Assembly: GCF_013149295.1 (NCBI RefSeq)
Contig: NZ_JABGCB010000010.1
Location: forward strand, 1-64,000
DNA: 64,000 bases
Origin: Novosphingobium sp. SG751A
Lineage (GTDB): Bacteria; Pseudomonadota; Alphaproteobacteria; Sphingomonadales; Sphingomonadaceae
Direction: 5' to 3'
The position numbers and the translations under genes are program-made. Of this stretch, positions 1 through 64,000 are shown piece after piece. Every line of letters starts with the position of its first letter. The stretch's first letter is position 1. The notes beneath the pieces are model-generated. The model saw only the letters and a program-made list of their open reading frames with translations, was not told where the DNA came from and ran no database searches.

Positions 1-13
1 CACCGAGATCGAA

Positions 14-49
14 ATCGCATGGGGTGGGGCATGCCCCACCCCATGCGAT
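14..49. repeat. 36-bp perfect palindrome at the element edge
   Basis: Each base from 14 to 31 pairs with its partner from 32 to 49, with the centre between 31 and 32. The arms contain GGGGTGGGG and its complement. It lies 5 bp beyond the stop of the truncated integrase on the minus strand. It could act as a bidirectional terminator or a recombination/replication site; the sequence alone does not decide. Confidence 0.75.
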
Positions 50-53
50 CGCC

Positions 54-1163
54 TCAATCTACACCGGAAATTACACCACGAGCCCGGACGCTAACCTCGA
101 AGTCGACCTTGAGGCGCTTGGTATTGGAGCGCGCCGTCCTGCGGAAATCATGCGGGGTGAAACGCTCGATGGGATGCCCGGCCAGTTTCTCCATGCGGGC
201 GAGCACCCGGTCCCGCGCTTTGTACCAGACGGAATTGTTGCGAGGTCCGTCGATCTTGATGGCCTGAAAGACCCATTCATGATTGGTCTGCATCAGAGAG
301 CGCCCCCAGGGGCCAAGGGCGATGCTGTGTTCGAAGGAGTTCTTGGCCCGCGTTGCCGGAATGGTCCACACGCCATTGACGATCTCATCGCTTCTGGCTC
401 TGGCCACCTCGGTAATGCGTGCGGCTGACAGGAGGCACAGTAGTAGGCCTCGCTGGAAATCACGCTCCTCCTCTACCAGAGCTTGAAGAAACCACTCGAG
501 TTCGAGATGGCTGAGTTTGCGCGTCCGTGCCTTTTCAGGAAAGCGCAGATCGCCCAATCGTTTCGACGGGTCCGCTTCCAGCCCTACTTCAAGGCCGCGC
601 AGGGAAGCTGCCCAGCCGAAGAAGACCTTCAGCTCGGCAGCCAGCCGATTGGCCCTGACTTTGGCGGTCTTGCCCTTAGCTTCCACCAGATTGATGAGAT
701 CTCTTTCGGTAACCTCGTAAATGTTGTGGCTGCCAATGGTGGGCGCGATGTCGTGATTGTACACATCCATCTTATCCTTGATGGTGAGAGGCTTGTTGAT
801 CCGTTTCGCGCGCGATGACCGCCCCTCGTGAACCGCGACCATGTAAAGCCCATGGGCCTTGGCCACGGTCATTTCGTTTCGGGCTTTTTCGGCGCGCTGG
901 ACGGCGCGAGGGTCGATGCCGGCTTCTATCTGGAGGTTGAGTTCCCGCGCCCATTCTCGAGCTTCCGCCATCGACTGAGCGGGGAAGAGCCCGCCGAAGA
1001 TCGTGGCGACGACTTTCTGACGCGCGACCTGTCGGCGATAGCGCCAGCGCTTCTTGCCCGACTTAAGGACCTCGATCGCAAGGCCCGGCGTGAGGGGATC
1101 CGCGAGGCAACCCTCGCAAAGTGCGTCAATCATGGCAGGTGAGAAGGTGATTTTTTGAGCCAT
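54..1163 (-). CDS. Tyrosine recombinase (phage/island integrase), C-terminally truncated
   Basis: This is a site-specific tyrosine recombinase that would integrate or excise a mobile element. The N-terminal part matches the DUF4102 arm-binding style (GLAIEVLKSGKKRWRYR, then AEAREWA...IEAGIDP). The catalytic domain shows Arg in SAARITEVAR (about residue 249), a candidate Lys in ATRAKNS and the HxxR box in TPHDFRRTARS (about 338-341). The reading frame then ends about 30 residues later. The usual G-H/W motif and the Tyr nucleophile are missing, and neither alternative frame restores them, so it is probably inactive. The ATG at 1163 (MAQKITF) is preferred over an in-frame ATG at 1214 that falls inside direct repeats. 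It is adjacent to tRNA-Gln, a typical integration target, and reads away from it. Confidence 0.8.
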   Translation of the reverse strand: MAQKITFSPAMIDALCEGCLADPLTPGLAIEVLKSGKKRWRYRRQVARQKVVATIFGGLFPAQSMAEAREWARELNLQIEAGIDPRAVQRAEKARNEMTVAKAHGLYMVAVHEGRSSRAKRINKPLTIKDKMDVYNHDIAPTIGSHNIYEVTERDLINLVEAKGKTAKVRANRLAAELKVFFGWAASLRGLEVGLEADPSKRLGDLRFPEKARTRKLSHLELEWFLQALVEEERDFQRGLLLCLLSAARITEVARARSDEIVNGVWTIPATRAKNSFEHSIALGPWGRSLMQTNHEWVFQAIKIDGPRNNSVWYKARDRVLARMEKLAGHPIERFTPHDFRRTARSNTKRLKVDFEVSVRARGVISGVD

Positions 1164-1195
1164 AAGTCCGATTCCATCGGCGTTTGGCGCATATA

Positions 1196-1219
1196 AAATC
1201 ATGGCAGAAATCATGGCAG
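1196..1219. repeat. Two tandem 12-bp repeats upstream of the integrase
   Basis: AAATCATGGCAG occurs at 1196-1207 and directly again at 1208-1219. An 11-bp copy (AATCATGGCAG) lies at 1128-1138 inside the integrase start region. Repeats between a tRNA attachment site and an integrase gene are often arm-type integrase or excisionase sites; that role is inference here. Confidence 0.6.
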
Positions 1220-1323
1220 AATAGGCGTCCAGCCCAGTCGGGCGAGGTCAGGCCCTGTCTAGCCAATTTTCTGAGGTTTCTGCCGTAAAGCATTGCGCAA
1301 AAGCCGAATCATGAGGACTCGAC

Positions 1324-1398
1324 TGGCTGGGGTGGGAGGATTCGAACCTCCGCATGGCGGTACCAAAAACCGCTGCCTTACCGCTTGGCTACACCCCA
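1324..1398 (-). tRNA. tRNA-Gln (anticodon TTG)
   Basis: On the minus strand the acceptor stem TGGGGTG (from 1398) pairs with CACCCCA. The anticodon arm is GCGGT-TTTTGGT-ACCGC, giving anticodon TTG, and the T arm contains GGTTCGAATCC. A discriminator G and an encoded CCA follow (1324-1326). Its 3' end faces the integrase, as expected for an island inserted at a tRNA 3' end. Confidence 0.96.
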
Positions 1399-1453
1399 AC
1401 GTCATCTCGGCCGCATCGGGCCGGGAGGCGTCGCATAACCACATTGCGCGGGG

Positions 1454-1497
1454 AAGAAAAGAGGCAATTTGAGCTTTTTGCGCAAATTGCCTCTTTG
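1454..1497 (-). terminator. Rho-independent terminator after the GST gene
   Basis: A 14-bp perfect stem (1458-1471 with 1483-1496) with an 11-nt loop is followed on the minus strand by TTTTCTT. It sits just beyond the stop of the minus-strand glutathione transferase gene. Confidence 0.85.
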
Positions 1498-1506
1498 GGC
1501 GCACAA

Positions 1507-2352
1507 TCAGGCGGTCGCGTTCACAAGAGCGGCGAAATCCGCCGCCGAATGGCGTTCGAGCAAGCCCTTGCGATTGTTCACCAGCCGCCCGCGCTGCGTT
1601 GCCTCGCGCGCGTCGATTTCACGCACCCAGCGGCCCACGTTTTCATATTCCTCAAGGCTGAGGAAGGTCTTGGCATCGCCATAAGCCTCGCCGCGCCACA
1701 GATTGCCCAGCCAGGGATAGGCGGCCATGTCGGCGATGGAATAGTCGTCGCTGCCCAGAAAACGGCTTTGCGCCAGACGCTTGTCGGCCACGTCGAACAG
1801 GCGCTTGGTTTCCATCGCATAACGGTTGATCGGATATTCGTATTTTTCGGGCGCATAGAAATAGAAATGGCCAAAGCCGCCGCCGATGAAGGGGGCGCTT
1901 CCCATCTGCCAGTTGAGCCAGCTGAAGGTTTCGGCGCGCGCCGCGCCGCCGGTGGGCAAAAATGCGCCGAATTTTTCTGCCAGATAAATCAGGATCGCGC
2001 CCGATTCGAACACGCGCACCGGCTTGGCTTCGGTGCGGTCGAGCAGGGCGGGGATCTTCGAGTTGGGGTTGATTTCGACAAAGCCCGAGCTGAATTGATC
2101 GCCCGCGCCGATGTCGATGAACCACGCATCATATTCCGCGCCCGCATGGCCCGCGGCCAGCAGTTCCTCGAGCAGGATTGTCACCTTCTGCCCATTGGGC
2201 GTGGCCAGCGAATAGACTTGCAGACCATGTTCGCCCACGGGCAGCACCTTTTCATGCGTGGCGCCGGAAACGGGACGGTTGATGCTGGCGAATTGGCCGC
2301 CATTGGTCTTGTCCCAGGTCCAGACCTTGGGCGGGGTATAGGTGTCGCTCAT
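1507..2352 (-). CDS. yghU: Glutathione S-transferase, YghU-like
   Basis: The 281-residue product has the extended N-terminus of YghU/Ure2p-type transferases (YTPPKVWTWDKTNGGQFASIN). A thioredoxin-fold half follows, with NPNSKIPALLD and FESGAILIYLAEKFG forming the glutathione site, then an all-helical C-terminal half (SIADMAAYPW). Family members act on glutathione or its disulfide, often as peroxidases or disulfide-bond reductases in the cytoplasm. The ATG at 2352 is chosen because AGGAG lies just upstream and the protein then starts like its homologues; the frame is open further upstream but without family features. It is the last gene before a clear terminator and lies 165 bp downstream of ilvE, separated by another terminator. 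Confidence 0.9.
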   Translation of the reverse strand: MSDTYTPPKVWTWDKTNGGQFASINRPVSGATHEKVLPVGEHGLQVYSLATPNGQKVTILLEELLAAGHAGAEYDAWFIDIGAGDQFSSGFVEINPNSKIPALLDRTEAKPVRVFESGAILIYLAEKFGAFLPTGGAARAETFSWLNWQMGSAPFIGGGFGHFYFYAPEKYEYPINRYAMETKRLFDVADKRLAQSRFLGSDDYSIADMAAYPWLGNLWRGEAYGDAKTFLSLEEYENVGRWVREIDAREATQRGRLVNNRKGLLERHSAADFAALVNATA

Positions 2353-2447
2353 CGTGACAGGCTCCTGCGGGGGTTGATTGCTTCGGCAAGATAGGAACGC
2401 GCCGGGCGATCCGCCAGAAGCGGGCGCCACAAGAAAGTTTTGACCGG

Positions 2448-2485
2448 GCAAAAGAAAAGCGGGGACGTTTGAGGCCCCCGCTTGA
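2448..2485 (-). terminator. Terminator after ilvE
   Basis: The stem AAGCGGGG/CCCCGCTT (2457-2464 with 2476-2483) is followed on the minus strand by a T-rich run (TTCTTTTG). It lies directly beyond the ilvE stop. Confidence 0.8.
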
Positions 2486-2517
2486 CGCATTCTCATTTGA
2501 CTTTGCCCTCAAGGGCC

Positions 2518-3621
2518 TCAGGCGATCTTCATCACCCAGCCATGCGTGTCGGGCATCTGCCCGCGCTGAATGGCGACCAGACGGTCCTTCAGCTTGGCTG
2601 TGGTCTGGCCGGGGCCGCCGCTGCCGATGGTAAAGCTGGTGCCGTCGGGCGAGGCCACGCGGCCAACCGGCGTCACCACCGCCGCCGTCCCGCAGGCAAA
2701 GGTTTCGAGCAGCTTGCCGCTGGCCGCATCCTCGCGCCACTGGTCGATGGAATAGCGTTCCTCGCGGATAGTCAGCCCTTCCTCGCGCGCCAGTTCAATA
2801 AGGCTTGCCCGCGTGATACCCGGCAGGATCGTGCCGGACAAAGGCGGGGTCAGCAGGCTGCCATCCTCAAAGGCGAAGAACAGGTTCATGCCGCCCAGTT
2901 CTTCCACCCACTTATGCTCGGCGGCGTCAAGGAACAGCACCTGATCGTGGCCGCGCGCAAAGGCTTCGGCGGTGGGAACCAGCGAAGCGGCGTAATTGCC
3001 GCCGCACTTGGCCGCGCCCGTGCCGCCCGGCGCCGCGCGGGTGTATTCCGACACCCAGATCGACACGGCGGGAGCGCCGCTCTTGAAATAATTGCCGGCA
3101 GGCGACGCGATCACGATGAACTTGTACTGCTTGGCCGAACGCACGCCCAGGAAAGGCTCGGTGGCGATCATGAAGGGGCGCAGATAAAGCGAGGCGCCCT
3201 CCTGACCCGGAATCCACGACTGATCGGCCAGAACCAACTGGCGAACCGCCTCGACAAACACGTCCTCGGGCAGTTCGGGCATGGCAAGCCGGGTTGCGCT
3301 GGCGTTGAAACGCTGCGCATTGGCCTGCGGGCGGAACAGCGCGATACTGCCATCGGCGTGCTTATAGGCCTTGAGGCCCTCAAAGATTTCCTGCGCATAA
3401 TGCAGCACGCTGGCCGCCGGATCGAGCGGGATGGGGCCGCGCGGGCCAAGGGTGGCATCGTGCCAGCCTTTCCCTTCCGTCCATTCAATCACCACCATAT
3501 GGTCGGTGAATTGCGTGCCGAAACCGGGCGCGGCCAAAATCCCTTCGCGTACCTCATCGGCCACGGGGGCGGGGTGGGGCAGGCGGGTGAAGGACAGGAC
3601 AGGCTCGGCGATGGTCGCCAT
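2518..3621 (-). CDS. ilvE: Branched-chain amino acid aminotransferase
   Basis: A 367-residue PLP-dependent class IV aminotransferase that performs the last step of Val, Leu and Ile synthesis with glutamate as amino donor. Features seen are HDATLGPRGPIPLDPAASVLHYAQEIFEGLK in outline (short segments only needed: LHYAQEIFEGLKAY), RPQANAQRFN, and the PLP-lysine region NYAASL (Lys normally in this segment is seen as KCGGNYAAS). EELGGMNLFFAF, TPPLSGTILPGITR and the C-terminal CGTAAVVTPVG complete the fold. Length and order are those of the long bacterial/eukaryotic BCAT type. The ATG at 3621 has GAGGAG upstream; the upstream extension of the frame is not family-like. It is transcribed alone, with a terminator on its 3' side. 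Confidence 0.95.
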   Translation of the reverse strand: MATIAEPVLSFTRLPHPAPVADEVREGILAAPGFGTQFTDHMVVIEWTEGKGWHDATLGPRGPIPLDPAASVLHYAQEIFEGLKAYKHADGSIALFRPQANAQRFNASATRLAMPELPEDVFVEAVRQLVLADQSWIPGQEGASLYLRPFMIATEPFLGVRSAKQYKFIVIASPAGNYFKSGAPAVSIWVSEYTRAAPGGTGAAKCGGNYAASLVPTAEAFARGHDQVLFLDAAEHKWVEELGGMNLFFAFEDGSLLTPPLSGTILPGITRASLIELAREEGLTIREERYSIDQWREDAASGKLLETFACGTAAVVTPVGRVASPDGTSFTIGSGGPGQTTAKLKDRLVAIQRGQMPDTHGWVMKIA

Positions 3622-3768
3622 GATACACGACTCCTCATGGGGTGAATGCGGTTGCCTTTGAACGAAAGTTACGCACAAGGCAAGGGTCTTGAAATTAAAA
3701 ATCACAAGGCCCGTTGGTTTCACGGCTGATAGCATGGTTGATGGCGCGGGAAAACCGCCTGAAACCCA

Positions 3769-4710
3769 TCAATTGTCGATGCGGGGCAATTCGCTGGCCT
3801 CAAGCCTTGCGTAAAAATGCGAAACTGATCGCTGCAACTCATAGCGCGCCAATGCGACGCCCGCGAAACGTTCAGGGATCACCATATCGCCCGCCTCGCC
3901 CATATCCAGCCCCCGCGCCACCGCAAGGGCCAGCGCGCCTTCCAGCCATGTCAGCCAGTCGCGCGTCTGGGCAATTGCGCCATGGGTCGCGTCCACCGAC
4001 CCATGGCCGGGGATCAGGCGCGCGAATTGCCGTCCATCCAGTGCGTCCAGACTGCGCCGCCATGCCGAAAGATCAGCGTCGGGCGTGGCGGGCGCGCGAT
4101 TGTGAAACACCAGATCGCCCGCGATCAGGGTGCCGCTCGCCCGGTCCATGATGGCGAGATCGCCTCCCGAATGGCCCGAGAGCGCAATCGCCTCGAGCGC
4201 TCGCCCACCGATCTCAAAAGGCCCTGGCGTCACATCCATCCCCGGCAGCACGACATTCGTGCCCGTCATCCAATCGGCCAGCAGGCGATACATGCCATCG
4301 GAAAAGCCCCGCCCATCGCGCTCCAACTCGTGCCGCGTTTCAGGCAGGGCGGCGATGATCGCGGGATCGAAGGCTGCGGTCCCCATCGCGTGATCGGGGT
4401 GAAGGTGGGTAATCAGCACCCGCAAAACCGGCCCTCCTGTCAGCTTGCGCGCCCATTCCGCCAGCGCCTGCCCATAGGCCAGCGAAGGCCCGCAATCACA
4501 CAGGATCGCGCCGCCCTGCGCCGCCAATATCGTGCAATTGGCAATCGCCCCGCCATTGGCAAAGGCAATCGCCTCATCCGCCCCGCGCACCACCCAGACG
4601 CCGGGGGCGACCTGATCGGGTTTGAGCGTATAACGCTGCGCCGCGTGTGCAGCCAAAGGTGCCGCCATCATCGCGCCGATCATCGCGCGGCGGGTAAAGC
4701 CGTTACCCAT
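3769..4710 (-). CDS. Quinoprotein relay system zinc metallohydrolase (MBL fold)
   Basis: A 313-residue exported metallo-beta-lactamase-fold protein. It begins with a twin-arginine-like signal (FTRRAMIGAMMAAPLAAHAA). The zinc motif HLHPDHAMG (HxHxDH) is followed by LSGHSGGD, IAGDLVFHNRAP and LIPGHGSVD, so the metal ligands look complete. It resembles the SoxH-related proteins that accompany PQQ-dependent dehydrogenases. Its ATG overlaps the 3' end of the SoxYZ-like gene by 8 bp, so the two are translationally coupled, and the CXXCW gene is divergent. The exact substrate of this family is not established; a role in a periplasmic relay is inferred from context. Confidence 0.85.
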   Translation of the reverse strand: MGNGFTRRAMIGAMMAAPLAAHAAQRYTLKPDQVAPGVWVVRGADEAIAFANGGAIANCTILAAQGGAILCDCGPSLAYGQALAEWARKLTGGPVLRVLITHLHPDHAMGTAAFDPAIIAALPETRHELERDGRGFSDGMYRLLADWMTGTNVVLPGMDVTPGPFEIGGRALEAIALSGHSGGDLAIMDRASGTLIAGDLVFHNRAPATPDADLSAWRRSLDALDGRQFARLIPGHGSVDATHGAIAQTRDWLTWLEGALALAVARGLDMGEAGDMVIPERFAGVALARYELQRSVSHFYARLEASELPRIDN

Positions 4711-5488
4711 GCGGCCGGCTCTGTGGGCCGATCACGCCCTGATATTCGCGCCCTTCGCTGTCGCGGGCCTGCACCTTGACCGGGCCTTCGCGCGTCGGGC
4801 GCAACAGAAAGGTGAAGGCAGGGTCCTCGCTGACCGATCCCTCGACGGTCATATTGGCCAATTCCACCCCGGCTGCATCGTGCAAATGGATGGTTTCAAT
4901 ATGAAAGCTGGGAATATTTTCCACCAGACCGGTGTCCATCGGGTGGCGCAGCGAGACCCGCAGGCGCAGATCATCGCCCTCGCGCCATGCGGCCCCGCGC
5001 ATTTCGCCCAGATGCAGCGCCCAGTCGCCCTTGGCCCTGCTGACCGGGGGCGCGGAGCATCCCCCGCCCGCCGCATCGACCCACACGCCCGACACATGCC
5101 ACGCCCCATCGGCCCCCATCACCGCCGCGCGCACCGGGGTCCGCTGGTCCAGCTTGATGCGCAGCGAAAGGAAAGGGGCGGCATGGAGGGGCCGGAAATC
5201 GACCGCCTGTGTCAGCGGGTTGAGATCGGCGAAGACGATGATCCGCGAGGCGCCGGGGATGGTGCGCGCGTCCACCGTCACGGGAAACTGATGCTGATTT
5301 TCGGCAATCACCGGCACCTGCAACCGCACACGGGGGTCGAACACCACCGGGGCGCCCTTGAACAGGCGCGCGGCATGATAAGTCCACATGGGCGATCCCA
5401 GCGGGTCCTTTGGCAGGGCAGATGCCGCCCACGCGCAGGCGGGCAGCAGGAGTAGGGACAAGACCGTGAGGGCTGCTTTGCGCATCAT
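4703..5488 (-). CDS. Quinoprotein dehydrogenase-associated SoxYZ-like carrier
   Basis: A 261-residue exported protein with a hydrophobic leader (MMRKAALTVLSLLLLPACAWA). Its first half resembles SoxY, including the GGGCSAPP segment that carries the carrier cysteine (SoxY normally ends in GGCGG). Its second half resembles SoxZ (RHPMDTG, then PAFTFLLRPTREGPVKV). Fused SoxYZ-like carriers are found next to PQQ-dependent alcohol dehydrogenase genes. The start at 5488 is chosen for the signal peptide; a second ATG follows at 5485 and no strong ribosome site is visible. It is coupled to the metallohydrolase downstream and divergent from the CXXCW gene across 64 bp. Confidence 0.85.
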   Translation of the reverse strand: MMRKAALTVLSLLLLPACAWAASALPKDPLGSPMWTYHAARLFKGAPVVFDPRVRLQVPVIAENQHQFPVTVDARTIPGASRIIVFADLNPLTQAVDFRPLHAAPFLSLRIKLDQRTPVRAAVMGADGAWHVSGVWVDAAGGGCSAPPVSRAKGDWALHLGEMRGAAWREGDDLRLRVSLRHPMDTGLVENIPSFHIETIHLHDAAGVELANMTVEGSVSEDPAFTFLLRPTREGPVKVQARDSEGREYQGVIGPQSRPHG

Positions 5489-5552
5489 ACCAAGGGCGAC
5501 TATGCACCCATGGACGGGCCGGTATATGCTACCTTGGGATAAGGAGGATGGC

Positions 5553-6065
5553 ATGTTGGGGCTGATGGCGGGTGTGATTTTGGCGGCGGTTCAGCCCGGA
5601 TTGTTCGACGCCGATGGCTATCGCGCCTCCTCTTATCGCGCGCCGGTGGACCGCGATCCCGCGCCCGCGCCGCGACTGGCGCTGGCGGCGGCGCGAGGCT
5701 TGGCGCCGGGGCGCGATGCTTTGTTCATTGATGCGCTGCCTTTGACGCGCGCCGCCGGGCAATGGGTGCAGACCGAGCCGCATGACACGATTGCGGGCGC
5801 GATCTGGAGGCCCGAGGTCGGGCGGCCCGGTGTTGATCCGGCGCTGTGGTCGAGTTTGCGCGGGGCTATTGCGGCGTGGCGGCGTGGACATCCGGGCGGG
5901 CCGGTGGTGCTGTTCTGCCGGATGGATTGCTGGATGGGATGGAATGCGGCCCGCCGCCTTGCGCGTGAAGGTGTGGGCGATGTCTATTGGCTGGCCGAGG
6001 GCGTGGAAGGGTGGCGCGAGATGGGCGGCGCGCTGGCGCCTGCAAAACCGGAACCCGATAAATGA
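5553..6065 (+). CDS. PQQ-dependent catabolism-associated CXXCW motif protein (rhodanese-like)
   Basis: A 170-residue product with a short hydrophobic N-terminus (MLGLMAGVILAAVQPGLFDA). The diagnostic motif is VVLFCRMDCWMGWNAARR (Cys-x3-Cys-Trp), followed by VYWLAEGVEGWREMGG, which resembles the end of a rhodanese domain. This family occurs with PQQ-dependent alcohol oxidation genes. The start at 5553 follows AAGGAGG (5541-5547) with good spacing; the frame is open upstream but overlaps the divergent gene. Together with the SoxYZ-like carrier and the metallohydrolase it forms a three-part set; no PQQ dehydrogenase or PQQ synthesis gene is in the window. Confidence 0.85.
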   Translation: MLGLMAGVILAAVQPGLFDADGYRASSYRAPVDRDPAPAPRLALAAARGLAPGRDALFIDALPLTRAAGQWVQTEPHDTIAGAIWRPEVGRPGVDPALWSSLRGAIAAWRRGHPGGPVVLFCRMDCWMGWNAARRLAREGVGDVYWLAEGVEGWREMGGALAPAKPEPDK

Positions 6066-6583
6066 GCCGGAACCCATAAATGAGAAGGGCCACGATAGCC
6101 TAAGCCATCGCAGCCCTTCGCATGGTCAGCGGCCGCAAAAGTGCCGCTCACGAAGCCTCTATCGCTTAATCGTTAAACTCAGCGATAATGCCTCGCGATA
6201 CGGATTGCCGACCTCTCTGCTGAACCATGAGACATCGGATCACCTCCTTTCGCGCTGTTGAGCCATAGGGAGCCGCCGGGGGGCGCAATACCCAGTCCAG
6301 ACGACGGGGCGAGGGTCTGTTCAACCGCGCTCGCCTTGGATCAAAGGTGGTGTATTTCGCGCCGCACAACAAGTCTTGAAATGGAAAAAATTGCTGTCAC
6401 AATCTTGGCTCCTCAGGCGGTGAGTCTGGGGAAATCCTACGAAAACCTGTCTTATTGCTGCCGTTGGCCTGTCATCCTGCGCGGGGCCAGTGTGCGTTTG
6501 CGGAATTATCCCCAACGGTGATGGCATGAGCCTGAGTCGCGCAGGTTTTATCACCCGATTTTTCAACGCGGCGCGCGGCCAAT
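6066..6583. other. Long intergenic region with hairpins and a tiny ORF
   Basis: This 518-bp stretch holds no recognisable long gene. It contains a terminator-like stem-loop near 6088-6120 (GAAGGGC pairing with GCCCTTC), a second short hairpin near 6131-6151 (AGCGGC/GCCGCT), and an 18-codon minus-strand ORF with an exceptional ribosome site. Nothing supportable is seen from about 6260 to 6583. Confidence 0.5.
6179..6235 (-). CDS. Possible 18-residue leader or small protein with near-perfect Shine-Dalgarno
   Basis: On the minus strand AAAGGAGGTGATCCG immediately precedes the ATG at 6235. This is complementary to the 3' end of 16S rRNA over about 12 bases, with ideal spacing. The product is MSHGSAERSAIRIARHYR, which I do not recognise. 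Two hairpins follow before the stop of the convergent CXXCW gene. The strong ribosome site is unlikely by chance, but coding status rests on that alone; it could be a regulatory leader peptide or a true small protein. Confidence 0.4.
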   Translation of the reverse strand: MSHGSAERSAIRIARHYR

Positions 6584-7147
6584 TTAGCGCGGGGCGCGGC
6601 AATCCTCGACCACGCGCGATGCTGAAGCATCAGCAGGCAGCAGCAGCGGGGTATGGCCCGTCACCTCAACCTCCCAGCGCCCCCGCGTCAGGGCGATGGC
6701 GTCGAGCAGGCGGTCATTGGCAGGCAGCGCCAGCACGGCCCCTGCGGCATCGCTCTGCGTGCTGGCCTGCCGGGTCTGGGTGGCGGTGGTGATCTGGATG
6801 ACGCCGCCCGCCGCGCCTGGAACGATCAGGCGCACCTGACCGCCCTGACAGGCCATGATGATCTGGGGCGCGCCGGTTTTCGTGCCATAGGCCGCCTGCG
6901 ATACGCCGCCCGACAGGCTCCAGAGCCATGCGCCAGGCGTGATCGGCAGGTCACGCCAGTCGGTGGGCGTGGCCAGCGGCACGGGCATGGGGCGCGGCGC
7001 GGGCCTGACCACCGGGGCGGGCGGCGGCGGCGCCACGGGAGGCGTGGGCGCGCAGCTCGACAGCAGGAGCATGGCGAGCGATCCGCACAGCCCAGAGAGT
7101 GCCAGAGTGCGCCTTGTGGCGAAGAAAGGGGCGCGCGCGATTGCCAT
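6584..7147 (-). CDS. Putative lipoprotein, unknown function
   Basis: A 187-residue product not recognised beyond its export signal. It starts with a basic region and hydrophobic core (ARAPFFATRRTLALSGLCG then AMLLLSSCAP), and LSSC is a good lipobox with Cys at about residue 32. A Pro/Ala-rich stretch (TPPVAPPPPAPVVRPAPRP) follows as a linker, then a globular part of about 120 residues (IIMACQGGQVRLIVPG ... LLPADASASRVVEDC). The start at 7147 is preferred because GGGAGG is 5 nt upstream; an ATG at 7150 is also possible but too close to it. It is divergent from tlyA across 60 bp. Confidence 0.75.
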   Translation of the reverse strand: MAIARAPFFATRRTLALSGLCGSLAMLLLSSCAPTPPVAPPPPAPVVRPAPRPMPVPLATPTDWRDLPITPGAWLWSLSGGVSQAAYGTKTGAPQIIMACQGGQVRLIVPGAAGGVIQITTATQTRQASTQSDAAGAVLALPANDRLLDAIALTRGRWEVEVTGHTPLLLPADASASRVVEDCRAPR

Positions 7148-7207
7148 CATCGCCTCCCTATGGAATGGGGGAGCGGCCAAGACAAGCCGCCAAACAGAAC
7201 CGAGACG

Positions 7208-7993
7208 ATGAACAGTTCCAAAAACCGACCGGATCCCGCACCCAAGAAGCCCGCAAAAACGCGCGTCGATCAATTGCTGGTCGATCGCGGTCTGGCCGAG
7301 AGCCGCAGCCGGGCGAGCGCGTTGGTGCTGGCCGGATTGGTGTTCAGCGGCGAGACGAAGATTGCCAAGCCGGGTCAGTCGATTGCCGAGGACGCGCCGC
7401 TCGAAACGCGCGGGCGCGATCATCCGTGGGTGTCGCGCGGGGGGATCAAGCTGGCCCATGCCATCAGGCATTTCGGATTGGACCCCAAGGGCGCCACGGC
7501 GATGGACATCGGCAGCTCGACCGGCGGCTTTACCGATGTCCTGCTGACCCATGGGGCAGAGCGGGTGTTCGCGGTCGATTCCGGCACCAACCAACTGGCG
7601 TGGAAATTGCGGCAGGACCCTCGCGTCACCGTGCTGGAGCAGACCTCGGCGCGGATACTGACCGAGAATGAGATCGATGCGCCCTGCGGCTGGGTGGTGT
7701 GCGATGCCTCGTTCATCGGGCTGGCCAAGGTGCTGGAGGTGCCATTGCGGCTTGCCGCGCCGGCATGTCGCCTGGTGGCGCTGATCAAGCCGCAGTTCGA
7801 GGTGGGGCGCGGCGAAGTGGGCAAGGGCGGCGTGGTGCGCGATCCGGCCTTGCACGCGCGTGTTTGCGAAGAGGTGCGCGTCTGGGTCGAAGGGCTGGGC
7901 TTTGCCGTGCAGGGCATTGTCGAAAGCCCGATCACCGGGCCTGAGGGCAATGTCGAATTCCTGATCTCGGCGTGGCGTGAGGGTAGAGCGTGA
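7208..7993 (+). CDS. tlyA: TlyA family rRNA 2'-O-methyltransferase (S4 + FtsJ)
   Basis: A 261-residue protein with an N-terminal S4 RNA-binding domain (RVDQLLVDRGLAESRSRASA) and a C-terminal FtsJ-type SAM methyltransferase domain. The SAM site is AMDIGSSTGGFTDVLL, followed by DASFIGL and LIKPQFEVGRGEVGKGGVV, as in TlyA. In mycobacteria TlyA makes 2'-O-methyl cytidines in 16S and 23S rRNA; older annotations call it hemolysin A. The ATG at 7208 opens the S4 domain after a short basic Pro/Lys tail. It is divergently transcribed from the lipoprotein gene. Confidence 0.92.
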   Translation: MNSSKNRPDPAPKKPAKTRVDQLLVDRGLAESRSRASALVLAGLVFSGETKIAKPGQSIAEDAPLETRGRDHPWVSRGGIKLAHAIRHFGLDPKGATAMDIGSSTGGFTDVLLTHGAERVFAVDSGTNQLAWKLRQDPRVTVLEQTSARILTENEIDAPCGWVVCDASFIGLAKVLEVPLRLAAPACRLVALIKPQFEVGRGEVGKGGVVRDPALHARVCEEVRVWVEGLGFAVQGIVESPITGPEGNVEFLISAWREGRA

Positions 7994-8275
7994 AGCAGGA
8001 TCGGCGGATAAAGCCGAGGATTAACCCTGTTGCAAGGAATTTTCCGCGACTGTCTCCGTTTCGGAAGCAGCGCTCTTTGCGCCATTGCGTGCCGGGCCGG
8101 GTCCCGCCACAAGGGCGCCGATGCCGGGCGAATCATGGCGTTGCGTTAACCAGTCGTTTCACCCGAATGGCTCATAAAGGGGCAAGCAGGGCTGGCTGAA
8201 TGCCATCGCTCCGGGCTATGAGGGTAATGCGGCGCGGCACGGCGCGGCGGCAATCAGACGGGGTTCTGGACGAAG
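7994..8275. other. Intergenic region between tlyA and tspO
   Basis: This 282-bp gap has no convincing gene. A 69-codon frame starting at a GTG inside the tlyA stop region is Arg-rich and looks like a random high-GC frame. No clear terminator or repeat is visible. Confidence 0.4.
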
Positions 8276-8827
8276 ATGACGGAAATTGCCTCCTCGGGTC
8301 AATTGCGGGCGGGACTGGCGCGCTGGGTGCTGGTGCTGGTGCCAGGGATCAATCTGCTCGGCTTTCTCTCGGCCAGCGTCTCGCTTTCCGGGCCGAACAA
8401 TCCGTGGTTCGCCTCGCTGGTCAAGCCGGGGATTTATCCGCCGCCGCTGGCCTTTCCGCTGGTGTGGACGGCGCTGTATGTGATGATGGGCGTGGCGCTG
8501 GCGATTGTGGTATCGGCACGTTCGGCGCCGGGGCGCGGCGCGGCTATTGCGTTGTTTGCCGCGCATCTGGTGCTTAATCTGGCATGGTCGCCGGTGTTTT
8601 TCGGGCTGCATCGGATCGCGCTGGCGCTGGGGATCATCATTGCCATGGCGGTGTCGCTGGTGGCGGTGATCGCGCTGTTCTGGCGGGTGCGGCCGGTGGC
8701 GGCAGGGCTGATGGTGCCCTATCTGGCATGGGTGCTGTTTGCCAGCGTGCTGAACTGGCAATTTCTTGTGCTTAATCCCGATGCCGACGGGCAGGATGCG
8801 CCCGCCGCGGTGCATATTCAACTTTAG
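8276..8827 (+). CDS. TspO/MBR family membrane protein
   Basis: A 183-residue protein with five hydrophobic segments, the usual TspO topology. Family marks are SGPNNPWFASLVKPGIYPPP, FPLVWTALYVMMGVAL, LNLAWSPVFFGLHR and PYLAWVLFASVLNW, including the conserved Trp-Ser-Pro-x-F-F and the final ASxLNW. TspO proteins bind porphyrins and in alphaproteobacteria modulate responses to oxygen and tetrapyrroles. The start at 8276 has only a weak ribosome site. It stands alone between tlyA and ubiK. Confidence 0.93.
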   Translation: MTEIASSGQLRAGLARWVLVLVPGINLLGFLSASVSLSGPNNPWFASLVKPGIYPPPLAFPLVWTALYVMMGVALAIVVSARSAPGRGAAIALFAAHLVLNLAWSPVFFGLHRIALALGIIIAMAVSLVAVIALFWRVRPVAAGLMVPYLAWVLFASVLNWQFLVLNPDADGQDAPAAVHIQL

Positions 8828-8929
8828 AATTTCTCCGCTGCCCTTGATCCTTGTCCTTTTGCGGGCCATCTAGGCGGCATGCGGACCCTTCTGCCATGAG
8901 GGCGGGGGGCGCCAAGAACTAAGACGGAT

Positions 8930-9187
8930 ATGCGCGCCATGCAGAGCGAAAACCCCTTCCTTGCCGATTTCGTGAAGCTGATGAACAGCGCCGCCGGGAC
9001 CTTTGCCGGGGCCACGCGCGAAGCGCGTGATGCCGCACGCGAACGTTTCCGTGAGGCTTTTGGCGGTCTCGATTTCGTCAGCCGCGAAGAATTCGACACG
9101 GTGAAAGCCATGGCCGCCACGGCCCGCGAAGAAGTCGAAGTGCTTAAAGAAAAGCTGGCCGCGCTTGAAGCCAAGATCGGCGGCTGA
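8930..9187 (+). CDS. ubiK: Ubiquinone biosynthesis accessory factor UbiK (BMFP domain)
   Basis: An 85-residue helical protein. The segment NPFLADFVKLMNSAAGTFAG, followed by an amphipathic region and a C-terminal coiled coil (REEVEVLKEKLAALEAKIGG), matches UbiK/YqiC. UbiK assists the ubiquinone hydroxylation complex and binds lipid, and it was earlier described as a membrane fusogenic coiled-coil protein. An in-frame ATG at 8939 would give the more typical MQSENPF start; neither has a strong ribosome site. A small Cys-His protein gene follows at once. Confidence 0.88.
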   Translation: MRAMQSENPFLADFVKLMNSAAGTFAGATREARDAARERFREAFGGLDFVSREEFDTVKAMAATAREEVEVLKEKLAALEAKIGG

Positions 9188-9208
9188 AGCATAAAGGGCG
9201 GGGCGATC

Positions 9209-9400
9209 ATGCGCACCCGCCCCGGTATCTGCGCGCGTAAACGCCGCTATGCCAGCGAGGCCGAGGCGGTGGCGGCTGTATTAAAGGCCGCCATCACGCT
9301 GCGCCCCTATCGCTGTGCGATCTGTCGCCAGTATCATCTGACCAGTCGGACCAAGGGAATGCGGGTGTTGCGGGTGGAACGCGCCCACCCGCCCGTTTAG
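9209..9400 (+). CDS. Small conserved-looking protein with a Cys-x2-Cys-x3-His motif
   Basis: A 63-residue basic protein. KRRYASEAEAVAAVL is followed by PYRCAICRQYHLTS, in which CxxC and His could bind zinc. Proteins of this shape are common, uncharacterised small ORFs in alphaproteobacteria and phages. The ATG at 9209 has a G-rich ribosome site (GGGCGGGGCG). It lies 21 bp after ubiK on the same strand and probably shares its transcript; it converges with the large glycan enzyme gene. No function is proposed. Confidence 0.65.
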   Translation: MRTRPGICARKRRYASEAEAVAAVLKAAITLRPYRCAICRQYHLTSRTKGMRVLRVERAHPPV

Positions 9401-9401
9401 A

Positions 9402-12400
9402 TTAAACCCCGCCTTCCGGCGCGGAAACCCGCCCCGTCCGCTCCAGCTTGCCCCAGCCGGTGCCGACCCCGCGCACAGCGGCGGCCACAGCCCGGATCAC
9501 CACCGAATACATCAATTGGCGATAGACGAAGCGCTGGGCCAGCAGGAGGAAGGGGCGGAATTTCTTGTCGCGCACATCCATGCGATAGGCGATCCAGCCG
9601 CACACAAGATCAATGGACGAAAACGCCGCCCAATAGACGGCCATGCGCAGCACGTCGGTCTGGGTCTGGGCCCAGCCATGCTGGATCACGCGGGTGATCG
9701 TTCCCAGAATCGAGACGACCAGCGCCAGATCGATCGTGGGCGAAATGACAGCAAAGAGGATCTGGAACACCCAGGCCTGCGGCACGCCGATAAAGGCCAG
9801 GCCCCCCGGCTTGCCCCGACGCATGATCTTGCGATGCTTCCACAGGCATTGCAGCGTGCCATAGGACCAGCGGAAGCGTTGCTTGGACAGAGCGCCAAAG
9901 CTCTCGGGCGCCTCGGTCCACGCCACAGCCTCCTCGTCATAGGCGACCTTCCACTTCTTGCGCTGGATGGCGATGGTCAGATCCTGATCCTCGGCCAGCG
10001 TGTCTTCGGGATAGCCATTGACGCTTTCCAGAGCCGTGCGCCGCCATGCGCCAACCGCGCCCGGCACCACCATGATCGCGTCGAACCGGGTCAGCGCGCG
10101 ACGCTCGATATTTTGGGCCGTGGTATATTCCACCGCCTGCCAGCGGGTGACCAGATTGACCCGGTTGCCCACCTTGGCGTTGCCCGCCACCGCGCCGATT
10201 TTCGGATCGATGAACCAGCGGACAAGGCGCAGGATCGTTTCTTTTTCAAACTGCGTATCGGCGTCCAGCGCGACGATGATCTCGCCGGTGGCTTCCTTGA
10301 GTGCCTTGTTCAGCGCGCTCGCCTTGCCGCCATTGACCAGCGTCATCAGCCGCACGCGCGGATTGTCGCCGAATTTCTCGGTGACGATTGCGCTGGTCTG
10401 ATCCTTCGATCCATCGTCCACCACGATCACGTCGAGATAGGGATAGGTCGATTCCAGAATACGCTTCACGCTGCTCTCGATCACCTTCTCCTCGTTGAAA
10501 CACGGGATGATGACGGTGACCTTGGGGCGGAAGGTGGCATCGGGCGTGGGCGCCTTGCGCTTGGCCGGCAGCATGGCCAGCGCCACCAGCGTGACCGAGC
10601 GCAGTACGCCCAGCGCGATGGCGAAGAAGAACGACCAGTTGAGCACCACGATCATCACCCCGATCGAGGTGAAGGCGAAAACGTCGGCCCGCACCGCCAG
10701 CAGGTCATAGCCTTTGACCGGCGGCATAACCTGATCGGGCGTCAGCCCGGCCAGTTCGGCTACGGAGACGAATTTGTACCCTTGCTGGCGCAGCGCGACG
10801 ATGATGCCGGGCAGGGCGGTCACGGTCTGCTCGCGGTCGCCGCCGCCATCGTGCAGCAGGATGATGTTGCCTGAATAGGCCGGACGCCCTTCCTTGACCT
10901 GGGCCAGCGTGGAATCGACGATATGCTGCACGCCGGGGCGCATCCAGTCATCGGGGTCCACATGCAGGCCTACGACCGTATAGCCATGCTCCTGCGCGAT
11001 TTGCGCGGGGACCAGTTCGTCGGCGGTGGTGGGTTCGGCGTCGCCGAAATAGGGCGCGCGAAACAGGCGCATCGAACGGCCCGTATAGGCCTCGACCAGC
11101 CGCTGGGTCGCGTTCAGTTCAAGCCTTATGCCGGTTTCCGAGGAATTGGCCATGTTGGGGTGAGTATAGGAGTGGTTGCCGATCTCCATCCCTGAGGCGA
11201 CCATGCGTTGCAGAATGGCCCGGTTCGATACCCCGTTCTCGCCAATGACGAAAAAGGTAGCAGGCACCTTGTATTGTTCGAGGATCGAGAGGATCTTGGG
11301 CGTCCAGATCGCGTCCGGCCCATCGTCAAAGGTCAGCGCGACCTTTTTTTCCGCATAGCCTGTGCGCTGAACCTTATAGGGCGTGGGCAGGCTGTCATAG
11401 GCCATGGCCGAAACCAGCCCGGTCTTGGGGTCAAAGCTCAGCTTGCGCTCGCCCTCACGCGGGGTCGAGGTGATGCGCAGGATTTCGCCCGCGCCTTCCA
11501 CGTCTGCATTGGCGGTCTGGGCGATGTGGCTCAGATCGGGAAAAGGGTTCTGCCTGCCCCCGCTGCGCCAGCTTTGCAGCGCCTGCCAGAAACCGGGGTC
11601 CTCGGTGCCCAGGCGCCAGAGCGCGATATTGCCCACGCCCAATTGCGAAAGGATGCGCATCTGGTTCCAGCTTGCCGCCGCATCGACCATCCACACGTCA
11701 TGGCGCTGGCCATTTTCGAGGAAGGAGAAGCCGGTGTTGCCGCTGGCCTTGTCATAGGTGGGTGTGGCGGAGGAATCATGAGCCGAAAGCCACGCTTCTT
11801 CGACGGTCAGGCTCTCAGCGGCATTCTTGCCGTCCGGGCCGGGGTGCCAGTCATAGGCATAGGAGCCCAGCGCGATGATGACCTTGTCGGCGGGCATGTT
11901 GCCGATGGCTTTGCGGACCTTTGATGCGAACCAGTCGTTCGAGGCGATGGGGCCGGGGTTCCCGCTGGCCCAATGCTCGTCATAGGCCATCAGGATGATC
12001 TTGTCGGCCACGGCCGCAAATTGCGAAGGCGACCAGCCGTCGCCCTCCATCGGCAGGGTGACGGCAACAACCTGTCCGGTGGGATCGAGCGCGCGCTCGA
12101 CCTCGGCGATCATCGCGCGATAGGCGGGAATGTCGCTGGGCCGCAAGTCTTCAAAGTCGAAGATGATGCCGGCATCGCCCGATTTCTTCAGGTAGTCGAG
12201 CAATTGCCCGATCAACGCCTTGCGCTTGGCTTTGCTGGCGAAAAGCGCGATGGCGGCGGGGCGCGAAAAGCCCTTGTCATCGACATTCTGCAGCACCGGC
12301 ACCACCAGCGGGCGATGCAGCGCCGAAAGCAGGATGCGCCGGAGAGGGCGATCCTCGCTGACATGCAGGTTGCCCGCCATATCGATGTTGAGCGAGGTGG

Positions 12401-12791
12401 GGGCCACCCAGTCGACCTGGTTGATATGACGCAGCAGCGATGGCGCGGAGGCATCCGACCAGTTCGAATAGAAGGCGACGGTGATCGTCTGGCCCTTGCT
12501 GTTCGCGCGCTGTTTGGGCGGGGTGCTGAACATGCGCGAGACGGAATGCGACAGGCGCGAGACCTGCGTGCGCATAGGCAACGCTGTGCGCCGTTCAAAC
12601 CCGAGAGGCAGCGGAGAGGGCGCAGGAATATGCACCACGGTCGTGGCAAAGGCGATGGCGGCCACCACCAGCGCGATAAGCCCGAAGAAGGTCAACCGCC
12701 GCGTCCAGCGCCGACGGCGCCCCGAGGGATCGAAAAATACTGGTCTGGACAAGTCCGCCCCACCTTTACACTGCGAAGACAGGCGCTTCAT
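9402..12791 (-). CDS. Trifunctional membrane enzyme: GH18-like + polysaccharide deacetylase + GT2 synthase
   Basis: A protein of about 1129 residues with three catalytic units. After one N-terminal membrane helix (RRLTFFGLIALVVAAIAFA), a GH18-like domain (about 100-420) carries AGIIFDFEDL with the expected catalytic Glu. A NodB/CE4 deacetylase (about 480-690) keeps all motifs: TFDDGPD, HSYTH, RAPYFGD, DPDDW and LLHDGGG. A processive GT2 domain (about 755-985) has IIPCFNEE, VVDDGS, LDADTQ, AEDQD and QRFRW, and is flanked by membrane helices. The set implies synthesis, deacetylation and trimming of a beta-1,4 or beta-1,6 amino sugar polymer such as chitin-like or PNAG-like material. The start at 12791 follows AAAGGG; the frame is open to 12881, and a TTG at about 12752 is also possible. 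Confidence 0.85.
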   Translation of the reverse strand: MKRLSSQCKGGADLSRPVFFDPSGRRRRWTRRLTFFGLIALVVAAIAFATTVVHIPAPSPLPLGFERRTALPMRTQVSRLSHSVSRMFSTPPKQRANSKGQTITVAFYSNWSDASAPSLLRHINQVDWVAPTSLNIDMAGNLHVSEDRPLRRILLSALHRPLVVPVLQNVDDKGFSRPAAIALFASKAKRKALIGQLLDYLKKSGDAGIIFDFEDLRPSDIPAYRAMIAEVERALDPTGQVVAVTLPMEGDGWSPSQFAAVADKIILMAYDEHWASGNPGPIASNDWFASKVRKAIGNMPADKVIIALGSYAYDWHPGPDGKNAAESLTVEEAWLSAHDSSATPTYDKASGNTGFSFLENGQRHDVWMVDAAASWNQMRILSQLGVGNIALWRLGTEDPGFWQALQSWRSGGRQNPFPDLSHIAQTANADVEGAGEILRITSTPREGERKLSFDPKTGLVSAMAYDSLPTPYKVQRTGYAEKKVALTFDDGPDAIWTPKILSILEQYKVPATFFVIGENGVSNRAILQRMVASGMEIGNHSYTHPNMANSSETGIRLELNATQRLVEAYTGRSMRLFRAPYFGDAEPTTADELVPAQIAQEHGYTVVGLHVDPDDWMRPGVQHIVDSTLAQVKEGRPAYSGNIILLHDGGGDREQTVTALPGIIVALRQQGYKFVSVAELAGLTPDQVMPPVKGYDLLAVRADVFAFTSIGVMIVVLNWSFFFAIALGVLRSVTLVALAMLPAKRKAPTPDATFRPKVTVIIPCFNEEKVIESSVKRILESTYPYLDVIVVDDGSKDQTSAIVTEKFGDNPRVRLMTLVNGGKASALNKALKEATGEIIVALDADTQFEKETILRLVRWFIDPKIGAVAGNAKVGNRVNLVTRWQAVEYTTAQNIERRALTRFDAIMVVPGAVGAWRRTALESVNGYPEDTLAEDQDLTIAIQRKKWKVAYDEEAVAWTEAPESFGALSKQRFRWSYGTLQCLWKHRKIMRRGKPGGLAFIGVPQAWVFQILFAVISPTIDLALVVSILGTITRVIQHGWAQTQTDVLRMAVYWAAFSSIDLVCGWIAYRMDVRDKKFRPFLLLAQRFVYRQLMYSVVIRAVAAAVRGVGTGWGKLERTGRVSAPEGGV

Positions 12792-12885
12792 CCCGAGCGC
12801 CCTTTGCGCCGTCTCTAGCATCGCCAGCCTTCGCCGGAAAGCGGCGGAAATCATCCCTGCGCGCATTCTTCCCCAATTCAACGAA

Positions 12886-12921
12886 AACGCCCCCCTTGGC
12901 GGATGCCAAGAGGGGCGTCTC
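12886..12921 (-). terminator. Terminator after the SulP gene
   Basis: Inverted arms ACGCCCCCCTTGGC and GCCAAGAGGGGCGT (12887-12919, one mismatch, loop GGAT) are followed on the minus strand by GTTTTCG. The hairpin separates the sulP/carbonic anhydrase operon from the downstream glycan enzyme gene. Confidence 0.75.
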
Positions 12922-12938
12922 GGGCCGTTCCGGGGAAA

Positions 12939-14453
12939 TCAGGCGGCCAGAGTGTTGAGGATGGGGGCCGGCCCGCTCAGCCGTACCGCAGCCCCGCCGC
13001 GCCGCCGCCGGGCGATCCATTCGCCCAGCATTTCCGCCGTCGTGTGGTCGATGCCATGCACATCTTTCAGATCCAGATGGATTGCGCGATCCGCAGGCAC
13101 GCTTTCCAGACGGTTGGTCAGCTTGGTCAGGCTGAGGAAAGTGGCCGAACCCTGGAGGGCAACGTGATGCCCATCGTCGGTGTGCTTTTCCTCGACGCCC
13201 AGCCGCAGCCCCTTGGCCAGCGGGATCAGTTCCACCAGCGAGAGCAGCAGGCCCGCGATCACGCCCGTCAGCAGGTCCTTGCCCACCACCAGCGCGAAAG
13301 TGACGACCCAGATCGCCGCCGGGATCACGCCATAGTTGTGGAACAGATGCGTGACATGCTTGAGGCTGACCAGACGCCAGCCGGTGACGACGAGAACGCC
13401 GCCCAATGCCGCCATCGGCACTTCGCGCAGCAGCCAGGGCAGCAGCGCGACAAAGGCCAGAATCCACACGCCGTGCAGGATGGCCGACAACCGCGTCATC
13501 GCGCCTGCCTGCACATTGGCCGAAGAACGCACGATCACGCCCGTCATCGGCAAAGCGCCCACCGCGCCGCACAGCATGTTGCCGATTCCCTGCGCCCACA
13601 ATTCCTTGTTGTAATTGGTGCGCACGCCATCATGCATACGATCCACCGCAGCGGCCGAGAGCAGCGTTTCGGCGCTGGCGATAAAGGCGATGGCGATGGC
13701 CGCGGTAATGACCGCCGAATTGCCCAGCGGAGCGAAGAAGCCCGCGCCCGGCGTGCCAAAGGCGGCTGCCAGCGATTCGGGCACCGCGATGCGCGTGACG
13801 TTCATGCCAAAGCTGGCCGCGATGATCGTGGCCGCACCCACGCCCAGCAGCGCGCCGGGAACCAGCGCGAGCTTTTTCGGGCGCCACTTTTCCCATGCCA
13901 GCATGACAAGGATCGTGGTCAGGCCAAGGCCGAGCGCCATTTCGGTCGAGCGGATGTCGGGCGAAAGGCCCAGCACGCGCCCCGGAATGGCCGCCAGATT
14001 GGCCAGCCCGTTCGACATCGGCTTGGCGTCAAACAGGATGTGGAACTGGCCCAGCACGATCAGCGCGCCAATGCCCGCCAACATGCCATGGACCACGGCC
14101 GGGCTGATCGAGCGGAAGAGGCCGCCAAGGCGCGCCACGCCCGCTACCAGCTGAATAGCGCCCGCCAGCACCAGCATCGGCCCCAGCGCCGAAAGCCCGT
14201 GATCGCGCACGAATTCGAACACGATCACCGCCAGACCCGCCGCCGGGCCCGACACCTGCAAGGGCGAACCGGCCAGTGCGCCCACGATAATGCCGCCGAT
14301 CAGGCCTGTTACCAGGCCTTTCTCCGGCGGCACGCCCGAGGCGATGGCGATGCCCATGCAAAGAGGCATCGCCACCAGAAAGACGACAATGGAGGCGGTG
14401 AAATCGCGCGCCAGAAAGGCGCCGATCCCGCTCTTTTGCGCCGTCTGGCTCAT
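12939..14453 (-). CDS. SulP family inorganic anion transporter with STAS domain
   Basis: A 504-residue transporter with about 10-12 membrane segments. SIVVFLVAMPLCMGIAIASG and GSPLQVSGPAAGLAV are SulP signatures, and LPMTGVIVRSSANVQAGA is the conserved middle motif. A C-terminal STAS domain follows (AIHLDLKDVHGIDHTTAEML). SulP proteins move sulfate, bicarbonate or chloride. Here the start codon overlaps the stop of a beta-carbonic anhydrase gene by 4 bp (ATGA), so bicarbonate is the likely substrate by context, as in other SulP-carbonic anhydrase pairs. A terminator follows the gene. Confidence 0.92.
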   Translation of the reverse strand: MSQTAQKSGIGAFLARDFTASIVVFLVAMPLCMGIAIASGVPPEKGLVTGLIGGIIVGALAGSPLQVSGPAAGLAVIVFEFVRDHGLSALGPMLVLAGAIQLVAGVARLGGLFRSISPAVVHGMLAGIGALIVLGQFHILFDAKPMSNGLANLAAIPGRVLGLSPDIRSTEMALGLGLTTILVMLAWEKWRPKKLALVPGALLGVGAATIIAASFGMNVTRIAVPESLAAAFGTPGAGFFAPLGNSAVITAAIAIAFIASAETLLSAAAVDRMHDGVRTNYNKELWAQGIGNMLCGAVGALPMTGVIVRSSANVQAGAMTRLSAILHGVWILAFVALLPWLLREVPMAALGGVLVVTGWRLVSLKHVTHLFHNYGVIPAAIWVVTFALVVGKDLLTGVIAGLLLSLVELIPLAKGLRLGVEEKHTDDGHHVALQGSATFLSLTKLTNRLESVPADRAIHLDLKDVHGIDHTTAEMLGEWIARRRRGGAAVRLSGPAPILNTLAA

Positions 14454-15145
14454 TCGGCCGCCTCCGCGACGAGGGTTTCGTCGGCGATCCGGCGCGAGGC
14501 AGGCATGGCGACAGGCAGCGGGGCGTCTTCGCGCATCGGCACGAAATGGCCGGTGTCGCCATCAAGGCCCAGCACCTGCCCGGCATGAATATCGACGAAC
14601 CAGCCGTGCAGCGCCATTTCGCCGCGCGCAATGGCCGAGGCCACCGAGGGGTGGGTGCGCAGATGGGCGATCTGGGCGATGATGTTTTCCAGCGTGATTG
14701 CGCGGACGCGTTCCTTGTCCTGCAAATGGCCCTTGCAGGTCGAAACGATGTGTTCGGCCGCTGCGCCATGGTCCAGCCACGCCTTTACGTTGGGCATACG
14801 CTCAAGACCCACGGGGTTGGACAGCGCCTTCATCGCGCCGCAATCTGAATGACCGCACACAATGATGTCGCGTACGCCAAGAGCGGCCACTGCATATTCC
14901 ACCGTGGCCGACACGCCGCCAAGCTGGGTGCCGTAGCTGGGCACCATATTGCCTGCGTTGCGGCATACGAAGAGGTCGCCGGGCTGTGCCTGAAGGATCT
15001 GTTCGGGCACAATGCGCGAGTCAGCGCAGGAAATCATCAGCGCCTTGGGGAATTGCCCATGGGTGGTCAATTTGTTGAACAGCTCGCCACTGGCCGGAAA
15101 AGTGGTCTTTTCAAAGCTGAATACGCGGCCAATCAGTTCGTTCAT
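14450..15145 (-). CDS. Beta-class carbonic anhydrase
   Basis: A 231-residue enzyme that interconverts CO2 and bicarbonate. Zinc ligands are in ISCADSR (Cys-x-Asp-x-Arg dyad) and CGHSDCGAMKAL (His and Cys). The rest, including GDLFVCRNAGNMVP, SATVEYAVAALGVRDIIVCG and LHGWFVDIHAGQVLGLD, matches the beta class. The ATG at 15145 (MNELIGRVFSFE) has AAAGGTG upstream; an in-frame upstream extension is unlikely. It is the first gene of a two-gene operon with the SulP transporter, consistent with coupling bicarbonate uptake to hydration. Confidence 0.95.
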   Translation of the reverse strand: MNELIGRVFSFEKTTFPASGELFNKLTTHGQFPKALMISCADSRIVPEQILQAQPGDLFVCRNAGNMVPSYGTQLGGVSATVEYAVAALGVRDIIVCGHSDCGAMKALSNPVGLERMPNVKAWLDHGAAAEHIVSTCKGHLQDKERVRAITLENIIAQIAHLRTHPSVASAIARGEMALHGWFVDIHAGQVLGLDGDTGHFVPMREDAPLPVAMPASRRIADETLVAEAAE

Positions 15146-15278
15146 GGTCACACCTTTCGATCTGTTTGCCTGCCGCAAGGGGGGCTGGCTGATGAGATCA
15201 ATCTATGTGTCCGATTTTGCTATGACCGCGCGGCTGTGTAAGGAAGTGTTGCTAAAAACTGAGCGCCACATGAACCAC

Positions 15279-16592
15279 TTACATGGGCGGCTGGGGCAGG
15301 CGGATGAGGGCGCGCAGGCCCCCCTCGGGCTTGTTCGACAGGATCAGTTCGGCCCCCTCGCTGCGCAGAACCCGCACCACGATGGGCAGCCCCAGCCCCA
15401 TGCCCGCCGTATTGCGCGCCCGCGCGCTGTCCAGCCGGATGAAAGGTTGCAGCACCTTGCCCAGATGTTCCTCGGGAATGCCCGGTCCATCGTCCTCGAC
15501 CGCCAGCGTGACGCTGGCCTTTTCGATCTCGACGCGCACCATGACATTGCCGCCGTAATGCAGCGCATTCTCGATCAGGTTCGACATGGCCCGGCGCAAC
15601 GATACCGCGCGTGCCATCACCACCAGCCGATCGGGCCCCTCATAATCGGCCGGATAGCCGCGATCCTGCGCCCCATCGACCAAGGTTTGCGCCATCGCGG
15701 CAAGGTCGACCGGCTCCTTGGGGGGGCCGGGTTCGTCCAATGCGACGAAATCCTGAAGCGAGGAGAGCAGGTCGCGCATTTCCGACAGATCGCCATCCAT
15801 CGCATCGCGTTCCTCAATATCCATCGGTACGCCGTCCAGCCGCAATTGCATCCGCGCCAGAGGCGTGCGCATGTCATGGCCGATGGCCAGCATGGTCTGG
15901 GTGTTGGCGTCGAGCAGATCGTCGATCCGCCCCTGCATCGCGTTGAACGCGCCGATCAGTTCGCGCACTTCGGCCGGGCCGTCCATTTCAATCGGGCGCG
16001 CATGGGGCGTGCCGACATGCCGACTGGCCCGCACCAGCCGCCGCAAAGGGCGCAGCGAGGCATAGACCAGGAACCACGCCAGCGGCACCAGCAGCAGCGT
16101 GGGCAGGATGATGCGCAGCACATAGCCCGCGCGCAGGGCGAAAATATCGCGCGCCTCGCTGTGGAAGGTGATCAGCGAATTGTCGGTCAATACCATCGAG
16201 CCGTCGACCTCATGGCGGGCATGGAGCGGGGCCAGATGCAATTGCAGCCGGTACTGGTTCAATTGCGGCTGATAGGCGATCAACTGATGCTGCAACGTGC
16301 CCAGATCGAGGGCAGCCAGCGGACGGTCGGCCCCGGTCGGCTTCCAGCGGATTTTCAGGCCCGGACTGCTCAGCTCGCGCGCCAGACCGTCGCGCCGCGC
16401 GGGCACGTTTTCCTCCAGCAACCGCGCGGCAATGGCCAGCCGGTCGGCCAGACTGTCGGCTTCCTCGGCCTCCAGCGCGAATTCATTGGCGCGTTCAAAC
16501 AGGATCGCATTGGCGCCGATGTCCACCAGCATGACCACCGCTAGAATCGCCAGCATCCGCGCGGGCAGGCCCAGAGCATGAAGCCATTTCAA
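15279..16592 (-). CDS. Sensor histidine kinase, EnvZ-like
   Basis: A 437-residue membrane sensor. Two membrane helices (MLAILAVVMLVDIGANAILF and VLRIILPTLLLVPLAWFLVY) bracket a periplasmic domain of about 120 residues. HAMP follows, then HisKA with the phosphorylated His in IGHDMRTPLARMQLRL, then HATPase_c with N box NLIENALHYGG, DDGPGIP and GMGLGLPIV. Its start overlaps the stop of the response regulator by 4 bp, so the pair is co-translated. The periplasmic signal cannot be read from the sequence. Confidence 0.93.
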   Translation of the reverse strand: MKWLHALGLPARMLAILAVVMLVDIGANAILFERANEFALEAEEADSLADRLAIAARLLEENVPARRDGLARELSSPGLKIRWKPTGADRPLAALDLGTLQHQLIAYQPQLNQYRLQLHLAPLHARHEVDGSMVLTDNSLITFHSEARDIFALRAGYVLRIILPTLLLVPLAWFLVYASLRPLRRLVRASRHVGTPHARPIEMDGPAEVRELIGAFNAMQGRIDDLLDANTQTMLAIGHDMRTPLARMQLRLDGVPMDIEERDAMDGDLSEMRDLLSSLQDFVALDEPGPPKEPVDLAAMAQTLVDGAQDRGYPADYEGPDRLVVMARAVSLRRAMSNLIENALHYGGNVMVRVEIEKASVTLAVEDDGPGIPEEHLGKVLQPFIRLDSARARNTAGMGLGLPIVVRVLRSEGAELILSNKPEGGLRALIRLPQPPM

Positions 16593-17296
16593 TGGCGGGC
16601 AACCTCGGCGGTGAACATATAGCCGATGCCGCGGACGGTGGCGATCGGGGCCTGCCCGTTGGGGTTGGACAGTTTGCGCCGCAACCGGCTGACCAGCACG
16701 TCGATACTGCGGTCCGAGCTGTCGGACAGGCGCGTGCGCGACAGTTCGATCAGGCGCTGGCGCCCGATCACGCGCTGGGGCTGGCCAAGGAAGGTGGCGA
16801 GCAGATCGAATTCTGCCCCGGTCAGATCGACCAGCGCCCCTTCGGGCGAGCGCAATTCATGGCGCGAGAGCGAGAGCGACCAGCCATCGAAGGTGAGCAT
16901 CTTTTGCGCTGGCGTGCGCTCCTCGTCGCTGCCGCCGCGGCGCAGCACCGCGCCGATGCGCGCGATCAGCTCGCGCGTGCTGAATGGCTTGGCCAGATAA
17001 TCGTCGGCCCCCAGTTCAAGGCCCAGCACGCGGTCCTCCTCGCTGCCGCGTGCGGAAACGAAGATGACGGGCGTGTCGGATTCCTTGCGTAACCGGCGAA
17101 ACAGTTCGATGCCCGTGGTGCCCGGCAGCATGATGTCCAGCACGATCAGATCGGCCGGCGCACTGTCGAGCATTACCCACATTTCCGCGCCTGTGCTGGC
17201 CGTGCGCACGTCATAGCCATTGGCGCGCAGCGCCCGCGCCGTCAGCAGGCGCAGCGCCGGATCGTCTTCTACAAGCAGAATGGATTTTGCTGTCAT
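16589..17296 (-). CDS. OmpR/PhoB-type response regulator
   Basis: A 235-residue two-domain regulator. The receiver shows acidic LVEDDPA, phospho-acceptor LIVLDIMLPG, Thr/Ser VSARG and Lys in YLAKPFS. The C-terminal winged helix contains LVDLTGAEFDLL, SDRSIDVLVSRLRRKL and TVRGIGYMF. It presumably binds DNA when phosphorylated by the coupled histidine kinase. The ATG at 17296 is chosen because the receiver begins with SILLVEDD shortly after; the frame runs upstream through non-family sequence. A strong hairpin sits 40-80 bp upstream. Confidence 0.95.
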   Translation of the reverse strand: MTAKSILLVEDDPALRLLTARALRANGYDVRTASTGAEMWVMLDSAPADLIVLDIMLPGTTGIELFRRLRKESDTPVIFVSARGSEEDRVLGLELGADDYLAKPFSTRELIARIGAVLRRGGSDEERTPAQKMLTFDGWSLSLSRHELRSPEGALVDLTGAEFDLLATFLGQPQRVIGRQRLIELSRTRLSDSSDRSIDVLVSRLRRKLSNPNGQAPIATVRGIGYMFTAEVARH

Positions 17297-17674
17297 GATA
17301 TCTGAAACCTGGCCGTGGAACGGCGAACAGTAAAGGCGATCGGGGCGCGAGGTAAAGACCTCTTGCCCCGATCGCAAGGGGGCAGGCGCGGATGGAGTGG
17401 CGCCTGCGGCATGAACCGGCCTCAGGAGGGTTCTTGGGGATCTTTGGCCGGAACGCGTAAAACGGATCAATGCGGGGCGGGGATCAGCGCTGTTCCATGT
17501 CTGGCAGGTAACCGGATCATTTCGTCCTCTGTGCATTTGATGATGCTGATCTAGATGGCCCATTTTGCGGGTTAAGTGCCGGTTTGTGATAAAATGTTTC
17601 TGCGCAGGCTGCTTGCGGGCGGGGCGCAATGACGACATTCTGTGCCTATTGCATCTGCACAAAGGGGCCTTCCC
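17297..17674. other. Divergent intergenic region with a long hairpin
   Basis: This 378-bp gap separates the response regulator (minus) from the CocE-type hydrolase (plus) and presumably holds both promoters. Its main feature is the hairpin at 17336-17375. No gene is convincing here. Confidence 0.5.
17336..17375. promoter_or_regulatory. 40-nt hairpin in the response regulator leader region
   Basis: Arms GCGATCGGGGC and GCCCCGATCGC pair over 11 bp. After two mismatches they pair 5 bp more (GAGGT/ACCTC) around an AAAG loop. There is no T run on either side, so it is not an ordinary terminator. It may structure the 5' leader of the response regulator mRNA or be a protein binding site. Confidence 0.5.
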
Positions 17675-19585
17675 ATGAAACTGCTTCGTTCCGGCGCGTT
17701 CTTTGCGCTGGCCTTTGGCCTTGCCGCGTCGGCAGGCGCGCAAAATGCCGTTACGCCGATGACGCCTGATGTGGTCAAATCCTATGGCGCGGTGCGCGCC
17801 GATGCCGATTTCACCCTGCGCGAGGTGATGATCCCGATGCGCGACGGCACGAAACTCTACACCGCCATCGTGTTCAAGAAGGGCGCAAAGAACGCCCCCA
17901 TCCTGATCTCGCGCAGCCCTTATAACGCCCATGGCGATGTCACCCGCACGGCCAGCCAGAAGATCACCGAGATCCTGCCCGCGATGGATGCCGAATTTGC
18001 CGAAGACGGCTATATCCGCGTCTATCAGGACATTCGCGGCATGCATAAGTCCGAGGGCGATTGGGTGCTCAACCGCCCCATCGTCGGCCCTCTGAACAAC
18101 ACCGGGATCGACGAGGCCACCGATGCCTATGACACGATCGACTGGCTGGTGAAGAATGTGCCCGAGAGCAACGGCAAGGTGGGTATCATCGGCAGCTCCT
18201 ATCTGGGCTTCACCTCGCTGATGGCGCTGATCAACCCGCATCCCGCGTTAAAGGCCGCCGTGCCGCAAAGCCCGATGGTCGATGGCTGGATGGGCGATGA
18301 CTGGTTCCACAATGGCGCGTTCCGGGTGAACAGTTTCGACTATATGGTCGACATGAGCGTGGGCAAAGGCGACAGCGACGCCAAGATCCCGCGCGGCGCT
18401 GGCGATGACTACAGCGCCTATCTGGAGGCGGGCTCTGCGGGCGATTTCGCGCGCAAATGGGGGATCGAAGCCATCCCCGGCGTGCGCAAGCTGATGGACA
18501 ATCCCGCCTACACCCCGTTCTGGTCGCTTCAGGCGGTGGATAAATGGCTGGCTGCACGGCCCCTGACTGTGCCCACCATGCTGGTCGTCGGCCAGTGGGA
18601 TCAGGAGGATTCCTATGGCGCACCTGCCGTCTATCGGGCGCTGGAGCCCAAGGATACCGCCAATGACAAGCTCTCGCTGGTGATCGGGCCGTGGCGCCAT
18701 TCGGGCGTCAACCACTATGGCTATGAGCTGGGCGATGTGACCTTTACCGGCGACACCGCGCATGAATTCCGCGTCAAATGGCTCAAGCCCTTCTTCGACC
18801 ACTGGTTAAAAGATGCGCCCGATCCCCACACGCCCCCGGTGCTGACCTATGCCACGGGCATGAACCAGTGGGAGGTGTCGCAAAAGTGGGATGATGCGAA
18901 AATGACCCCGCTCTATCTGGGGGCGGGGGGCGGCCTGTCCTTTGCGCCGGGGGCGGCGGGGCATGACGATTATGTGTCCGATCCGGCCCATCCGGTGCCT
19001 TTCATGCCGCGCCCGCTGTCCATGGCGGACCGCAAGCAATGGACGACATGGCTGGTCCACGATCAGCGCTTCGTCGAGGATCGCCCCGATGTGCTGACCT
19101 ATAAGAGCGCGCCTTTGGACAAGCCGATCCATATCAAGGGGGCGCCGCGCGTGGACCTTTATGCGGCCACGACCGGTACGGATGCGGACTGGGTGGTCAA
19201 ACTGATCGACGTGGCCCCCGACACTACGCCCGAGGCGGCATCACAGGGGGCCAAGCCCGCCAATCCCGGTTTCGAACTGCCGCTGGGCATCGAGATTTTC
19301 CGGGGCCGCTATGTCCATGGTTTCGCCACGCCCGGCGCGTGGAAGCCGGGCAAGGTGGAAAATGTCCGCTTCGAACTTCCGCATATCAACCATGTGCTGC
19401 TGCCCGGACATCGCCTGATGGTGCAGGTGCAATCCAGCCTGTTCCCGCTCTATGACCGCAACCCGCAGACCTATGTGGCCAATATCTTCAACGCGCGGGC
19501 CAGCGATTACAAAGCCGCCACGCAGAGCATCCAGCGCGGCGGGGCCACGGCCAGCGCCGTCCTGTTGCCCATCGCGCAGGATTGA
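17675..19585 (+). CDS. CocE/NonD family hydrolase (X-Pro dipeptidyl-peptidase/acylase type), secreted
   Basis: A 636-residue serine hydrolase with a signal peptide (MKLLRSGAFFALAFGLAASA, cleavage after AGA). The alpha/beta-hydrolase core has the nucleophile in IIGSSYLGFTS (about Ser175), acid in VVGQWDQED and His in GPWRHSGVNH. A C-terminal jelly-roll domain follows (KPIHIKGAPRVDLYA ... HVLLPGHRLMVQVQ). The family includes cocaine esterase, glutaryl-7-ACA acylase and alpha-amino acid ester hydrolases; the substrate here is unknown, but export suggests ester or amide scavenging in the periplasm. The ATG at 17675 follows AAAGGGG. A terminator ends the gene. Confidence 0.92.
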   Translation: MKLLRSGAFFALAFGLAASAGAQNAVTPMTPDVVKSYGAVRADADFTLREVMIPMRDGTKLYTAIVFKKGAKNAPILISRSPYNAHGDVTRTASQKITEILPAMDAEFAEDGYIRVYQDIRGMHKSEGDWVLNRPIVGPLNNTGIDEATDAYDTIDWLVKNVPESNGKVGIIGSSYLGFTSLMALINPHPALKAAVPQSPMVDGWMGDDWFHNGAFRVNSFDYMVDMSVGKGDSDAKIPRGAGDDYSAYLEAGSAGDFARKWGIEAIPGVRKLMDNPAYTPFWSLQAVDKWLAARPLTVPTMLVVGQWDQEDSYGAPAVYRALEPKDTANDKLSLVIGPWRHSGVNHYGYELGDVTFTGDTAHEFRVKWLKPFFDHWLKDAPDPHTPPVLTYATGMNQWEVSQKWDDAKMTPLYLGAGGGLSFAPGAAGHDDYVSDPAHPVPFMPRPLSMADRKQWTTWLVHDQRFVEDRPDVLTYKSAPLDKPIHIKGAPRVDLYAATTGTDADWVVKLIDVAPDTTPEAASQGAKPANPGFELPLGIEIFRGRYVHGFATPGAWKPGKVENVRFELPHINHVLLPGHRLMVQVQSSLFPLYDRNPQTYVANIFNARASDYKAATQSIQRGGATASAVLLPIAQD

Positions 19586-19592
19586 TGGAGGG

Positions 19593-19620
19593 CAGGGGGC
19601 GGCCTAAACCGCCCCCTTTT
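19593..19620 (+). terminator. Terminator after the CocE-type hydrolase
   Basis: AGGGGGCGG (19594-19602) pairs with CCGCCCCCT (19609-19617), and TTTT follows on the plus strand. It lies between two convergent genes. Confidence 0.85.
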
Positions 19621-20399
19621 CAGAACAGCCCGCGATAGGCCCCGCCGTCGATGGCAAGGCTTTGCCCCGAAATATAGCCCGCCTGCGCCGAACAGAGAAA
19701 CGCGCAGGCATCGCCAAATTCGGCCGGATCGCCAATGCGCCCGGCCGGGCCGCGCTGGCCGATGCGGCGATAGGCTTCCTCGATGTCGATATTCTCCGCC
19801 GCCGCGCGCCGCTGCGCCAATCCGGCCAGACGGTCGGTGCGGAAGGGGCCGGGCAGCAGATTGTTGATCGTCACATTTTCCGCCACGGTGTCGAACTGCG
19901 CCGCCTTGGCCAGAGCCATCAGTCCCGCGCGCGCCGCCACCGACAGGCCCATATCGACCGTGGGCGATTTCACCTGCGCCGAGGTGATGTTGACGATCCG
20001 GCCAAAACCGCGCGCCCGCATGCCCCCCGACACCGCGCGGATCATCGCGATGGGCGAGAGCATGTTGTTGTTCACCGCGCTCAGCCAGTCCTCGTCACTC
20101 AATTCTTCCTGACGGCCATTGCGCGGGCCATGGTTGTTGTTGATCAGGATGTCGGGCTGGGGGCAGGCCGACAGGACGGCGGCGCGGCCCACGGCGGTGT
20201 TCATGTCGCCCACCACGCGATGCACGCTGGCACCCGTGGCTTCGAAAATGCTCTGGGCAGCGGCCTTCAGGCGCTCTTCATCGCGCCCGTTGATCCACAC
20301 AGCCGCCCCCTCGCGCGCCAAAGATGTGGCGCAGGCCAGGCCCAAACCTTTGGAAGAGGCGCAAACTATTGCGCGGCGACCGGCAATTCCCAGATCCAT
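19620..20399 (-). CDS. SDR family protein with altered catalytic residues
   Basis: A 259-residue Rossmann-fold protein of the short-chain dehydrogenase superfamily. The cofactor loop reads CASSKGLGLA instead of TGxxxGxG, followed by NNNHGP and NITSAQVKSP. The usual catalytic YxxxK is missing: counting from the catalytic Ser, position +13 is Ser and +17 is Arg (LSVAARAGL). A subgroup of SDRs shares this S/R pattern, so it may be a natural variant rather than a mutation. GGAYRGLF closes the fold. Its role is unknown. It is divergent from an MFS transporter gene. Confidence 0.85.
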   Translation of the reverse strand: MDLGIAGRRAIVCASSKGLGLACATSLAREGAAVWINGRDEERLKAAAQSIFEATGASVHRVVGDMNTAVGRAAVLSACPQPDILINNNHGPRNGRQEELSDEDWLSAVNNNMLSPIAMIRAVSGGMRARGFGRIVNITSAQVKSPTVDMGLSVAARAGLMALAKAAQFDTVAENVTINNLLPGPFRTDRLAGLAQRRAAAENIDIEEAYRRIGQRGPAGRIGDPAEFGDACAFLCSAQAGYISGQSLAIDGGAYRGLF

Positions 20400-20500
20400 G
20401 AGTGCTCCTTAATCTTGGCGCCCTGCTTTGCCGCCAGTACGATTTTTGGGCAAGTCCTGCTCTTGCCCCGCCCGAATCATCGGCCTAGAGCCTTTCGCAA

Positions 20501-21937
20501 ATGCAGCAAACGACTCCCCCGGCGGCTGATGCAGCCCTTATCGAAGAGGCAGGCGGCTCCAGCGATTATCGCCTGATCGGTCTGATCGTGGCCTGCGCGC
20601 TGTTCATGGAACAGTTCGACGGCACGGTGCTGACCACGGCCTTGCCCACCATTGCGCGCGATTTCGGCGTGCGGCCTCCGGCGCTTTCGGTCACGGTAAC
20701 ATCCTATCTGCTGGCGCTGGCGGTGTTCGTGCCGGTCTCGGGCTATATGGCCGACAGGTTCGGCGCGCGGCGGGTGTTTTGCGCGGCGATCGGCGTTTTT
20801 GCGCTCGGCTCGCTGGGCTCGGCGCTGACGCAGGGGCTGGAGGCGATGGCGGCGGCGCGTTTCCTGCAAGGTGTGGGCGGGGCGATGATGCTGCCGGTGG
20901 GGCGTCTGGTGATGCTGCGCACGGTGCCCCCGCGCGATCTGGTCAACGCGACGAGCTGGATGCTGATGCCCGGCCTGCTGGGGACGATTCTGGGGCCGCC
21001 GCTGGGGGGCTTTATCGTTACCTACATGCATTGGCGGGTAATTTTCTGGATCAACCTTCCGATTGCGGCGCTCGCGCTGGTGCTGGTCTGGCGCAACATT
21101 CCCGATGTCCGCGCGCAGGAGCCGCCGGTGTTTGATGCCGTGGGCTTTGTGCTTTCGGCGGTGGCGCTGGCCGCGCTGATGGTGGGGTTTGAGGCGGCCG
21201 GGCCGATCCATGCGGGCGCGGTGGCGCTGTTGCCGCTGGGGATCGGGGTGGTGATGGCGCTGGCCTATTGGGCCCACACGCGGCGCCATCCGGCGCCGAT
21301 CATGGATTTCGCCCTGCTGCGCCATCGCAATTTCCGCCTGTCGTGGATCGCGGGTTCCATCACCCGCCTGTTGCAGGGCGCGCAGCCCTTTCTGTTGGCG
21401 CTGATGGTGCAATATGGCTTTGGCTTTTCTGCTGCGCGTGCAGGCACGATTACGCTGGCAACGGCGGTGGGCTCGATCGTGATGAAGGGGCTGGCCGGGC
21501 CGGTGCTGCGGCGGCTGGGTTTTCGCAAGGGCCTGACCCTGATGGGGGCGGCGGGCACGGTGGTCTATGCTTCCTGCGGGTTCTTTTCGCCCGCATGGCC
21601 CGAATGGGCGATCTGGGGCGTGCTGGTGCTGGCCGGGTTTTTGATGTCGTTTCAATTCACTGCCTATAACACCATTGCCTATGACGGATTGTCGTCCGAG
21701 GAAATGAGCCGCGCGACCAGTTTCTACACCACGTTTCAGCAGCTCACCCTGTCGCTGGGCGTGTGCATGGCGGCCACAATCCTGCAAATCAGCACCGCCG
21801 CCCATGGTGTGGATCACCCCGAATTGCGCGATTTTGCGCTGGCCTTCTGGATCATCGCCGCGATCAGTTTTACCGCGATCATCCCCAATCTGGCCTTTGC
21901 CCCCGATGCCGGGTCGCGGCTGACCGAAACGGAATGA
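20501..21937 (+). CDS. MFS transporter, DHA2 (EmrB/QacA-type) drug efflux
   Basis: A 478-residue membrane protein with about 14 hydrophobic segments. Marks are LFMEQFDGTVLTTALPTIARDF in TM1 (motif D1), YMADRFGARRVF between TM2 and TM3 (motif A) and GVGGAMMLPVGRLVMLR (motif B), then LLGTILGPPLGGFI (motif C). This is the proton-driven drug/H+ antiporter pattern of the DHA2 family. The ATG at 20501 is followed by a short acidic cytoplasmic tail. It is divergent from the SDR gene; a terminator follows. Confidence 0.93.
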   Translation: MQQTTPPAADAALIEEAGGSSDYRLIGLIVACALFMEQFDGTVLTTALPTIARDFGVRPPALSVTVTSYLLALAVFVPVSGYMADRFGARRVFCAAIGVFALGSLGSALTQGLEAMAAARFLQGVGGAMMLPVGRLVMLRTVPPRDLVNATSWMLMPGLLGTILGPPLGGFIVTYMHWRVIFWINLPIAALALVLVWRNIPDVRAQEPPVFDAVGFVLSAVALAALMVGFEAAGPIHAGAVALLPLGIGVVMALAYWAHTRRHPAPIMDFALLRHRNFRLSWIAGSITRLLQGAQPFLLALMVQYGFGFSAARAGTITLATAVGSIVMKGLAGPVLRRLGFRKGLTLMGAAGTVVYASCGFFSPAWPEWAIWGVLVLAGFLMSFQFTAYNTIAYDGLSSEEMSRATSFYTTFQQLTLSLGVCMAATILQISTAAHGVDHPELRDFALAFWIIAAISFTAIIPNLAFAPDAGSRLTETE

Positions 21938-21954
21938 CGCGATACTGACGCATT

Positions 21955-21975
21955 CGCGCCGCAAAGGCGCGTTTT
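21955..21975 (+). terminator. Terminator after the MFS gene
   Basis: CGCGCC (21955-21960), loop GCAAA, GGCGCG (21966-21971), then TTTT. It insulates the sugar operon starting at 22081 from the transporter gene. Confidence 0.75.
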
Positions 21976-22080
21976 GGGACGCCGGTGGGCAGAACTCTTG
22001 ACGTTGCGGGGCAAGCAGCCCATGGCCCGATCCGACTTTTTACGTCCTGATTTTACCTGATCAACATTTTCGGGGGTCAC

Positions 22081-22866
22081 TTGACCAAGGCAGTAATTCT
22101 AGCAGGTGGTTTGGGAACGCGGCTGGGCGAGGAAACGTCGAGCCGACCCAAGCCGATGGTTGAGGTGGGTGGTATGCCGATCCTGTGGCATATCATGAAG
22201 ATCTATGCCGCGCACGGCGTCAATGACTTCATCATCTGTCTTGGCTACAAAGGCTATGTCATCAAGGAGTTTTTCGCCAATTACTTCCTTCATGCCGCCG
22301 ATGTGACCATCGACCTTGCCAATAACAAGATGACCGTTCACGAGGTCAAGAGCGAGCCTTGGACGGTGACTTTGGTGGACACCGGCCCGACCGCGCAGAC
22401 CGGGGGGCGCCTGTGGGGCGTGCGCCGTTTCCTGACCGAGGGCGAGCCTTTCTGCTTCACCTATGGCGACGGCGTTTCCGACATCGATATCTCGGCCGAA
22501 CTGGCCTTTCACCGCGCCCATGGCAAAAAGGCGACGATTGCCGCCGTGGCGCCTCCGGGCCGGTTTGGCGCGCTGGAATTCGGTGATGGTTCGGGCGGCC
22601 ATGAAGTCACCAGTTTCAAGGAAAAGCCTGCGGGCGATGGCGGTCTCATCAATGGGGGCTTCTTTGTGCTGGACCCCAGCGTGATCGACCTGATTTCGGG
22701 GCCGGATCAGGTATGGGAGGATTATCCGCTGGAAACGCTGGCGCATAGCGGCGAGCTGGTGGCCTTTCGCCATGACGGTTTCTGGCAGCCGATGGACACG
22801 TTGCGCGACAAACAGCATCTGGAAAAGCTGTGGGCGCAGGGCGCCGCGCCGTGGAAGAAGTGGTAA
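22081..22866 (+). CDS. rfbF: Glucose-1-phosphate cytidylyltransferase
   Basis: A 261-residue nucleotidyltransferase that makes CDP-glucose from glucose-1-phosphate and CTP, the first step to CDP-dideoxysugars. The signature is VILAGGLGTRLGEETSSRPK, then MVEVGGMPILWHIMKIYA, TYGDGVSDID and NGGFFVLDP. The start is TTG at 22081, preceded by GGGGGT; the conserved MTKAVILAGG opening fixes it. It is the first gene of a nine-gene same-strand operon and lies 6 bp before rfbG. Confidence 0.95.
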   Translation: MTKAVILAGGLGTRLGEETSSRPKPMVEVGGMPILWHIMKIYAAHGVNDFIICLGYKGYVIKEFFANYFLHAADVTIDLANNKMTVHEVKSEPWTVTLVDTGPTAQTGGRLWGVRRFLTEGEPFCFTYGDGVSDIDISAELAFHRAHGKKATIAAVAPPGRFGALEFGDGSGGHEVTSFKEKPAGDGGLINGGFFVLDPSVIDLISGPDQVWEDYPLETLAHSGELVAFRHDGFWQPMDTLRDKQHLEKLWAQGAAPWKKW

Positions 22867-22872
22867 GGCGCG

Positions 22873-23949
22873 ATGGCTGTCGTGCATGATCCTTCCTTCT
22901 GGGCCGGTCGCCGGGTTCTGTTGACCGGGCATACCGGTTTTAAGGGAAGCTGGCTGGCGCTCTGGCTGCATCAGATGGGCGCGGTTGTGACGGGGCTTTC
23001 TCTGCCCGCCGAGGAAATCAGCCTGTTCCGGCAAGCGCGGGTGGAAAGCCTGCTGACCCATATCGAGGGCGATATCCGCGATATGGCGACCGTCGAGGCC
23101 GCCGTGGCGCAGGCCGACCCGCAGGTGGTGTTCCATCTGGCCGCGCAGCCCTTGGTGCGCCTGTCCTATGACACGCCGGTGGAAACCTTTGCCACCAATG
23201 TTCAGGGCACGGTCCATGTGCTGGACGCCTGCCGCCGCGCGCCCAATTTGCGTGCCATCGTGGCGATCACATCCGACAAGGCTTATGAGAATCGCGAATG
23301 GGTCTGGCCCTATCGCGAGAGCGATCCGATGGGTGGGCATGATCCCTATTCGGCCAGCAAGGGCGCGGCCGAACTGGTGATTGCGGCCTATCGGCGCAGC
23401 TTCTTTTCCGAGGTGGATGCGCCGCTGGTGGCTTCGGTGCGGGCGGGCAATGTGATCGGCGGGGGCGACTGGGCGCTCGACCGGCTGGTGCCCGACATTA
23501 TCCGTGCGCTGATCGCGGGAGAGCGCCCGATGATCCGTTCGCCCCATTCGATCCGCCCGTGGCAGCATGTGCTGGAGGCGCTGGGCGGCTATCTGCTGAT
23601 TGCCGAGACGTTGGCGCAGGGGCAGGCATGGGCGGCCGAGGGCTGGAATTTCGGCCCCGCCGATGATGATACGCAGCCGGTAAGCTGGATTGCCGACCGG
23701 ATCACGCAAAGCTGGGGCAACACCGGCTGGGATCAGCCCGAGCAGGTGTCCGGCCCGCATGAGGCCAAGATTCTCAAGCTGGACTGCGCCAAGGCGCGCA
23801 ATTATCTGGGCTGGCGTCCGGCATGGGGTCTGGGCGAGGCCTTGGGCCGGATTGTGGAATGGCATAAGAGCGTGGCCGAGGGCGGCGATGCGCAGGCTAT
23901 TTCGCTGGCGCAACTGACCGCCTATCGGGCCCTGTTCCATCAAGACTAA
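22873..23949 (+). CDS. rfbG: CDP-glucose 4,6-dehydratase
   Basis: A 358-residue extended SDR that converts CDP-glucose to CDP-4-keto-6-deoxyglucose. The NAD site is VLLTGHTGFKGSWLALWL. The active-site Tyr-x3-Lys is YSASKGAAELV. VASVRAGNVIGGGDWALDRLVPD and SIRPWQHVLEALGGYL are typical of RfbG. It is directly downstream of rfbF and 56 bp before rfbH; the reaction order matches the gene order. Confidence 0.95.
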   Translation: MAVVHDPSFWAGRRVLLTGHTGFKGSWLALWLHQMGAVVTGLSLPAEEISLFRQARVESLLTHIEGDIRDMATVEAAVAQADPQVVFHLAAQPLVRLSYDTPVETFATNVQGTVHVLDACRRAPNLRAIVAITSDKAYENREWVWPYRESDPMGGHDPYSASKGAAELVIAAYRRSFFSEVDAPLVASVRAGNVIGGGDWALDRLVPDIIRALIAGERPMIRSPHSIRPWQHVLEALGGYLLIAETLAQGQAWAAEGWNFGPADDDTQPVSWIADRITQSWGNTGWDQPEQVSGPHEAKILKLDCAKARNYLGWRPAWGLGEALGRIVEWHKSVAEGGDAQAISLAQLTAYRALFHQD

Positions 23950-23964
23950 AAATGTTTCAACACG

Positions 23965-24003
23965 TCTGAAATCTTCAGAAGACAGTTTACAGGCAGACAG
24001 TTT
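23965..24003. promoter_or_regulatory. Inverted and direct repeats in the rfbG-rfbH gap
   Basis: TCTGAA-ATC-TTCAGA is a perfect inverted repeat (23965-23979). AGACAGTTT then occurs twice, at 23980-23988 and 23995-24003, a 15-bp period ending just before the rfbH ATG. The gap is AT-richer than its surroundings and lacks a clear Shine-Dalgarno, so it may tune rfbH expression. Confidence 0.4.
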
Positions 24004-24005
24004 CT

Positions 24006-25397
24006 ATGGCCACGATCGATAATCCGATGCTCGACCTTTCCTCCGCCGTGGCGGGCATGGTGAAGGACAGCGACGAAGGGCAATTGCGCGAACTGATCCT
24101 TGGCCTGTCCGAGGAATATGCGCGCCGCTATCACGCCCCCCGCGCGTTTCTGCCCGGTGAGAGCGTGGTGCCGGTTTCCGGCAAGGTCGTGGGCGAGGGC
24201 GAGCTGCGCAATCTGGTCGATGCCAGCCTCGACATGTGGCTGACCACGGGCCGCTATAACACGCAATTCGAGGAAAAGCTGGCTGCGCGACTGGGCGTGG
24301 CCCATGCGCTGACCACCAATTCGGGTTCCTCGGCCAATCTGCTGGCGCTGGCGGCGCTGACCTCGCATTACCATCGCAGCGATGCGTTGAAGCCGGGCGA
24401 TGAAGTCATCACCGTGGCCACGGGTTTCCCCACCACGGTCAATCCGTCGCTGCAATATGGGCTGGTGCCGGTTTTCGTCGACTGCGACATTCCGACCTAC
24501 AACATCAAGCCCGAGATGATCGAGGCGGCGGTGTCGGACAAGACCCGCGCGATCATGATCGCCCACACGCTGGGCAATCCCTTTGACATTGCCGAAGTGA
24601 TGCGCGTTGCCGAAAAGTACAACCTCTGGGTGGTCGAGGATACGTGCGATGCGCTGGGCGCGACGTTCGATGGCAAGCCGGTCGGCACGTTCGGCCATTT
24701 GGGCACGCTGTCTTTCTATCCGGCGCATCACATCACCATGGGCGAGGGCGGGGCGGTGTTCACCGACAAGCCTCGGCTGAAGCGGGTGGTCGAATCGTTC
24801 CGCGACTGGGGGCGCGACTGCTGGTGCGCGCCGGGTCAGGACAACACCTGCGGCAAGCGCTTCAACCGCAAGCTGGGCACGCTGCCCCATGGCTACGACC
24901 ACAAGTATACCTATGGCCACGTTGGCTATAATCTGAAGATCACCGATATGCAGGCGGCCGTGGGCCTTGCCCAGCTTGACCGGCTCGACGGCTTTATCGC
25001 CGCGCGCCAGCGCAATTTCGACAAGCTGACGCAGTTGCTGAAGCCTCTGGAAGATATCTTCATTCTGCCCCGAGCCACAGAGCGTTCGCAGCCTTCGTGG
25101 TTCGGCTATCCCATCACCATCCGCCCCGAAACCGGCATCAACCGCGAGGCTCTGGTCGAGTTCCTGACCGAGCAGAAAATCGGCACGCGCCTGCTGTTTG
25201 GCGGCAACCTTTTGCACCAGCCCTATATGAAGGGCCGCAACGTGCGCGTGGTGGGCGATCTGGCCAATGCCGATCTGGTGACGACCAATACTTTCTGGTT
25301 GGGCATCTATCCGGGTTTGACGGATGATCACCTTAGTTATACCGCCGAGCAGATTGGTGTCTTCCTTGCGGATCATTACGGATCGGCTAAGGGCTAA
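24006..25397 (+). CDS. rfbH: CDP-4-keto-6-deoxyglucose 3-dehydrase (E1, PLP and [2Fe-2S])
   Basis: A 463-residue aminotransferase-fold enzyme that removes the C3 hydroxyl. The usual PLP lysine is replaced by His in [13 protein letters not shown], the hallmark of E1/RfbH. A cysteine cluster in [17 protein letters not shown] fits the [2Fe-2S] site. [16 protein letters not shown] and [10 protein letters not shown] complete the PLP pocket. E1 needs an electron-transferring reductase (RfbI/AscD, E3); none is seen in this window. The reading frame follows rfbG in the operon. Confidence 0.95.
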
Positions 25398-25451
25398 GCC
25401 ACCAAGGTTTGTTACGGGCAGGGTCGGAAAGCCAGCCGAAGAGGTTTAGAC

Positions 25452-26255
25452 GTGAACGCATACGAAAAACGCATGTTGGCGATTCTGGCCGAAGGCGCGG
25501 CCAAATACGGTTTTGTCTCGGTCAAGGCCGAGTTCGAGGCCGAAGGCACGCGCAGCGACGAATTTCTGCGCCTGCTCGAACTGGCCCGCCGCGCCGGTCT
25601 AAAGGTCGCGCTCAAGATCGGTGGTTGCGAGGCGATCCGCGATCTGATCGAGGCGCGCCAGTATGGTGTCGATTACATCATCGCGCCCATGGTCGAGACG
25701 CCCTATGCGCTCTCGAAATTCATTGCCGCCAAGGACAAGGTGTTTCCTAAGGACGAGCAGGCGGACATGTCCTTCCTGTTCAACGTCGAAACGGCCACCA
25801 CCTTTGACAGCCTGGAAAAGCTGGGCGAAGTGGCGCAGGGCGGCAATGTCGGCTTTGTGTTCGGCCGCGTCGATTTTGCAGGGTCCCTGGGCCATGACCG
25901 TTCGTTTGTGAACAGCGATGCGATGGCAGGCTATGTCAATTCCGTGGCCAAGGTGGCGCAGCAGCGCGGCCTCGAACTGGTCGTGGGCGGCGGGGTCAGC
26001 CCGGATTCGGTACCTTTGCTGGCAGGCGCCCGCGCGCATCGTCTGGACCGCTTTGAAACGCGCAAGGTCGTGTTCGACGCCGCAGTGGTCGAGGATGGCC
26101 GTGCCGCTGCGGGCATGGAACTGGCGATCGAGTTCGAGCTGCTTTGGCTCAAAAACAAGCGCGACTTCTATCGCGGCATCGCCGAGGAAGATGCTACCCG
26201 CATCGCCATGATGGAGGCGCGTCAAGCCACCGCCAAGACCGCCGAGCCTGCGTAA
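25452..26255 (+). CDS. HpcH/HpaI aldolase/citrate lyase-like protein in a sugar operon
   Basis: A 267-residue TIM-barrel protein resembling the pyruvate aldolase / citrate lyase beta superfamily. GLKVALKIGGCEAIRDL, VDYIIAPMVETPYAL (Glu as a metal ligand), FLFNVETATTFDSL and NVGFVFGRVDFAGSLG follow the order of that fold. Such enzymes split or form 2-keto acids with Mg2+. The start is GTG at 25452 with AGAGG upstream. Its place between rfbH and a ThDP enzyme 6 bp downstream suggests it supplies or acts on a keto-acid or keto-sugar in the same pathway; the reaction is unknown. Confidence 0.8.
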   Translation: MNAYEKRMLAILAEGAAKYGFVSVKAEFEAEGTRSDEFLRLLELARRAGLKVALKIGGCEAIRDLIEARQYGVDYIIAPMVETPYALSKFIAAKDKVFPKDEQADMSFLFNVETATTFDSLEKLGEVAQGGNVGFVFGRVDFAGSLGHDRSFVNSDAMAGYVNSVAKVAQQRGLELVVGGGVSPDSVPLLAGARAHRLDRFETRKVVFDAAVVEDGRAAAGMELAIEFELLWLKNKRDFYRGIAEEDATRIAMMEARQATAKTAEPA

Positions 26256-26261
26256 ATCATC

Positions 26262-28130
26262 ATGGCTGATACTATCCGGGTCGCGGACCTGATCGCCCGC
26301 CTGTTGGTGCAAAGCGGTGTTTCGGACTGCTTCATGCTGACGGGCGGCGGGGCCATGCACCTCAACGACGCCTTTGGGCGCGAAGAGGGGCTGCGCAAGA
26401 TCTTCAACCACCACGAGCAGGCCAGCGCCATCGCGGCGGAAAGCTATGCGCGTCTGTGCGGCAAGCCTGCGCTGGTCAATGTCACCACGGGGCCGGGAGG
26501 CGTGAACACGCTCAACGGCGTCTATGGCGCCTATGTCGATTCGATCCCGATGATCGTGGTGTCAGGGCAGGTGAAGCGTGAGACGATCGCGGGCAATTTC
26601 CCGCATATCCCGCTGCGCCAACTGGGCGATCAGGAAGTCGATATTGTCGCCATGGTGCGGCCCGTCACCAAATATGCGGTCGTGCTGCAAGACCCGGCGC
26701 AGGCGCGCAAGGTGGTGGAAAAGGCGATCTACCTTGCCACGCGCGGGCGGCCCGGCCCGGTGTGGATCGACGTTCCCATCGACGTTCAGGCCGCCCCGGT
26801 GGACCCGGACGCGCTGGAGGCTTTCGATCCGGCGAATGATGTGGACACGGCACAGGAGTGGAACGCGCCCAACAATGCGGCTGAAACCGGCGCGTTGACC
26901 GGCGCCGATTTGCAGGCCGAGGTTGGCGCAATGCTGGCCGAATTCTGCGCGGCGGAGCGGCCCGTGGTGTTTGTGGGCGCGGGCGTGCGCCTGTCGAACA
27001 CGCATGAACGGTTTCTGGCCCTGATAGAAAAGCTGGGCGCGCCGGTCGTGACGGGCTGGAACGCGCATGACGCGCTGCCCAATGCCCATCCGCTCTATGT
27101 CGGCCGTCCGGGCAGCGTGGGCGACCGTGGCGGCAATTTTGCCGTACAGGGCGCCGACTATGTGCTGGTTTTGGGCAGTCGCCTCAACATCCGCCAGATC
27201 AGCTATAACTGGCAGAGCTTTGCCCGCAATGCGCGCGTGGCGATGGTGGATATTGACCGGGCCGAATTGGGCAAGCCCACGCTCAGCCTGCACCGCCCGA
27301 TCCATGCCGACCTGCGCGATTTCTTCGATGCGGTTGATGCTCTGGGCGTGCCGGGCGAAGGCGTGGACAACCGCGCCGCCTATCTGGCACGCAGCCGCGA
27401 ACGAGCCGCCCAATACCCGACCGTGCGCGACGAATTTCGCAGCGAGACCGGTCCGATCAACCCCTATGTCTTTGGCGAGGCGCTGTTTAACGAGCTGGAA
27501 GAGGGCGACATCATCGTCTCGGGCGACGGCACGGCCTGCGTCACGATCTTCCAATGCGCCGACCTGAAGGCGGGTCAGCGGCTTTACACCAATTCCGGCT
27601 GCGCCAGCATGGGCTATGACCTGCCCGGCGCCATCGGCGCCTATTATGCGGGCGGCGGGCGGCGGATCATCTGCCTTGCTGGCGATGGCTCGATCATGAT
27701 GAATTTGCAGGAACTGCAGACCATCGTGGGCGCGCGCCTGCCGATCAAGATCTTTGTCCTCAACAATGACGGCTATCACTCGATCCGTCAGTCGCAGGTC
27801 GCCCATTTCAAGGGCTTCTCGGTCGGCTGCGGGCCGGACAGCGGCCTGACCTTCCCCGACTTCGCGCGTCTGGCCGCCGGTTTCGGCTTCCCGGCGCGCA
27901 AGGCGGAAAAGGATGGCGATCTGCCTTGCGCGATCCGCGCCACGCTGGATGGCGAGGGCGCGCAATTGTGCGAGGTGATGGTCGACAAGGCGCAGCAGTT
28001 CGAGCCCAAGCTGTCGAGCCGCCGCCTGCCCGATGGCACGATGGTCTCGCCCCCGTTGGAGGATCTCTCGCCCTTCCTGTCGGACGAGGAACTGGCCGCA
28101 GCCATGGCGCCCTGCGCCACCTTGCGTTAA
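26262..28130 (+). CDS. ThDP-dependent enzyme, acetolactate synthase/YerE-like
   Basis: A 622-residue enzyme with the three-domain acetolactate synthase layout. The N-terminal PYR domain has the activating Glu in FNHHEQASAIAAESYARL. A central domain shows KLGAPVVTGWNAHDALP. The C-terminal domain carries the ThDP motif GDGSIMMNLQEL ... VLNNDGYHSIRQSQ. In Yersinia, YerE of this family transfers a pyruvate-derived acetyl unit to CDP-3,6-dideoxy-4-ketoglucose to make the branched sugar yersiniose. Directly after rfbFGH and an aldolase, the same kind of chemistry is likely; anabolic acetolactate synthase is less likely because no ilvN or ilvC is adjacent. Confidence 0.85.
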   Translation: MADTIRVADLIARLLVQSGVSDCFMLTGGGAMHLNDAFGREEGLRKIFNHHEQASAIAAESYARLCGKPALVNVTTGPGGVNTLNGVYGAYVDSIPMIVVSGQVKRETIAGNFPHIPLRQLGDQEVDIVAMVRPVTKYAVVLQDPAQARKVVEKAIYLATRGRPGPVWIDVPIDVQAAPVDPDALEAFDPANDVDTAQEWNAPNNAAETGALTGADLQAEVGAMLAEFCAAERPVVFVGAGVRLSNTHERFLALIEKLGAPVVTGWNAHDALPNAHPLYVGRPGSVGDRGGNFAVQGADYVLVLGSRLNIRQISYNWQSFARNARVAMVDIDRAELGKPTLSLHRPIHADLRDFFDAVDALGVPGEGVDNRAAYLARSRERAAQYPTVRDEFRSETGPINPYVFGEALFNELEEGDIIVSGDGTACVTIFQCADLKAGQRLYTNSGCASMGYDLPGAIGAYYAGGGRRIICLAGDGSIMMNLQELQTIVGARLPIKIFVLNNDGYHSIRQSQVAHFKGFSVGCGPDSGLTFPDFARLAAGFGFPARKAEKDGDLPCAIRATLDGEGAQLCEVMVDKAQQFEPKLSSRRLPDGTMVSPPLEDLSPFLSDEELAAAMAPCATLR

Positions 28131-28136
28131 ACGGCC

Positions 28137-28790
28137 ATGCTTCGCCATCTGATCTTCGATCTCGACGGCACGCTGGTCGACAGCTGTGCGATTTGTGTTG
28201 AGATCCTTGAAGGGATGCTGGCGGAACGTGGCAATGCCCGCAAGATTGACCCCGAATTTGCCCGCCCATGGATGAGCCATGGGGGGCAAAAGATGGTCAT
28301 GGCGCTGCTGGGCGATGATTGTGGCGATCCGGCGCAGGAACTGGCCGAATTCCGCCGCCGCTATGCCGTGACGCAGACGCGGGTGGAGACGCTCTTCAAC
28401 CATGTAGCCACCAGCCTGCGCACCCTGCATGGGCGTGGTTTTGTGCTGTCTATCTGTTCGAACAAGCCGCAAAATCTGGTCGACAAAGTGCTGGAGGATA
28501 CCGGCCTTGCGCCGCTTTTCAAAAGCGTGGTGGGATCGCGCGCGGGGGTTGCGCCCAAGCCTGCGCCCGATCTGCTCGATCTGGTGCTAGCCGATCTGGG
28601 CGCTTCGCCCGACCATTGCCTGTTCGTGGGCGACAGTGAACTGGACCATGCCGTGGCCGATGCGCGCGGTATGCCGTTTCTGTTCCTGACCCATGGCTAT
28701 GCCGATCCCGAATACCGGCCTGATCCGGCCAAGAGCTATGATTGCTTTGGCGAGCTGGCCCGCGCGGTAATGGAGCGGGCGCATGGCTGA
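28137..28790 (+). CDS. HAD superfamily phosphatase (phosphoglycolate phosphatase-like)
   Basis: A 217-residue HAD hydrolase. Motif I is IFDLDGTLVDS, motif II is SICSNKP, motif III Lys is in APKPAPD, and motif IV is FVGDSELDHAVAD. The helical cap between I and II is the PGP type. It starts 6 bp after the ThDP enzyme and overlaps the next gene by 8 bp, so it is part of the operon. It could remove a phosphate from a sugar or carrier intermediate; the substrate is not visible. Confidence 0.88.
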   Translation: MLRHLIFDLDGTLVDSCAICVEILEGMLAERGNARKIDPEFARPWMSHGGQKMVMALLGDDCGDPAQELAEFRRRYAVTQTRVETLFNHVATSLRTLHGRGFVLSICSNKPQNLVDKVLEDTGLAPLFKSVVGSRAGVAPKPAPDLLDLVLADLGASPDHCLFVGDSELDHAVADARGMPFLFLTHGYADPEYRPDPAKSYDCFGELARAVMERAHG

Positions 28791-29736
28791 AGGTTTGGCC
28801 CCCGAAGTGGCGCGCGCACTGGTCGAGGACGGGCGGCGCATCGTCATCACCGGGGCAGGGGGCTGGATCGGCCTGGCCACGCTGGATCTGCTGGCCAATG
28901 CGCTCGGCGACAAGTTTGAAAAGCGCGTGCGACCCTTTGGTTCGAACACGCGCGCGCTGCGGCTTGCCGATGGGGCGCAGGTGTTGCAGCGTCCGCTGGC
29001 CGATATGGCGTGGTTGCCCAAAGAGCCGACCATTGTTCTCCACACCGCCTTCCTGACCAAGGATCGCGCCGAGGCGATGGAGGAGGATGCCTATATCGCC
29101 GCCAATCGCGCGATCAGCGAGGCGGTGCTCAAGGCCCTGAACCCCATCGGCGCCGAGGCGATTTTCGTGGCCAGCAGCGGGGCGGCGGCCAAGGCCGACG
29201 ATCCCAGTGCCAGTGCGGGGATGCGGCTCTATGGCGCCTTGAAGCGCGAGGATGAGGAACGCTTTGCCGCTTGGGCCGATGAAACCGGCAAGCGCGGCGT
29301 CATCGCCCGCATTCATGCGCTGACCGGGCCTTATATCAACAAGCCGGGCGCCTATGCCATCGCCAGTTTCATCGAGGACGCCATGGCGGGCCGCCCGGTC
29401 GAAGTCCGCGCGCCAAAGCGGGTCGTGCGCGCTTATGTCGCCATCCGCGAATTGATGAGCCTTGTCTTCGCAGCGCTGGCGCCCGCGACGGGCACGCTGC
29501 GTTTCGACAGTGGGGGCGAGGCGATGGAACTGGGCGAAATCGCAGGCGTGGTTGCGGCGCAAACCGGCACCAGCGTGAAGCGTGCCGAGATCACCACCGG
29601 CCCCTCCGATATTTATCACGGCGATGATACCGCCTATCGCGCCCTGCTGGCCGATTATGGCATCGCGCCTGTCCCTCTGGCCGCGCAGGTGGCCGAGATG
29701 ATCGCGTGGGCACAACAATCCTCGCACGCCGCCTGA
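28783..29736 (+). CDS. NAD(P)-dependent epimerase/reductase (extended SDR)
   Basis: A 317-residue extended SDR. The cofactor loop is IVITGAGGWIGLATLDLL, the catalytic Ser is in FVASSGAA, and Tyr-x3-Lys is YGALKREDEE. ARIHALTGPYINKPGAYAIA marks the sugar-binding half. In this operon the natural role would be reduction or epimerisation of the keto-sugar made by the upstream enzymes, like YerF in yersiniose synthesis. It overlaps the HAD gene by 8 bp and ends 15 bp before the glycosyltransferase. Confidence 0.85.
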   Translation: MAEGLAPEVARALVEDGRRIVITGAGGWIGLATLDLLANALGDKFEKRVRPFGSNTRALRLADGAQVLQRPLADMAWLPKEPTIVLHTAFLTKDRAEAMEEDAYIAANRAISEAVLKALNPIGAEAIFVASSGAAAKADDPSASAGMRLYGALKREDEERFAAWADETGKRGVIARIHALTGPYINKPGAYAIASFIEDAMAGRPVEVRAPKRVVRAYVAIRELMSLVFAALAPATGTLRFDSGGEAMELGEIAGVVAAQTGTSVKRAEITTGPSDIYHGDDTAYRALLADYGIAPVPLAAQVAEMIAWAQQSSHAA

Positions 29737-29751
29737 GCGGGAAGGTAATCC

Positions 29752-30699
29752 ATGACAAAGAGTGCCGACATTGACGTTTCGGTGGTCATCCCCTGTTACA
29801 ATGAGGAGATGAACGCCGGGCCGATTGCCGAGGCGGTGATCGCGCAACTGGAGCCGTTGGGCGTCAGCTTTGACATCATCTTTATCGACAACCATTCGAC
29901 CGACAACACTGTGGCGATCATCAAGGCGATGTGCCTGCGCGACCCGCGCATCCGCCTGATCGCCAATACGCGCAATTTCGGGCAAATGCGCTCGCCCACC
30001 CATGGCATTTATGCCGCGCGGGGGCGGGCGGTGATCGGCATGTGCGCCGATTTTCAGGACAGCCCCGAGCTTTTGCCCCATTTCGTGCGTCGTTGGCAGG
30101 AGGGCGTTGATATCGTGCTGGGCGTGCGCGAGCGGGAAAAATCGGGCCTCATGCTTTCGGTCATCCGCGCGCTGTCCTATTGGCTGGCCAAGAATTTCGG
30201 GGATTTTCAGACCATCCCTAATGCCACCGGCTTTGGCCTTTACAGCCGCCGCGTGGTCGATGCGATTCGCGCGCTGAATGAGCCGGAGCCTTTCTATCGC
30301 GGGTTGCTGGTGGAAACGGGCTTTCCGCTGGAGACGATCAATTACGTCCGTCCGCCGCGCGTTCGGGGCAAATCGAAGAACAATTTCTTCACCCTGCTCG
30401 ACTTTGCCATTGCGGGCCTGACGGGTTCGTCCAAACGCCTGCTGCGTGCGCCGCTTTATCTCAGCGTGCTTGGGGCGGTTGTGTCCCTGCTGATGCTGGT
30501 GGGCGCGGGGATCGCCTTTTTCACCGGGCGTCCGATTGCGGGCTGGCTGATCGGCATGGTGCTTCAGGCGCAATTCGCGCTGATCTTCGGCTTTATGGGC
30601 CTGATGGGCGACCATATCCGTCAGATCTCGGAGCGCACACGCGGCACGCCGCTGGTGCTGGAGCGTGAGCGGGTGAATTTTCCTGAGGATTACGGATGA
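29752..30699 (+). CDS. GT2 glycosyltransferase, polyprenyl-phosphate sugar synthase type
   Basis: A 315-residue membrane glycosyltransferase of the DPM1/GtrB/ArnC group. VSVVIPCYNEEMNAGPI, FIDNHSTDNTV, and the metal site GMCADFQDSPEL (usual ADLQD) are present. Two C-terminal membrane helices follow (VLGAVVSLLMLVGAGIAFF and MVLQAQFALIFGFMGLMGD). It probably transfers the sugar to undecaprenyl phosphate on the inner face of the membrane. GGAAGG precedes the ATG. It overlaps the GtrA gene by 4 bp, a classic GtrB-GtrA pairing. Confidence 0.92.
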   Translation: MTKSADIDVSVVIPCYNEEMNAGPIAEAVIAQLEPLGVSFDIIFIDNHSTDNTVAIIKAMCLRDPRIRLIANTRNFGQMRSPTHGIYAARGRAVIGMCADFQDSPELLPHFVRRWQEGVDIVLGVREREKSGLMLSVIRALSYWLAKNFGDFQTIPNATGFGLYSRRVVDAIRALNEPEPFYRGLLVETGFPLETINYVRPPRVRGKSKNNFFTLLDFAIAGLTGSSKRLLRAPLYLSVLGAVVSLLMLVGAGIAFFTGRPIAGWLIGMVLQAQFALIFGFMGLMGDHIRQISERTRGTPLVLERERVNFPEDYG

Positions 30700-31067
30700 T
30701 CTCGCGGGATCGTGCCGCCGAAATCCTGCGCTTTCTGATCGCGGGTGCAATCAACACGGCCTTCGGCTATGGACTTTATGCGGGGCTTATCTGGCTGGGG
30801 TTGGACCGTTATGTGGCGCAGGCCATCGGCTATGTGCTGGGCACGGGGTTTAATTATGTCACCTATTCGCGCGGGGTGTTCACTGGCGCAGGGCCGGCGA
30901 AATTGCGTTTCGCGCTCTCCTATGCGGGCAACTATCTCATCAATCTGGCGGGGCTGAAACTGGCCTCGCATTTCATCACCGATCCCTATCTGGCTGGGGC
31001 GGTGACGACCTTTGCGGTGGTGGTGCTCAACTATGCGGTGCTGAAACGGCTGGTGTTTCGGGCCTGA
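30696..31067 (+). CDS. GtrA family membrane protein (putative lipid-sugar flippase)
   Basis: A 123-residue protein with four hydrophobic segments: EILRFLIAGAINTAFGYGLY, YVAQAIGYVLGTGFNYVTY, AKLRFALSYAGNYLINLAGL and AGAVTTFAVVVLNYAVLKRL. This order and the Phe-Asn-Tyr near the second helix are typical of GtrA. GtrA proteins are thought to flip undecaprenyl-phosphate sugars across the membrane. The start overlaps the glycosyltransferase stop as ATGA, and it is the last gene of the operon. Confidence 0.92.
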   Translation: MISRDRAAEILRFLIAGAINTAFGYGLYAGLIWLGLDRYVAQAIGYVLGTGFNYVTYSRGVFTGAGPAKLRFALSYAGNYLINLAGLKLASHFITDPYLAGAVTTFAVVVLNYAVLKRLVFRA

Positions 31068-31191
31068 AAAATTGTAAGTAATACGTCTCTTTTTCGCTAG
31101 GCAAGGTCAGACCTCCCCGTTATCCTCCCCCCATAAATCCCGGACACAGATGGAGCGGACAAACCGCCCAGCCGGGGGAGAGAGGATTGCG

Positions 31192-32820
31192 ATGCATATG
31201 CAGACAGGGAGAATTGCGCCCTCAACGACCCGCGTGGCCAAGGGTGGGTGGTATGCCTTGCTGCTGGTCTGCGCGATGCAATTGCTAAGCCTGCTTGATC
31301 GCAACATTCTGGCGATCCTTTCCCCGCGCATCAAACATGATCTGGCCATTGGCGATGCGGAGATGGGCCTGCTCTATGGCACGGTCTTTGCGCTGTTTTA
31401 TGCGGTATTCTCGCTGCCTTTAGGGCGTCTGGCCGATGGCTGGCGGCGGACGTGGCTGCTGGCCATCTGCATTGCCTTCTGGTCGCTGGCCACGGGCCTT
31501 GCCGGGATCGCCAGCGGCTTTGCGCTGCTTGCCCTTTCGCGCCTTGGCGTGGGCATTGGCGAGGCGGCCAGCCAGCCTGCAGGCACGAGCCTCATCTATG
31601 ACTATTTCCCCAAGGCGCGGCGCGGTCTGGCTATGGCGGTGATGGCGGCGGCGATTGCCATTGGCCTTGGCCTGTCCAGCGTGCTGGGCGGGGTGGCGGC
31701 CGATTGGTGGGATGGGCGCTTTGCCGGTGTTGGCGCGCCCTTTGGCCTGCGGGGCTGGCAATTTGCTTTCCTGCTGGCGGCGGTGCCGGGCCTGCCCTTG
31801 GCGGTTCTGCTCTGGCGCTTGAATGAACCGGTACGCGGGGCGATTGAGGGCATCACCACGCCGCCCGACCCGCGCCCCTTTGCCGCCTCGTTCGATGTGC
31901 TGCTGGCGGTCCTGCCGTTTACCAACTGGCTGATGCTGGCGCGGCGAGGGGCTTCGGCGCGGGTCTGGGCGGTCAATCTGGCGGGCACATTTGTGATCGT
32001 GGGTGCGATGGTGGCGCTGGCCCGCGCCGGGGCGGCCTTCAGCCCGCGCCCCCTGCTCAACCTTGGCGTGGCCAGCCTCTCGCCCCATACGCTGCAATGG
32101 GCGGTGGTGGGCCTGGGCCTGTTCGCCACGCTCAATCTGGTGCAGGCGGTGCGGCTGACTGATGCTCCGGCCCATGCGGTAATGCGCAGCCCTTCGCTGA
32201 TCCTGTGCATCGCCGCCGGGTCGCTGCAAAGCATGATCAATTACGGCTGCATGGCCTTCACCCCGGCGTTCCTGATGAAAACCTATCACCTGACCCCGGC
32301 GCAGACGGGTCTGCAATTCGGCCTGCTTTCGGCCGGATTGGGCGTGGTGGGGCCGATGGTGGCCGGGCCTGTCACGGACTGGGCGGGGCAGCGTTTGCCC
32401 GGCGTGGGGCGTGTGCTGCTGGCGCTGTTTGCGATGGGGGTTTCGCCCTGTCTGGCATTCTGGGTCTATCACGCGCCCGATGCGGGGGGCTTTTATGCGC
32501 GGTTTGTGCTGTACAGTTTCGTGCTGACCATGTGGATGCCGCCGCTTTATGCGGTGATGTATGATCAGGTCCTGCCCCGGATGCGCGGGCTGACCGCCTC
32601 GACCTATATCGTGGTGATGACCATCGCGGGGCTGGGTGTGGGGCCGTATATTGTGGGCATGATTTCGGACGCCACGCACGGCGATCTGGGACGGGCGATC
32701 CTGTCGATCAATCTGGTGGCGGTGCCTTTGGTGCTGGTGCTGATCGCGCTGGCCATGCGGGTGCGGGGTGATGAGGGCGCGGTCTTGCTCCGCGCCCGTG
32801 CGGCGGGCGAGCCGGTTTAG
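31192..32820 (+). CDS. MFS transporter, spinster/anion-symporter-like
   Basis: A 542-residue transporter with about 12 hydrophobic segments. TM1 reads MQLLSLLDRNILAILSPRIKHDL, a pattern shared by the spinster-like and aromatic-acid families; PLGRLADGWRRTW between TM2 and TM3 is motif A, and LGVGIGEAASQPAGTSLI follows. The start at 31192 (MHMQTGRI) has GAGAGAGG at good spacing; the upstream ATG at 31150 is less well placed. It follows the sugar operon after a 124-bp gap and its stop overlaps the convergent DUF3237 gene. The substrate is unknown. Confidence 0.88.
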   Translation: MHMQTGRIAPSTTRVAKGGWYALLLVCAMQLLSLLDRNILAILSPRIKHDLAIGDAEMGLLYGTVFALFYAVFSLPLGRLADGWRRTWLLAICIAFWSLATGLAGIASGFALLALSRLGVGIGEAASQPAGTSLIYDYFPKARRGLAMAVMAAAIAIGLGLSSVLGGVAADWWDGRFAGVGAPFGLRGWQFAFLLAAVPGLPLAVLLWRLNEPVRGAIEGITTPPDPRPFAASFDVLLAVLPFTNWLMLARRGASARVWAVNLAGTFVIVGAMVALARAGAAFSPRPLLNLGVASLSPHTLQWAVVGLGLFATLNLVQAVRLTDAPAHAVMRSPSLILCIAAGSLQSMINYGCMAFTPAFLMKTYHLTPAQTGLQFGLLSAGLGVVGPMVAGPVTDWAGQRLPGVGRVLLALFAMGVSPCLAFWVYHAPDAGGFYARFVLYSFVLTMWMPPLYAVMYDQVLPRMRGLTASTYIVVMTIAGLGVGPYIVGMISDATHGDLGRAILSINLVAVPLVLVLIALAMRVRGDEGAVLLRARAAGEPV

Positions 32821-33278
32821 AGCACTCGCCACACCCAGAGCTTGATGCCCAAGGGATAGCGCGCGCCCGAGCAGATGAAGATCGAACGGTTCATCCATTC
32901 ATACGGCCCCTTGGGCGCGATAAATTCGGGAACAGTGCGGAAGTAATATTCGGCCGGATCGACGATCTCGCCCGCCGCCAGCCTTTGCATCACCTCAGGC
33001 GGGCCGTGGCGCAGGCCCTTGTTGCGAATCTGGATCACCGCGCCATCGTCGGTTTCGATGGCATAGATCGCATCGGCCACGGTCACGCCATCGGGGCGCG
33101 TCACCTGCCAGTCGGCGGCATTGCCGATCAGGCGGCCCTTGATCAGCGGCCCTTCGACCCGACCGCCGCCCACGATGGGGATGATCCGCCGCGTGCCATC
33201 GTAGGTCTCGCCGATCGGGCGGGGCGGTTCGAGTTCACCGGTGGCTTCATAGACGAATTCCAGTTCGGGCTTGATCAT
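32817..33278 (-). CDS. DUF3237 domain-containing protein
   Basis: A 153-residue protein matching the DUF3237 barrel. MIKPELEFVYEATGELEPP is followed by IPIVGGGRVEGPLIKGRL, GNAADWQV, DAIYAIETDDGAVIQIRNKG, and the end segment YEWMNRSIFICSGARYP. The family has no settled function. The start at 33278 follows GGGAGAG. The open frame continues far upstream but is antisense to the FAD enzyme and not family-like. Its 3' end overlaps that of the MFS gene by 4 bp in convergent orientation. Confidence 0.9.
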   Translation of the reverse strand: MIKPELEFVYEATGELEPPRPIGETYDGTRRIIPIVGGGRVEGPLIKGRLIGNAADWQVTRPDGVTVADAIYAIETDDGAVIQIRNKGLRHGPPEVMQRLAAGEIVDPAEYYFRTVPEFIAPKGPYEWMNRSIFICSGARYPLGIKLWVWRVL

Positions 33279-33374
33279 GCAGGCTCTCCCAATTTTGCTA
33301 TGGAGAATAGCGCTGTGTCCGATGCGCGCAAGCGCGGGGTGGCAAAATGATCGCCTTGGGCTTATGGGGCGGGC

Positions 33375-35009
33375 ATGATCCGCCTTTCCGACCTCACCCT
33401 GCCGCTTGATCACACGCCCGAGGCGCTTGACGCCGCCATTGCCGACAGGCTGGGCGTTGCGCCCGAACGTATTTTGCGCAGCCAGATGGTGCGGCGCGGC
33501 AATGATGCACGCAAACGCGGCGCGATCAAGCTGGTCTATGTCTTTGACATTGAACTGGATGATGAGGCCGAAGTGCTGGCGCGGCTGGATGGTGACAGCC
33601 ATGTCCGCCCTGCGCCTGACACCGCCTATCGCCCGCCGGTGATGGCGCCCGAGGGTTGGGCCGGGGACAAGGATGGCACGCGCCCGGTGGTGATCGGGGC
33701 GGGGCCTTGCGGCTTGCTGGCGGCGCTGATTCTGGCCGAGATGGGCTTGAAACCCATCATTATCGAGCGCGGGACAGCGGTGCGCGAGCGGACCAAGGAC
33801 ACCTGGGCGCTGTGGCGCAAGCATAAGTTGAGCCCGGAATCGAACGTTCAGTTCGGTGAGGGCGGGGCGGGCACCTTCTCCGATGGCAAGCTCTACAGCC
33901 GCATCAAGGACCCGCGCCATCTCTCGCGCAAGGTCTTGACGGAGTTCGTCAAAGCGGGCGCGCCCGACGATATTCTCTATGAGGCGCATCCCCATATCGG
34001 CACCTTCCGTCTCGTGACGATGGTGATTTCCATGCGCGAAACCATCGAGGCGCTGAGCGGGGAATATCGGTTCCAGACCCGCGTTTCCGATTTCGACATC
34101 AAGGATGGGGCGCTCGTGGGTCTGCATCTGGTCAGCACCAAGGATGGCGCGGAAAGCTATCTGCCCGCGCGCCATTGCGTCCTTGCCCCCGGTCATTCCA
34201 GCCGCGACACGTTCGAGGTCCTCCATCAGCGCGGCGTGTTCATGGAGGCCAAGCCCTTTGCCATCGGCGTGCGCATCGAACATCCGCAAAGCTGGGTGGA
34301 CAAGGCGCGCTATGGCGCCTGCGCGGGCCATCCGGTGCTGGGCGCGGCGGCCTATGCGATCTCGCATCAGGCCTCAAACGGGCGCGCGGTTTACAGCTTC
34401 TGCATGTGTCCCGGCGGGCGCGTGGTGGCGGCCACCAGCGAGGAAGGCCGCGTTGTCACCAATGGCATGAGCCAATATTCGCGCGCGGAGTTCAACGCCA
34501 ATTCCGGCCTCGTGGTCACGGTCGATCCGGGCAAGGATTATCCCGCAGACCCGCTGGCGGGCATTGAATTTCAACGCAAATGGGAAAGTCTGGCCTTTGC
34601 CGCAGGCGGCGGCGACTATTGCGCGCCGGGGCAGAAAGTGGGCGATTTTCTGGCCGGGCGGGCCTCTTCGGGCGATTTCGGGGCGGTGAAGCCCTCCTAT
34701 CAGCCGGGGGTGAAGCTGACTGACCTGTCGGCCTGTCTGCCCGATTATGTGCTGGACGCGATCCGCGAGGCGCTGCCCGTGTTCGGCCGCCAGATCCCGA
34801 TGTATGATCACCCCGATGTGATTATGACCGGCGTGGAAACGCGCACGTCCAGCCCCTTGCGCATCACGCGGGGCAAGGATTTCCAGTCGCTTAACACGCG
34901 CGGGCTGTATCCGGCGGGCGAGGGTGCGGGGTATGCTGGCGGAATTTTGTCTGCGGCGGTGGATGGGATCAAGGTGGCGGAGGCCTTGGCGGTTGAGGTT
35001 TTGAAGTAA
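33375..35009 (+). CDS. FAD-dependent dehydrogenase (COG2509-like)
   Basis: A 544-residue flavoprotein. The N-terminal 90 residues form the small domain typical of this group (SQMVRRGNDARKRGAIKLVY). The FAD site is PVVIGAGPCGLLAALILAEM, followed by RGTAVRERTKDTW and VQFGEGGAGTFSDGKL. The C-terminal FAD contact is GLYPAGEGAGYAGGILSAAVDG. Conserved Cys occur in FCMCPGG. The reaction is not known; family members are broadly conserved in bacteria. It is divergent from the DUF3237 gene across about 96 bp. Confidence 0.9.
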   Translation: MIRLSDLTLPLDHTPEALDAAIADRLGVAPERILRSQMVRRGNDARKRGAIKLVYVFDIELDDEAEVLARLDGDSHVRPAPDTAYRPPVMAPEGWAGDKDGTRPVVIGAGPCGLLAALILAEMGLKPIIIERGTAVRERTKDTWALWRKHKLSPESNVQFGEGGAGTFSDGKLYSRIKDPRHLSRKVLTEFVKAGAPDDILYEAHPHIGTFRLVTMVISMRETIEALSGEYRFQTRVSDFDIKDGALVGLHLVSTKDGAESYLPARHCVLAPGHSSRDTFEVLHQRGVFMEAKPFAIGVRIEHPQSWVDKARYGACAGHPVLGAAAYAISHQASNGRAVYSFCMCPGGRVVAATSEEGRVVTNGMSQYSRAEFNANSGLVVTVDPGKDYPADPLAGIEFQRKWESLAFAAGGGDYCAPGQKVGDFLAGRASSGDFGAVKPSYQPGVKLTDLSACLPDYVLDAIREALPVFGRQIPMYDHPDVIMTGVETRTSSPLRITRGKDFQSLNTRGLYPAGEGAGYAGGILSAAVDGIKVAEALAVEVLK

Positions 35010-35013
35010 GGTT

Positions 35014-35064
35014 TGCCTCCGGCGGGCAAAGGGCGGGGCCCCTTGCAATCCCGGTAATGGGTTT
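35014..35064. repeat. Dispersed repeat element, copy 1
   Basis: The block begins TGCCTCCGGCGGGC, has a small inverted core (AAGGG...CCCTT) and continues CAATCCCGGTAATGGG. An inverted copy lies at 36921-36977. It is directly after the FAD dehydrogenase stop, as expected for REP-like elements that sit at gene 3' ends. Confidence 0.75.
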
Positions 35065-35094
35065 GCAGGGTTTGTTTATAGGTCACGAAATTAG

Positions 35095-35127
35095 GGTCTG
35101 CGGCGCTAGCTGAAGGCACCGCAGACC
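35095..35127. repeat. Intergenic hairpin
   Basis: GGTCTGCGG (35095-35103) pairs with CCGCAGACC (35119-35127) around a 15-nt loop. There is no T run, so it may be part of the repeat mosaic rather than a terminator. Confidence 0.5.
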
Positions 35128-35183
35128 TTAATCGCCTAACCTTGCGTCCGACACTCAACGCAGAACCCGGTGCGTAAGGGAGC

Positions 35184-35203
35184 GCGAGGGTCTAGACCCT
35201 CGC
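35184..35203. repeat. 20-bp perfect palindrome
   Basis: GCGAGGGTCTAGACCCTCGC is self-complementary. It extends imperfectly on both sides (AGGGA to the left, TCCCT to the right). It lies about 75 bp upstream of the HerA-like gene start. Confidence 0.65.
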
Positions 35204-35278
35204 ATTTCCCTCCTTTCTTCTGGAAAACTAGGGGCGCAGCCCTTTGCCCAAAGCCCCCCACGCGCTACTAGGCCAACC

Positions 35279-36793
35279 GTGACTGCATCCATCATCATAG
35301 GCGAGGAATCGAACGGCAAAGCGGTGCCGATCGACATCGAAGAACTGCTGGCCACGCGCCTGTTGGTGCAGGGCAATTCGGGGTCGGGCAAATCGCATCT
35401 GCTGCGCCGGTTGCTGGAGGAATCCGCGCCGCTGGTGCAGCAGGTCGTGGTCGATCCCGAGGGCGATTTCGTCACGCTGGCTGAACCGTTTGGCCATATC
35501 GTGGTGGATGGCGCGGCCTATAATACCAATGACTTGGTGCGGCTTGCTAATCGAGTTCGTCACCATCGCGCCAGTGTTGTTCTGGCACTCGATGGGCTGG
35601 AGATCGAGGCGCAGATGCGCTGCGCCGCCACGTTCCTCAATGCGCTCTTCGATGCTCCGCGCGAAATCTGGTATCCCGCGCTGGTGGTGGTGGACGAGGC
35701 GCAGATGTTTGCTCCGGCTGCTGCCGGCGAGGTGACCGATGAGGTACGCCGCCTGTCACTCTCGGCGATGACCAATCTGATGTGCCGCGGGCGTAAGCGC
35801 GGTCTTGCGGGCATTATCGCCACCCAGCGTCTGGCCAAGCTGGCCAAGAATGTTGCGGCCGAGGCCTCGAACTTCCTGATGGGCCGCACCTTCCTCGACA
35901 TTGATATGCAACGCGCCGCTGACCTTCTGGGCATGGAGCGGCGTCAGGCCGAAACCATCCGCGATCTGCAACGCGGACAGTTTCTGGCGCTAGGCCCGGC
36001 GATCACGCGGCGGCCTCTGTCGGTCCGCATCGGCGGGGTGCAGACGCGCAGCCGTGCGGTGTCCACCGGCCTGCTGCCCCCGCCCAGCGTGACGGGCGAC
36101 GATCTCCACGCGCTGCTCCATGCCGCGCCCACGGCTGAGGAACTGGCAGCGGAGGAAACGCCGCTGCTCGCCGGTCTGCCGCGCCCGGATGCCAGCGAGT
36201 TGATGGATCAGATCAGCACCTATGTCATGGCCCCCGCGCCCGGCGAGGAACCGCTGGTCGATGACAGCGGACCCAACCTGTTTTCCGCCGCCAGCGTCCC
36301 CGCGCCGCCCAGCCTGCCGCCCGAAGAGGTGCAGTCGATCATGGCCGCGATTATGGAAGACATCACCGCTGAGCGCGATTGCACCTATCAGCCGATTTCA
36401 TCGCTGTTTCAGGATTTTACCACCCGCTGCCGGATGAAAAAGATCGGTCAGCATGTCGGTGATGCCACCCAGTTCCGCCGCCGCTTTGCGCTGGCCGTGG
36501 CGGGCATCTACCGCCCGACGGATGAGGAATGGGCGCCGCTGCTGCAATTATCGCGCAGCGTGCCCGATGATCTGCTCACGCCGTTCCTTGTCATCGCCCG
36601 CGCCGCGATGGACGAGGCGCCATGCCCCGACGATGAAGCGCTGGCCCGTGCCTATGGCACCAGTTCGCCCGGGCGCATCCGGCGATTGCTGGAGCATCTG
36701 GAAAAGTCGAACCTGATTGTGGTCAAGACTGATTACAGCGGGCGGCGGTCTATCGGCATCCCGGATCTGGGCGTTTCGACGGCGGCGGTTTAA
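35279..36793 (+). CDS. HerA-like/DUF87 P-loop ATPase
   Basis: A 504-residue ATPase of the HerA/FtsK group. Walker A is VQGNSGSGKSHLLRRL; Walker B is ALVVVDEAQMFAP. A sensor-like GIIATQRLAKLAKN and ASNFLMGRTFLDIDMQRAADLLGM follow. The C-terminal third holds an acidic linker and a winged-helix-like end (RIRRLLEHLEKSNLIVVK). The start is GTG at 35279. HerA partners with NurA in DNA end resection or can belong to defence systems, but no nuclease is adjacent; here it is a single gene flanked by inverted repeat elements. Confidence 0.85.
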   Translation: MTASIIIGEESNGKAVPIDIEELLATRLLVQGNSGSGKSHLLRRLLEESAPLVQQVVVDPEGDFVTLAEPFGHIVVDGAAYNTNDLVRLANRVRHHRASVVLALDGLEIEAQMRCAATFLNALFDAPREIWYPALVVVDEAQMFAPAAAGEVTDEVRRLSLSAMTNLMCRGRKRGLAGIIATQRLAKLAKNVAAEASNFLMGRTFLDIDMQRAADLLGMERRQAETIRDLQRGQFLALGPAITRRPLSVRIGGVQTRSRAVSTGLLPPPSVTGDDLHALLHAAPTAEELAAEETPLLAGLPRPDASELMDQISTYVMAPAPGEEPLVDDSGPNLFSAASVPAPPSLPPEEVQSIMAAIMEDITAERDCTYQPISSLFQDFTTRCRMKKIGQHVGDATQFRRRFALAVAGIYRPTDEEWAPLLQLSRSVPDDLLTPFLVIARAAMDEAPCPDDEALARAYGTSSPGRIRRLLEHLEKSNLIVVKTDYSGRRSIGIPDLGVSTAAV

Positions 36794-36841
36794 AGGGGTA
36801 AGCTCTTACCCTGATCGACCATGGTGCCCGACGTGCACCCC

Positions 36842-36894
36842 TAAAATGAAAAGCCTGCGGTGCCTATTGTTGGCGCCGCAGGCTTTTCATTTTA
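36842..36894. terminator. Strong bidirectional terminator
   Basis: A perfect 19-bp stem pairs 36842-36860 with 36876-36894. The stem ends in A-rich/T-rich arms (AAAATGAAAAG and CTTTTCATTTT), so it can work both ways, between the HerA-like gene and the convergent helicase gene. Confidence 0.9.
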
Positions 36895-36920
36895 TGATCC
36901 GCAAGTAGACCCCGCGAACC

Positions 36921-36977
36921 CAACCCCATGAACGGGATTGCCAAGGGACCGAGTCCCTTGGCCCGCCGGAGGCATAA
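36921..36977. repeat. Dispersed repeat element, copy 2 (inverted)
   Basis: Read on the minus strand it runs ATGCCTCCGGCGGGCC, a perfect core hairpin (CCAAGGGA/TCCCTTGG with a 5-nt loop), then CAATCCCG and ATGGGGTTG. This aligns with copy 1 at 35014-35064 in the opposite orientation. It lies just beyond the stop of the helicase gene. Confidence 0.78.
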
Positions 36978-36993
36978 AGCCCCCGATCAATCC

Positions 36994-38514
36994 TCAGCGA
37001 CGACGCGCCTTGGCATCGACATTTTCCCGCAGCGGATCGAACTGCGAAGCACCCGCCGCAGCGGCAGGACGCGCGCGCCCATGCTGTTCGCGGCGCTCGG
37101 CGCGGGCACGATCGCCGTCGCGCTGGGTGCGCGAACGCTGACCGTCGCGAGGCGTGTCACCACGGCCCGCATTGGGGCGACGGTCATTGTTGCGGCGGCC
37201 TTCCTCACGGCGCCCGCCTTCGCGGCCACCATCGCGCGCGCCATCACGGCGTCCACCGCCATCGCGGCGGCCTTCACCCTGAGGACGCCCCTTGATCGCG
37301 CCATTGTCGCCGGTTCCGCGCTTGGCGGGGGCGGGCAGGCGCGAGGCTTCCTTCTGGAATTCGGGCGGCAGCGGCATCGGGGTCAGCTTTACGCCGGTCA
37401 GGCGCTCGATCCCACGGATGTAGGGGCGTTCGTCTTCGGCGATCAGGCTGATGGCGATGCCATCGGCGCCCGCGCGTGCGGTGCGGCCAATGCGGTGAAC
37501 ATATTGTTCGGCCACATTGGGGATTTCAAAGTTGAACACGTGGGAAACGCCCGAAACGTCGATCCCGCGCGCGGCAATGTCGGTGGCAACCAGCACTTTG
37601 ACCGTACCATCGCGGAAGCCCTTGAGGGCGGCGGTGCGCTGGGCCTGGCTCTTTTCGCCATGGATGGCGGCGGCCGGAATGCCTGCGGGCGTCAGGAAAC
37701 GCACGACGCGATCCGCGCCATGCTTGGTGCGGGTGAACACGATGGTGCGGTCGATGCGGTCGGCATCGCCTTCTTCCTTGGCCAGACCATCGCGCAGCAG
37801 GATCGTCAGCAGCGCCTGCTTTTCGGCCTGATTGATGAAGATCGAGCGCTGCTCGACGCGTTCTGCGGTGGTGGATTGCGGGGCAACCTCAACCTTGACC
37901 GGGTTCTGGATGAACTGCTTGCCCAGTTCCTCGATCGCCTGCGGCATGGTGGCGCTGAAGAACAGGCTCTGGCGGTTGGGGGGCAGCAGGCGGGCAACGC
38001 GCTTCAGAGGCACGATGAAGCCCAGATCCATCATCTGGTCGGCTTCGTCCAGCACGAAGATTTCGACATCGCGCAGCGTCAGGGCGCGCTGGTCAATGAG
38101 GTCGAGCAGGCGGCCCGGCGTTGCCACCAGCACGTCGCAGCCCGGCACCAGAGCGCGGGCCTGCTTGCCGGCGGGGATGCCGCCAAAGATGCACTGGATG
38201 TTCAGGCTGACATATTTGGCATAGCCGCGCATGTTGTCGGCGATCTGGGCGGCCAGTTCGCGTGTGGGGCTGAGCACCAGCATACGGCACGAGGCGGCCT
38301 TGCGCGGCTTGGGATCGTTGATCAGGCGGTGCAGCGAGGGCAGCGCGAAGGCCGCCGTCTTGCCGGTGCCGGTCTGGGCCAGACCCAGCAGGTCACGCCC
38401 TTCGATCAGCGCAGGGATCGACTGACGCTGGATCGGCGTAGGGTCGCTATAGCCCTTGGTCTCCAACGCGCGCAGCAGGGGTTCGGCAAGGCCAAGTTCG
38501 GAAAAATAGGACAT
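36994..38514 (-). CDS. rhlE: DEAD-box RNA helicase, RhlE-like
   Basis: A 506-residue ATP-dependent RNA helicase. The motifs in order are Q (DPTPIQRQSIP), I (AQTGTGKT), Ia (PTRELAAQ), Ib (TPGRLLD), II (DEAD), III (FSATMP), IV (TIVFTRTK), V (ATDIAARGIDV) and VI (HRIGRTARAG). The C-terminal 120 residues are a low-complexity Arg/Gly/Asp tail, typical of RhlE, that binds RNA non-specifically. The family works in ribosome assembly and mRNA turnover. It stands alone; strong terminator and repeat structures lie beyond its 3' end. Confidence 0.94.
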   Translation of the reverse strand: MSYFSELGLAEPLLRALETKGYSDPTPIQRQSIPALIEGRDLLGLAQTGTGKTAAFALPSLHRLINDPKPRKAASCRMLVLSPTRELAAQIADNMRGYAKYVSLNIQCIFGGIPAGKQARALVPGCDVLVATPGRLLDLIDQRALTLRDVEIFVLDEADQMMDLGFIVPLKRVARLLPPNRQSLFFSATMPQAIEELGKQFIQNPVKVEVAPQSTTAERVEQRSIFINQAEKQALLTILLRDGLAKEEGDADRIDRTIVFTRTKHGADRVVRFLTPAGIPAAAIHGEKSQAQRTAALKGFRDGTVKVLVATDIAARGIDVSGVSHVFNFEIPNVAEQYVHRIGRTARAGADGIAISLIAEDERPYIRGIERLTGVKLTPMPLPPEFQKEASRLPAPAKRGTGDNGAIKGRPQGEGRRDGGGRRDGARDGGREGGRREEGRRNNDRRPNAGRGDTPRDGQRSRTQRDGDRARAERREQHGRARPAAAAGASQFDPLRENVDAKARRR

Positions 38515-38841
38515 GGGTAACTTTCAAACAGGCTTCACAGCGCACACCAGCGTAAGCGGCGCGGCAAGCAGGGGGCTCAAAAAGCGCGACCCTGCGTGAG
38601 GAGGAAGCGAAAAACGGACTGCAAATCCGTGAGATCCGGGGCGGGTGGCCATAAATGGCTGCCCTCACGCTGCCCGGTCCTGCGCGCTGCCTCATGCCGC
38701 GCGCCGACTTGCTTGGAGATGGCCTATACAGCACGATTGCTTCAATGCCAAGTTTTTTGCGCGTTGCAGCAAAAATGAGGCCGATTCACGCAAAAAGGGG
38801 CCGGTTTTGCGCCCGGCCCCGTTTGCATCATGGTTGAAATG
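38515..38841. other. Intergenic region with a tRNA-Cys-like arm
   Basis: This 327-bp gap lies between the helicase promoter and the 3' end of the TonB-type gene. It contains the sequence ACGGACTGCAAATCCGT near 38615-38631, identical to a tRNA-Cys anticodon arm with anticodon GCA, but no acceptor or T arm around it. A terminator lies at its right end. Confidence 0.5.
38790..38821 (-). terminator. Terminator after the TonB-type gene
   Basis: GGGGCCGG (38797-38804) pairs with CCGGCCCC (38813-38820), followed on the minus strand by TTTTT. Confidence 0.88.
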
Positions 38842-39189
38842 TTACGCCAGCTTCCACGTCATCGGCACAGTCAGCGTGGTGGGGCCGGCGGGCGGCGCGG
38901 GAACCTTGCCCACCTTGGTAGGGACGGACAGCGCTTCCTTGTCGAGGATCGCCGAGCCCGAACCGGACACGATTTCGGCCTTTTGCACCGCACCATCGGC
39001 GCCGATATAGACCTTGACCTTGGCGGTCCCTTCCTCGCCGCGCATCTGGGCGGTCGAAGGATAGGTCTGCTTGGATGCGAACATGTTGGTGACCGAACGG
39101 GTCCAGTCCGAGGATTGCGCAGAAGCCGACGTGCTGAAAAGAACAGCGCCGGTCATGGCGAGCGAGATCTTGGCAATAGTCTTGATCAT
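38842..39189 (-). CDS. Exported TonB C-terminal domain protein
   Basis: A 115-residue protein made of a signal peptide (MIKTIAKISLAMTGAVLFST, cleavage after ASA) and a TonB C-terminal-like domain. YPSTAQMRGEEGTAKVKVYI and DGAVQKAEIVSGSGSAILDKEAL match that domain closely. It lacks the membrane anchor and proline-rich spacer of a working TonB, so it is a free periplasmic domain. Its role is unknown; it may bind outer-membrane receptors or be part of an envelope assembly. The gene is single, with its own terminator. Confidence 0.85.
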   Translation of the reverse strand: MIKTIAKISLAMTGAVLFSTSASAQSSDWTRSVTNMFASKQTYPSTAQMRGEEGTAKVKVYIGADGAVQKAEIVSGSGSAILDKEALSVPTKVGKVPAPPAGPTTLTVPMTWKLA

Positions 39190-39314
39190 GGTCGGCTTTC
39201 TCTTTCTAAACTATTCTTTCGATGCGTAACTATTGCCTGCAATTGGATAAGGTCGGGCTGATATTTATGCTTTTTGCTACTCTGCCATGGTCTTAAGTGA
39301 ATTTACCGGGTCGC

Positions 39315-41225
39315 TTAAAATTCCGACCAGTCGTCCTCTATTTTCAATGCCGTAGCCCCCACCGATGACGCACGCCGGGCCGAGAAGGAGGGCAGGGCCA
39401 GATCGTCCTGATTGACGGGCACCGGCGCGCGCGGTGTGATGGCCTTGCTCTGTGCACGCGCAGGGGCGCCGCCGCCCGTCCGGTTCATTTCAAACCGGCG
39501 CAATTGTTCGACCAACCGCTGCGTTTCGCCCGACAGCGTATGCGTGCTGGCGGTGCTTTGTTCGACCATCGAGGCGTTCTGCTGGGTGAACTGATCCATC
39601 GAATTCATCATCGCCGAGATTTCCTCGACATTTGACGACTGCTTCTGCGCGGCTTCCGCGATCTGTTCGACCAGCTCGGAAATCTGCGCAACCTCGCCAA
39701 CGATCTGGCGCAGCGCGTCGCCGCTGGCGCTGGCCAGAGCCACGCCGGTTGAAACCTGATCGTTCGATGTGGTGATCAGCGCACGAATGTCCTTGGCCGC
39801 GTCCGCGCTGCGTTGAGCCAGCGCGCGCACCTCGTTGGCGACCACGGCAAAGCCTTTGCCCGCATCCCCCGCGCGTGCCGCCTCGACGCCCGCGTTCAGC
39901 GCCAAGAGGTTGGTCTGGAACGCGATGCCGTCGATCACGCTGACAATATCGGCCATTTCGCGGCTCGACGCTTCGATGGCTTGCAGCCCGTGGACTGCCT
40001 GCTCGGCCTGCTGGTCGGCGGCTTCGGCGGTGTTGCGCGCCACGGCAAGGCGGCTGCTGGTCTGGCGGGCGTTGTCGGCGGTCACGCGCACGGTGCCGCT
40101 GAATTCGTTGAGCGTGCGGCTGGTTTCGGCAATCGAGCTGGCCTGATGCTCGGTGCGGCGGGCAAGGTCGCCGCTGGCGGCTGCGATTTCGTCGGTGCCG
40201 CGGCGGATGGCGTCGCAACCGTCAACGATCTCGCGCATCACGCTGGCCAACTGGCTCACCGCCTCGTTGAAATTGACATGGAGCTGGCCCAGGCCGCCTG
40301 CGCCATTTTCCGGCACGCGATGCGTCAGATTGCCGCGCGCCAGTTCGGACAGGCCCGAACCGATGGCGTCGATGGTGATCTGGGTCTCGCGGGCGCGCTC
40401 CAGTTCGGCCTGCGTGCGCTGCTGGTCGGCGGCGAAGAGAGCCTTGAAACTGTCGAGCGCGCGGGCAAGGCTGCCCACTTCGTCCTGACGGCCCATGGCG
40501 GGGATTTCGACATGCATGTCGCCCTGAACCAGCCGGCCAACCGCCTCGCTGATCCGGGCCACGGGCCGCGCAATCGAAACCATCATCAGCCCCATCAGCC
40601 CCAGCGCCACAGCAAGCCCGGCCACGACTGCGCCGATGATGACCTTGCGCCCCTGATCGTAGATCGCGGCCGAACGCGCCGAAGCCGCGCTGGCGCCCTT
40701 GGTGTTCAGGTCGATCAGGGCAAGCAGGTCATCCTCGACCGTGTAGAAGGCAGTCAGGGAATCGCCGTCGAACATCGCCTTGGCCGCCGCCGCATCGCTG
40801 TTCGACAGGTTCAGCAATTGCTCGTTCTGGCCCAGATAGGTCTGCCAATCACCTTTCAGCTTGGCAAAGGCGGATTTTTCCTCCGGGCTCTGGCTCAGCT
40901 TGGCGGCATCTTCCATGCGGGTGGCAATGGCGGTCTGGGCCGCACGCATCAGCTTGGCCTGACGGGTCTTCATCCCCTCGGCGCTGGCGCCGACATGGGC
41001 GCTCTGTTTGATGCGATATTGCGAGACGAAGGCGTGCACATCGCCCAGCGCCTGCGAGCCGGGCAGCCAGCGCTCACGCAATTCGGTCGAGATCGCGTTG
41101 ACCTCGCCCAGTTTGACCACTGCAAAGGACCCCATCGCGGCCATGACCGCCAGAAGGATTGCAAAAGCGGCCAGAAACTTGGCCGAAATACCCATACGCA
41201 ACAAGGCAGATCTCCCCCGCGTCAT
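39315..41225 (-). CDS. Methyl-accepting chemotaxis protein
   Basis: A 636-residue chemoreceptor. A first membrane helix ([21 protein letters not shown]) is followed by a four-helix-bundle-like periplasmic domain (HBM/4HB style), a second helix ([20 protein letters not shown]), HAMP repeats and the signalling domain. The hairpin tip shows [20 protein letters not shown] and [18 protein letters not shown]. The C-terminus ends in DWSEF, matching the xWxxF pentapeptide that tethers CheR/CheB. The start is uncertain: ATG at 41225, or a later codon near MGISAKF, fits equally well. Confidence 0.93.
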
Positions 41226-41384
41226 TTATGAAGATGCGAAGGAATGCTTTTCTCTCTATTTAGTCAGCATTTGGGCTTATGGGTTGATCCGAAATCTTAC
41301 CTATCGCAGCGGCATAAAGTGTCGATTTCGGTTTACGATGATGGGGTGATTGCCGCGCCCGGCGCGCTGGTATAGGGCCAATGC

Positions 41385-41918
41385 ATGACCGTCAGCATCA
41401 CCATTCGCCCCGCCCGCGCCGACGATGTTTCCGCGCTGGCCGCGCTCAAACTGCATTGTTTCCGCGATACGTTCGGGCCAACCGGCTTTGCCATTCCCTA
41501 TCCGCCCGCCGATCTGGCGGTGTTCGAGGAGGACTCCTATGGCGAGGCAACGGTGGCGCGCGAACTGGCCGATCCGGAGCATCGCACATGGGTGGCGCAG
41601 GATGCAGATGGCGCGCTGGTCGCCTATGTCCATATTGGGCCCAGCAAATTGCCGCATCCCGAACGCGAGAATGGCGATGGGGAGCTGTATCAGCTCTATC
41701 TGCGCCGCGAAGTGCAGGGTGCAGGGCTGGGCAAGCATTTGCTCGATCTGGCGCTGGATGAATTGGCCTCATGGGGCCGCCCGATCTGGATCGGCGTGTG
41801 GCAAGGCAATCTGAAGGCCCAGCATGTCTATGCCGGGCGCGGGTTCGAGATCGTGGGCGAGTATAAATTTGCCGTGGGCGACTGGCGCGACGAAGAGTTC
41901 ATCATGCGCCGGAAATAA
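41385..41918 (+). CDS. GNAT family N-acetyltransferase
   Basis: A 177-residue acetyl-CoA-dependent acyltransferase. ITIRPARADDVSALAALK opens the fold; GELYQLYLRREVQGAGLGKH is motif A with the acetyl-CoA loop (Q/RxxGxG/A), and NLKAQHVYAGRGFEIVGEY is motif B. The pattern resembles spermidine/diamine and ribosomal-protein-type acetyltransferases, but the substrate cannot be told. It is divergent from the chemoreceptor gene. Its stop codon lies inside the stem of the terminator shared with ggt. Confidence 0.92.
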   Translation: MTVSITIRPARADDVSALAALKLHCFRDTFGPTGFAIPYPPADLAVFEEDSYGEATVARELADPEHRTWVAQDADGALVAYVHIGPSKLPHPERENGDGELYQLYLRREVQGAGLGKHLLDLALDELASWGRPIWIGVWQGNLKAQHVYAGRGFEIVGEYKFAVGDWRDEEFIMRRK

Positions 41919-41948
41919 AAAGGCGGAGGTTTTTGCCTCCGCCTTTTT
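41917..41948. terminator. Bidirectional terminator between GNAT and ggt
   Basis: AAAAAGGCGGAGG (41917-41929) pairs perfectly with CCTCCGCCTTTTT (41936-41948). A/T-rich ends on both strands allow termination of both convergent genes. Confidence 0.93.
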
Positions 41949-41952
41949 CGTA

Positions 41953-43695
41953 TCAGAAACCGCGAGCGACACCTTCGCGACGCGGATCGGCCCCGCCTTC
42001 ATAGCCCTTGGCGCGGCGCACGATCACATGCAGCCCCGAATTTTCCCCCCGCGCGGTCATCAGCGGCAGGCCCTTGGCCGCCAATGCATCGGCCACCGGG
42101 GCGGGGAAGGTGTCGGCGCTGAAAATATCGCCGCGCGCCACCAGATTGGGCAGGCTGATCGCATCCTGCGGCTTCATCCCCCAATCGAGCAGCCCTACCA
42201 ACGCCTTGATATTATAAGCGATGATCGAGGTGCCGCCCGGCGAACCCACCGCCAGTTCGAAATTGCGCTTTGGCGTCAGCACGATGGCGGGCGCCATGCT
42301 GGAACGCGGACGCTTGCCCGGCGCGACGGCATTGGCCGCGGGCGCGCCATCGGGATCGTTGGTGCTGAAGGAAAAGTCGGTCAACTGATTGTTGAGGAAG
42401 AACCCATCGACCATCCGGCCCGAACCAAAGATGCTTTCCACCGTGGTGGTCATCGACACGACATTGCCCGCGGTGTCCACGATCACCATATGGGTGGTGC
42501 CGCCCGGCTCATGGGTGGCGTCCTTGCCCACCTTGGGCGCGTCCTTGGGGATGCCGAAGGTGACGGGCTGGATCGTCTCGCCGATCAGCTTGGCGCGATC
42601 GGCGATATAATCGGGCGCCAGCAGGCCGGTGGGGAAAGGCACAAAGGCCGGATCGCCCTCATAACGGTCGCGGTCGGCATAGGCGAGGCGGCTTGCCTGC
42701 GCGATCTGCATCCAGCCCTTGGGGTCCTGCGCGTTGCGCGTGGCAATGTCGGTATGCGCCAGCAGGCCCATCGCCTCCTGCACCGCCACGCCGCCCGAGG
42801 GCGCCTGCGGGGTGCAGATGAGATGGGTGCGATAGGGCATGCACAGGCCCTCGGTTTTGCGCGGCCTATACGCGGCCAGATCGGCCAGCGTCATTGTGCT
42901 GGGCAGCGTGCCGCTCGTCACCTTGGCGACGATCTTTTCGGCCACTGGGCCGGTCAGCAGCCCCTTGGACCCCTGCGCCGCAATGCGGTCCAGAGTGGCG
43001 GCATAGGGCTTGTTCACGATATGCTCGCCTGCCTGATAAGGCGTGCCGTCGGCCTTGTGGAAATAGGCCTGCGCATCGGCTCCCTTGGCCTGCGGAGCCT
43101 GACTGACGATGGCGCGGGCCAACTTGCCCGTGACCTCGAAACCATCGCTGGCCAGCTTGTGCGCCTCGCCAAACAACTGGTTCCATTTCAGGCGACCATG
43201 CTCTTTCTGCGCCATTTCCAGCATGGCGATAGCCCCCGGAACGCCCGTGGCGATCCCGCCCACCACGGCCACAGGAAAGGGCAGCAGCTTCCCGTCGGGG
43301 CCGTAGAACTGGCGCGGGCTGGCCCCCTTGGGTGCCACTTCGCGCCCGTCATAGGCGGTGACCTGTTTGGTCTTGGCGTCATAATAGACCAGGAACGAAC
43401 CGCCCCCCAGACCCGAACTTTCCGGCTCGACCAGACCCAGCACCGCCTGCACCGCGACCGCCGCGTCCACGGCGCTGCCACCCTTTTGCAGGATGCGCAG
43501 GCCGGTCTGAACCGCCAGCGGATTGGCCGCCGAAATCATCGCATGGCTGGCAAAACCGGCTTTGGCATCGCCCTTGGCCGGGGCAACCGTGATCGGGGCG
43601 ACCGGGGCCGGGCGGGCTTGAACGCTCACCGCGCAAAGGGCGAGCGAGGCGGCGCCGATGCGGAACAGCGCGCGGCAAGAAAGCATTACAGACAA
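41953..43695 (-). CDS. ggt: Gamma-glutamyltransferase
   Basis: A 580-residue periplasmic N-terminal nucleophile hydrolase that cleaves glutathione and other gamma-glutamyl compounds. A signal peptide (ALFRIGAASLALCAVSVQA) precedes the domain. The autoprocessing site is HEPGGTTHMVIVD, where Thr becomes the new N-terminus of the small subunit. GLGGGSFLVYYD and DGREVAPKGA in the large subunit, and VGSPGGTSIIAYN in the small one, bind substrate. The start is drawn at a TTG (43695) with GGAG at good spacing; the ATG at 43686 is a close alternative. Confidence 0.94.
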   Translation of the reverse strand: MSVMLSCRALFRIGAASLALCAVSVQARPAPVAPITVAPAKGDAKAGFASHAMISAANPLAVQTGLRILQKGGSAVDAAVAVQAVLGLVEPESSGLGGGSFLVYYDAKTKQVTAYDGREVAPKGASPRQFYGPDGKLLPFPVAVVGGIATGVPGAIAMLEMAQKEHGRLKWNQLFGEAHKLASDGFEVTGKLARAIVSQAPQAKGADAQAYFHKADGTPYQAGEHIVNKPYAATLDRIAAQGSKGLLTGPVAEKIVAKVTSGTLPSTMTLADLAAYRPRKTEGLCMPYRTHLICTPQAPSGGVAVQEAMGLLAHTDIATRNAQDPKGWMQIAQASRLAYADRDRYEGDPAFVPFPTGLLAPDYIADRAKLIGETIQPVTFGIPKDAPKVGKDATHEPGGTTHMVIVDTAGNVVSMTTTVESIFGSGRMVDGFFLNNQLTDFSFSTNDPDGAPAANAVAPGKRPRSSMAPAIVLTPKRNFELAVGSPGGTSIIAYNIKALVGLLDWGMKPQDAISLPNLVARGDIFSADTFPAPVADALAAKGLPLMTARGENSGLHVIVRRAKGYEGGADPRREGVARGF

Positions 43696-43880
43696 GATGA
43701 TACTCCGGGATTGTAATCCATGGGCTTGGCCATGACCCCGGTGTTTGCGCTTTGGCGGGCAAAGTCAAAGGGGCTTTTTGCGCATGCTGATGAATTATCT
43801 TTCACGATTGCGGCCTTGACGGGCGGCGGTGGAGGAAATTTGCGGCGCCGGGCCAAGTGAAAACGAAGGGTTAACCAGCA

Positions 43881-44258
43881 TTGCGCTATGCTACCTATGC
43901 CATGCGATCCCGCCAGACCAACCGACAGGCCATCCGAAGGCCGCTGACCATGTCGGCCCGCTGCCGCCTGATGAGCGGTTTGCAGGATAACGTCACGGTC
44001 AGCGACCTTTCCACCCATGGCTGCCGGATCGCCACGCGCACGCTCTCGCTGGCGGTAGGAACGCGGGTGATGCTCAAGCTGGACGGGCTGGAGGCGATCA
44101 GTTGCACGGTGCGCTGGGTGGAAAGCGGCCAGTGCGGGCTGCAATTCGAACGGCCCATCTATGAACCCGTGGTCGAGCATCTTTGCCGCCTGCATGTCCA
44201 GATGAGCGGCGAGGTGCAGGACTGGCGGGCGCGGACGCGGGGCGTCTGCTCGGGTTGA
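43881..44258 (+). CDS. PilZ domain protein
   Basis: A 125-residue protein with a single PilZ domain, the c-di-GMP receptor fold. RQAIRRPLTMSARCRL gives the Arg-rich N-terminal contact. VTVSDLSTHGCRI matches D/N-x-S-x-x-G, and CTVRWVESGQCGLQFERPI closes the barrel. It could link c-di-GMP levels to motility or surface polysaccharide; the GGDEF-EAL protein encoded at 58.7 kb is a possible source of signal. The start could also be the ATG at 43902. It converges with the Nudix gene, 3 bp apart. Confidence 0.87.
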   Translation: MRYATYAMRSRQTNRQAIRRPLTMSARCRLMSGLQDNVTVSDLSTHGCRIATRTLSLAVGTRVMLKLDGLEAISCTVRWVESGQCGLQFERPIYEPVVEHLCRLHVQMSGEVQDWRARTRGVCSG

Positions 44259-44261
44259 TCG

Positions 44262-45026
44262 CTATCCGCGCCGCGCCGCGCTGAGGGGCATGGCCGTGAT
44301 CGGATAGCCCAGACCTTCAGGGATCGTCAGCCATTCCTCGCCGTCGCGCATCATGCGGCGGGCGCTGATGGGGACGATGGGGTGGGCTTTTGCATCGGCC
44401 GCCGCCTGATGGAAGTCGACGAATTGCGCAAGCCGTTCCAGATTGAGCAGGGTCGGCAGGATGATCTTGAGCGCGCCTTGCGCCGCGCCGCTCAGGCTAT
44501 CGCGGGCGCTTTGCCAGAAAAGGCGACTGTTCTCAGTGGTATCCACCGCCAGATCGACCGCGCCCGTGCCGATGTTTGCCAGATAAAAGCGAGTGTCAAA
44601 TCCTCCGACACTCTCTCGCCGCCAGCGGGCAAAGGGCGTCAGCACCTCCAGATTTAGCGCCAGACCGAGGCGGGAGAGGACATCGCCCATTGCCCCGCCC
44701 GATTGCAGGATCGTGCGCGCGGCGACCGCCTCGTCATAATTCAACCCGCGCGTGAAGCCCAAACCAAGCCCGGTTTCTTCCAGCGTCTCGCGGATCGCGG
44801 CGATGCGCGCGGCAGTGTCGGTCGGGTCCTCGTTCGTCAGGCTTTGCGCCAGTCCGATGTCCTGCGGGTCGACCTTGCCGCCGGGAAAAACCGTGGCCCC
44901 GGCGGCAAAGCGCATCGCCTCCGACCGCTCGACCATCAGCAGTTCGGGCGGCTGTTCCGCGGCGCCCTGGCGAAAGATAACCAAGGTGGCTGCGGGGCGC
45001 AGGATGAGGGGCGGGCTGGAATCCAT
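44262..45026 (-). CDS. Nudix hydrolase, NUDT19-like with insertion
   Basis: A 254-residue Nudix-fold protein. The box is split: GATVFPGGKVD comes first, about 22 residues are inserted, and then AAIRETLEETGLGLG provides the REUxEExGU metal site. This long insertion is typical of NUDT19/RP2p-like acyl-CoA hydrolases. LEVLTPFARWRRES and FDTRFYLA follow. It may hydrolyse CoA derivatives or another nucleoside diphosphate; that is inference from the subgroup. The start at 45026 (MDSSPPLILRPAATLVIF) fits the fold; an upstream in-frame ATG at 45107 is less likely. Confidence 0.88.
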   Translation of the reverse strand: MDSSPPLILRPAATLVIFRQGAAEQPPELLMVERSEAMRFAAGATVFPGGKVDPQDIGLAQSLTNEDPTDTAARIAAIRETLEETGLGLGFTRGLNYDEAVAARTILQSGGAMGDVLSRLGLALNLEVLTPFARWRRESVGGFDTRFYLANIGTGAVDLAVDTTENSRLFWQSARDSLSGAAQGALKIILPTLLNLERLAQFVDFHQAAADAKAHPIVPISARRMMRDGEEWLTIPEGLGYPITAMPLSAARRG

Positions 45027-45145
45027 CCTCTTTTGATAGGGCGCGAATGGGGCTTGGCAAGGGGTGTCGGGGAAATTGACAATCTGGGCCGGGAGTGGGT
45101 GATGCACTCGATTGAATATGCCCGAAATCCGCCATTTTCAAAAAC

Positions 45146-45161
45146 TGGCACGACCTATGCT
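45146..45161 (+). promoter_or_regulatory. Candidate sigma54 (-24/-12) promoter
   Basis: TGGCACGACCTATGCT gives the -24 element TGGCAC and the -12 element with GC, and the GG-N10-GC spacing is exact (GG 45147-45148, GC 45159-45160). The T of the -12 TTGC is changed to ATGC. It points toward a run of three stable hairpins and a terminator. Confidence 0.45.
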
Positions 45162-45172
45162 TCCAAGGTTGT

Positions 45173-45334
45173 ACTAATGGCAGTCTCAAATAGAGGCGGG
45201 CTGCTTCCCGGTCTCTGCAGTCCCGCCTCACTCCCGTCTCGAGTATAAAGGTGGGGTCGGTCTTCCCAGTCTCCCGACCCCACCCTTTCACAAAACGAAA
45301 GGGCCGCCTCCCCACGGGGAAGCGGCCCTTTTGT
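45173..45334 (+). ncRNA. Candidate structured non-coding RNA with three hairpins
   Basis: Downstream of the sigma54-like site are three stem-loops. H1 pairs GAGGCGGG-CTGC (45193-45204) with GCAG-T-CCCGCCTC (45217-45229). H2 pairs GGTGGGGTCGG (45250-45260) with CCGACCCCACC (45274-45284). H3 pairs AAGGGCCGC with GCGGCCCTT (45299-45330) and is followed by TTTTGTT, a rho-independent terminator. No open frame is evident. The last hairpin also serves as the terminator of the convergent grxD gene, so part of the structure may exist for that reason alone. Confidence 0.45.
45298..45333. terminator. Terminator between the RNA candidate and grxD
   Basis: AAAGGGCCGC (45298-45307) and GCGGCCCTTT (45322-45331) form the stem, with an inner TCCCC/GGGGA. 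T-rich ends occur on the plus strand (CCCTTTTGTT) and the minus strand (CCCTTTCGTTTTG). Confidence 0.88.
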
Positions 45335-45354
45335 TATCAGAAAAGATGATGCGT

Positions 45355-45678
45355 TTAGGCGACCAGACCGTTCTGCTTGAGCAGGGCCTGAAGCTCGCCG
45401 GCCTCATACATTTCCATCATGATGTCGCTGCCGCCCAGAAACTCGCCCTTCACATAGAGCTGGGGGATCGTGGGCCAATCGGAATAGGCCTTGATGCCCT
45501 GACGGATCTCCATATCCTGAAGCACGTCGACCGTGTGATAGGTCGCGCCCAGATGCTCAAGGATCGCAATCGCGCGGCTGGAAAAGCCGCATTGCGGGAA
45601 AAGCGCGGTGCCCTTCATGAACAACACAACGTCATTCGTGTTCACAATATCGGCAATGCGGGTCTGGACGTCGGACAT
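45355..45678 (-). CDS. grxD: Monothiol glutaredoxin, CGFS type
   Basis: A 107-residue glutaredoxin with the active-site motif PQCGFSSRA, the class that binds a [2Fe-2S] cluster with glutathione rather than acting as a reductase. WPTIPQLYVKGEFLGGSDIM is the glutathione-binding half. It delivers or senses Fe-S clusters, often in complex with BolA proteins. The bolA gene lies immediately upstream on the same strand (71 bp), so the two are probably co-transcribed. Confidence 0.97.
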   Translation of the reverse strand: MSDVQTRIADIVNTNDVVLFMKGTALFPQCGFSSRAIAILEHLGATYHTVDVLQDMEIRQGIKAYSDWPTIPQLYVKGEFLGGSDIMMEMYEAGELQALLKQNGLVA

Positions 45679-45749
45679 GGCTTGAAACTTTCTGCAACCA
45701 ATCGGGGGAACAGATCCTTTTTGCGAAGGAAATCTGTTTCGTCAATCGC

Positions 45750-45983
45750 TCAGGTGGGGATGCCGGTGGTCAGTTGCAAGGCGTGCAGTTCGCCTCCCAT
45801 GCGATCACCCAATGCGGCAAACACGGCCTTGTGCTGGGCAATGCGCGGCTTTCCGGCAAAGCTGGGCGAAGTGACGTGGGCGGCATAATGGTCGCCGTCA
45901 CCGGCAAGGTCGGTGATCGTCACTTCGGCATCGGGAATTGCGGCGCGAATCAGCGCCTCGATCTGGTCGGCGGGCATGGGCAT
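45750..45983 (-). CDS. bolA: BolA family protein
   Basis: A 77-residue protein with the class II KH-like BolA fold. ITDLAGDGDHYAAHVTSPSF contains the conserved GDGxHY...V loop that coordinates the shared cluster with a CGFS glutaredoxin. KPRIAQHKAVFAALGDRM carries the conserved RI-x-QH-x-x-VF. It partners with the glutaredoxin encoded next to it in Fe-S cluster handling. DUF1476 (zeta) lies upstream on the same strand. Confidence 0.95.
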   Translation of the reverse strand: MPMPADQIEALIRAAIPDAEVTITDLAGDGDHYAAHVTSPSFAGKPRIAQHKAVFAALGDRMGGELHALQLTTGIPT

Positions 45984-46038
45984 CGGGGGTGTCCTGTCAA
46001 AGGGCGCGCGCCACCATGGCCGCGCCCGAAAAATAGCG

Positions 46039-46362
46039 TCAGACCTGACCGATCATCGCGCGGCGGGCGTCGGCTTCCTTGGCTTTCATCGCGGTGCGTA
46101 CTTCGGCCTCGTCGGCATCGACGCCCGCGCTGATCAGATCGCCCAGCAATTTACGCACGACATCTTCATCGCCGGCTTCCTCGAAATCGGCCTGCACCAC
46201 CGATTTGGCGTAGGCTTCGGTTTCGGCCGGAGAAAGGCCCATCCGTTCGGCCGCCCAGGTGCCCAGCAGGCGGTTGCGGCGGGCGTGGATACGAAACTCC
46301 AGCTCTTCGTCTTGAGCAAACTTGGCTTCTTCGGCCCGCTCGCGGTCTTGAAAGCTGGTCAT
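46039..46362 (-). CDS. DUF1476 protein, F1-ATPase inhibitor zeta-like
   Basis: A 107-residue helical protein. FQDRERAEEAKFAQDEELEF is the conserved amphipathic N-terminus, followed by ARRNRLLGTWAAERMGLS and VVRKLLGDL. In Paracoccus the homologue (zeta subunit) blocks ATP hydrolysis by F1-ATPase; in some other alphaproteobacteria the inhibition is weak. The start at 46362 follows GGGAG; an upstream frame extension is not family-like. It precedes bolA and grxD on the same strand. Confidence 0.93.
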   Translation of the reverse strand: MTSFQDRERAEEAKFAQDEELEFRIHARRNRLLGTWAAERMGLSPAETEAYAKSVVQADFEEAGDEDVVRKLLGDLISAGVDADEAEVRTAMKAKEADARRAMIGQV

Positions 46363-46607
46363 AGGGCGTCTCCCGTATGGTTTTTGAAATCGATGGCGCA
46401 ATGTGGCGCTTTTTCAGCCTGCCGTCCATATCGCGATGCAAATCGCGCGCCAATGTATATGTGTCGCAGCGGCGGTGGTTCAATCCCCCGATTTGGCGCG
46501 ACCTCCGCTGCGACAGGGCTTTTTCAGCATATCGGCAGCGGTCGATCTTTGCGCTTGCTCAAAAACGGGGAAGGTTTCCCTAAAAAAGCGAGAAAATCTT
46601 TCTCGCC

Positions 46608-47204
46608 TTAGGCCGCCGATGCTGTGGCCAGAAACGGCAGGTCAGCCGCAATCTTGGCTTCATGCTGTTTGATGGCCGCATCGCGCGACAGCGTCAGGCC
46701 CACTTCATCAAGCCCGCCGAGCAGACAATGCTTGCGGAACGGGTCGATTTCGAAGGAGAAGCGATCCTGGAACGGCGTGGTCACGGTCTGGCTTTCCAGA
46801 TCGACATCGATCGGCTGGTCAACCGCCACGGCCAGCAGGCGATCGACGGCTTCCTGAGGCAGAACTACCGTCAGGATGCCGTTCTTGAACGCGTTGCCCG
46901 AGAAAATGTCGGAAAAGCTGGGCGCGATGACGCAAGTGATGCCCATGTCGAGCAGCGCCCATGCGGCATGTTCGCGGCTGGACCCGCAACCGAAATTGTC
47001 GCCCGCGATCAGGATTGGCGCGCCCTTGTTGCGTTCGGTGTCGAAAATATTGCCTTCTTCGGCACGGATCGCTTCAAACGCGCCCTTGCCAAGGCCCTCA
47101 CGGGTGATGGTCTTGAGCCAATGGGCCGGAATGATAACGTCAGTATCGACATTCTTGGCGCCAAAGGGGATCGCCGTGCCGGCCACGTGGTTGATCGGTT
47201 TCAT
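46608..47204 (-). CDS. leuD: 3-isopropylmalate dehydratase small subunit
   Basis: A 198-residue aconitase swivel-domain protein for leucine synthesis. The segments [20 protein letters not shown] and [20 protein letters not shown] are diagnostic, and [14 protein letters not shown] follows. With LeuC it isomerises 2- to 3-isopropylmalate. It is encoded downstream of leuC, with a 61-codon membrane protein gene between them. Confidence 0.97.
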
Positions 47205-47222
47205 CGGAAAATATCTTTCGGA

Positions 47223-47408
47223 TCAGTCAGTTTCAGGCGCATCTTCAGGATGAGCAGGAGCGTCGGTCGGCTTAGGCTTGCGGCGGCTGCCAAAAATCAG
47301 CGCCGCCGTCAGCGCGGCCGAGCCAATCGCCGCCGCGCCCGCGATGGTCGCAACACCGGCCCAGCTCGAACGCTCGCCCGAAACCTTCTTTCCGCTCTCT
47401 TCGCTCAT
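47223..47408 (-). CDS. Small single-pass membrane protein between leuC and leuD
   Basis: A 61-residue product with one hydrophobic helix (GVATIAGAAAIGSAALTAALIF), a polar Ser/Glu/Lys-rich N-terminus and an acidic/Pro C-terminal tail (RRKPKPTDAPAHPEDAPETD). It has no recognised family. It lies 18 bp after leuC and about 18 bp before leuD, so it is co-transcribed with them; its tight spacing and clear membrane segment support it as real. Function unknown. Confidence 0.7.
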   Translation of the reverse strand: MSEESGKKVSGERSSWAGVATIAGAAAIGSAALTAALIFGSRRKPKPTDAPAHPEDAPETD

Positions 47409-47426
47409 CCCTTCACCCTCTCTAGT

Positions 47427-48857
47427 TCAGGCCAAAAATTCACGCGCATCGGTCAGATGCCCCGTCACCGCCGCCGCCGCCGCCATCGCGGGCGACACCA
47501 GATGCGTGCGCGCACCCGGACCCTGACGGCCCACGAAATTGCGGTTCGACGTGCTGGCGCAGCGCTCGCCCGAGGGCACCTTGTCCGGGTTCATCGCCAG
47601 ACAGGCCGAACAGCCCGGCTCGCGCCATTCAAGGCCCGCCTCGATAAAGATCTTGTCCAGGCCCTCGGCCTCGGCCTGTTCCTTGACCAGACCCGAGCCC
47701 GGCACGACAATCGCCCAGCGCACATTGTCGGCCTTGCGGCGGCCCTTCACAATGGCGGCGGCGGCGCGCATGTCCTCGATGCGGCTGTTGGTGCACGAAC
47801 CGATGAACACGTTTTGCACCTCGACTTCGGTCATCTTCTGGCCCGGCGTCAGGCCCATGTAGGCCAGAGACTTGCGTGCGGCTTCCTGCTTGCTGGGATC
47901 GGCAAAGCTTTCCGGCGCAGGCACCACGCCGCCAATCGCCACGGTGTCCTCGGGGCTGGTGCCCCAGGTCACGGTGGGGGCAATGTCGGCGGCGTCGATC
48001 ACCACGACCTTGTCATAGGTTGCGCCCGGATCGGTGGCGAGACTCTTCCACCAAGCCACGGCCTTGTCCCAATCGGCGCCCTTGGGCGCATAGGGGCGGC
48101 CCTGCACATAAGCGAAGGTCTTTTCATCGGGCGCGATCAGGCCCGCGCGCGCGCCATGCTCGATCGCCATGTTCGAAACGGTCAAGCGACCCTCGACCGA
48201 CAGATTGCGGATGGCCGATCCGGTATATTCAATGACATAGCCGGTGCCGCCGCTGGCGCCCAGCGTGCCGCAGATGTGCAGCACCAGATCCTTGGCGGTC
48301 ACGCCCGCGCCCAGTTCGCCCTCAACGCGCACTTCCATCGTCTTGGAGCGCTTGAGCTGCAAGGTCTGCGTGGCCAGCACATGCTCGACCTCGGAGGTGC
48401 CGATGCCAAAGGCCAGCGCGCCCAGACCGCCATGGCAGGCGGTGTGCGAATCGCCGCAGACAATCGTCGCGCCGGGCAGCGAGAAGCCCTGTTCGGGGCC
48501 GACCACATGGACAATGCCCTGTTCACGGTCTGCATCGCCGATCAGGCGGATGCCGAATTCGGGCGCATTCACTTCCAACGCGGCCAATTGCTGCGCGCTC
48601 TGGGGGTCCTTGATGGCAATACGATGTCCGGCCGCATCGCGGCGCGCGGTGGTGGGCAGATTGTGATCGGGCACCGCCAGCGTAAGATCCGGGCGGCGCA
48701 CCTTGCGCCCCGCAGCGCGCAACCCCTCAAAAGCCTGCGGACTGGTCACCTCATGCACAAGGTGTCGGTCAATCCAGATCAGGCTGGTGCCATCATCGCG
48801 GGATTCCACAGTGTGGGCATCCCAGATCTTTTCGTAGAGCGTCTTGGGTCCGGTCAT
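47427..48857 (-). CDS. leuC: 3-isopropylmalate dehydratase large subunit
   Basis: A 476-residue aconitase-family enzyme that holds the [4Fe-4S] cluster for leucine synthesis. Cluster cysteines are in [14 protein letters not shown] and [32 protein letters not shown] and [20 protein letters not shown] are signatures. The start [15 protein letters not shown] is the family's usual beginning. It heads the leuC-orf-leuD operon and is divergent from crtZ across 120 bp. Confidence 0.97.
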
Positions 48858-48977
48858 AATAAACCCGACCTAGGCATGGGGGGCGGCAAAAACAAGAGGC
48901 GAATGCCCACTACACGGACATTCACATGGACATTCGGGCCAGTGGCGAAATCGTGCATTGCGCATTATAGGGGGATT

Positions 48978-49496
48978 ATGAGTCTTTTTGCCGCCATCGC
49001 CATCGTCATCATCAGCTTTTTCGCCATGGAAGGCATCGCGTGGAGCGCGCATAAATATATCATGCATGGCTGGGGCTGGGGTTGGCACCGCGACCATCAC
49101 GAGCGCCATGATCGGATGTTCGAAAAGAACGACCTCTATGCGCTGTTCGGCGCGGCCATGAGCATTTCGGCCTTCGCCATCGGCAGCCCGCTGATCATGG
49201 GCGCCCATGCGTGGGAGGCCGGAACGTGGATCGGCATCGGCATCCTGTGCTATGGCATCGTCTATTCGCTGATCCATGACGGGCTCGTTCATCAGCGCTA
49301 TTTCCATTATGTGCCGCGCGGGGGCTATGCCAAGCGGCTGGTTCAGGCGCACCGGCTGCATCACGCTACGGTGGGCAAAGAGGGCGGCGTCTCCTTTGGC
49401 TTTGTCATTGCCCGCGATCCTTCAGCTTTGAAAAAAGAGCTGGCCGAGCAGCGCAAGGCCGGAATCGCCGTGCTGCGCGAGGCTGAGGAGGTCTGA
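48978..49496 (+). CDS. crtZ: Beta-carotene hydroxylase
   Basis: A 172-residue membrane di-iron hydroxylase that adds 3-hydroxyl groups to beta-carotene to make zeaxanthin. The His clusters are HKYIMH, HRDHHERH, HDGLVHQRYFH and HRLHHA, all as in CrtZ. Four hydrophobic stretches surround them. The ATG at 48978 follows AGGGGG. A much longer open frame upstream on the same strand is antisense to leuC/leuD and is not coding. Other carotenoid genes are not nearby. Confidence 0.96.
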   Translation: MSLFAAIAIVIISFFAMEGIAWSAHKYIMHGWGWGWHRDHHERHDRMFEKNDLYALFGAAMSISAFAIGSPLIMGAHAWEAGTWIGIGILCYGIVYSLIHDGLVHQRYFHYVPRGGYAKRLVQAHRLHHATVGKEGGVSFGFVIARDPSALKKELAEQRKAGIAVLREAEEV

Positions 49497-49586
49497 AACC
49501 GTATTTACGGCTCATGGCATTTGCGCTTTGGGCTCAGCTTTGCAAAAGAGGCCCAGATTTGCAAAGAGGTCGTGAAGGGAGAGGCC

Positions 49587-50642
49587 ATGGTCAAACAGCG
49601 CTTTCGCGCCACGTCCTATGATGTGGCAGAAGCAGCAGGCGTCAGCCAGTCCACCGTCTCGCGCGCGCTGAGCGGCGACCCGATCGTCGCGGCGGCCACG
49701 CGGGAGAGGATTGTCGAGGCGGCGCGGCGGCTCAATTATCACATCGATTCCTCCGCCTCGCGCATGCGCAGCGGGCGTTTGAACACGATTGCCGTGGTGG
49801 TGATCTGTCCTGAAGATGAAGATGTGCGGGCGTTCAACCCGTTCCACTATGCGTTGTTGGGCGGGATTTGCGCGGCGGCCTCGGCGCGGGGCATGGAAAC
49901 CATCGTCTCGTTTCAGGGCGCGCCCGACCGGCTGGACGATCATTTCGAACGCAGCCGCCGCGCCATCGGCATGATCGTGTTCGGCACCAGCGAGAACCGC
50001 GCGGCATGGGATTATTTTCAGGCCTCGGCCGATGATGGATGCCATGTTGTATGCTGGGGCGCGCCCGCGCCCGCGCCCGCGCATGAATTGCCATGGGTCC
50101 GCGCCGACAATCACGGCGGGGCCCGCGCGGCGGTCGAACATCTGCTCGACCATGGCTATCGCCGCATCGTCTATGTGGGCGAGGCTGATTGCCCGCAGCG
50201 ACAGTTTGCCGAACGCTATGACGCCTATGCCGAAACATTGATCGCAGCCGGATTGACCCCGCGCATTATGACGCTGGAGCCGGGGCTTTCGCGCCATGAA
50301 CAGGGGCGGCGGGCGGCTGCGGCCTTGCTGGAGGCGGGCGAGCCTTTCGACGGGCTGTTCACCGCTTGCGACGATATTGCGTTGGGCGTGATGGCCTTGC
50401 TCGAAGAACGCGGGCTCAATGTGCCGGGTGATGTCGGCGTGGTGGGCTTTGACGGGGTGAAGGCGGGTCAGTTCAGCGTGCCGCCGCTCACCACCATCGA
50501 GCCGGATTTTGCCGTAGCCGGTAAAGCGCTGGTCGATCGCCTTCAGGCTCTGGTCGATGGCGAGGAGGGGCCTCAAGGCCGCGTGCCGGTCCGCCTTGTC
50601 GTGCGCGGCAGCGCTCTGGGCCGGGTCGCCACACCTGTCTGA
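49587..50642 (+). CDS. LacI family transcriptional regulator
   Basis: A 351-residue repressor-type protein. The N-terminal helix-turn-helix is TSYDVAEAAGVSQSTVSRAL, followed by the hinge helix, and a periplasmic-binding-protein-like sensor domain that ends with DVGVVGFDGVKAGQFSVPPL. The start at 49587 follows AGGGAGAGG; the longer frame from 49521 is less likely. An APAPAPAH segment coded by near-perfect GCGCCC repeats (about 50061-50082) could slip. Neighbouring genes (crtZ, lpd) do not suggest a sugar operon, so the target is unknown. Confidence 0.93.
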   Translation: MVKQRFRATSYDVAEAAGVSQSTVSRALSGDPIVAAATRERIVEAARRLNYHIDSSASRMRSGRLNTIAVVVICPEDEDVRAFNPFHYALLGGICAAASARGMETIVSFQGAPDRLDDHFERSRRAIGMIVFGTSENRAAWDYFQASADDGCHVVCWGAPAPAPAHELPWVRADNHGGARAAVEHLLDHGYRRIVYVGEADCPQRQFAERYDAYAETLIAAGLTPRIMTLEPGLSRHEQGRRAAAALLEAGEPFDGLFTACDDIALGVMALLEERGLNVPGDVGVVGFDGVKAGQFSVPPLTTIEPDFAVAGKALVDRLQALVDGEEGPQGRVPVRLVVRGSALGRVATPV

Positions 50643-50656
50643 AACCTGAAACAACA

Positions 50657-50699
50657 GAAAAGGGGCGGGAAAGCGTAATGCCTTCCCGCCCCTTTTTTG
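50657..50699. terminator. Bidirectional terminator between the LacI gene and lpd
   Basis: AAAAGGGGCGGGAA (50658-50671) pairs perfectly with TTCCCGCCCCTTTT (50683-50696). It ends in TTTTTT on the plus strand and an A-derived T run on the minus strand. Confidence 0.92.
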
Positions 50700-50714
50700 C
50701 CTACGGCAGGCCGA

Positions 50715-52115
50715 TCACATATGGATCGGCTTGCCCAGCACAGCCATCGCGGCTTCCTTGATCGCTTCCGAATGGGTCGGGTGAGCGTGGCAAGTGTAGG
50801 CGATGTCTTCGCTCTTGGCGCCAAATTCCATGGCCTGCGCGGCCTGCGCAATCATGGTGCCCGCCACCGAGGCAATGCACCACACGCCCAGAACGCGGTC
50901 GGTGTTGGCGTCGGCAATGACCTTGACGAAGCCGTCCGGCTCGCGGTTGGTCTTGGCGCGGCTGTTGGCCATCATCGGGAATTTGCCGACCTTGATGGGG
51001 CCGCGTTCCTTGGCGGCTTCCTCGGTCAGGCCCACGCCCGCGAATTCCGGCGTTGTGTAGACCACGCCCGGGATCACGTCATGGTTCACAATGCCGGTCA
51101 GACCAGCAATGTTTTCCGCCACGGCAATGCCTTCGTCCTCAGCCTTATGCGCCAGCATCGGGCCGGGGATCACGTCGCCAATCGCCCACACGCCGTCAAC
51201 GGCGGTGCGGAAATCATGGTCGGTCTCGATCTGACCACGCCCATTGAGCGCCAGACCGATGTTTTCCAGACCCAGACCATCGACATTGGGACGACGACCA
51301 ATGGCCACCAGCACGCAGTCGGCTTCGATCGTGGTGGCTTCGCCGCCGGCGGCCGGTTCGACCGTCAGCTTGGCGGTCTTGCCCTCGACGACAGCGCCCG
51401 TGACCTTCGTCGAAAGCTTGAGCTCCATGCCCTGCTTCTTGAAGATCTTGGCCGCTTCCTTGCGCACTTCGCCGTCCATGCCGGGCAGAAGCTGGTCAAG
51501 GAATTCGACCACGGTGACCTTGGCGCCCAGACGGCGCCAAACCGAGCCAAGCTCCAGCCCGATCACGCCGCCGCCGATGACGACGAGGTGCTGCGGCACG
51601 CGGTCCAGCGCCAGAGCGCCGGTCGAGTCCACGATGATGCCCGCATCATTGTCCACCGCCACGGTGGGCAGCGGCGTCACCGACGAACCGGTGGCGATCA
51701 CGATATGCTTGGCCGTGACGGTTTCGCCTGCGACTTCCACGGTGTGGGCGTCCTTGAACTTGGCGTAGCCCTTCTTCCAGTCGACCTTGTTCTTCTTGAA
51801 GAGGAACTCGATGCCGCCGGTCAATTCCTTGACCGCCGTCGACTTTTCACCCTGAAGCACTGACAGGTCCAGCTCGACCGGACCGGTCTTGACGCCAAAC
51901 TTGGCCAGCGTGCCATGAGCCGCTTCCTCGAACAGCTCGCTGCCATGCAGCAAAGCCTTCGAGGGAATGCAGCCCACGTTAAGGCAGGTGCCGCCCAGCG
52001 TGGCGCGGCCCTCGGCGCAGGCGGTCTTGAGACCGAGCTGCGCCGCGCGGATTGCCGCGACATAACCACCGGGACCAGCGCCGATGACGAGGACGTCGTA
52101 ATTGTATTCAGCCAT
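50715..52115 (-). CDS. lpdA: Dihydrolipoyl dehydrogenase (E3)
   Basis: A 466-residue flavoprotein that reoxidises lipoamide with NAD+. The FAD site is YDVLVIGAGPGGYVAAIRAA and the redox disulfide is GTCLNVGCIPSKALL. NAD binding shows VVIGGGVIGLELGSVW. The C-terminal His-Glu pair is HAHPTHSEAIKEAA. It is the last gene of the 2-oxoglutarate dehydrogenase operon, 21 bp after sucB, followed by a strong terminator. Confidence 0.97.
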   Translation of the reverse strand: MAEYNYDVLVIGAGPGGYVAAIRAAQLGLKTACAEGRATLGGTCLNVGCIPSKALLHGSELFEEAAHGTLAKFGVKTGPVELDLSVLQGEKSTAVKELTGGIEFLFKKNKVDWKKGYAKFKDAHTVEVAGETVTAKHIVIATGSSVTPLPTVAVDNDAGIIVDSTGALALDRVPQHLVVIGGGVIGLELGSVWRRLGAKVTVVEFLDQLLPGMDGEVRKEAAKIFKKQGMELKLSTKVTGAVVEGKTAKLTVEPAAGGEATTIEADCVLVAIGRRPNVDGLGLENIGLALNGRGQIETDHDFRTAVDGVWAIGDVIPGPMLAHKAEDEGIAVAENIAGLTGIVNHDVIPGVVYTTPEFAGVGLTEEAAKERGPIKVGKFPMMANSRAKTNREPDGFVKVIADANTDRVLGVWCIASVAGTMIAQAAQAMEFGAKSEDIAYTCHAHPTHSEAIKEAAMAVLGKPIHM

Positions 52116-52136
52116 GATATTCGTCCCCTTATCCGA

Positions 52137-53354
52137 TCAAAGGTCGATCAGCAGACGGGTGGGATCTTCGATCGCTTCCTTGATGGTCTTCAAGGCTGTC
52201 ACGGCTTCGCGACCATCGATGATGCGGTGGTCATAGGACAGCGCGATGTACATCATCGGGCGGATCACGATCTGACCATTGCGGACCACCGGGCGGTCCT
52301 CGATACGGTGCAGGCCGAGCACGGCCGACTGGGGAGGGTTGATGATCGGGGTCGACATCAGACCGCCGAACACGCCGCCATTCGAGATGGTGAACGTGCC
52401 GCCCGTCATGTCCGCCATGGTCAGCGAACCTTCCTTGGCCTTCTTGCCATAGTCGGCAATCGCTTTTTCGATGCCCGCGAAGGACATCTTGTCGACATCG
52501 CGCACCACCGGCACCACCAGGCCGTTCGGGGCCGAAACGGCGACCGAAATATCGACATAGTCGTGATAGACGATTTCATCGCCCTGGATCTGGGCGTTGA
52601 CGGCCGGGATGTCCTTAAGGGCCAGCACCGAAGCCTTGGCGAAGAAGGACATGAAGCCGAGCTTCACGCCATGCTTCTTTTCGAAAGCATCCTTGAAGCG
52701 GTTGCGCGCTTCCATCACCGCCGACATATCAACGTCGTTGAAGGTGGTGAGCAGAGCGGCATTTTCCTGCGCGCTCTTCAGACGCTTGGCGATCGTCTGA
52801 CGCAGGCGGGTCATCTTGACGCGCTCTTCGCGACGCTCGTTGGCAGGTGCTGCAACAGCGGCCGGAACGGTCGGTGCGCCGCTGGCGGCCTTGGTCTGGG
52901 CGGCTGCCACCACGTCTTCCTTGGTGATGCGGCCGTCCTTGCCGGTGCCCTTGATGGTGGCCGGGTCGATGCCATATTCCAGCACCGCGCGGCGCACCGC
53001 AGGGCTGAGCACGGCAGGATCGTTGCTTTCAGCCGCCGCCGGAGCCGCCGCAACGGGGGCAGGGGCCGCAGCCGCCGCAACCGGAGCCGCCGCCTTGGGA
53101 GCAGCAGCGCCAGCAGCGCCCTCTTCGATCACCGCGATGATCGCGCTGACCGTCACCGTGTCGCCAACAGCGGCGAGCTGCTGGCTGAGCACACCGGCGA
53201 CCGGCGAGTTGACTTCGATCGCGACCTTGTCGGTTTCGAGGCTGGCAATGGGTTCGTCCAGAGCGACCGCTTCGCCCGGCTGCTTGAGCCACTGGCCGAT
53301 CGTGGCCTCGCTCACCGATTCACCCAGAGTGGGGACTTTGACTTCCGTGGACAT
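52137..53354 (-). CDS. sucB: Dihydrolipoyllysine succinyltransferase (E2 of 2-oxoglutarate dehydrogenase)
   Basis: A 405-residue E2. The lipoyl domain (1-75) has the lipoylated Lys in [11 protein letters not shown]. An Ala/Pro linker leads to the subunit-binding domain ([20 protein letters not shown]), a second linker, and the catalytic domain with [15 protein letters not shown]. It passes succinyl from E1 to CoA. It sits between sucA (39 bp upstream) and lpd in operon order. Confidence 0.97.
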
Positions 53355-53393
53355 GACTTGCTTATCCTAAAGAAATTGGGAGGAGGCTGCGGC

Positions 53394-56246
53394 TCAGCTC
53401 TTCTTCTTACGGCGGATTTCGCTGCGGGCCGAAAGACCCAGCGCGTCGGCCACCAAGGCGTTCTGTTCAAGCGTGTGGCGCTTGGCGCTGCCCGTGGCGG
53501 GCGAGGCCGAAGCGTGACGACCCGCATAACGAGCGCGCGAAACCTTCGCCTTGGCGTTGGCCAGCGTTTCCTCGATCAGCGGCTCGACAAAGAACCAGGA
53601 ACCGTTGTTCTTGGGTTCTTCCTGACACCACACGACCTCTTCCAGATTGGGCATCTTGGCCAGACGCGCCGCAAGCGGTTCGCCGGGGAAGGGGTAGATC
53701 TGCTCGATACGGATGATCTGCGTATCGGCCAGTTCGGCAGCGTCGCGTGCTTCGAACAGGTCATAGGCAACCTTGCCCGAGCAAAGGACCACGCGGCGCG
53801 TATCCTTGTCGGCGGCGCCGTTGGCGTCCGAGAGAATGCGCATGAAGTGGCCTTCGCCCACGAATTCCTCGGCGCTCGATTTCGCCAGAGGATGACGCAG
53901 CAGGCTCTTCGGGCTCATGATGATGAGCGGCTTGCGGAAGCTGCGGTGCATCTGACGACGCAGAACGTGGAAGTAGTTGGCCGGGCTGGTGATGTTGCAC
54001 ACCTGCATGTTATCTTCGGCGCAAAGCTGGAGATAACGTTCCAGACGGGCCGACGAGTGCTCCGGTCCCTGACCTTCATAGCCATGGGGCAGCAGCAGCA
54101 CGAGGCCGTTGGCGCGCAGCCACTTCGATTCCGAAGAAGCGATGTACTGGTCGATCACGATCTGGGCGCCATTGGCGAAGTCGCCGAACTGGCCTTCCCA
54201 CAGGACGAGCGTCTTGGGGTCGGCGCTGGCATAGCCATATTCATAGCCCAGCACGCCATATTCCGAGAGCGGGCTGTCATAGACTTCGAAGAAGCCATGC
54301 GGCACCGTGGTCAGCGGAACATACTTGCTTTCGTTGGTCTGATCGACCCAGACGGCGTGGCGGTGGCTGAACGTGCCGCGCCCGCAATCCTGACCCGACA
54401 GACGGACCGAATAGCCTTCCGAGAGCAGCGAGCCAAAGGCCAGCGCTTCGGCCGTGGCCCAGTCAAAGCCCTCGCCGCTGTTGAACATCTCGCGCTTGGC
54501 ATCCAGCACGCGCCCCAGCGTCTTGTGGATCGTCAGATCGCTCGGAACCGAGGTCAGCGTGCGGCCAAGGCTGTCGAACAGCTTCTGCTCGATGCCGGTG
54601 GGCACGTTGCGGCGGGCGCTTTCGGGGTCCATCGGCTGGTTGAAACCGCTCCAGCGACCGCCGAACCAGTCGGCCTGATTGGCCTTATAGGTTTTGGCGG
54701 CGTCGAAGTGCTCTTCCAGATGGGCGTTGAAGGCGGCAACCTGTTCGCCAAGGAAACCGGCGGGCACCACGCCTTCGCGCTGGAGACGCTCGGCATAGAG
54801 TTCCGACACGGGCTTATGCGCGCGGATCTTCTGATACATCAGCGGCTGGGTGAAACCGGGCTCGTCGCCTTCGTTATGACCAAAGCGGCGATAGCACCAC
54901 ATGTCGATCACGATGTCGCGGCCAAAGGTCTGGCGATAGTCGATCGCCAGCTTGCACGCGAAGGTTACGGCTTCCGGATCATCGCCATTGACGTGCAGCA
55001 CCGGGCACTGAATGCCCTTGGCGACGTCGGAAGGATACGGCGAGCCGCGCGAGAACTGCGGGCTGGTGGTGAAGCCGATCTGGTTGTTGATGATGAAGTG
55101 GATGCAACCGCCGGTGTTGTAACCCTTCACGCCCGACAGGCCGAAGCATTCCCACACGATACCCTGACCCGCAAAGGCCGCGTCACCGTGGATGAGAACG
55201 GGCAGCACCTGCTTGTGCTTGGCGCCCGGCCCGATGTCGGTGCCGATGTCGTCGCGGATCTGCTGATAGGCGCGAACCTTACCCAGAACGATGGGGTCCA
55301 CCGTTTCAAGGTGCGAAGGGTTCGGCATCAGGCTCATGTGAACCTTGATCCCGTCGAAATCGCGGTCGGTGCTGGTGCCAAGGTGATACTTGACGTCGCC
55401 CGAGCCGCCCACGTCTTCGGGATTGGCGGTGCCGCCCGAAAATTCGTGGAAGATCACCTTGTAAGGCTTGGCCATCACATTGGCCAGCACGTTCAGGCGG
55501 CCGCGGTGGGCCATGCCGTACACGATTTCCTTAACGCCCAACTGGCCGCCATACTTGATGACGGCTTCGAGGGCAGGGATCATCGACTCGCCGCCATCAA
55601 GGCCAAAGCGCTTGGTGCCGACATACTTCTTGCCGCAGAACTTTTCCCACTGCTCGCCGCGAACCACGGCGCCCAGAATGGCCTTCTTGCCCTCGGCGGA
55701 AAATTCGATGTGCTTGTCGGCGCCTTCCATGCGGTCTTGCAGGAAGCGGCGTTCTTCCACATCGGTGATGTGCATGTATTCCAGGCCCACCTTGCCGCAA
55801 TAGTTTGCGCGCAGGATGGCGACGAGTTCGCGGATGGTTGCCCATTGCAGGCCCATCGTGCCGCCCAGATAAATCTTGCGATCAAGCGCCGCACCGCTGA
55901 AACCGTAATATTCCGGCGTCATATCGGCGGGCAGATCGGAATGGTGCAGGCCCAGCGGATCGAGGTCCGCCGCCAGATGGCCACGCACGCGATAGGTGCG
56001 GATCAGCATGATCGCGCGCAGCGTGTCATTGGCCGCTTCTTCGACCGAAGCGTCGCTGACGGGCGTGCCCGCCTTTTTCGCCGCCGCCTTGATCCCTTCC
56101 CTCAGCGTGGTGGGGTCGAGCGCGCGGGTCAGCTCGTCCTCCGCTGCGCCGCCTACCTGCGGCCAGTTGCGTCGCTGCCAGCTCGGTCCGGGCTGCGGCC
56201 CGTCCTGTGCTGGGTCGGAAAGAAAATCTTGGCTTTCGCTACCCAT
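53394..56246 (-). CDS. sucA: 2-oxoglutarate dehydrogenase E1
   Basis: A 950-residue ThDP enzyme that decarboxylates 2-oxoglutarate. GMAHRGRLNVLANVMAKPYK, VLIHGDAAFAGQGIVWECF, and INNQIGFTTSPQFSRGSPYP are conserved, and the C-terminal half has LPHGYEGQGPEHSSARLERY and EEPKNNGSWFF. The N-terminal targeting segment (QDFLSDPA) is typical. The start at 56246 (MGSESQDF) follows AGGTGAAG; the extra residues of the longer frame are not family-like. It precedes sucB. Confidence 0.97.
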   Translation of the reverse strand: MGSESQDFLSDPAQDGPQPGPSWQRRNWPQVGGAAEDELTRALDPTTLREGIKAAAKKAGTPVSDASVEEAANDTLRAIMLIRTYRVRGHLAADLDPLGLHHSDLPADMTPEYYGFSGAALDRKIYLGGTMGLQWATIRELVAILRANYCGKVGLEYMHITDVEERRFLQDRMEGADKHIEFSAEGKKAILGAVVRGEQWEKFCGKKYVGTKRFGLDGGESMIPALEAVIKYGGQLGVKEIVYGMAHRGRLNVLANVMAKPYKVIFHEFSGGTANPEDVGGSGDVKYHLGTSTDRDFDGIKVHMSLMPNPSHLETVDPIVLGKVRAYQQIRDDIGTDIGPGAKHKQVLPVLIHGDAAFAGQGIVWECFGLSGVKGYNTGGCIHFIINNQIGFTTSPQFSRGSPYPSDVAKGIQCPVLHVNGDDPEAVTFACKLAIDYRQTFGRDIVIDMWCYRRFGHNEGDEPGFTQPLMYQKIRAHKPVSELYAERLQREGVVPAGFLGEQVAAFNAHLEEHFDAAKTYKANQADWFGGRWSGFNQPMDPESARRNVPTGIEQKLFDSLGRTLTSVPSDLTIHKTLGRVLDAKREMFNSGEGFDWATAEALAFGSLLSEGYSVRLSGQDCGRGTFSHRHAVWVDQTNESKYVPLTTVPHGFFEVYDSPLSEYGVLGYEYGYASADPKTLVLWEGQFGDFANGAQIVIDQYIASSESKWLRANGLVLLLPHGYEGQGPEHSSARLERYLQLCAEDNMQVCNITSPANYFHVLRRQMHRSFRKPLIIMSPKSLLRHPLAKSSAEEFVGEGHFMRILSDANGAADKDTRRVVLCSGKVAYDLFEARDAAELADTQIIRIEQIYPFPGEPLAARLAKMPNLEEVVWCQEEPKNNGSWFFVEPLIEETLANAKAKVSRARYAGRHASASPATGSAKRHTLEQNALVADALGLSARSEIRRKKKS

Positions 56247-56418
56247 GGCTTCACCTATTTTCGCACCGGCGCATTTTGGCGCTGGTGGGGGTTTATTGTG
56301 GCGGCTGGTTCCGAAAGAGCCTCTGGCCCCGGGGAGGAATGGCCGGCACATGGCATTCTTCTAACACCGGACGGGGTTAACCACGGATGGCCAATCCCGC
56401 CCGGTATTGAACTTAAAT

Positions 56419-57309
56419 TCAGCCCTTAAGCACTTCGGCGAGCGTTTCGCCGAGCAGGCTGGGGCTGGCCGAAACCTTGATCCCGGCAGCTTCCATCGCG
56501 GCGATCTTGCTTTCCGCATCGCCCTTGCCGCCCGACACGATCGCGCCGGCGTGGCCCATGCGGCGGCCCGGAGGCGCCGTGCGGCCGGCGATGAAGCCTG
56601 CCATCGGCTTTTTACGGCCCTTCTTGGCTTCATCGATCAGGAACTGTGCGGCCTGTTCTTCAGCGTCACCACCGATTTCGCCGATCATGATGATCGACTT
56701 GGTGGCTTCGTCGGCCAGGAACAGTTCCAGCACGTCGATGAAATTGGTGCCGTTGACCGGGTCGCCGCCGATGCCGACAGCGGTGGTCTGGCCGAGACCG
56801 ATGTTGGTGGTCTGGAACACCGCTTCATAGGTCAGCGTGCCCGAGCGCGAGACGACGCCCACGGAGCCTTCCTTGAAGATCGAACCGGGCATGATGCCGA
56901 TCTTGCACTGGTTCGGGGTCAGCACGCCGGGGCAGTTCGGGCCGATCAGGCGCGACTTCGAACCCGACAGGGCGCGCTTCACGCGAACCATGTCGGCCAC
57001 GGGAATGCCTTCGGTGATGGCAACGATCAGCTCGATTTCAGCGTCGATGGCTTCGAGGATCGAGTCAGCCGCGAATGGCGGCGGAACATAGATGACCGAA
57101 GCGGTCGCGCCCGAAACGGCCTTGGCCTCGGCAACCGTGTCCCAGATCGGCAGGTTGGTGTCGGCATGGATCGTGCCGCCCTTGCCGGGGGTGACGCCGC
57201 CAACCATCTGCGTGCCATAGGCCAGAGCCTGCTGGGTGTGGAAAGTGCCGGTCTTGCCGGTCATCCCCTGGGTGATGACCTTGGTATTCTTGTCAATCAG
57301 GATCGACAT
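56419..57309 (-). CDS. sucD: Succinyl-CoA ligase alpha subunit
   Basis: A 296-residue subunit of the TCA enzyme that makes succinate with substrate-level phosphorylation. CoA is bound at [18 protein letters not shown]; the phosphorylated His is in [36 protein letters not shown] is the family signature. The beta subunit gene sucC is not adjacent and not in the window; mdh lies upstream on the same strand and sucA 172 bp downstream. Confidence 0.97.
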
Positions 57310-57348
57310 TGGATTCTCCGAGATGGGGAGGAGGTCGTCTTATTTTTT

Positions 57349-57373
57349 AGGCCCCGGCTTGCAACCGGGGCCG
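57349..57373. promoter_or_regulatory. Intercistronic hairpin between mdh and sucD
   Basis: GGCCCCGG and CCGGGGCC (about 57350-57372) form an 8-bp G/C stem with a 7-nt loop. On the minus (coding) strand it is followed by A-rich, not T-rich, sequence, so it is more likely a processing or mRNA-stability element than a terminator for mdh. Confidence 0.5.
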
Positions 57374-57385
57374 TATTCTTTTGGA

Positions 57386-58653
<1,268 letters not shown>

Positions 58654-60618
58654 TCAGGCAAGCTTGCGAAGCAGAGGAGAGTCTTGTTCCGGAGTCGCGG
58701 GCGGGGCGTCCGTCCCGATCCGGCGGCGCTCCTGTGCCAACAGCATCGCCGCCAGATAGTCAGGCACGGCGCGGCTGAAATACCAACCCTGACCCAGCGT
58801 ACAACCGGTGTCGCGCACCGCCTGCACCTGTTCCAGCGTTTCCAGCCCCTCGGCCACGATTTCCATCCCCAACGTCTTGCCCATCGCTGCCACCGCGCAA
58901 ATGATCGCATGGCTGGTGGTCCCGGCGCTCAGGCCCGAGATGAAGCTGCGGTCGATCTTGATCTTCTTGAATGGGTAGCGGTCAAGATAACCGAGGGACG
59001 AATAGCCGGTGCCGAAATCGTCCAGAGCAAAACGCACGCCGGCCCCGGCCAGCTCGTTGATGAAGGCCGAGGTATTGGGGCTGTGGTCAAGCAGCGTGGT
59101 TTCGGTGATTTCCAGCTCAAGGCGGCTGGGCGGCAATTTCGCCTCGCGCAGAGCATTGAGGATGCCCAGCGCCGCGCCCGGCGCCCGGATCTGAAGCGGT
59201 GAGAGATTGACCGCCAGTGTAACATCATCGGGCCATTCGGCGGCAACGCGGGCCGCCTTGGCCGTGATCCAGTTGCCCAGTGTGATGATCGCTCCGCTTT
59301 CCTCGGCCACGGGGATGAATTCGTCGGGGCGCAATTCGCCCTTTTCCGGGTGGAACCAGCGCACCAGCGCCTCGAACGCCCGAATGCGCCCGGTTTCCAG
59401 ATCGACCAGCGGCTGGAAATGAACCGAAAGCTCGTCGCGTTGCAGGGCAAGGCGCAGCTCGGCCTCAATCTCCTTGCGACGGATCAGGTCGCGCGTCATT
59501 GAAGGGTTGAAGCTGACGATCTGCTTGCGGCCATTCAACTTGGCATGGTTGAGCGCCAGATCGGCCCCTTGCAGCACGGCTTCCAGATCAGTGCCATGTT
59601 CGGGCAGGATCGCGATGCCGATTGAGCAGCCGATTTCCAGCCGGTCATCATCGATGCGCAGCGGACGCAGGATGTCGGTCAGGATCGCATCGGCAATCGA
59701 CTGGATATCGGTTTCGGGCCCCGCTTCAAAGGCGATGATGAATTCGTCGCCGCCAAACCGACCGATACCCGCGCCCACCGGCGCGCTGCGGCGCAGCCGC
59801 GCGGCCACTTCAACAAGGCAGCGGTCGCCCACCTGATGGCCCAGTGTGTCGTTGATTTCCTTGAACCGGTCGAGGTCGAGCCACAGGATCGCCAGCTTGT
59901 TACCTTCCGGGATCGCCACAAGGCGTTCGACCAGATGGTGATTGAGCCCCGCACGGTTGAGCAATCCGGTAACAATATCGGTGCGCGCCAGATGCTGCAT
60001 CTTTTCGGCAAGGCGCTGGCTGGTTTCCGCGCTGGAAATCGAATCGCGCAAGGTGCGGAACACGTTAAGCGTAATCGACATCATCGCGGGCAGCACAAGG
60101 AACAGCGTAAAGGCCAGCAACCGGCTTGCCAGATCCTCCTGCATTCCGGCCGCCACGATCACGGGCAGCAGCGCCAGCGACAATTGCCCGATGGCAATCG
60201 CAGGCCGCCCGGCATTGCGCGCGGCAATCCCCACCGAATAAGCAATCGCATTGCCCACCATCAGCGTGCGCACGGGTCCCGGTACGGAATGGAAAAACGT
60301 CAGGGCCGCAATCAGCCCGGCCATGATCGAATAGGAAAACGCGCCCAATTCATAAATGATTTCAAGCGCGCGCGGCTTGTTGCCCATCCATCGGGGCAGA
60401 ATCGTCGCGCTGGCCACGCGCATCAACGCTATGGCCGACATCACCCATGCCGCCACGGTGATTTCGCGATGGCCCGATTCAATCGCGGCGGTTGCGCTGG
60501 TCAGTATCCCGCACAGCGCGCCAATCGCCAGAGACGACGGTTGCGTATAAAGCGTGGTGACCAGAATGGCTCTTGCCCGGTCATCAGCAGCATGGGTTTT
60601 GAACAAAACCCGCAACAT
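58654..60618 (-). CDS. Membrane-bound GGDEF-EAL c-di-GMP enzyme
   Basis: A 654-residue protein with about six N-terminal membrane segments (to about residue 180), then GGDEF and EAL domains. The cyclase motif is intact (GRFGGDEFIIAFE), but the RxxD inhibitory site before it is absent. The EAL domain has FEALVRWF, ELEITETTLL, LDDFGTGYSSLGYL, IKIDRSF and VAEGLETLEQ, so phosphodiesterase residues are present. It may synthesise or degrade c-di-GMP, or switch. The ATG at 60618 is preferred over a TTG at 60657. Confidence 0.92.
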   Translation of the reverse strand: MLRVLFKTHAADDRARAILVTTLYTQPSSLAIGALCGILTSATAAIESGHREITVAAWVMSAIALMRVASATILPRWMGNKPRALEIIYELGAFSYSIMAGLIAALTFFHSVPGPVRTLMVGNAIAYSVGIAARNAGRPAIAIGQLSLALLPVIVAAGMQEDLASRLLAFTLFLVLPAMMSITLNVFRTLRDSISSAETSQRLAEKMQHLARTDIVTGLLNRAGLNHHLVERLVAIPEGNKLAILWLDLDRFKEINDTLGHQVGDRCLVEVAARLRRSAPVGAGIGRFGGDEFIIAFEAGPETDIQSIADAILTDILRPLRIDDDRLEIGCSIGIAILPEHGTDLEAVLQGADLALNHAKLNGRKQIVSFNPSMTRDLIRRKEIEAELRLALQRDELSVHFQPLVDLETGRIRAFEALVRWFHPEKGELRPDEFIPVAEESGAIITLGNWITAKAARVAAEWPDDVTLAVNLSPLQIRAPGAALGILNALREAKLPPSRLELEITETTLLDHSPNTSAFINELAGAGVRFALDDFGTGYSSLGYLDRYPFKKIKIDRSFISGLSAGTTSHAIICAVAAMGKTLGMEIVAEGLETLEQVQAVRDTGCTLGQGWYFSRAVPDYLAAMLLAQERRRIGTDAPPATPEQDSPLLRKLA

Positions 60619-60758
60619 GTCGAATAAAGGACGGATCGGACAACTCCCGTTGGACAAGGTCAGCCTAGGGAGAACTCGTCACAGATTGGTTAACGCCGAG
60701 CTACACTCTGCGACCTTTGTCGCATTTGTACAAATTTTAGCATGAGAGCCATCGGGCC

Positions 60759-61094
60759 TCATTCGGGCAGGACCAACGGTTCGAATTCCTCCACCGCGCG
60801 GTGCGCGGTGGCCAGCCGGTTGGCCATTTGCCGGTCCAGCTTGCGGCAGATGCCCAGCCAGTGACGGTATTGTTCGCGGTTGCCTTCGAAAAAGGCGCGC
60901 AGGGCGATGTTGCGCGCCCGTTCCGCCGCGCCCAGTCCATGGCGGGCGAAGTGTTGCAGAGCGTCATGGAGCATGGTGTCGCTCTCAGCCTGATTGTCAT
61001 GGTCGTTGGCCGGAGCGCGCAGTCGGGGGCGGCGCAACACGCGCGCCACCGCGCCGCATTCACCAGCGCCTGCCGCTGCAAATCGGATCGACAT
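60759..61094 (-). CDS. Small uncharacterised helical protein
   Basis: A 111-residue product. An Arg/Ala-rich N-terminus is followed by a helical segment, MLHDALQHFARHGLGAAERA, RNIALRAFFEGNREQYRHWL and GICRKLDRQMANRL. It looks like a conserved alphaproteobacterial hypothetical protein but I do not recognise a family. The start at 61094 (MSIRFAAAGAG) is preferred; the frame extends to 61214. A competing minus-strand frame (60737-61111) is less protein-like. Function unknown. Confidence 0.65.
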   Translation of the reverse strand: MSIRFAAAGAGECGAVARVLRRPRLRAPANDHDNQAESDTMLHDALQHFARHGLGAAERARNIALRAFFEGNREQYRHWLGICRKLDRQMANRLATAHRAVEEFEPLVLPE

Positions 61095-61297
61095 GCCTGA
61101 AAATTCCTCAATCTTGTCTTGAATCCGGCACGGGTTTAGCACAGCCGGGCTAAGCCTTCGTATGTTGCCTTGGTTATCATATGCTTGCCTTGGGTTAACC
61201 GAGTTTACCCCCAACCGGGATACAGGAACGTTAAAACATACCGCCGCGCCGCTATGAAAACGGTGGGCCGGGGCGGGCTTGGCGGGGAAAACAGGGT

Positions 61298-62566
61298 TTA
61301 CTGAGGATCGCCGATCCAGCGGCCGCTGTTCTGATATTCGGGGCGCACATTGTCGCTGCCGGGCAAAATGGCCGCGCGATAGGCGCTTTCGCCGCCATGG
61401 CGCAGGGCTTCGGCGGTATATTGAGGCGCGGCATTGGCATAGCCGGCCGAGGGAGAGGCAACCGGCGCGCCACCATGGGGCGCAGCGCTGATCGTCTGGC
61501 CCATTTTGGCGGCATAAGCGCGCTCGATGGCGATGGGGTCATCCACCAGTTCGCGATTTGCAAAGGCCACACGCTGATGCGGCACGGGCAAGGGCTCGCT
61601 CATCGTGTGAACGAAACGGAAAGCGCCGGTGTCGCCCGCCGGACCATGCATACGATAAAAGCGATGCGCGCCGATCTGGCCGATGAAATTCAGACTGTCG
61701 GCCCAATAGGGGTGGACGGCAAAGGTATGATAGTGGGTGGCAAGGCCGACCGGCGCATAGACATAACCGGCGAGCGCTGCGCGGGCCACGGTTTCGGCGC
61801 GGCTCCAGAAATAGCGGCTGGGCTTGCGCATCAGCGCGCCGTCGCAGGTAAAGGTGAACTGGCACCCGGTGGCGCGTTCGGAACCCTGAAACACAACGCC
61901 GCACACGCTTTTGGGATAGGCGGGATGGGCCATGCGGTTCAGCACAACCTGCGCCACGGCGCGCTGGCCATCGTCGGGTTCGCTGGCGGCCTCGTAATAA
62001 ACCGCCGCCGTCAGGCAGGAGAGCGCACGTTCGCGGTCCACCGCATTGGCCAGACCCGACAGCGCCCGCGCCGCAGGGCCGGAGCCGGGCAGGGGCGTGT
62101 CATCATCGGCCTGCGCCGCCGCGCCGCCATCCCAATGCAGCCCCGGCGCAATTGCGGCCAGCGCCCCGCGCCATCCGGTCGCGGGGGCCGGTTGTTCGAC
62201 TTCGCGGCTGACATAATAATAGGCCGCGCCCGGCCAACTGTCGCCCGGCTGTTCAAAGGGCATCGGGGCCGTGCTGCTCTGGCCATCGACCGGATCGGTC
62301 TCGTCATGGGCGGTGGTGGCCGCCAGCGCCAGCGCACCGGTGCCTTGCCCGCGCCAGGCCTGCACCGCCAGCATCGCCAGCAGCGCACAGATCACCGCCA
62401 GCAACCGCTGCATTGTGGCGCGGCGCAGATCGGCGTTCAGCAGGCCGTTGATCTTCATGCCATTGCCCCGGCGCAGGCGCGCGTATTGCTGCGGCGTTCC
62501 TTGATCGCGCGCGGGCAGGGGGGCAAATTGGGCATCGAACGCAAGAGCGGCACGCGGGTTGTTCAT
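61298..62566 (-). CDS. SleB-type cell wall hydrolase
   Basis: A 422-residue membrane-anchored protein. One helix (LLAVICALLAMLAVQAW) precedes an Ala/Pro-rich region and the SleB/Hydrolase_2 domain: CLTAAVYYEAASEP, GQRAVAQVVLNRM, YPKSVCGVVFQGSE, GCQFTFTCDG. The family includes spore cortex-lytic SleB and many alphaproteobacterial homologues thought to act on peptidoglycan; the Glu in YYEA is the candidate catalytic residue. The C-terminal 130 residues are low-complexity. The start at 62566 (MNNPRAAL) is the best of several. Confidence 0.88.
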   Translation of the reverse strand: MNNPRAALAFDAQFAPLPARDQGTPQQYARLRRGNGMKINGLLNADLRRATMQRLLAVICALLAMLAVQAWRGQGTGALALAATTAHDETDPVDGQSSTAPMPFEQPGDSWPGAAYYYVSREVEQPAPATGWRGALAAIAPGLHWDGGAAAQADDDTPLPGSGPAARALSGLANAVDRERALSCLTAAVYYEAASEPDDGQRAVAQVVLNRMAHPAYPKSVCGVVFQGSERATGCQFTFTCDGALMRKPSRYFWSRAETVARAALAGYVYAPVGLATHYHTFAVHPYWADSLNFIGQIGAHRFYRMHGPAGDTGAFRFVHTMSEPLPVPHQRVAFANRELVDDPIAIERAYAAKMGQTISAAPHGGAPVASPSAGYANAAPQYTAEALRHGGESAYRAAILPGSDNVRPEYQNSGRWIGDPQ

Positions 62567-62794
62567 CCTGACTTCTCGGCCTTTGGCAAAGCGGGCGATC
62601 ATGGCAGAACACACAATCGCCGCGGCTGCACCTGCCGAATTGGGGCCGTCTCATTGCGGCACTGATGGGGCGGATAATCCTTAATGCCTTAATTTGGCCC
62701 GCCTGATCATGCTTAAAAAAGCCTTCCGCCTTGCCGCGTGCTTGTCCTGCCCCTTGCACCCCGCGCCATGTGAGGCTAGGGCGCGAGCCACGCC
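62567..62794. other. Intergenic region between SleB-type gene and riboswitch
   Basis: About 230 bp hold the upstream region of the SleB-type gene (minus) and the promoter of the cobalamin-controlled receptor (plus). No gene or strong repeat is seen. Confidence 0.4.
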
Positions 62795-62980
62795 AACGGT
62801 GCCTCCTGCAAGGGGGGCTGAAAAGGGAATTTGCCTCTCATTGCCTTGTCAGTGAGAGATGCAAAGCTGCCCCCGCAACTGTTTCCGGGCGAGCGTACTG
62901 CCATATGCCACTGGGCCGATCAGGTCTGGGAAGGCGGCGGATACGCGATGACCCCGGATAGCCAGGAGACCTGCCGGTGG
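62795..62980 (+). promoter_or_regulatory. Cobalamin riboswitch
   Basis: The element starts with AACGGTGCC and GGGGGGCTGAAAAGGGAA, contains AAAGCTGCCCCCGCAACTG and GCCACTGGGC, then TCTGGGAAGGCGG. It ends in the B12 box AGCCAGGAGACCTGCC (62960-62975). This is the classic AdoCbl-sensing aptamer order. It lies directly upstream of a btuB-like gene, so high cobalamin would lower expression of that receptor. Confidence 0.95.
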
Positions 62981-63105
62981 TGGTCGTTCAGCGCCGGGCG
63001 GGGAAGACCGGATGCAGCGCGATGCCGTCTGTTTCCATGCGCAAGGGGCGCCTGGGGCGGCCTCTCCCGCCACGAACGGCAAGATGCCTTCGTGAGGGAA
63101 GCATT

Positions 63106-64000
63106 ATGAAGATTCGTTATTTTGCCGCCGCTTCGTCGCTGGTGGCGCTGGCCCTGTCCGCGCCCGTCTTGGCCGCCGAGGATGATGGTGCGATCACCGT
63201 TCTGGCCACCGGCCACAGCCAGCCGGTCGACCAGACCGGGCAGTCGATCAGCGTCGTTGATCTGGCCGAGATCCAGTCGATCCAGGGGCCGGACCTGACC
63301 CGCGTGCTGACCCGCCTGCCGGGCGTATCCTTTGCCCGCGCCGGGGGCCTTGGGGCCACCACCAGTTTTTTCGTGCGCGGCGCCAATTCCGAACAGACCC
63401 TTGTGATGATCGACGGGGTGAAGGTCGAGGACACGGCGGCCCCTTCGGGCGGCTATGATTTCGCCAATCTCGTCAGCGGGGGCGTCGGCAGCATCGAACT
63501 GCTGCGCGGATCGAACAGCGTGGTGTGGGGCAGCAATGCCATCGGCGGCGTGATCGCCATCACCAGCCGGGAGATCAATGGCGCAGAGCTGAATTTCGAA
63601 GGCGGCAGCAACAACACCTTTGACGCGGGCGCGACGCTGGGCGTTGCCCGCGATGCCTATGCCATCACGCTCAACGGCGGATATCTCAGCACCGACGGCA
63701 TCCCCACCCGCATCACCGACACGCGCGCCAATGGCTTCCACCAGACCCGCCTGTCCACCCGCGCCCGCCTGCGTCTGGCGCAGGGGCTGAACCTTGTGGC
63801 CGCGGCGCGCTATGCCGAGGGCAAGGTGGGCGTCGATTCCTATGACTGGTCGCTGGGCTATGTGAACCGTGGCGAGCAGCAGTCGAGCGAGCAGGTTTCG
63901 GGCCGCGTGGGTCTGGAATATGCGGCTGAGACCTATTCGGCGCGTCTGGGCATCAGCCAGTCCTCGCTGCGCCGGGGCTATATCGATCCCACGGTTCAGG
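63106..64000 (+). CDS. btuB: TonB-dependent vitamin B12 receptor, BtuB-like (partial)
   Basis: The first 298 residues of an outer-membrane receptor that continues beyond the window. A signal peptide (MKIRYFAAASSLVALALSAP, cleavage after VLA) is followed by a TonB box-like ITVLA and the plug domain: LTRVLTRLPGVSFARAGGLG, SFFVRGANSEQTLVMIDGVK, SIELLRGSNSVVWGSNAIGG. Beta-strand-rich barrel sequence begins after about residue 160. The riboswitch upstream supports cobalamin as the ligand. The ATG at 63106 follows GAGGGA. Confidence 0.95.
   Translation, partial: MKIRYFAAASSLVALALSAPVLAAEDDGAITVLATGHSQPVDQTGQSISVVDLAEIQSIQGPDLTRVLTRLPGVSFARAGGLGATTSFFVRGANSEQTLVMIDGVKVEDTAAPSGGYDFANLVSGGVGSIELLRGSNSVVWGSNAIGGVIAITSREINGAELNFEGGSNNTFDAGATLGVARDAYAITLNGGYLSTDGIPTRITDTRANGFHQTRLSTRARLRLAQGLNLVAAARYAEGKVGVDSYDWSLGYVNRGEQQSSEQVSGRVGLEYAAETYSARLGISQSSLRRGYIDPTVQ

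Follow-up and report, generated by a model that had tools for sequence, protein, structure and literature searches.

A GH18-CE4-GT2 fusion protein in Novosphingobium sp. SG751A as a candidate self-contained poly-N-acetylglucosamine-type synthase

Rhizobial NodB and NodC together produce short acylated oligosaccharides, and the hydrolase domain of Escherichia coli PgaB belongs to a family other than GH18. The biological role of the PgaB hydrolase activity is called unknown in the excerpted text of PMC7112194. Streptomyces MatB is described as a CE4-GT2 fusion needed for poly-β-1,6-GlcNAc (PNAG). In Streptomyces lividans, PNAG is reported to require both MatB and MatA, with F598 antibody staining that is lost in mutants and is dispersin B sensitive, and with calcofluor staining unaltered in the matAB mutant (PMC5972031). 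The GH18-CE4-GT2 combination itself is tabulated for Acetivibrio cellulolyticus ZP_09465738 in Table 4, among multifunctional proteins, so the three-in-one layout is not new and is already in print (PMC3413522). In its excerpted text, PMC4928363 speaks broadly of GT2 and deacetylase domains alongside GHs and does not mention a GH18-CE4-GT2 fusion.

We analyzed a 64,000-nucleotide stretch of the Novosphingobium sp. SG751A genome (contig NZ_JABGCB010000010.1, positions 1 to 64,000), referred to here as the window. An uninterrupted frame of 1129 residues runs on the reverse strand from an ATG at 12791 to a stop at 9402 and comprises, in order, a signal anchor, a GH18 barrel, a CE4 deacetylase, a membrane helix, a GT2 synthase and C-terminal helices (Table 1). 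This places the protein in the GH18-CE4-GT2 architecture class, with the three domains on one chain in that order, and the order is identical in the aligned and profile-scanned homologues. The original prediction of one polypeptide carrying all three domains was borne out by the open frame, Pfam, phmmer and fold matches of the AlphaFold model. Its placement of two periplasmic domains ahead of the membrane synthase also fits, as a topology with GH18 and CE4 outside (predicted periplasmic) and GT2 inside is supported by sequence, model and conservation. The motifs it had named are present, namely FDFE (D212, E214), TFDD (487-490) and QRFRW (971-975), and the domain search and structure model it had proposed as checks upheld the GH18, CE4 and GT2 assignments.

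Table 1. Features of the fusion gene, with positions in the window and the basis of each assignment.
Feature	Position	Strand	Basis
GH18-CE4-GT2 gene, 1129 aa	9402..12791	-	Pfam, structure model, homologues
Cytoplasmic N-terminal motif PVFFDPSGRR, residues 17-26	12714..12743	-	alignment, 119 rows
First transmembrane helix / signal anchor, about residues 33-55	12627..12695	-	hydropathy, model
GH18-like TIM barrel, residues 104-410; D212/E214 catalytic pair, YD 270-271, W392	11562..12482	-	model, phmmer, alignment
Small beta region joining GH18 to CE4, residues 430-478	11358..11504	-	model, alignment
CE4 (NodB-homology) deacetylase domain, residues 480-682, five motifs	10746..11354	-	Pfam, NCBIfam, PDB search, alignment
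Membrane helix bringing the chain back to the cytoplasm, residues 700-740	10572..10694	-	model, hydropathy
GT2 synthase domain, residues 756-985; DDG, DAD, (A)ED, QRFRW	9837..10526	-	Pfam, NCBIfam, alignment
C-terminal membrane/interface helices of the synthase, residues 996-1108	9468..9806	-	model, hydropathy

The N-terminal motif is common to most relatives, with F19 in 115, D21 in 114 and R26 in 116 of the 119 aligned rows, and is shared by a Kocuria CE4-GT2 fusion without GH18 (as FYDPSGKR). Hydropathy in the signal anchor reaches a maximum of 2.58 at residue 44, and the model places a helix at 25-53, where its confidence is low. The small beta region is modeled as strands 436-442, 447-453, 460-467 and 473-477, and its pairwise identity in the 119-row alignment (53%) is above that of GH18. 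The return helix is a single model helix (695-740) with hydropathy above 1.6 at centres 706-734, apart from two short breaks. At the C terminus the model contains helices 996-1038, 1040-1071 and 1080-1108 (pLDDT 55-82 per 10-residue block), and hydropathy there exceeds 1.6 at centres 1006-1027 only.

No match of the window protein to Pfam Glyco_hydro_18 was obtained at E 0.01. However, a phmmer search of PDB sequences using only the GH18 segment matched 5jh8, a 'Probable chitinase' (E 3.6e-23), and SleL 4s3j (E 1.2e-21). Residues 100-412 of the AlphaFold model superimposed on SleL 4s3j with Z 34.1 (2.6 Å, 308 residues) and on 5jh8 with Z 33.8 (2.2 Å, 303 residues), and Foldseek matched the model to YdhD (E 5.9e-16). 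The canonical GH18 motif is DGxDxDxE. The window protein has AGIIFDFE, which retains the last aspartate and the catalytic glutamate and whose DFE aligns by phmmer with that of 5jh8 and both SleL proteins; the MxYD sequence (268-271) and the barrel-end tryptophan are also retained, so that the TIM barrel carries D212, E214, Y270, D271 and W392. The predicted GH18-like hydrolase therefore stands in its fold and catalytic Asp/Glu pair, whereas the canonical motif is kept only in part and the full DGxDxDxE with a Pfam score over the cut-off was not found. Since full-length relatives from Prevotella (85.5 bits) and Deinococcus (38.6 bits) score over the Glyco_hydro_18 cut-off of 29.6, we regard the domain, on sequence and model, as a diverged family member, recognised by its descent and fold and not by motif or Pfam score.

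In the CE4 domain, Pfam Polysacc_deac_1 matched residues 480-606 (118.9 bits, E 1.7e-34). The five motifs of the original prediction are all there in a NodB-homology domain (TFDD, H(S/T)xxH, RxPY, DxxDW and LxH), their residues nearly or fully invariant over the 119 rows. Pairwise BLAST gave 124 bits to NodB versus 32 bits to PgaB, and by similarity the domain is NodB/PgdA-like rather than PgaB-like. For the synthase, Pfam Glyco_tranf_2_3 matched residues 756-978 (E 1.3e-34), and the model matched the folds of hyaluronan and cellulose synthases. The D, D(x)D, ED and Q(Q/R)xRW motifs together with the C-terminal helices identify a GT2 of the processive type, processivity being predicted. Among the best 25 of 39 NCBIfam families, the top matches of the protein were PgaC_IcaA (191.9 bits), PdaB (151.2), NodB (141.3) and NodC (120.6), each below its family cut-off; by their names we take these to be enzymes of GlcNAc-containing glycans. 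Membership in either the PgaC/IcaA PNAG synthases (TIGR03937, curated cut-off 422.3) or the NodC chitooligosaccharide synthases (TIGR04242, cut-off 550) was rejected on these scores. Pairwise, the GT2 scored 156 bits to PgaC versus 122 bits to NodC. In the GT2 tree, PgaC/IcaA formed a separate, well-supported clade with the window family not placed inside it, and the GT2 and CE4 trees left the attachment of NodC, NodB and the actinobacterial fusions without resolution.

Fifteen residues are invariant in all 119 full-length sequences: D489, D490, H540, H544, R578, D615 and H647, and also D843, D845, E934, D935, Q971, R972, R974 and W975. Judged from this alignment, conservation is far above chance, and a chance or artefactual reading frame is ruled out by the homologues and by catalytic-residue conservation. 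A strain-limited fusion or an assembly error is ruled out by matches in 25/149 family-sample genomes at E ≤ 1e-60 and, at E ≤ 1e-80, in 15/196 of the order, 9/385 of the class and 9/398 of the phylum sample; these samples overlap, each counts the window's own genome, and a match at these thresholds may span fewer than three domains, although the displayed rows nearly all span three. A phage or viral origin was rejected, as peptide patterns matched no stretch of the viral_contigs collection. The fused GH18 is retained across the differing envelopes of Sphingomonadaceae, Deinococcus and Prevotella. That the three activities usually reside in separate proteins, as originally stated, is true of the Pga, Ica and Nod systems, but fusions of the CE4-GT2 (MatB among them) and GH18-CE4-GT2 types occur widely and have been tabulated before, and the layout is therefore less unusual than first supposed. 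The CDD models cd06549 (GH18 trifunctional) and cd10962 (CE4_GT2-like) presumably describe proteins of unknown function with GH18, CE4 and GT2 domains, the order in cd06549 apparently differing from that of the window protein. No passage on cd06549 was found in the text of PMC6902481.

Glu214 is kept in 116/119 aligned sequences, the window protein included, at about 45% GH18 domain identity. Seven relatives (L125, L126, L127, L134, L143, L144 and L145) keep the domain without the catalytic glutamate. A Rhodobacterales-type group has lost this residue, and DUF3131 sequence adjoins in six of six such loci (one a fragment). In genome G314 (L150) the fused GH18 is degenerate, but two co-directional genes come after the fusion gene, one for polysaccharide export (Poly_export) and one for an intact stand-alone GH18. 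The neighbour in the Glu-lost loci is thus the GH18 gene in G314 and DUF3131 sequence in the other six. The DUF3131 protein had no match among solved structures up to E 0.1, and the top-ranked results of a literature search combining DUF3131 with four other terms made no mention of it. In Kocuria, the CE4-GT2 gene without GH18 has as its neighbour a GH18 gene carrying the annotation 'chitinase' (22.9 bits); as this score is under the Pfam cut-off and BLAST found no match to the window GH18 domain at E 1, it represents another branch of GH18. At locus L153, a β-N-acetylglucosaminidase gene (PF07555) lies two ORFs from the fusion gene. Gene context elsewhere (G314, Kocuria and L153) thus ties together predicted hydrolase, synthase and export functions.

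The window gene itself adjoins SulP transporter and carbonic anhydrase genes, with no polysaccharide operon around it. In its genome the PgaA outer-membrane barrel (PF21197) gave 0 matches, the E. coli positive control being matched, and mprF is absent, so export and charge arguments drawn from relatives fail for the window itself. Among sphingomonad loci, tblastn placed mprF near the fusion gene in 21/80 and virJ in 26/80 (20/80 and 14/80 in an earlier ORF-based count, whose ORF choice missed the frame of the fusion gene in 8/80 loci). Two-component genes lie near 24/80 and 23/80 loci by similarity in that ORF-based count, which missed the fusion frame in 8/80, and are given no weight because they belong to large paralogous families. 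MprF is a lysyl-phosphatidylglycerol synthase, and its neighbourhood in sphingomonads fits a cationic-envelope role. In the order sample, with all 9 mprF matches taken, the gene was present in 3/15 fusion-positive versus 6/181 fusion-negative genomes (Fisher p 0.023, ignoring kinship). The family sample gave 2/25 versus 5/124 (p 0.33, ignoring kinship) when full-length matches were counted and 4 weaker ones left out; one of the weaker matches, in fusion-positive G011, is on a contig other than that of its fusion genes. In the five genomes with both genes (full-length mprF), they are 0.8-4.6 kb apart in three (G285, G259 and G251) and 171 kb apart in G094, and in G067 both lie near contig starts. 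The mprF association is not supported as a general rule.

We consider the window protein to be, on balance, probably a self-contained, orphan synthase of the poly-N-acetylglucosamine type with a partly de-N-acetylated product; the partly deacetylated amino-sugar polymer of the original prediction is a plausible one. Sequence and model reveal an N-terminal anchor, two catalytic domains whose active sites are intact and whose location is predicted to be periplasmic, and a GT2 synthase of the processive type that has membrane helices of its own. The GT2 would polymerize UDP-GlcNAc at the inner face and pass the chain through the synthase's own membrane part, and the tethered CE4 would strip part of the N-acetyl groups from the emerging chain, giving it positive charge. 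GH18 may then cut the chain for length setting, release or clearing of stalled chains. A polymer of the envelope or of the biofilm matrix is the likeliest product, and three activities on one chain at one point would make a separate PgaB-like protein unnecessary. The literature yielded no product for the window protein or any GH18-containing relative.

The linkage signals appear split, GT2 leaning to PgaC and CE4 and GH18 to β-1,4-acting enzymes, and we judge β-1,6, given the MatB precedent and GT2 similarity, about as likely as β-1,4. That the protein makes a β-1,4 (chitin- or chitosan-like) polymer, or a short oligosaccharide as NodC and NodB do, with GH18 setting its length, is a real but lesser possibility. 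The known specificity of GH18 and NodB/PgdA-type CE4 enzymes is β-1,4. Among the chosen references CE4 is nearest to a Streptomyces CE4-GT2 fusion and NodB (37% over 213 aa; NCBIfam 141 bits), its closest PDB matches are chitin/peptidoglycan deacetylases, the structurally solved relatives of the GH18 domain are chitinases and SleL/YdhD, and Pfam Chitin_synth_2 scored 33.9 bits over a cut-off of 27. The GT2, however, scores higher to PgaC (191.9/156 bits) than to NodC (120.6/122), and the MatB CE4 is also described as PgdA/NodB-like, yet its product is β-1,6-staining and calcofluor staining is unaltered in the matAB mutant (PMC5972031).

We consider it unlikely that the GH18 domain instead acts as a local peptidoglycan hydrolase that opens a path for the emerging chain or fastens it to the wall. 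Its closest folds include cortex-lytic SleL (Z 34.1), whose substrate is peptidoglycan, and YdhD (E 5.9e-16), but the fold match to chitinase 5jh8 is equal (Z 33.8), the domain is kept in very different envelopes and Pfam found no wall-binding domain in the window protein. A purely binding or spacer role, with synthesis and deacetylation alone mattering, seems improbable to us. The seven Glu-lost relatives suggest that a fused domain can persist without activity; against this stand Glu214 in 116/119 sequences and the adjoining GH18 gene or DUF3131 sequence where it is lost. A broader proposal, which we regard as doubtful, is that this synthase class always needs the GH18 activity as a partner and that, once the fused domain decays, the activity is supplied in trans, either by a stand-alone GH18 (as in G314; Kocuria is comparable) or by DUF3131 as an unrecognised polysaccharide hydrolase; in sphingomonads the polymer would belong, together with MprF, AcvB/VirJ and a two-component system, to a cationic-envelope module.

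If the synthase reading is correct, a single chain assembles an amino-sugar polymer, de-N-acetylates it and trims it, and this chain could be produced and examined in full as a compact system in which to ask why machines of the PNAG type carry a hydrolase at all. Relatives with degenerate GH18 offer a ready natural comparison, and from the DUF3131 neighbours comes a functional hypothesis that can be tested for that uncharacterised Pfam family. The window protein itself is a single representative of a class that is both widespread and uncharacterised.

In E. coli, synthase, deacetylase and hydrolase activities likewise serve one polymer, but PgaB and PgaC are separate proteins, with PgaB described as a deacetylase with a C-terminal hydrolase domain (PMC7112194). 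They act with PgaA and PgaD, whereas the window genome has no detectable PgaA barrel, and PgaB has weak CE4 similarity to the window protein (32 bits). The PgaB analogy of the original prediction thus holds for several activities on one polymer and fails for the NodB-like CE4 (124 vs 32 bits) and the missing barrel. NodB and NodC resemble the window CE4 (124 bits) and GT2 (122 bits) but are separate proteins with no GH18 annotated beside them. Divergent Gram-negative PgaB clades are described with a GT fused to the deacetylase, operons without detectable pgaA/pgaD and a putative product; their fusions, mostly GT, are N-terminal to the deacetylase, putative C-terminal hydrolase domains appear in a legend, and the term GH18 does not occur (PMC7112194). 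Acetivibrio cellulolyticus ZP_09465738 carries, going by module names, three catalytic modules that match those of the window protein in kind and order (PMC3413522). For MatB two domains are named and the term GH18 is absent from the paper; MatB works with MatA in a Gram-positive host without an outer membrane, and its β-1,6 product is supported (PMC5972031). It is likened here by description, the sequences compared being one Streptomyces and one Kocuria CE4-GT2 relative. Like the window protein, MatB is described as joining an extracellular CE4 and an intracellular GT2 on one chain through a membrane helix, with CE4 nearest to PgdA/NodB and GT2 nearest to PgaC (PMC5972031).

The window protein P0001 was confirmed as a single polypeptide carrying GH18, CE4 deacetylase and GT2 synthase domains, as the original prediction had claimed. 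Domain search and structure modelling identified these by different routes. The Pfam scan gave 118.9 bits for CE4 and 120.7 bits for GT2 and no GH18 at E 0.01; the GH18 part was found by comparison with sequences of solved structures (5jh8, E 3.6e-23; SleL, E 1.2e-21) and from an AlphaFold model built on 22 aligned sequences (mean pLDDT 78, pTM 0.53), with which a Foldseek search was also run. Modelled residues 100-412 resemble both SleL (Z 34.1, 2.6 Å, 308 aligned) and 5jh8 (Z 33.8, 2.2 Å, 303 aligned), consistent with a GH18 fold. Because pTM is 0.53, the mutual placing of domains in the model is unreliable. Hydropathy analysis gave one membrane segment with centres at residues 39-50, an extended hydrophobic stretch (centres 706-734) and a further one (centres 1006-1027); with GT2 in the cytoplasm, these predicted segments would place GH18 and CE4 outside. 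A TTG at 12881, upstream of the ATG, is a possible alternative start, but the conserved N-terminal motif (residues 17-26), common also to a Kocuria CE4-GT2 protein, is located downstream of the ATG.

Features of the window and of homologous loci (L numbers) in other genomes; the target is the GH18-CE4-GT2 gene or its homolog
Feature	Location	Strand	Remarks
GH18-CE4-GT2 gene (P0001)	9402-12791	-	1129 aa from ATG
N-terminal motif F[FY]DP[ST]GRR	12714-12743	-	conserved, predicted cytoplasmic, ahead of first membrane helix
SulP-family transporter and carbonic anhydrase genes	12939-15178	-	4 bp overlap; directly upstream of target
Target with degenerate GH18, Poly_export gene, intact stand-alone GH18 gene	L150:2804-8845		genome G314; all same strand
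beta-N-acetylglucosaminidase gene (PF07555)	L153:2562-4064	-	genome G304; two ORFs upstream of target, opposite strand
DUF3131 gene	L134, L143, L148 (L126's genome)		overlaps target stop by 4 bases
DUF3131 gene	L144		after target, with gap
DUF3131 gene	L149 (L127's genome)		divergent from target
DUF3131 fragment	L145		beside insertion sequences

P0001 is a member of a known GH18-CE4-GT2 class, for which we take CDD entries cd06549 and cd10962 to be prior art. The closest named records among the matches listed were from Novosphingobium sediminicola and Novosphingobium sp. SG707 (loci L037 and L038, 98% identity for each), and 25 of 149 genomes in the family sample held a match. A contig scan using two peptide patterns drawn from a sphingomonad alignment matched at least 592 stretches, at least 407 of which encode a relative of the query, all three domains not being implied. 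The 80 loci kept all come from records titled sphingomonad or unplaced Proteobacteria, Pseudomonadota or Alphaproteobacteria, and in 78 the match extends from the GH18 to the GT2 domain; those in L090 and L110 stop where their contigs end. Plasmid records gave 26 matches, of which 18 spanned 80% or more of the query, and the annotated features among them mostly bore no name beyond 'glycosyltransferase' or 'glycosyl transferase family 2'. The genera of these plasmid matches include Sphingobium, Sulfitobacter, Deinococcus and Prevotella, and the class therefore crosses phyla. Table 4 of a 2012 paper prints 'GH18-CE4-GT2' for Acetivibrio cellulolyticus (PMC3413522), and our literature search turned up no study of what the three-domain protein does.

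The comparative findings that most deserve follow-up concern the loss of GH18, DUF3131, Poly_export and mprF/virJ. Active-site conservation was examined in 119 full-length sequences, P0001 and 118 of the 124 loci with a match, leaving out six that were partial or without GH18 (L027, L036, L090, L110, L127, L135); the rows are non-independent, being mostly Sphingomonadaceae with near duplicates (L034/L035, P0001/L037). CE4 and GT2 catalytic residues were invariant or nearly so, and the GH18 catalytic pair was retained as Glu214 in 116/119 and Asp212 in 117/119. Since mean identity to P0001 is 45% in GH18, against 65% in CE4 and 73% in GT2, the GH18 active site persists in a domain whose sequence otherwise varies.

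Seven loci have Glu214 replaced and the MxYD motif lost: L125 (G314) and L134, L143, L144, L145, L126 and L127, which are from Sulfitobacter, Limimaricola and two further genomes within the same class. In a tree that did not include L127, L126 clusters with Sulfitobacter (support 100/99). The Glu214-less loci keep CE4 motifs 1-3 and 5, with motif 4 altered and the L145 piece cut short, and GT2 motifs are kept in all six whose GT2 was aligned. DUF3131 (PF11329) sequence adjoins the target in 6/6 Rhodobacterales-type loci with the catalytic Glu lost; a tblastn search with the DUF3131 protein (E 1e-8) gave no match in the other loci compared, many of which have short flanks. A single event may be the common origin of these six. 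The Sulfitobacter OXR-159 plasmid copy (L145:4149-7562) is split between a deacetylase ORF and a GT ORF and is followed by insertion sequences, with the DUF3131 remnant also present, and the annotated Limimaricola CDS (L144:4500-7511) ends in the C-terminal membrane part, similarity continuing in the same frame.

In G314, the Poly_export gene (33.5 bits, cut-off 28) lies 11 bases after the target and is overlapped by the GH18 gene (249 bits, motif DGIDIDWE intact), gene starts having been set mechanically. The Kocuria CE4-GT2 gene, without GH18, adjoins a convergent gene annotated chitinase, which scored 22.9 bits for GH18, below the cut-off of 29.6, and gave no BLAST match to the P0001 GH18 at E 1. 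Together, the six loci with DUF3131, G314 and Kocuria suggest that a hydrolase is wanted alongside the synthase, although each case is single or related.

Among the 80 sphingomonad loci (L037-L116), tblastn found mprF in 21, virJ in 26 and both in 20; when only loci with 15 kb or more of sequence are counted (56 in all), mprF is in 21 and virJ in 25. Order and orientation near the target were variable. In samples chosen regardless of neighbourhood, mprF lay within 5 kb of the target in 3/5 genomes with both, and its presence was weakly associated with that of the target. MprF attaches lysine to phosphatidylglycerol, which makes a cationic-surface module with the target an attractive reading in sphingomonads. 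Against this reading, neither mprF nor virJ was found in the window, and mprF is absent from its genome. A literature search found no paper combining mprF, Sphingomonas and polysaccharide deacetylase. In the window, the SulP and carbonic anhydrase pair possibly serves bicarbonate uptake, and histidine kinase and response regulator genes lie farther upstream on the target strand. Other window features are a small ORF at 8939-9187 (+), presumably resembling BMFP/UbiK-type coiled-coil proteins, a methyl-accepting chemotaxis protein (39315-41225, -) and a GGDEF-EAL protein (58654-60657, -).

We lean towards P0001 being a machine for a partly deacetylated amino-sugar polymer. In BLAST against chosen references outside the three-domain proteins, its GT2 was closest to the Kocuria and Streptomyces CE4-GT2 fusions (46-47%), followed by PgaC (34%, 156 bits), IcaA (127 bits) and NodC (122 bits). 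In the same comparison the best scores for its CE4 were 145 bits with the CE4 of the Streptomyces fusion and 124 bits with NodB, whereas PgaB barely resembles it (32 bits). PMC7112194 treats GT-deacetylase fusions for which pgaA and pgaD could not be detected. For MatB, a CE4-GT2 fusion of Streptomyces lividans, PMC5972031 gives PgdA as the closest relative of the CE4, ahead of chitin deacetylase and NodB, and PgaC as the closest to the GT2, the same similarity pattern as in P0001; it also shows an F598-positive, dispersin-B-sensitive polymer that requires matA and matB. By analogy, MatB is the best experimental precedent for P0001, and on this precedent we put poly-GlcNAc, of either beta-1,6 or beta-1,4 linkage, first as the candidate product.
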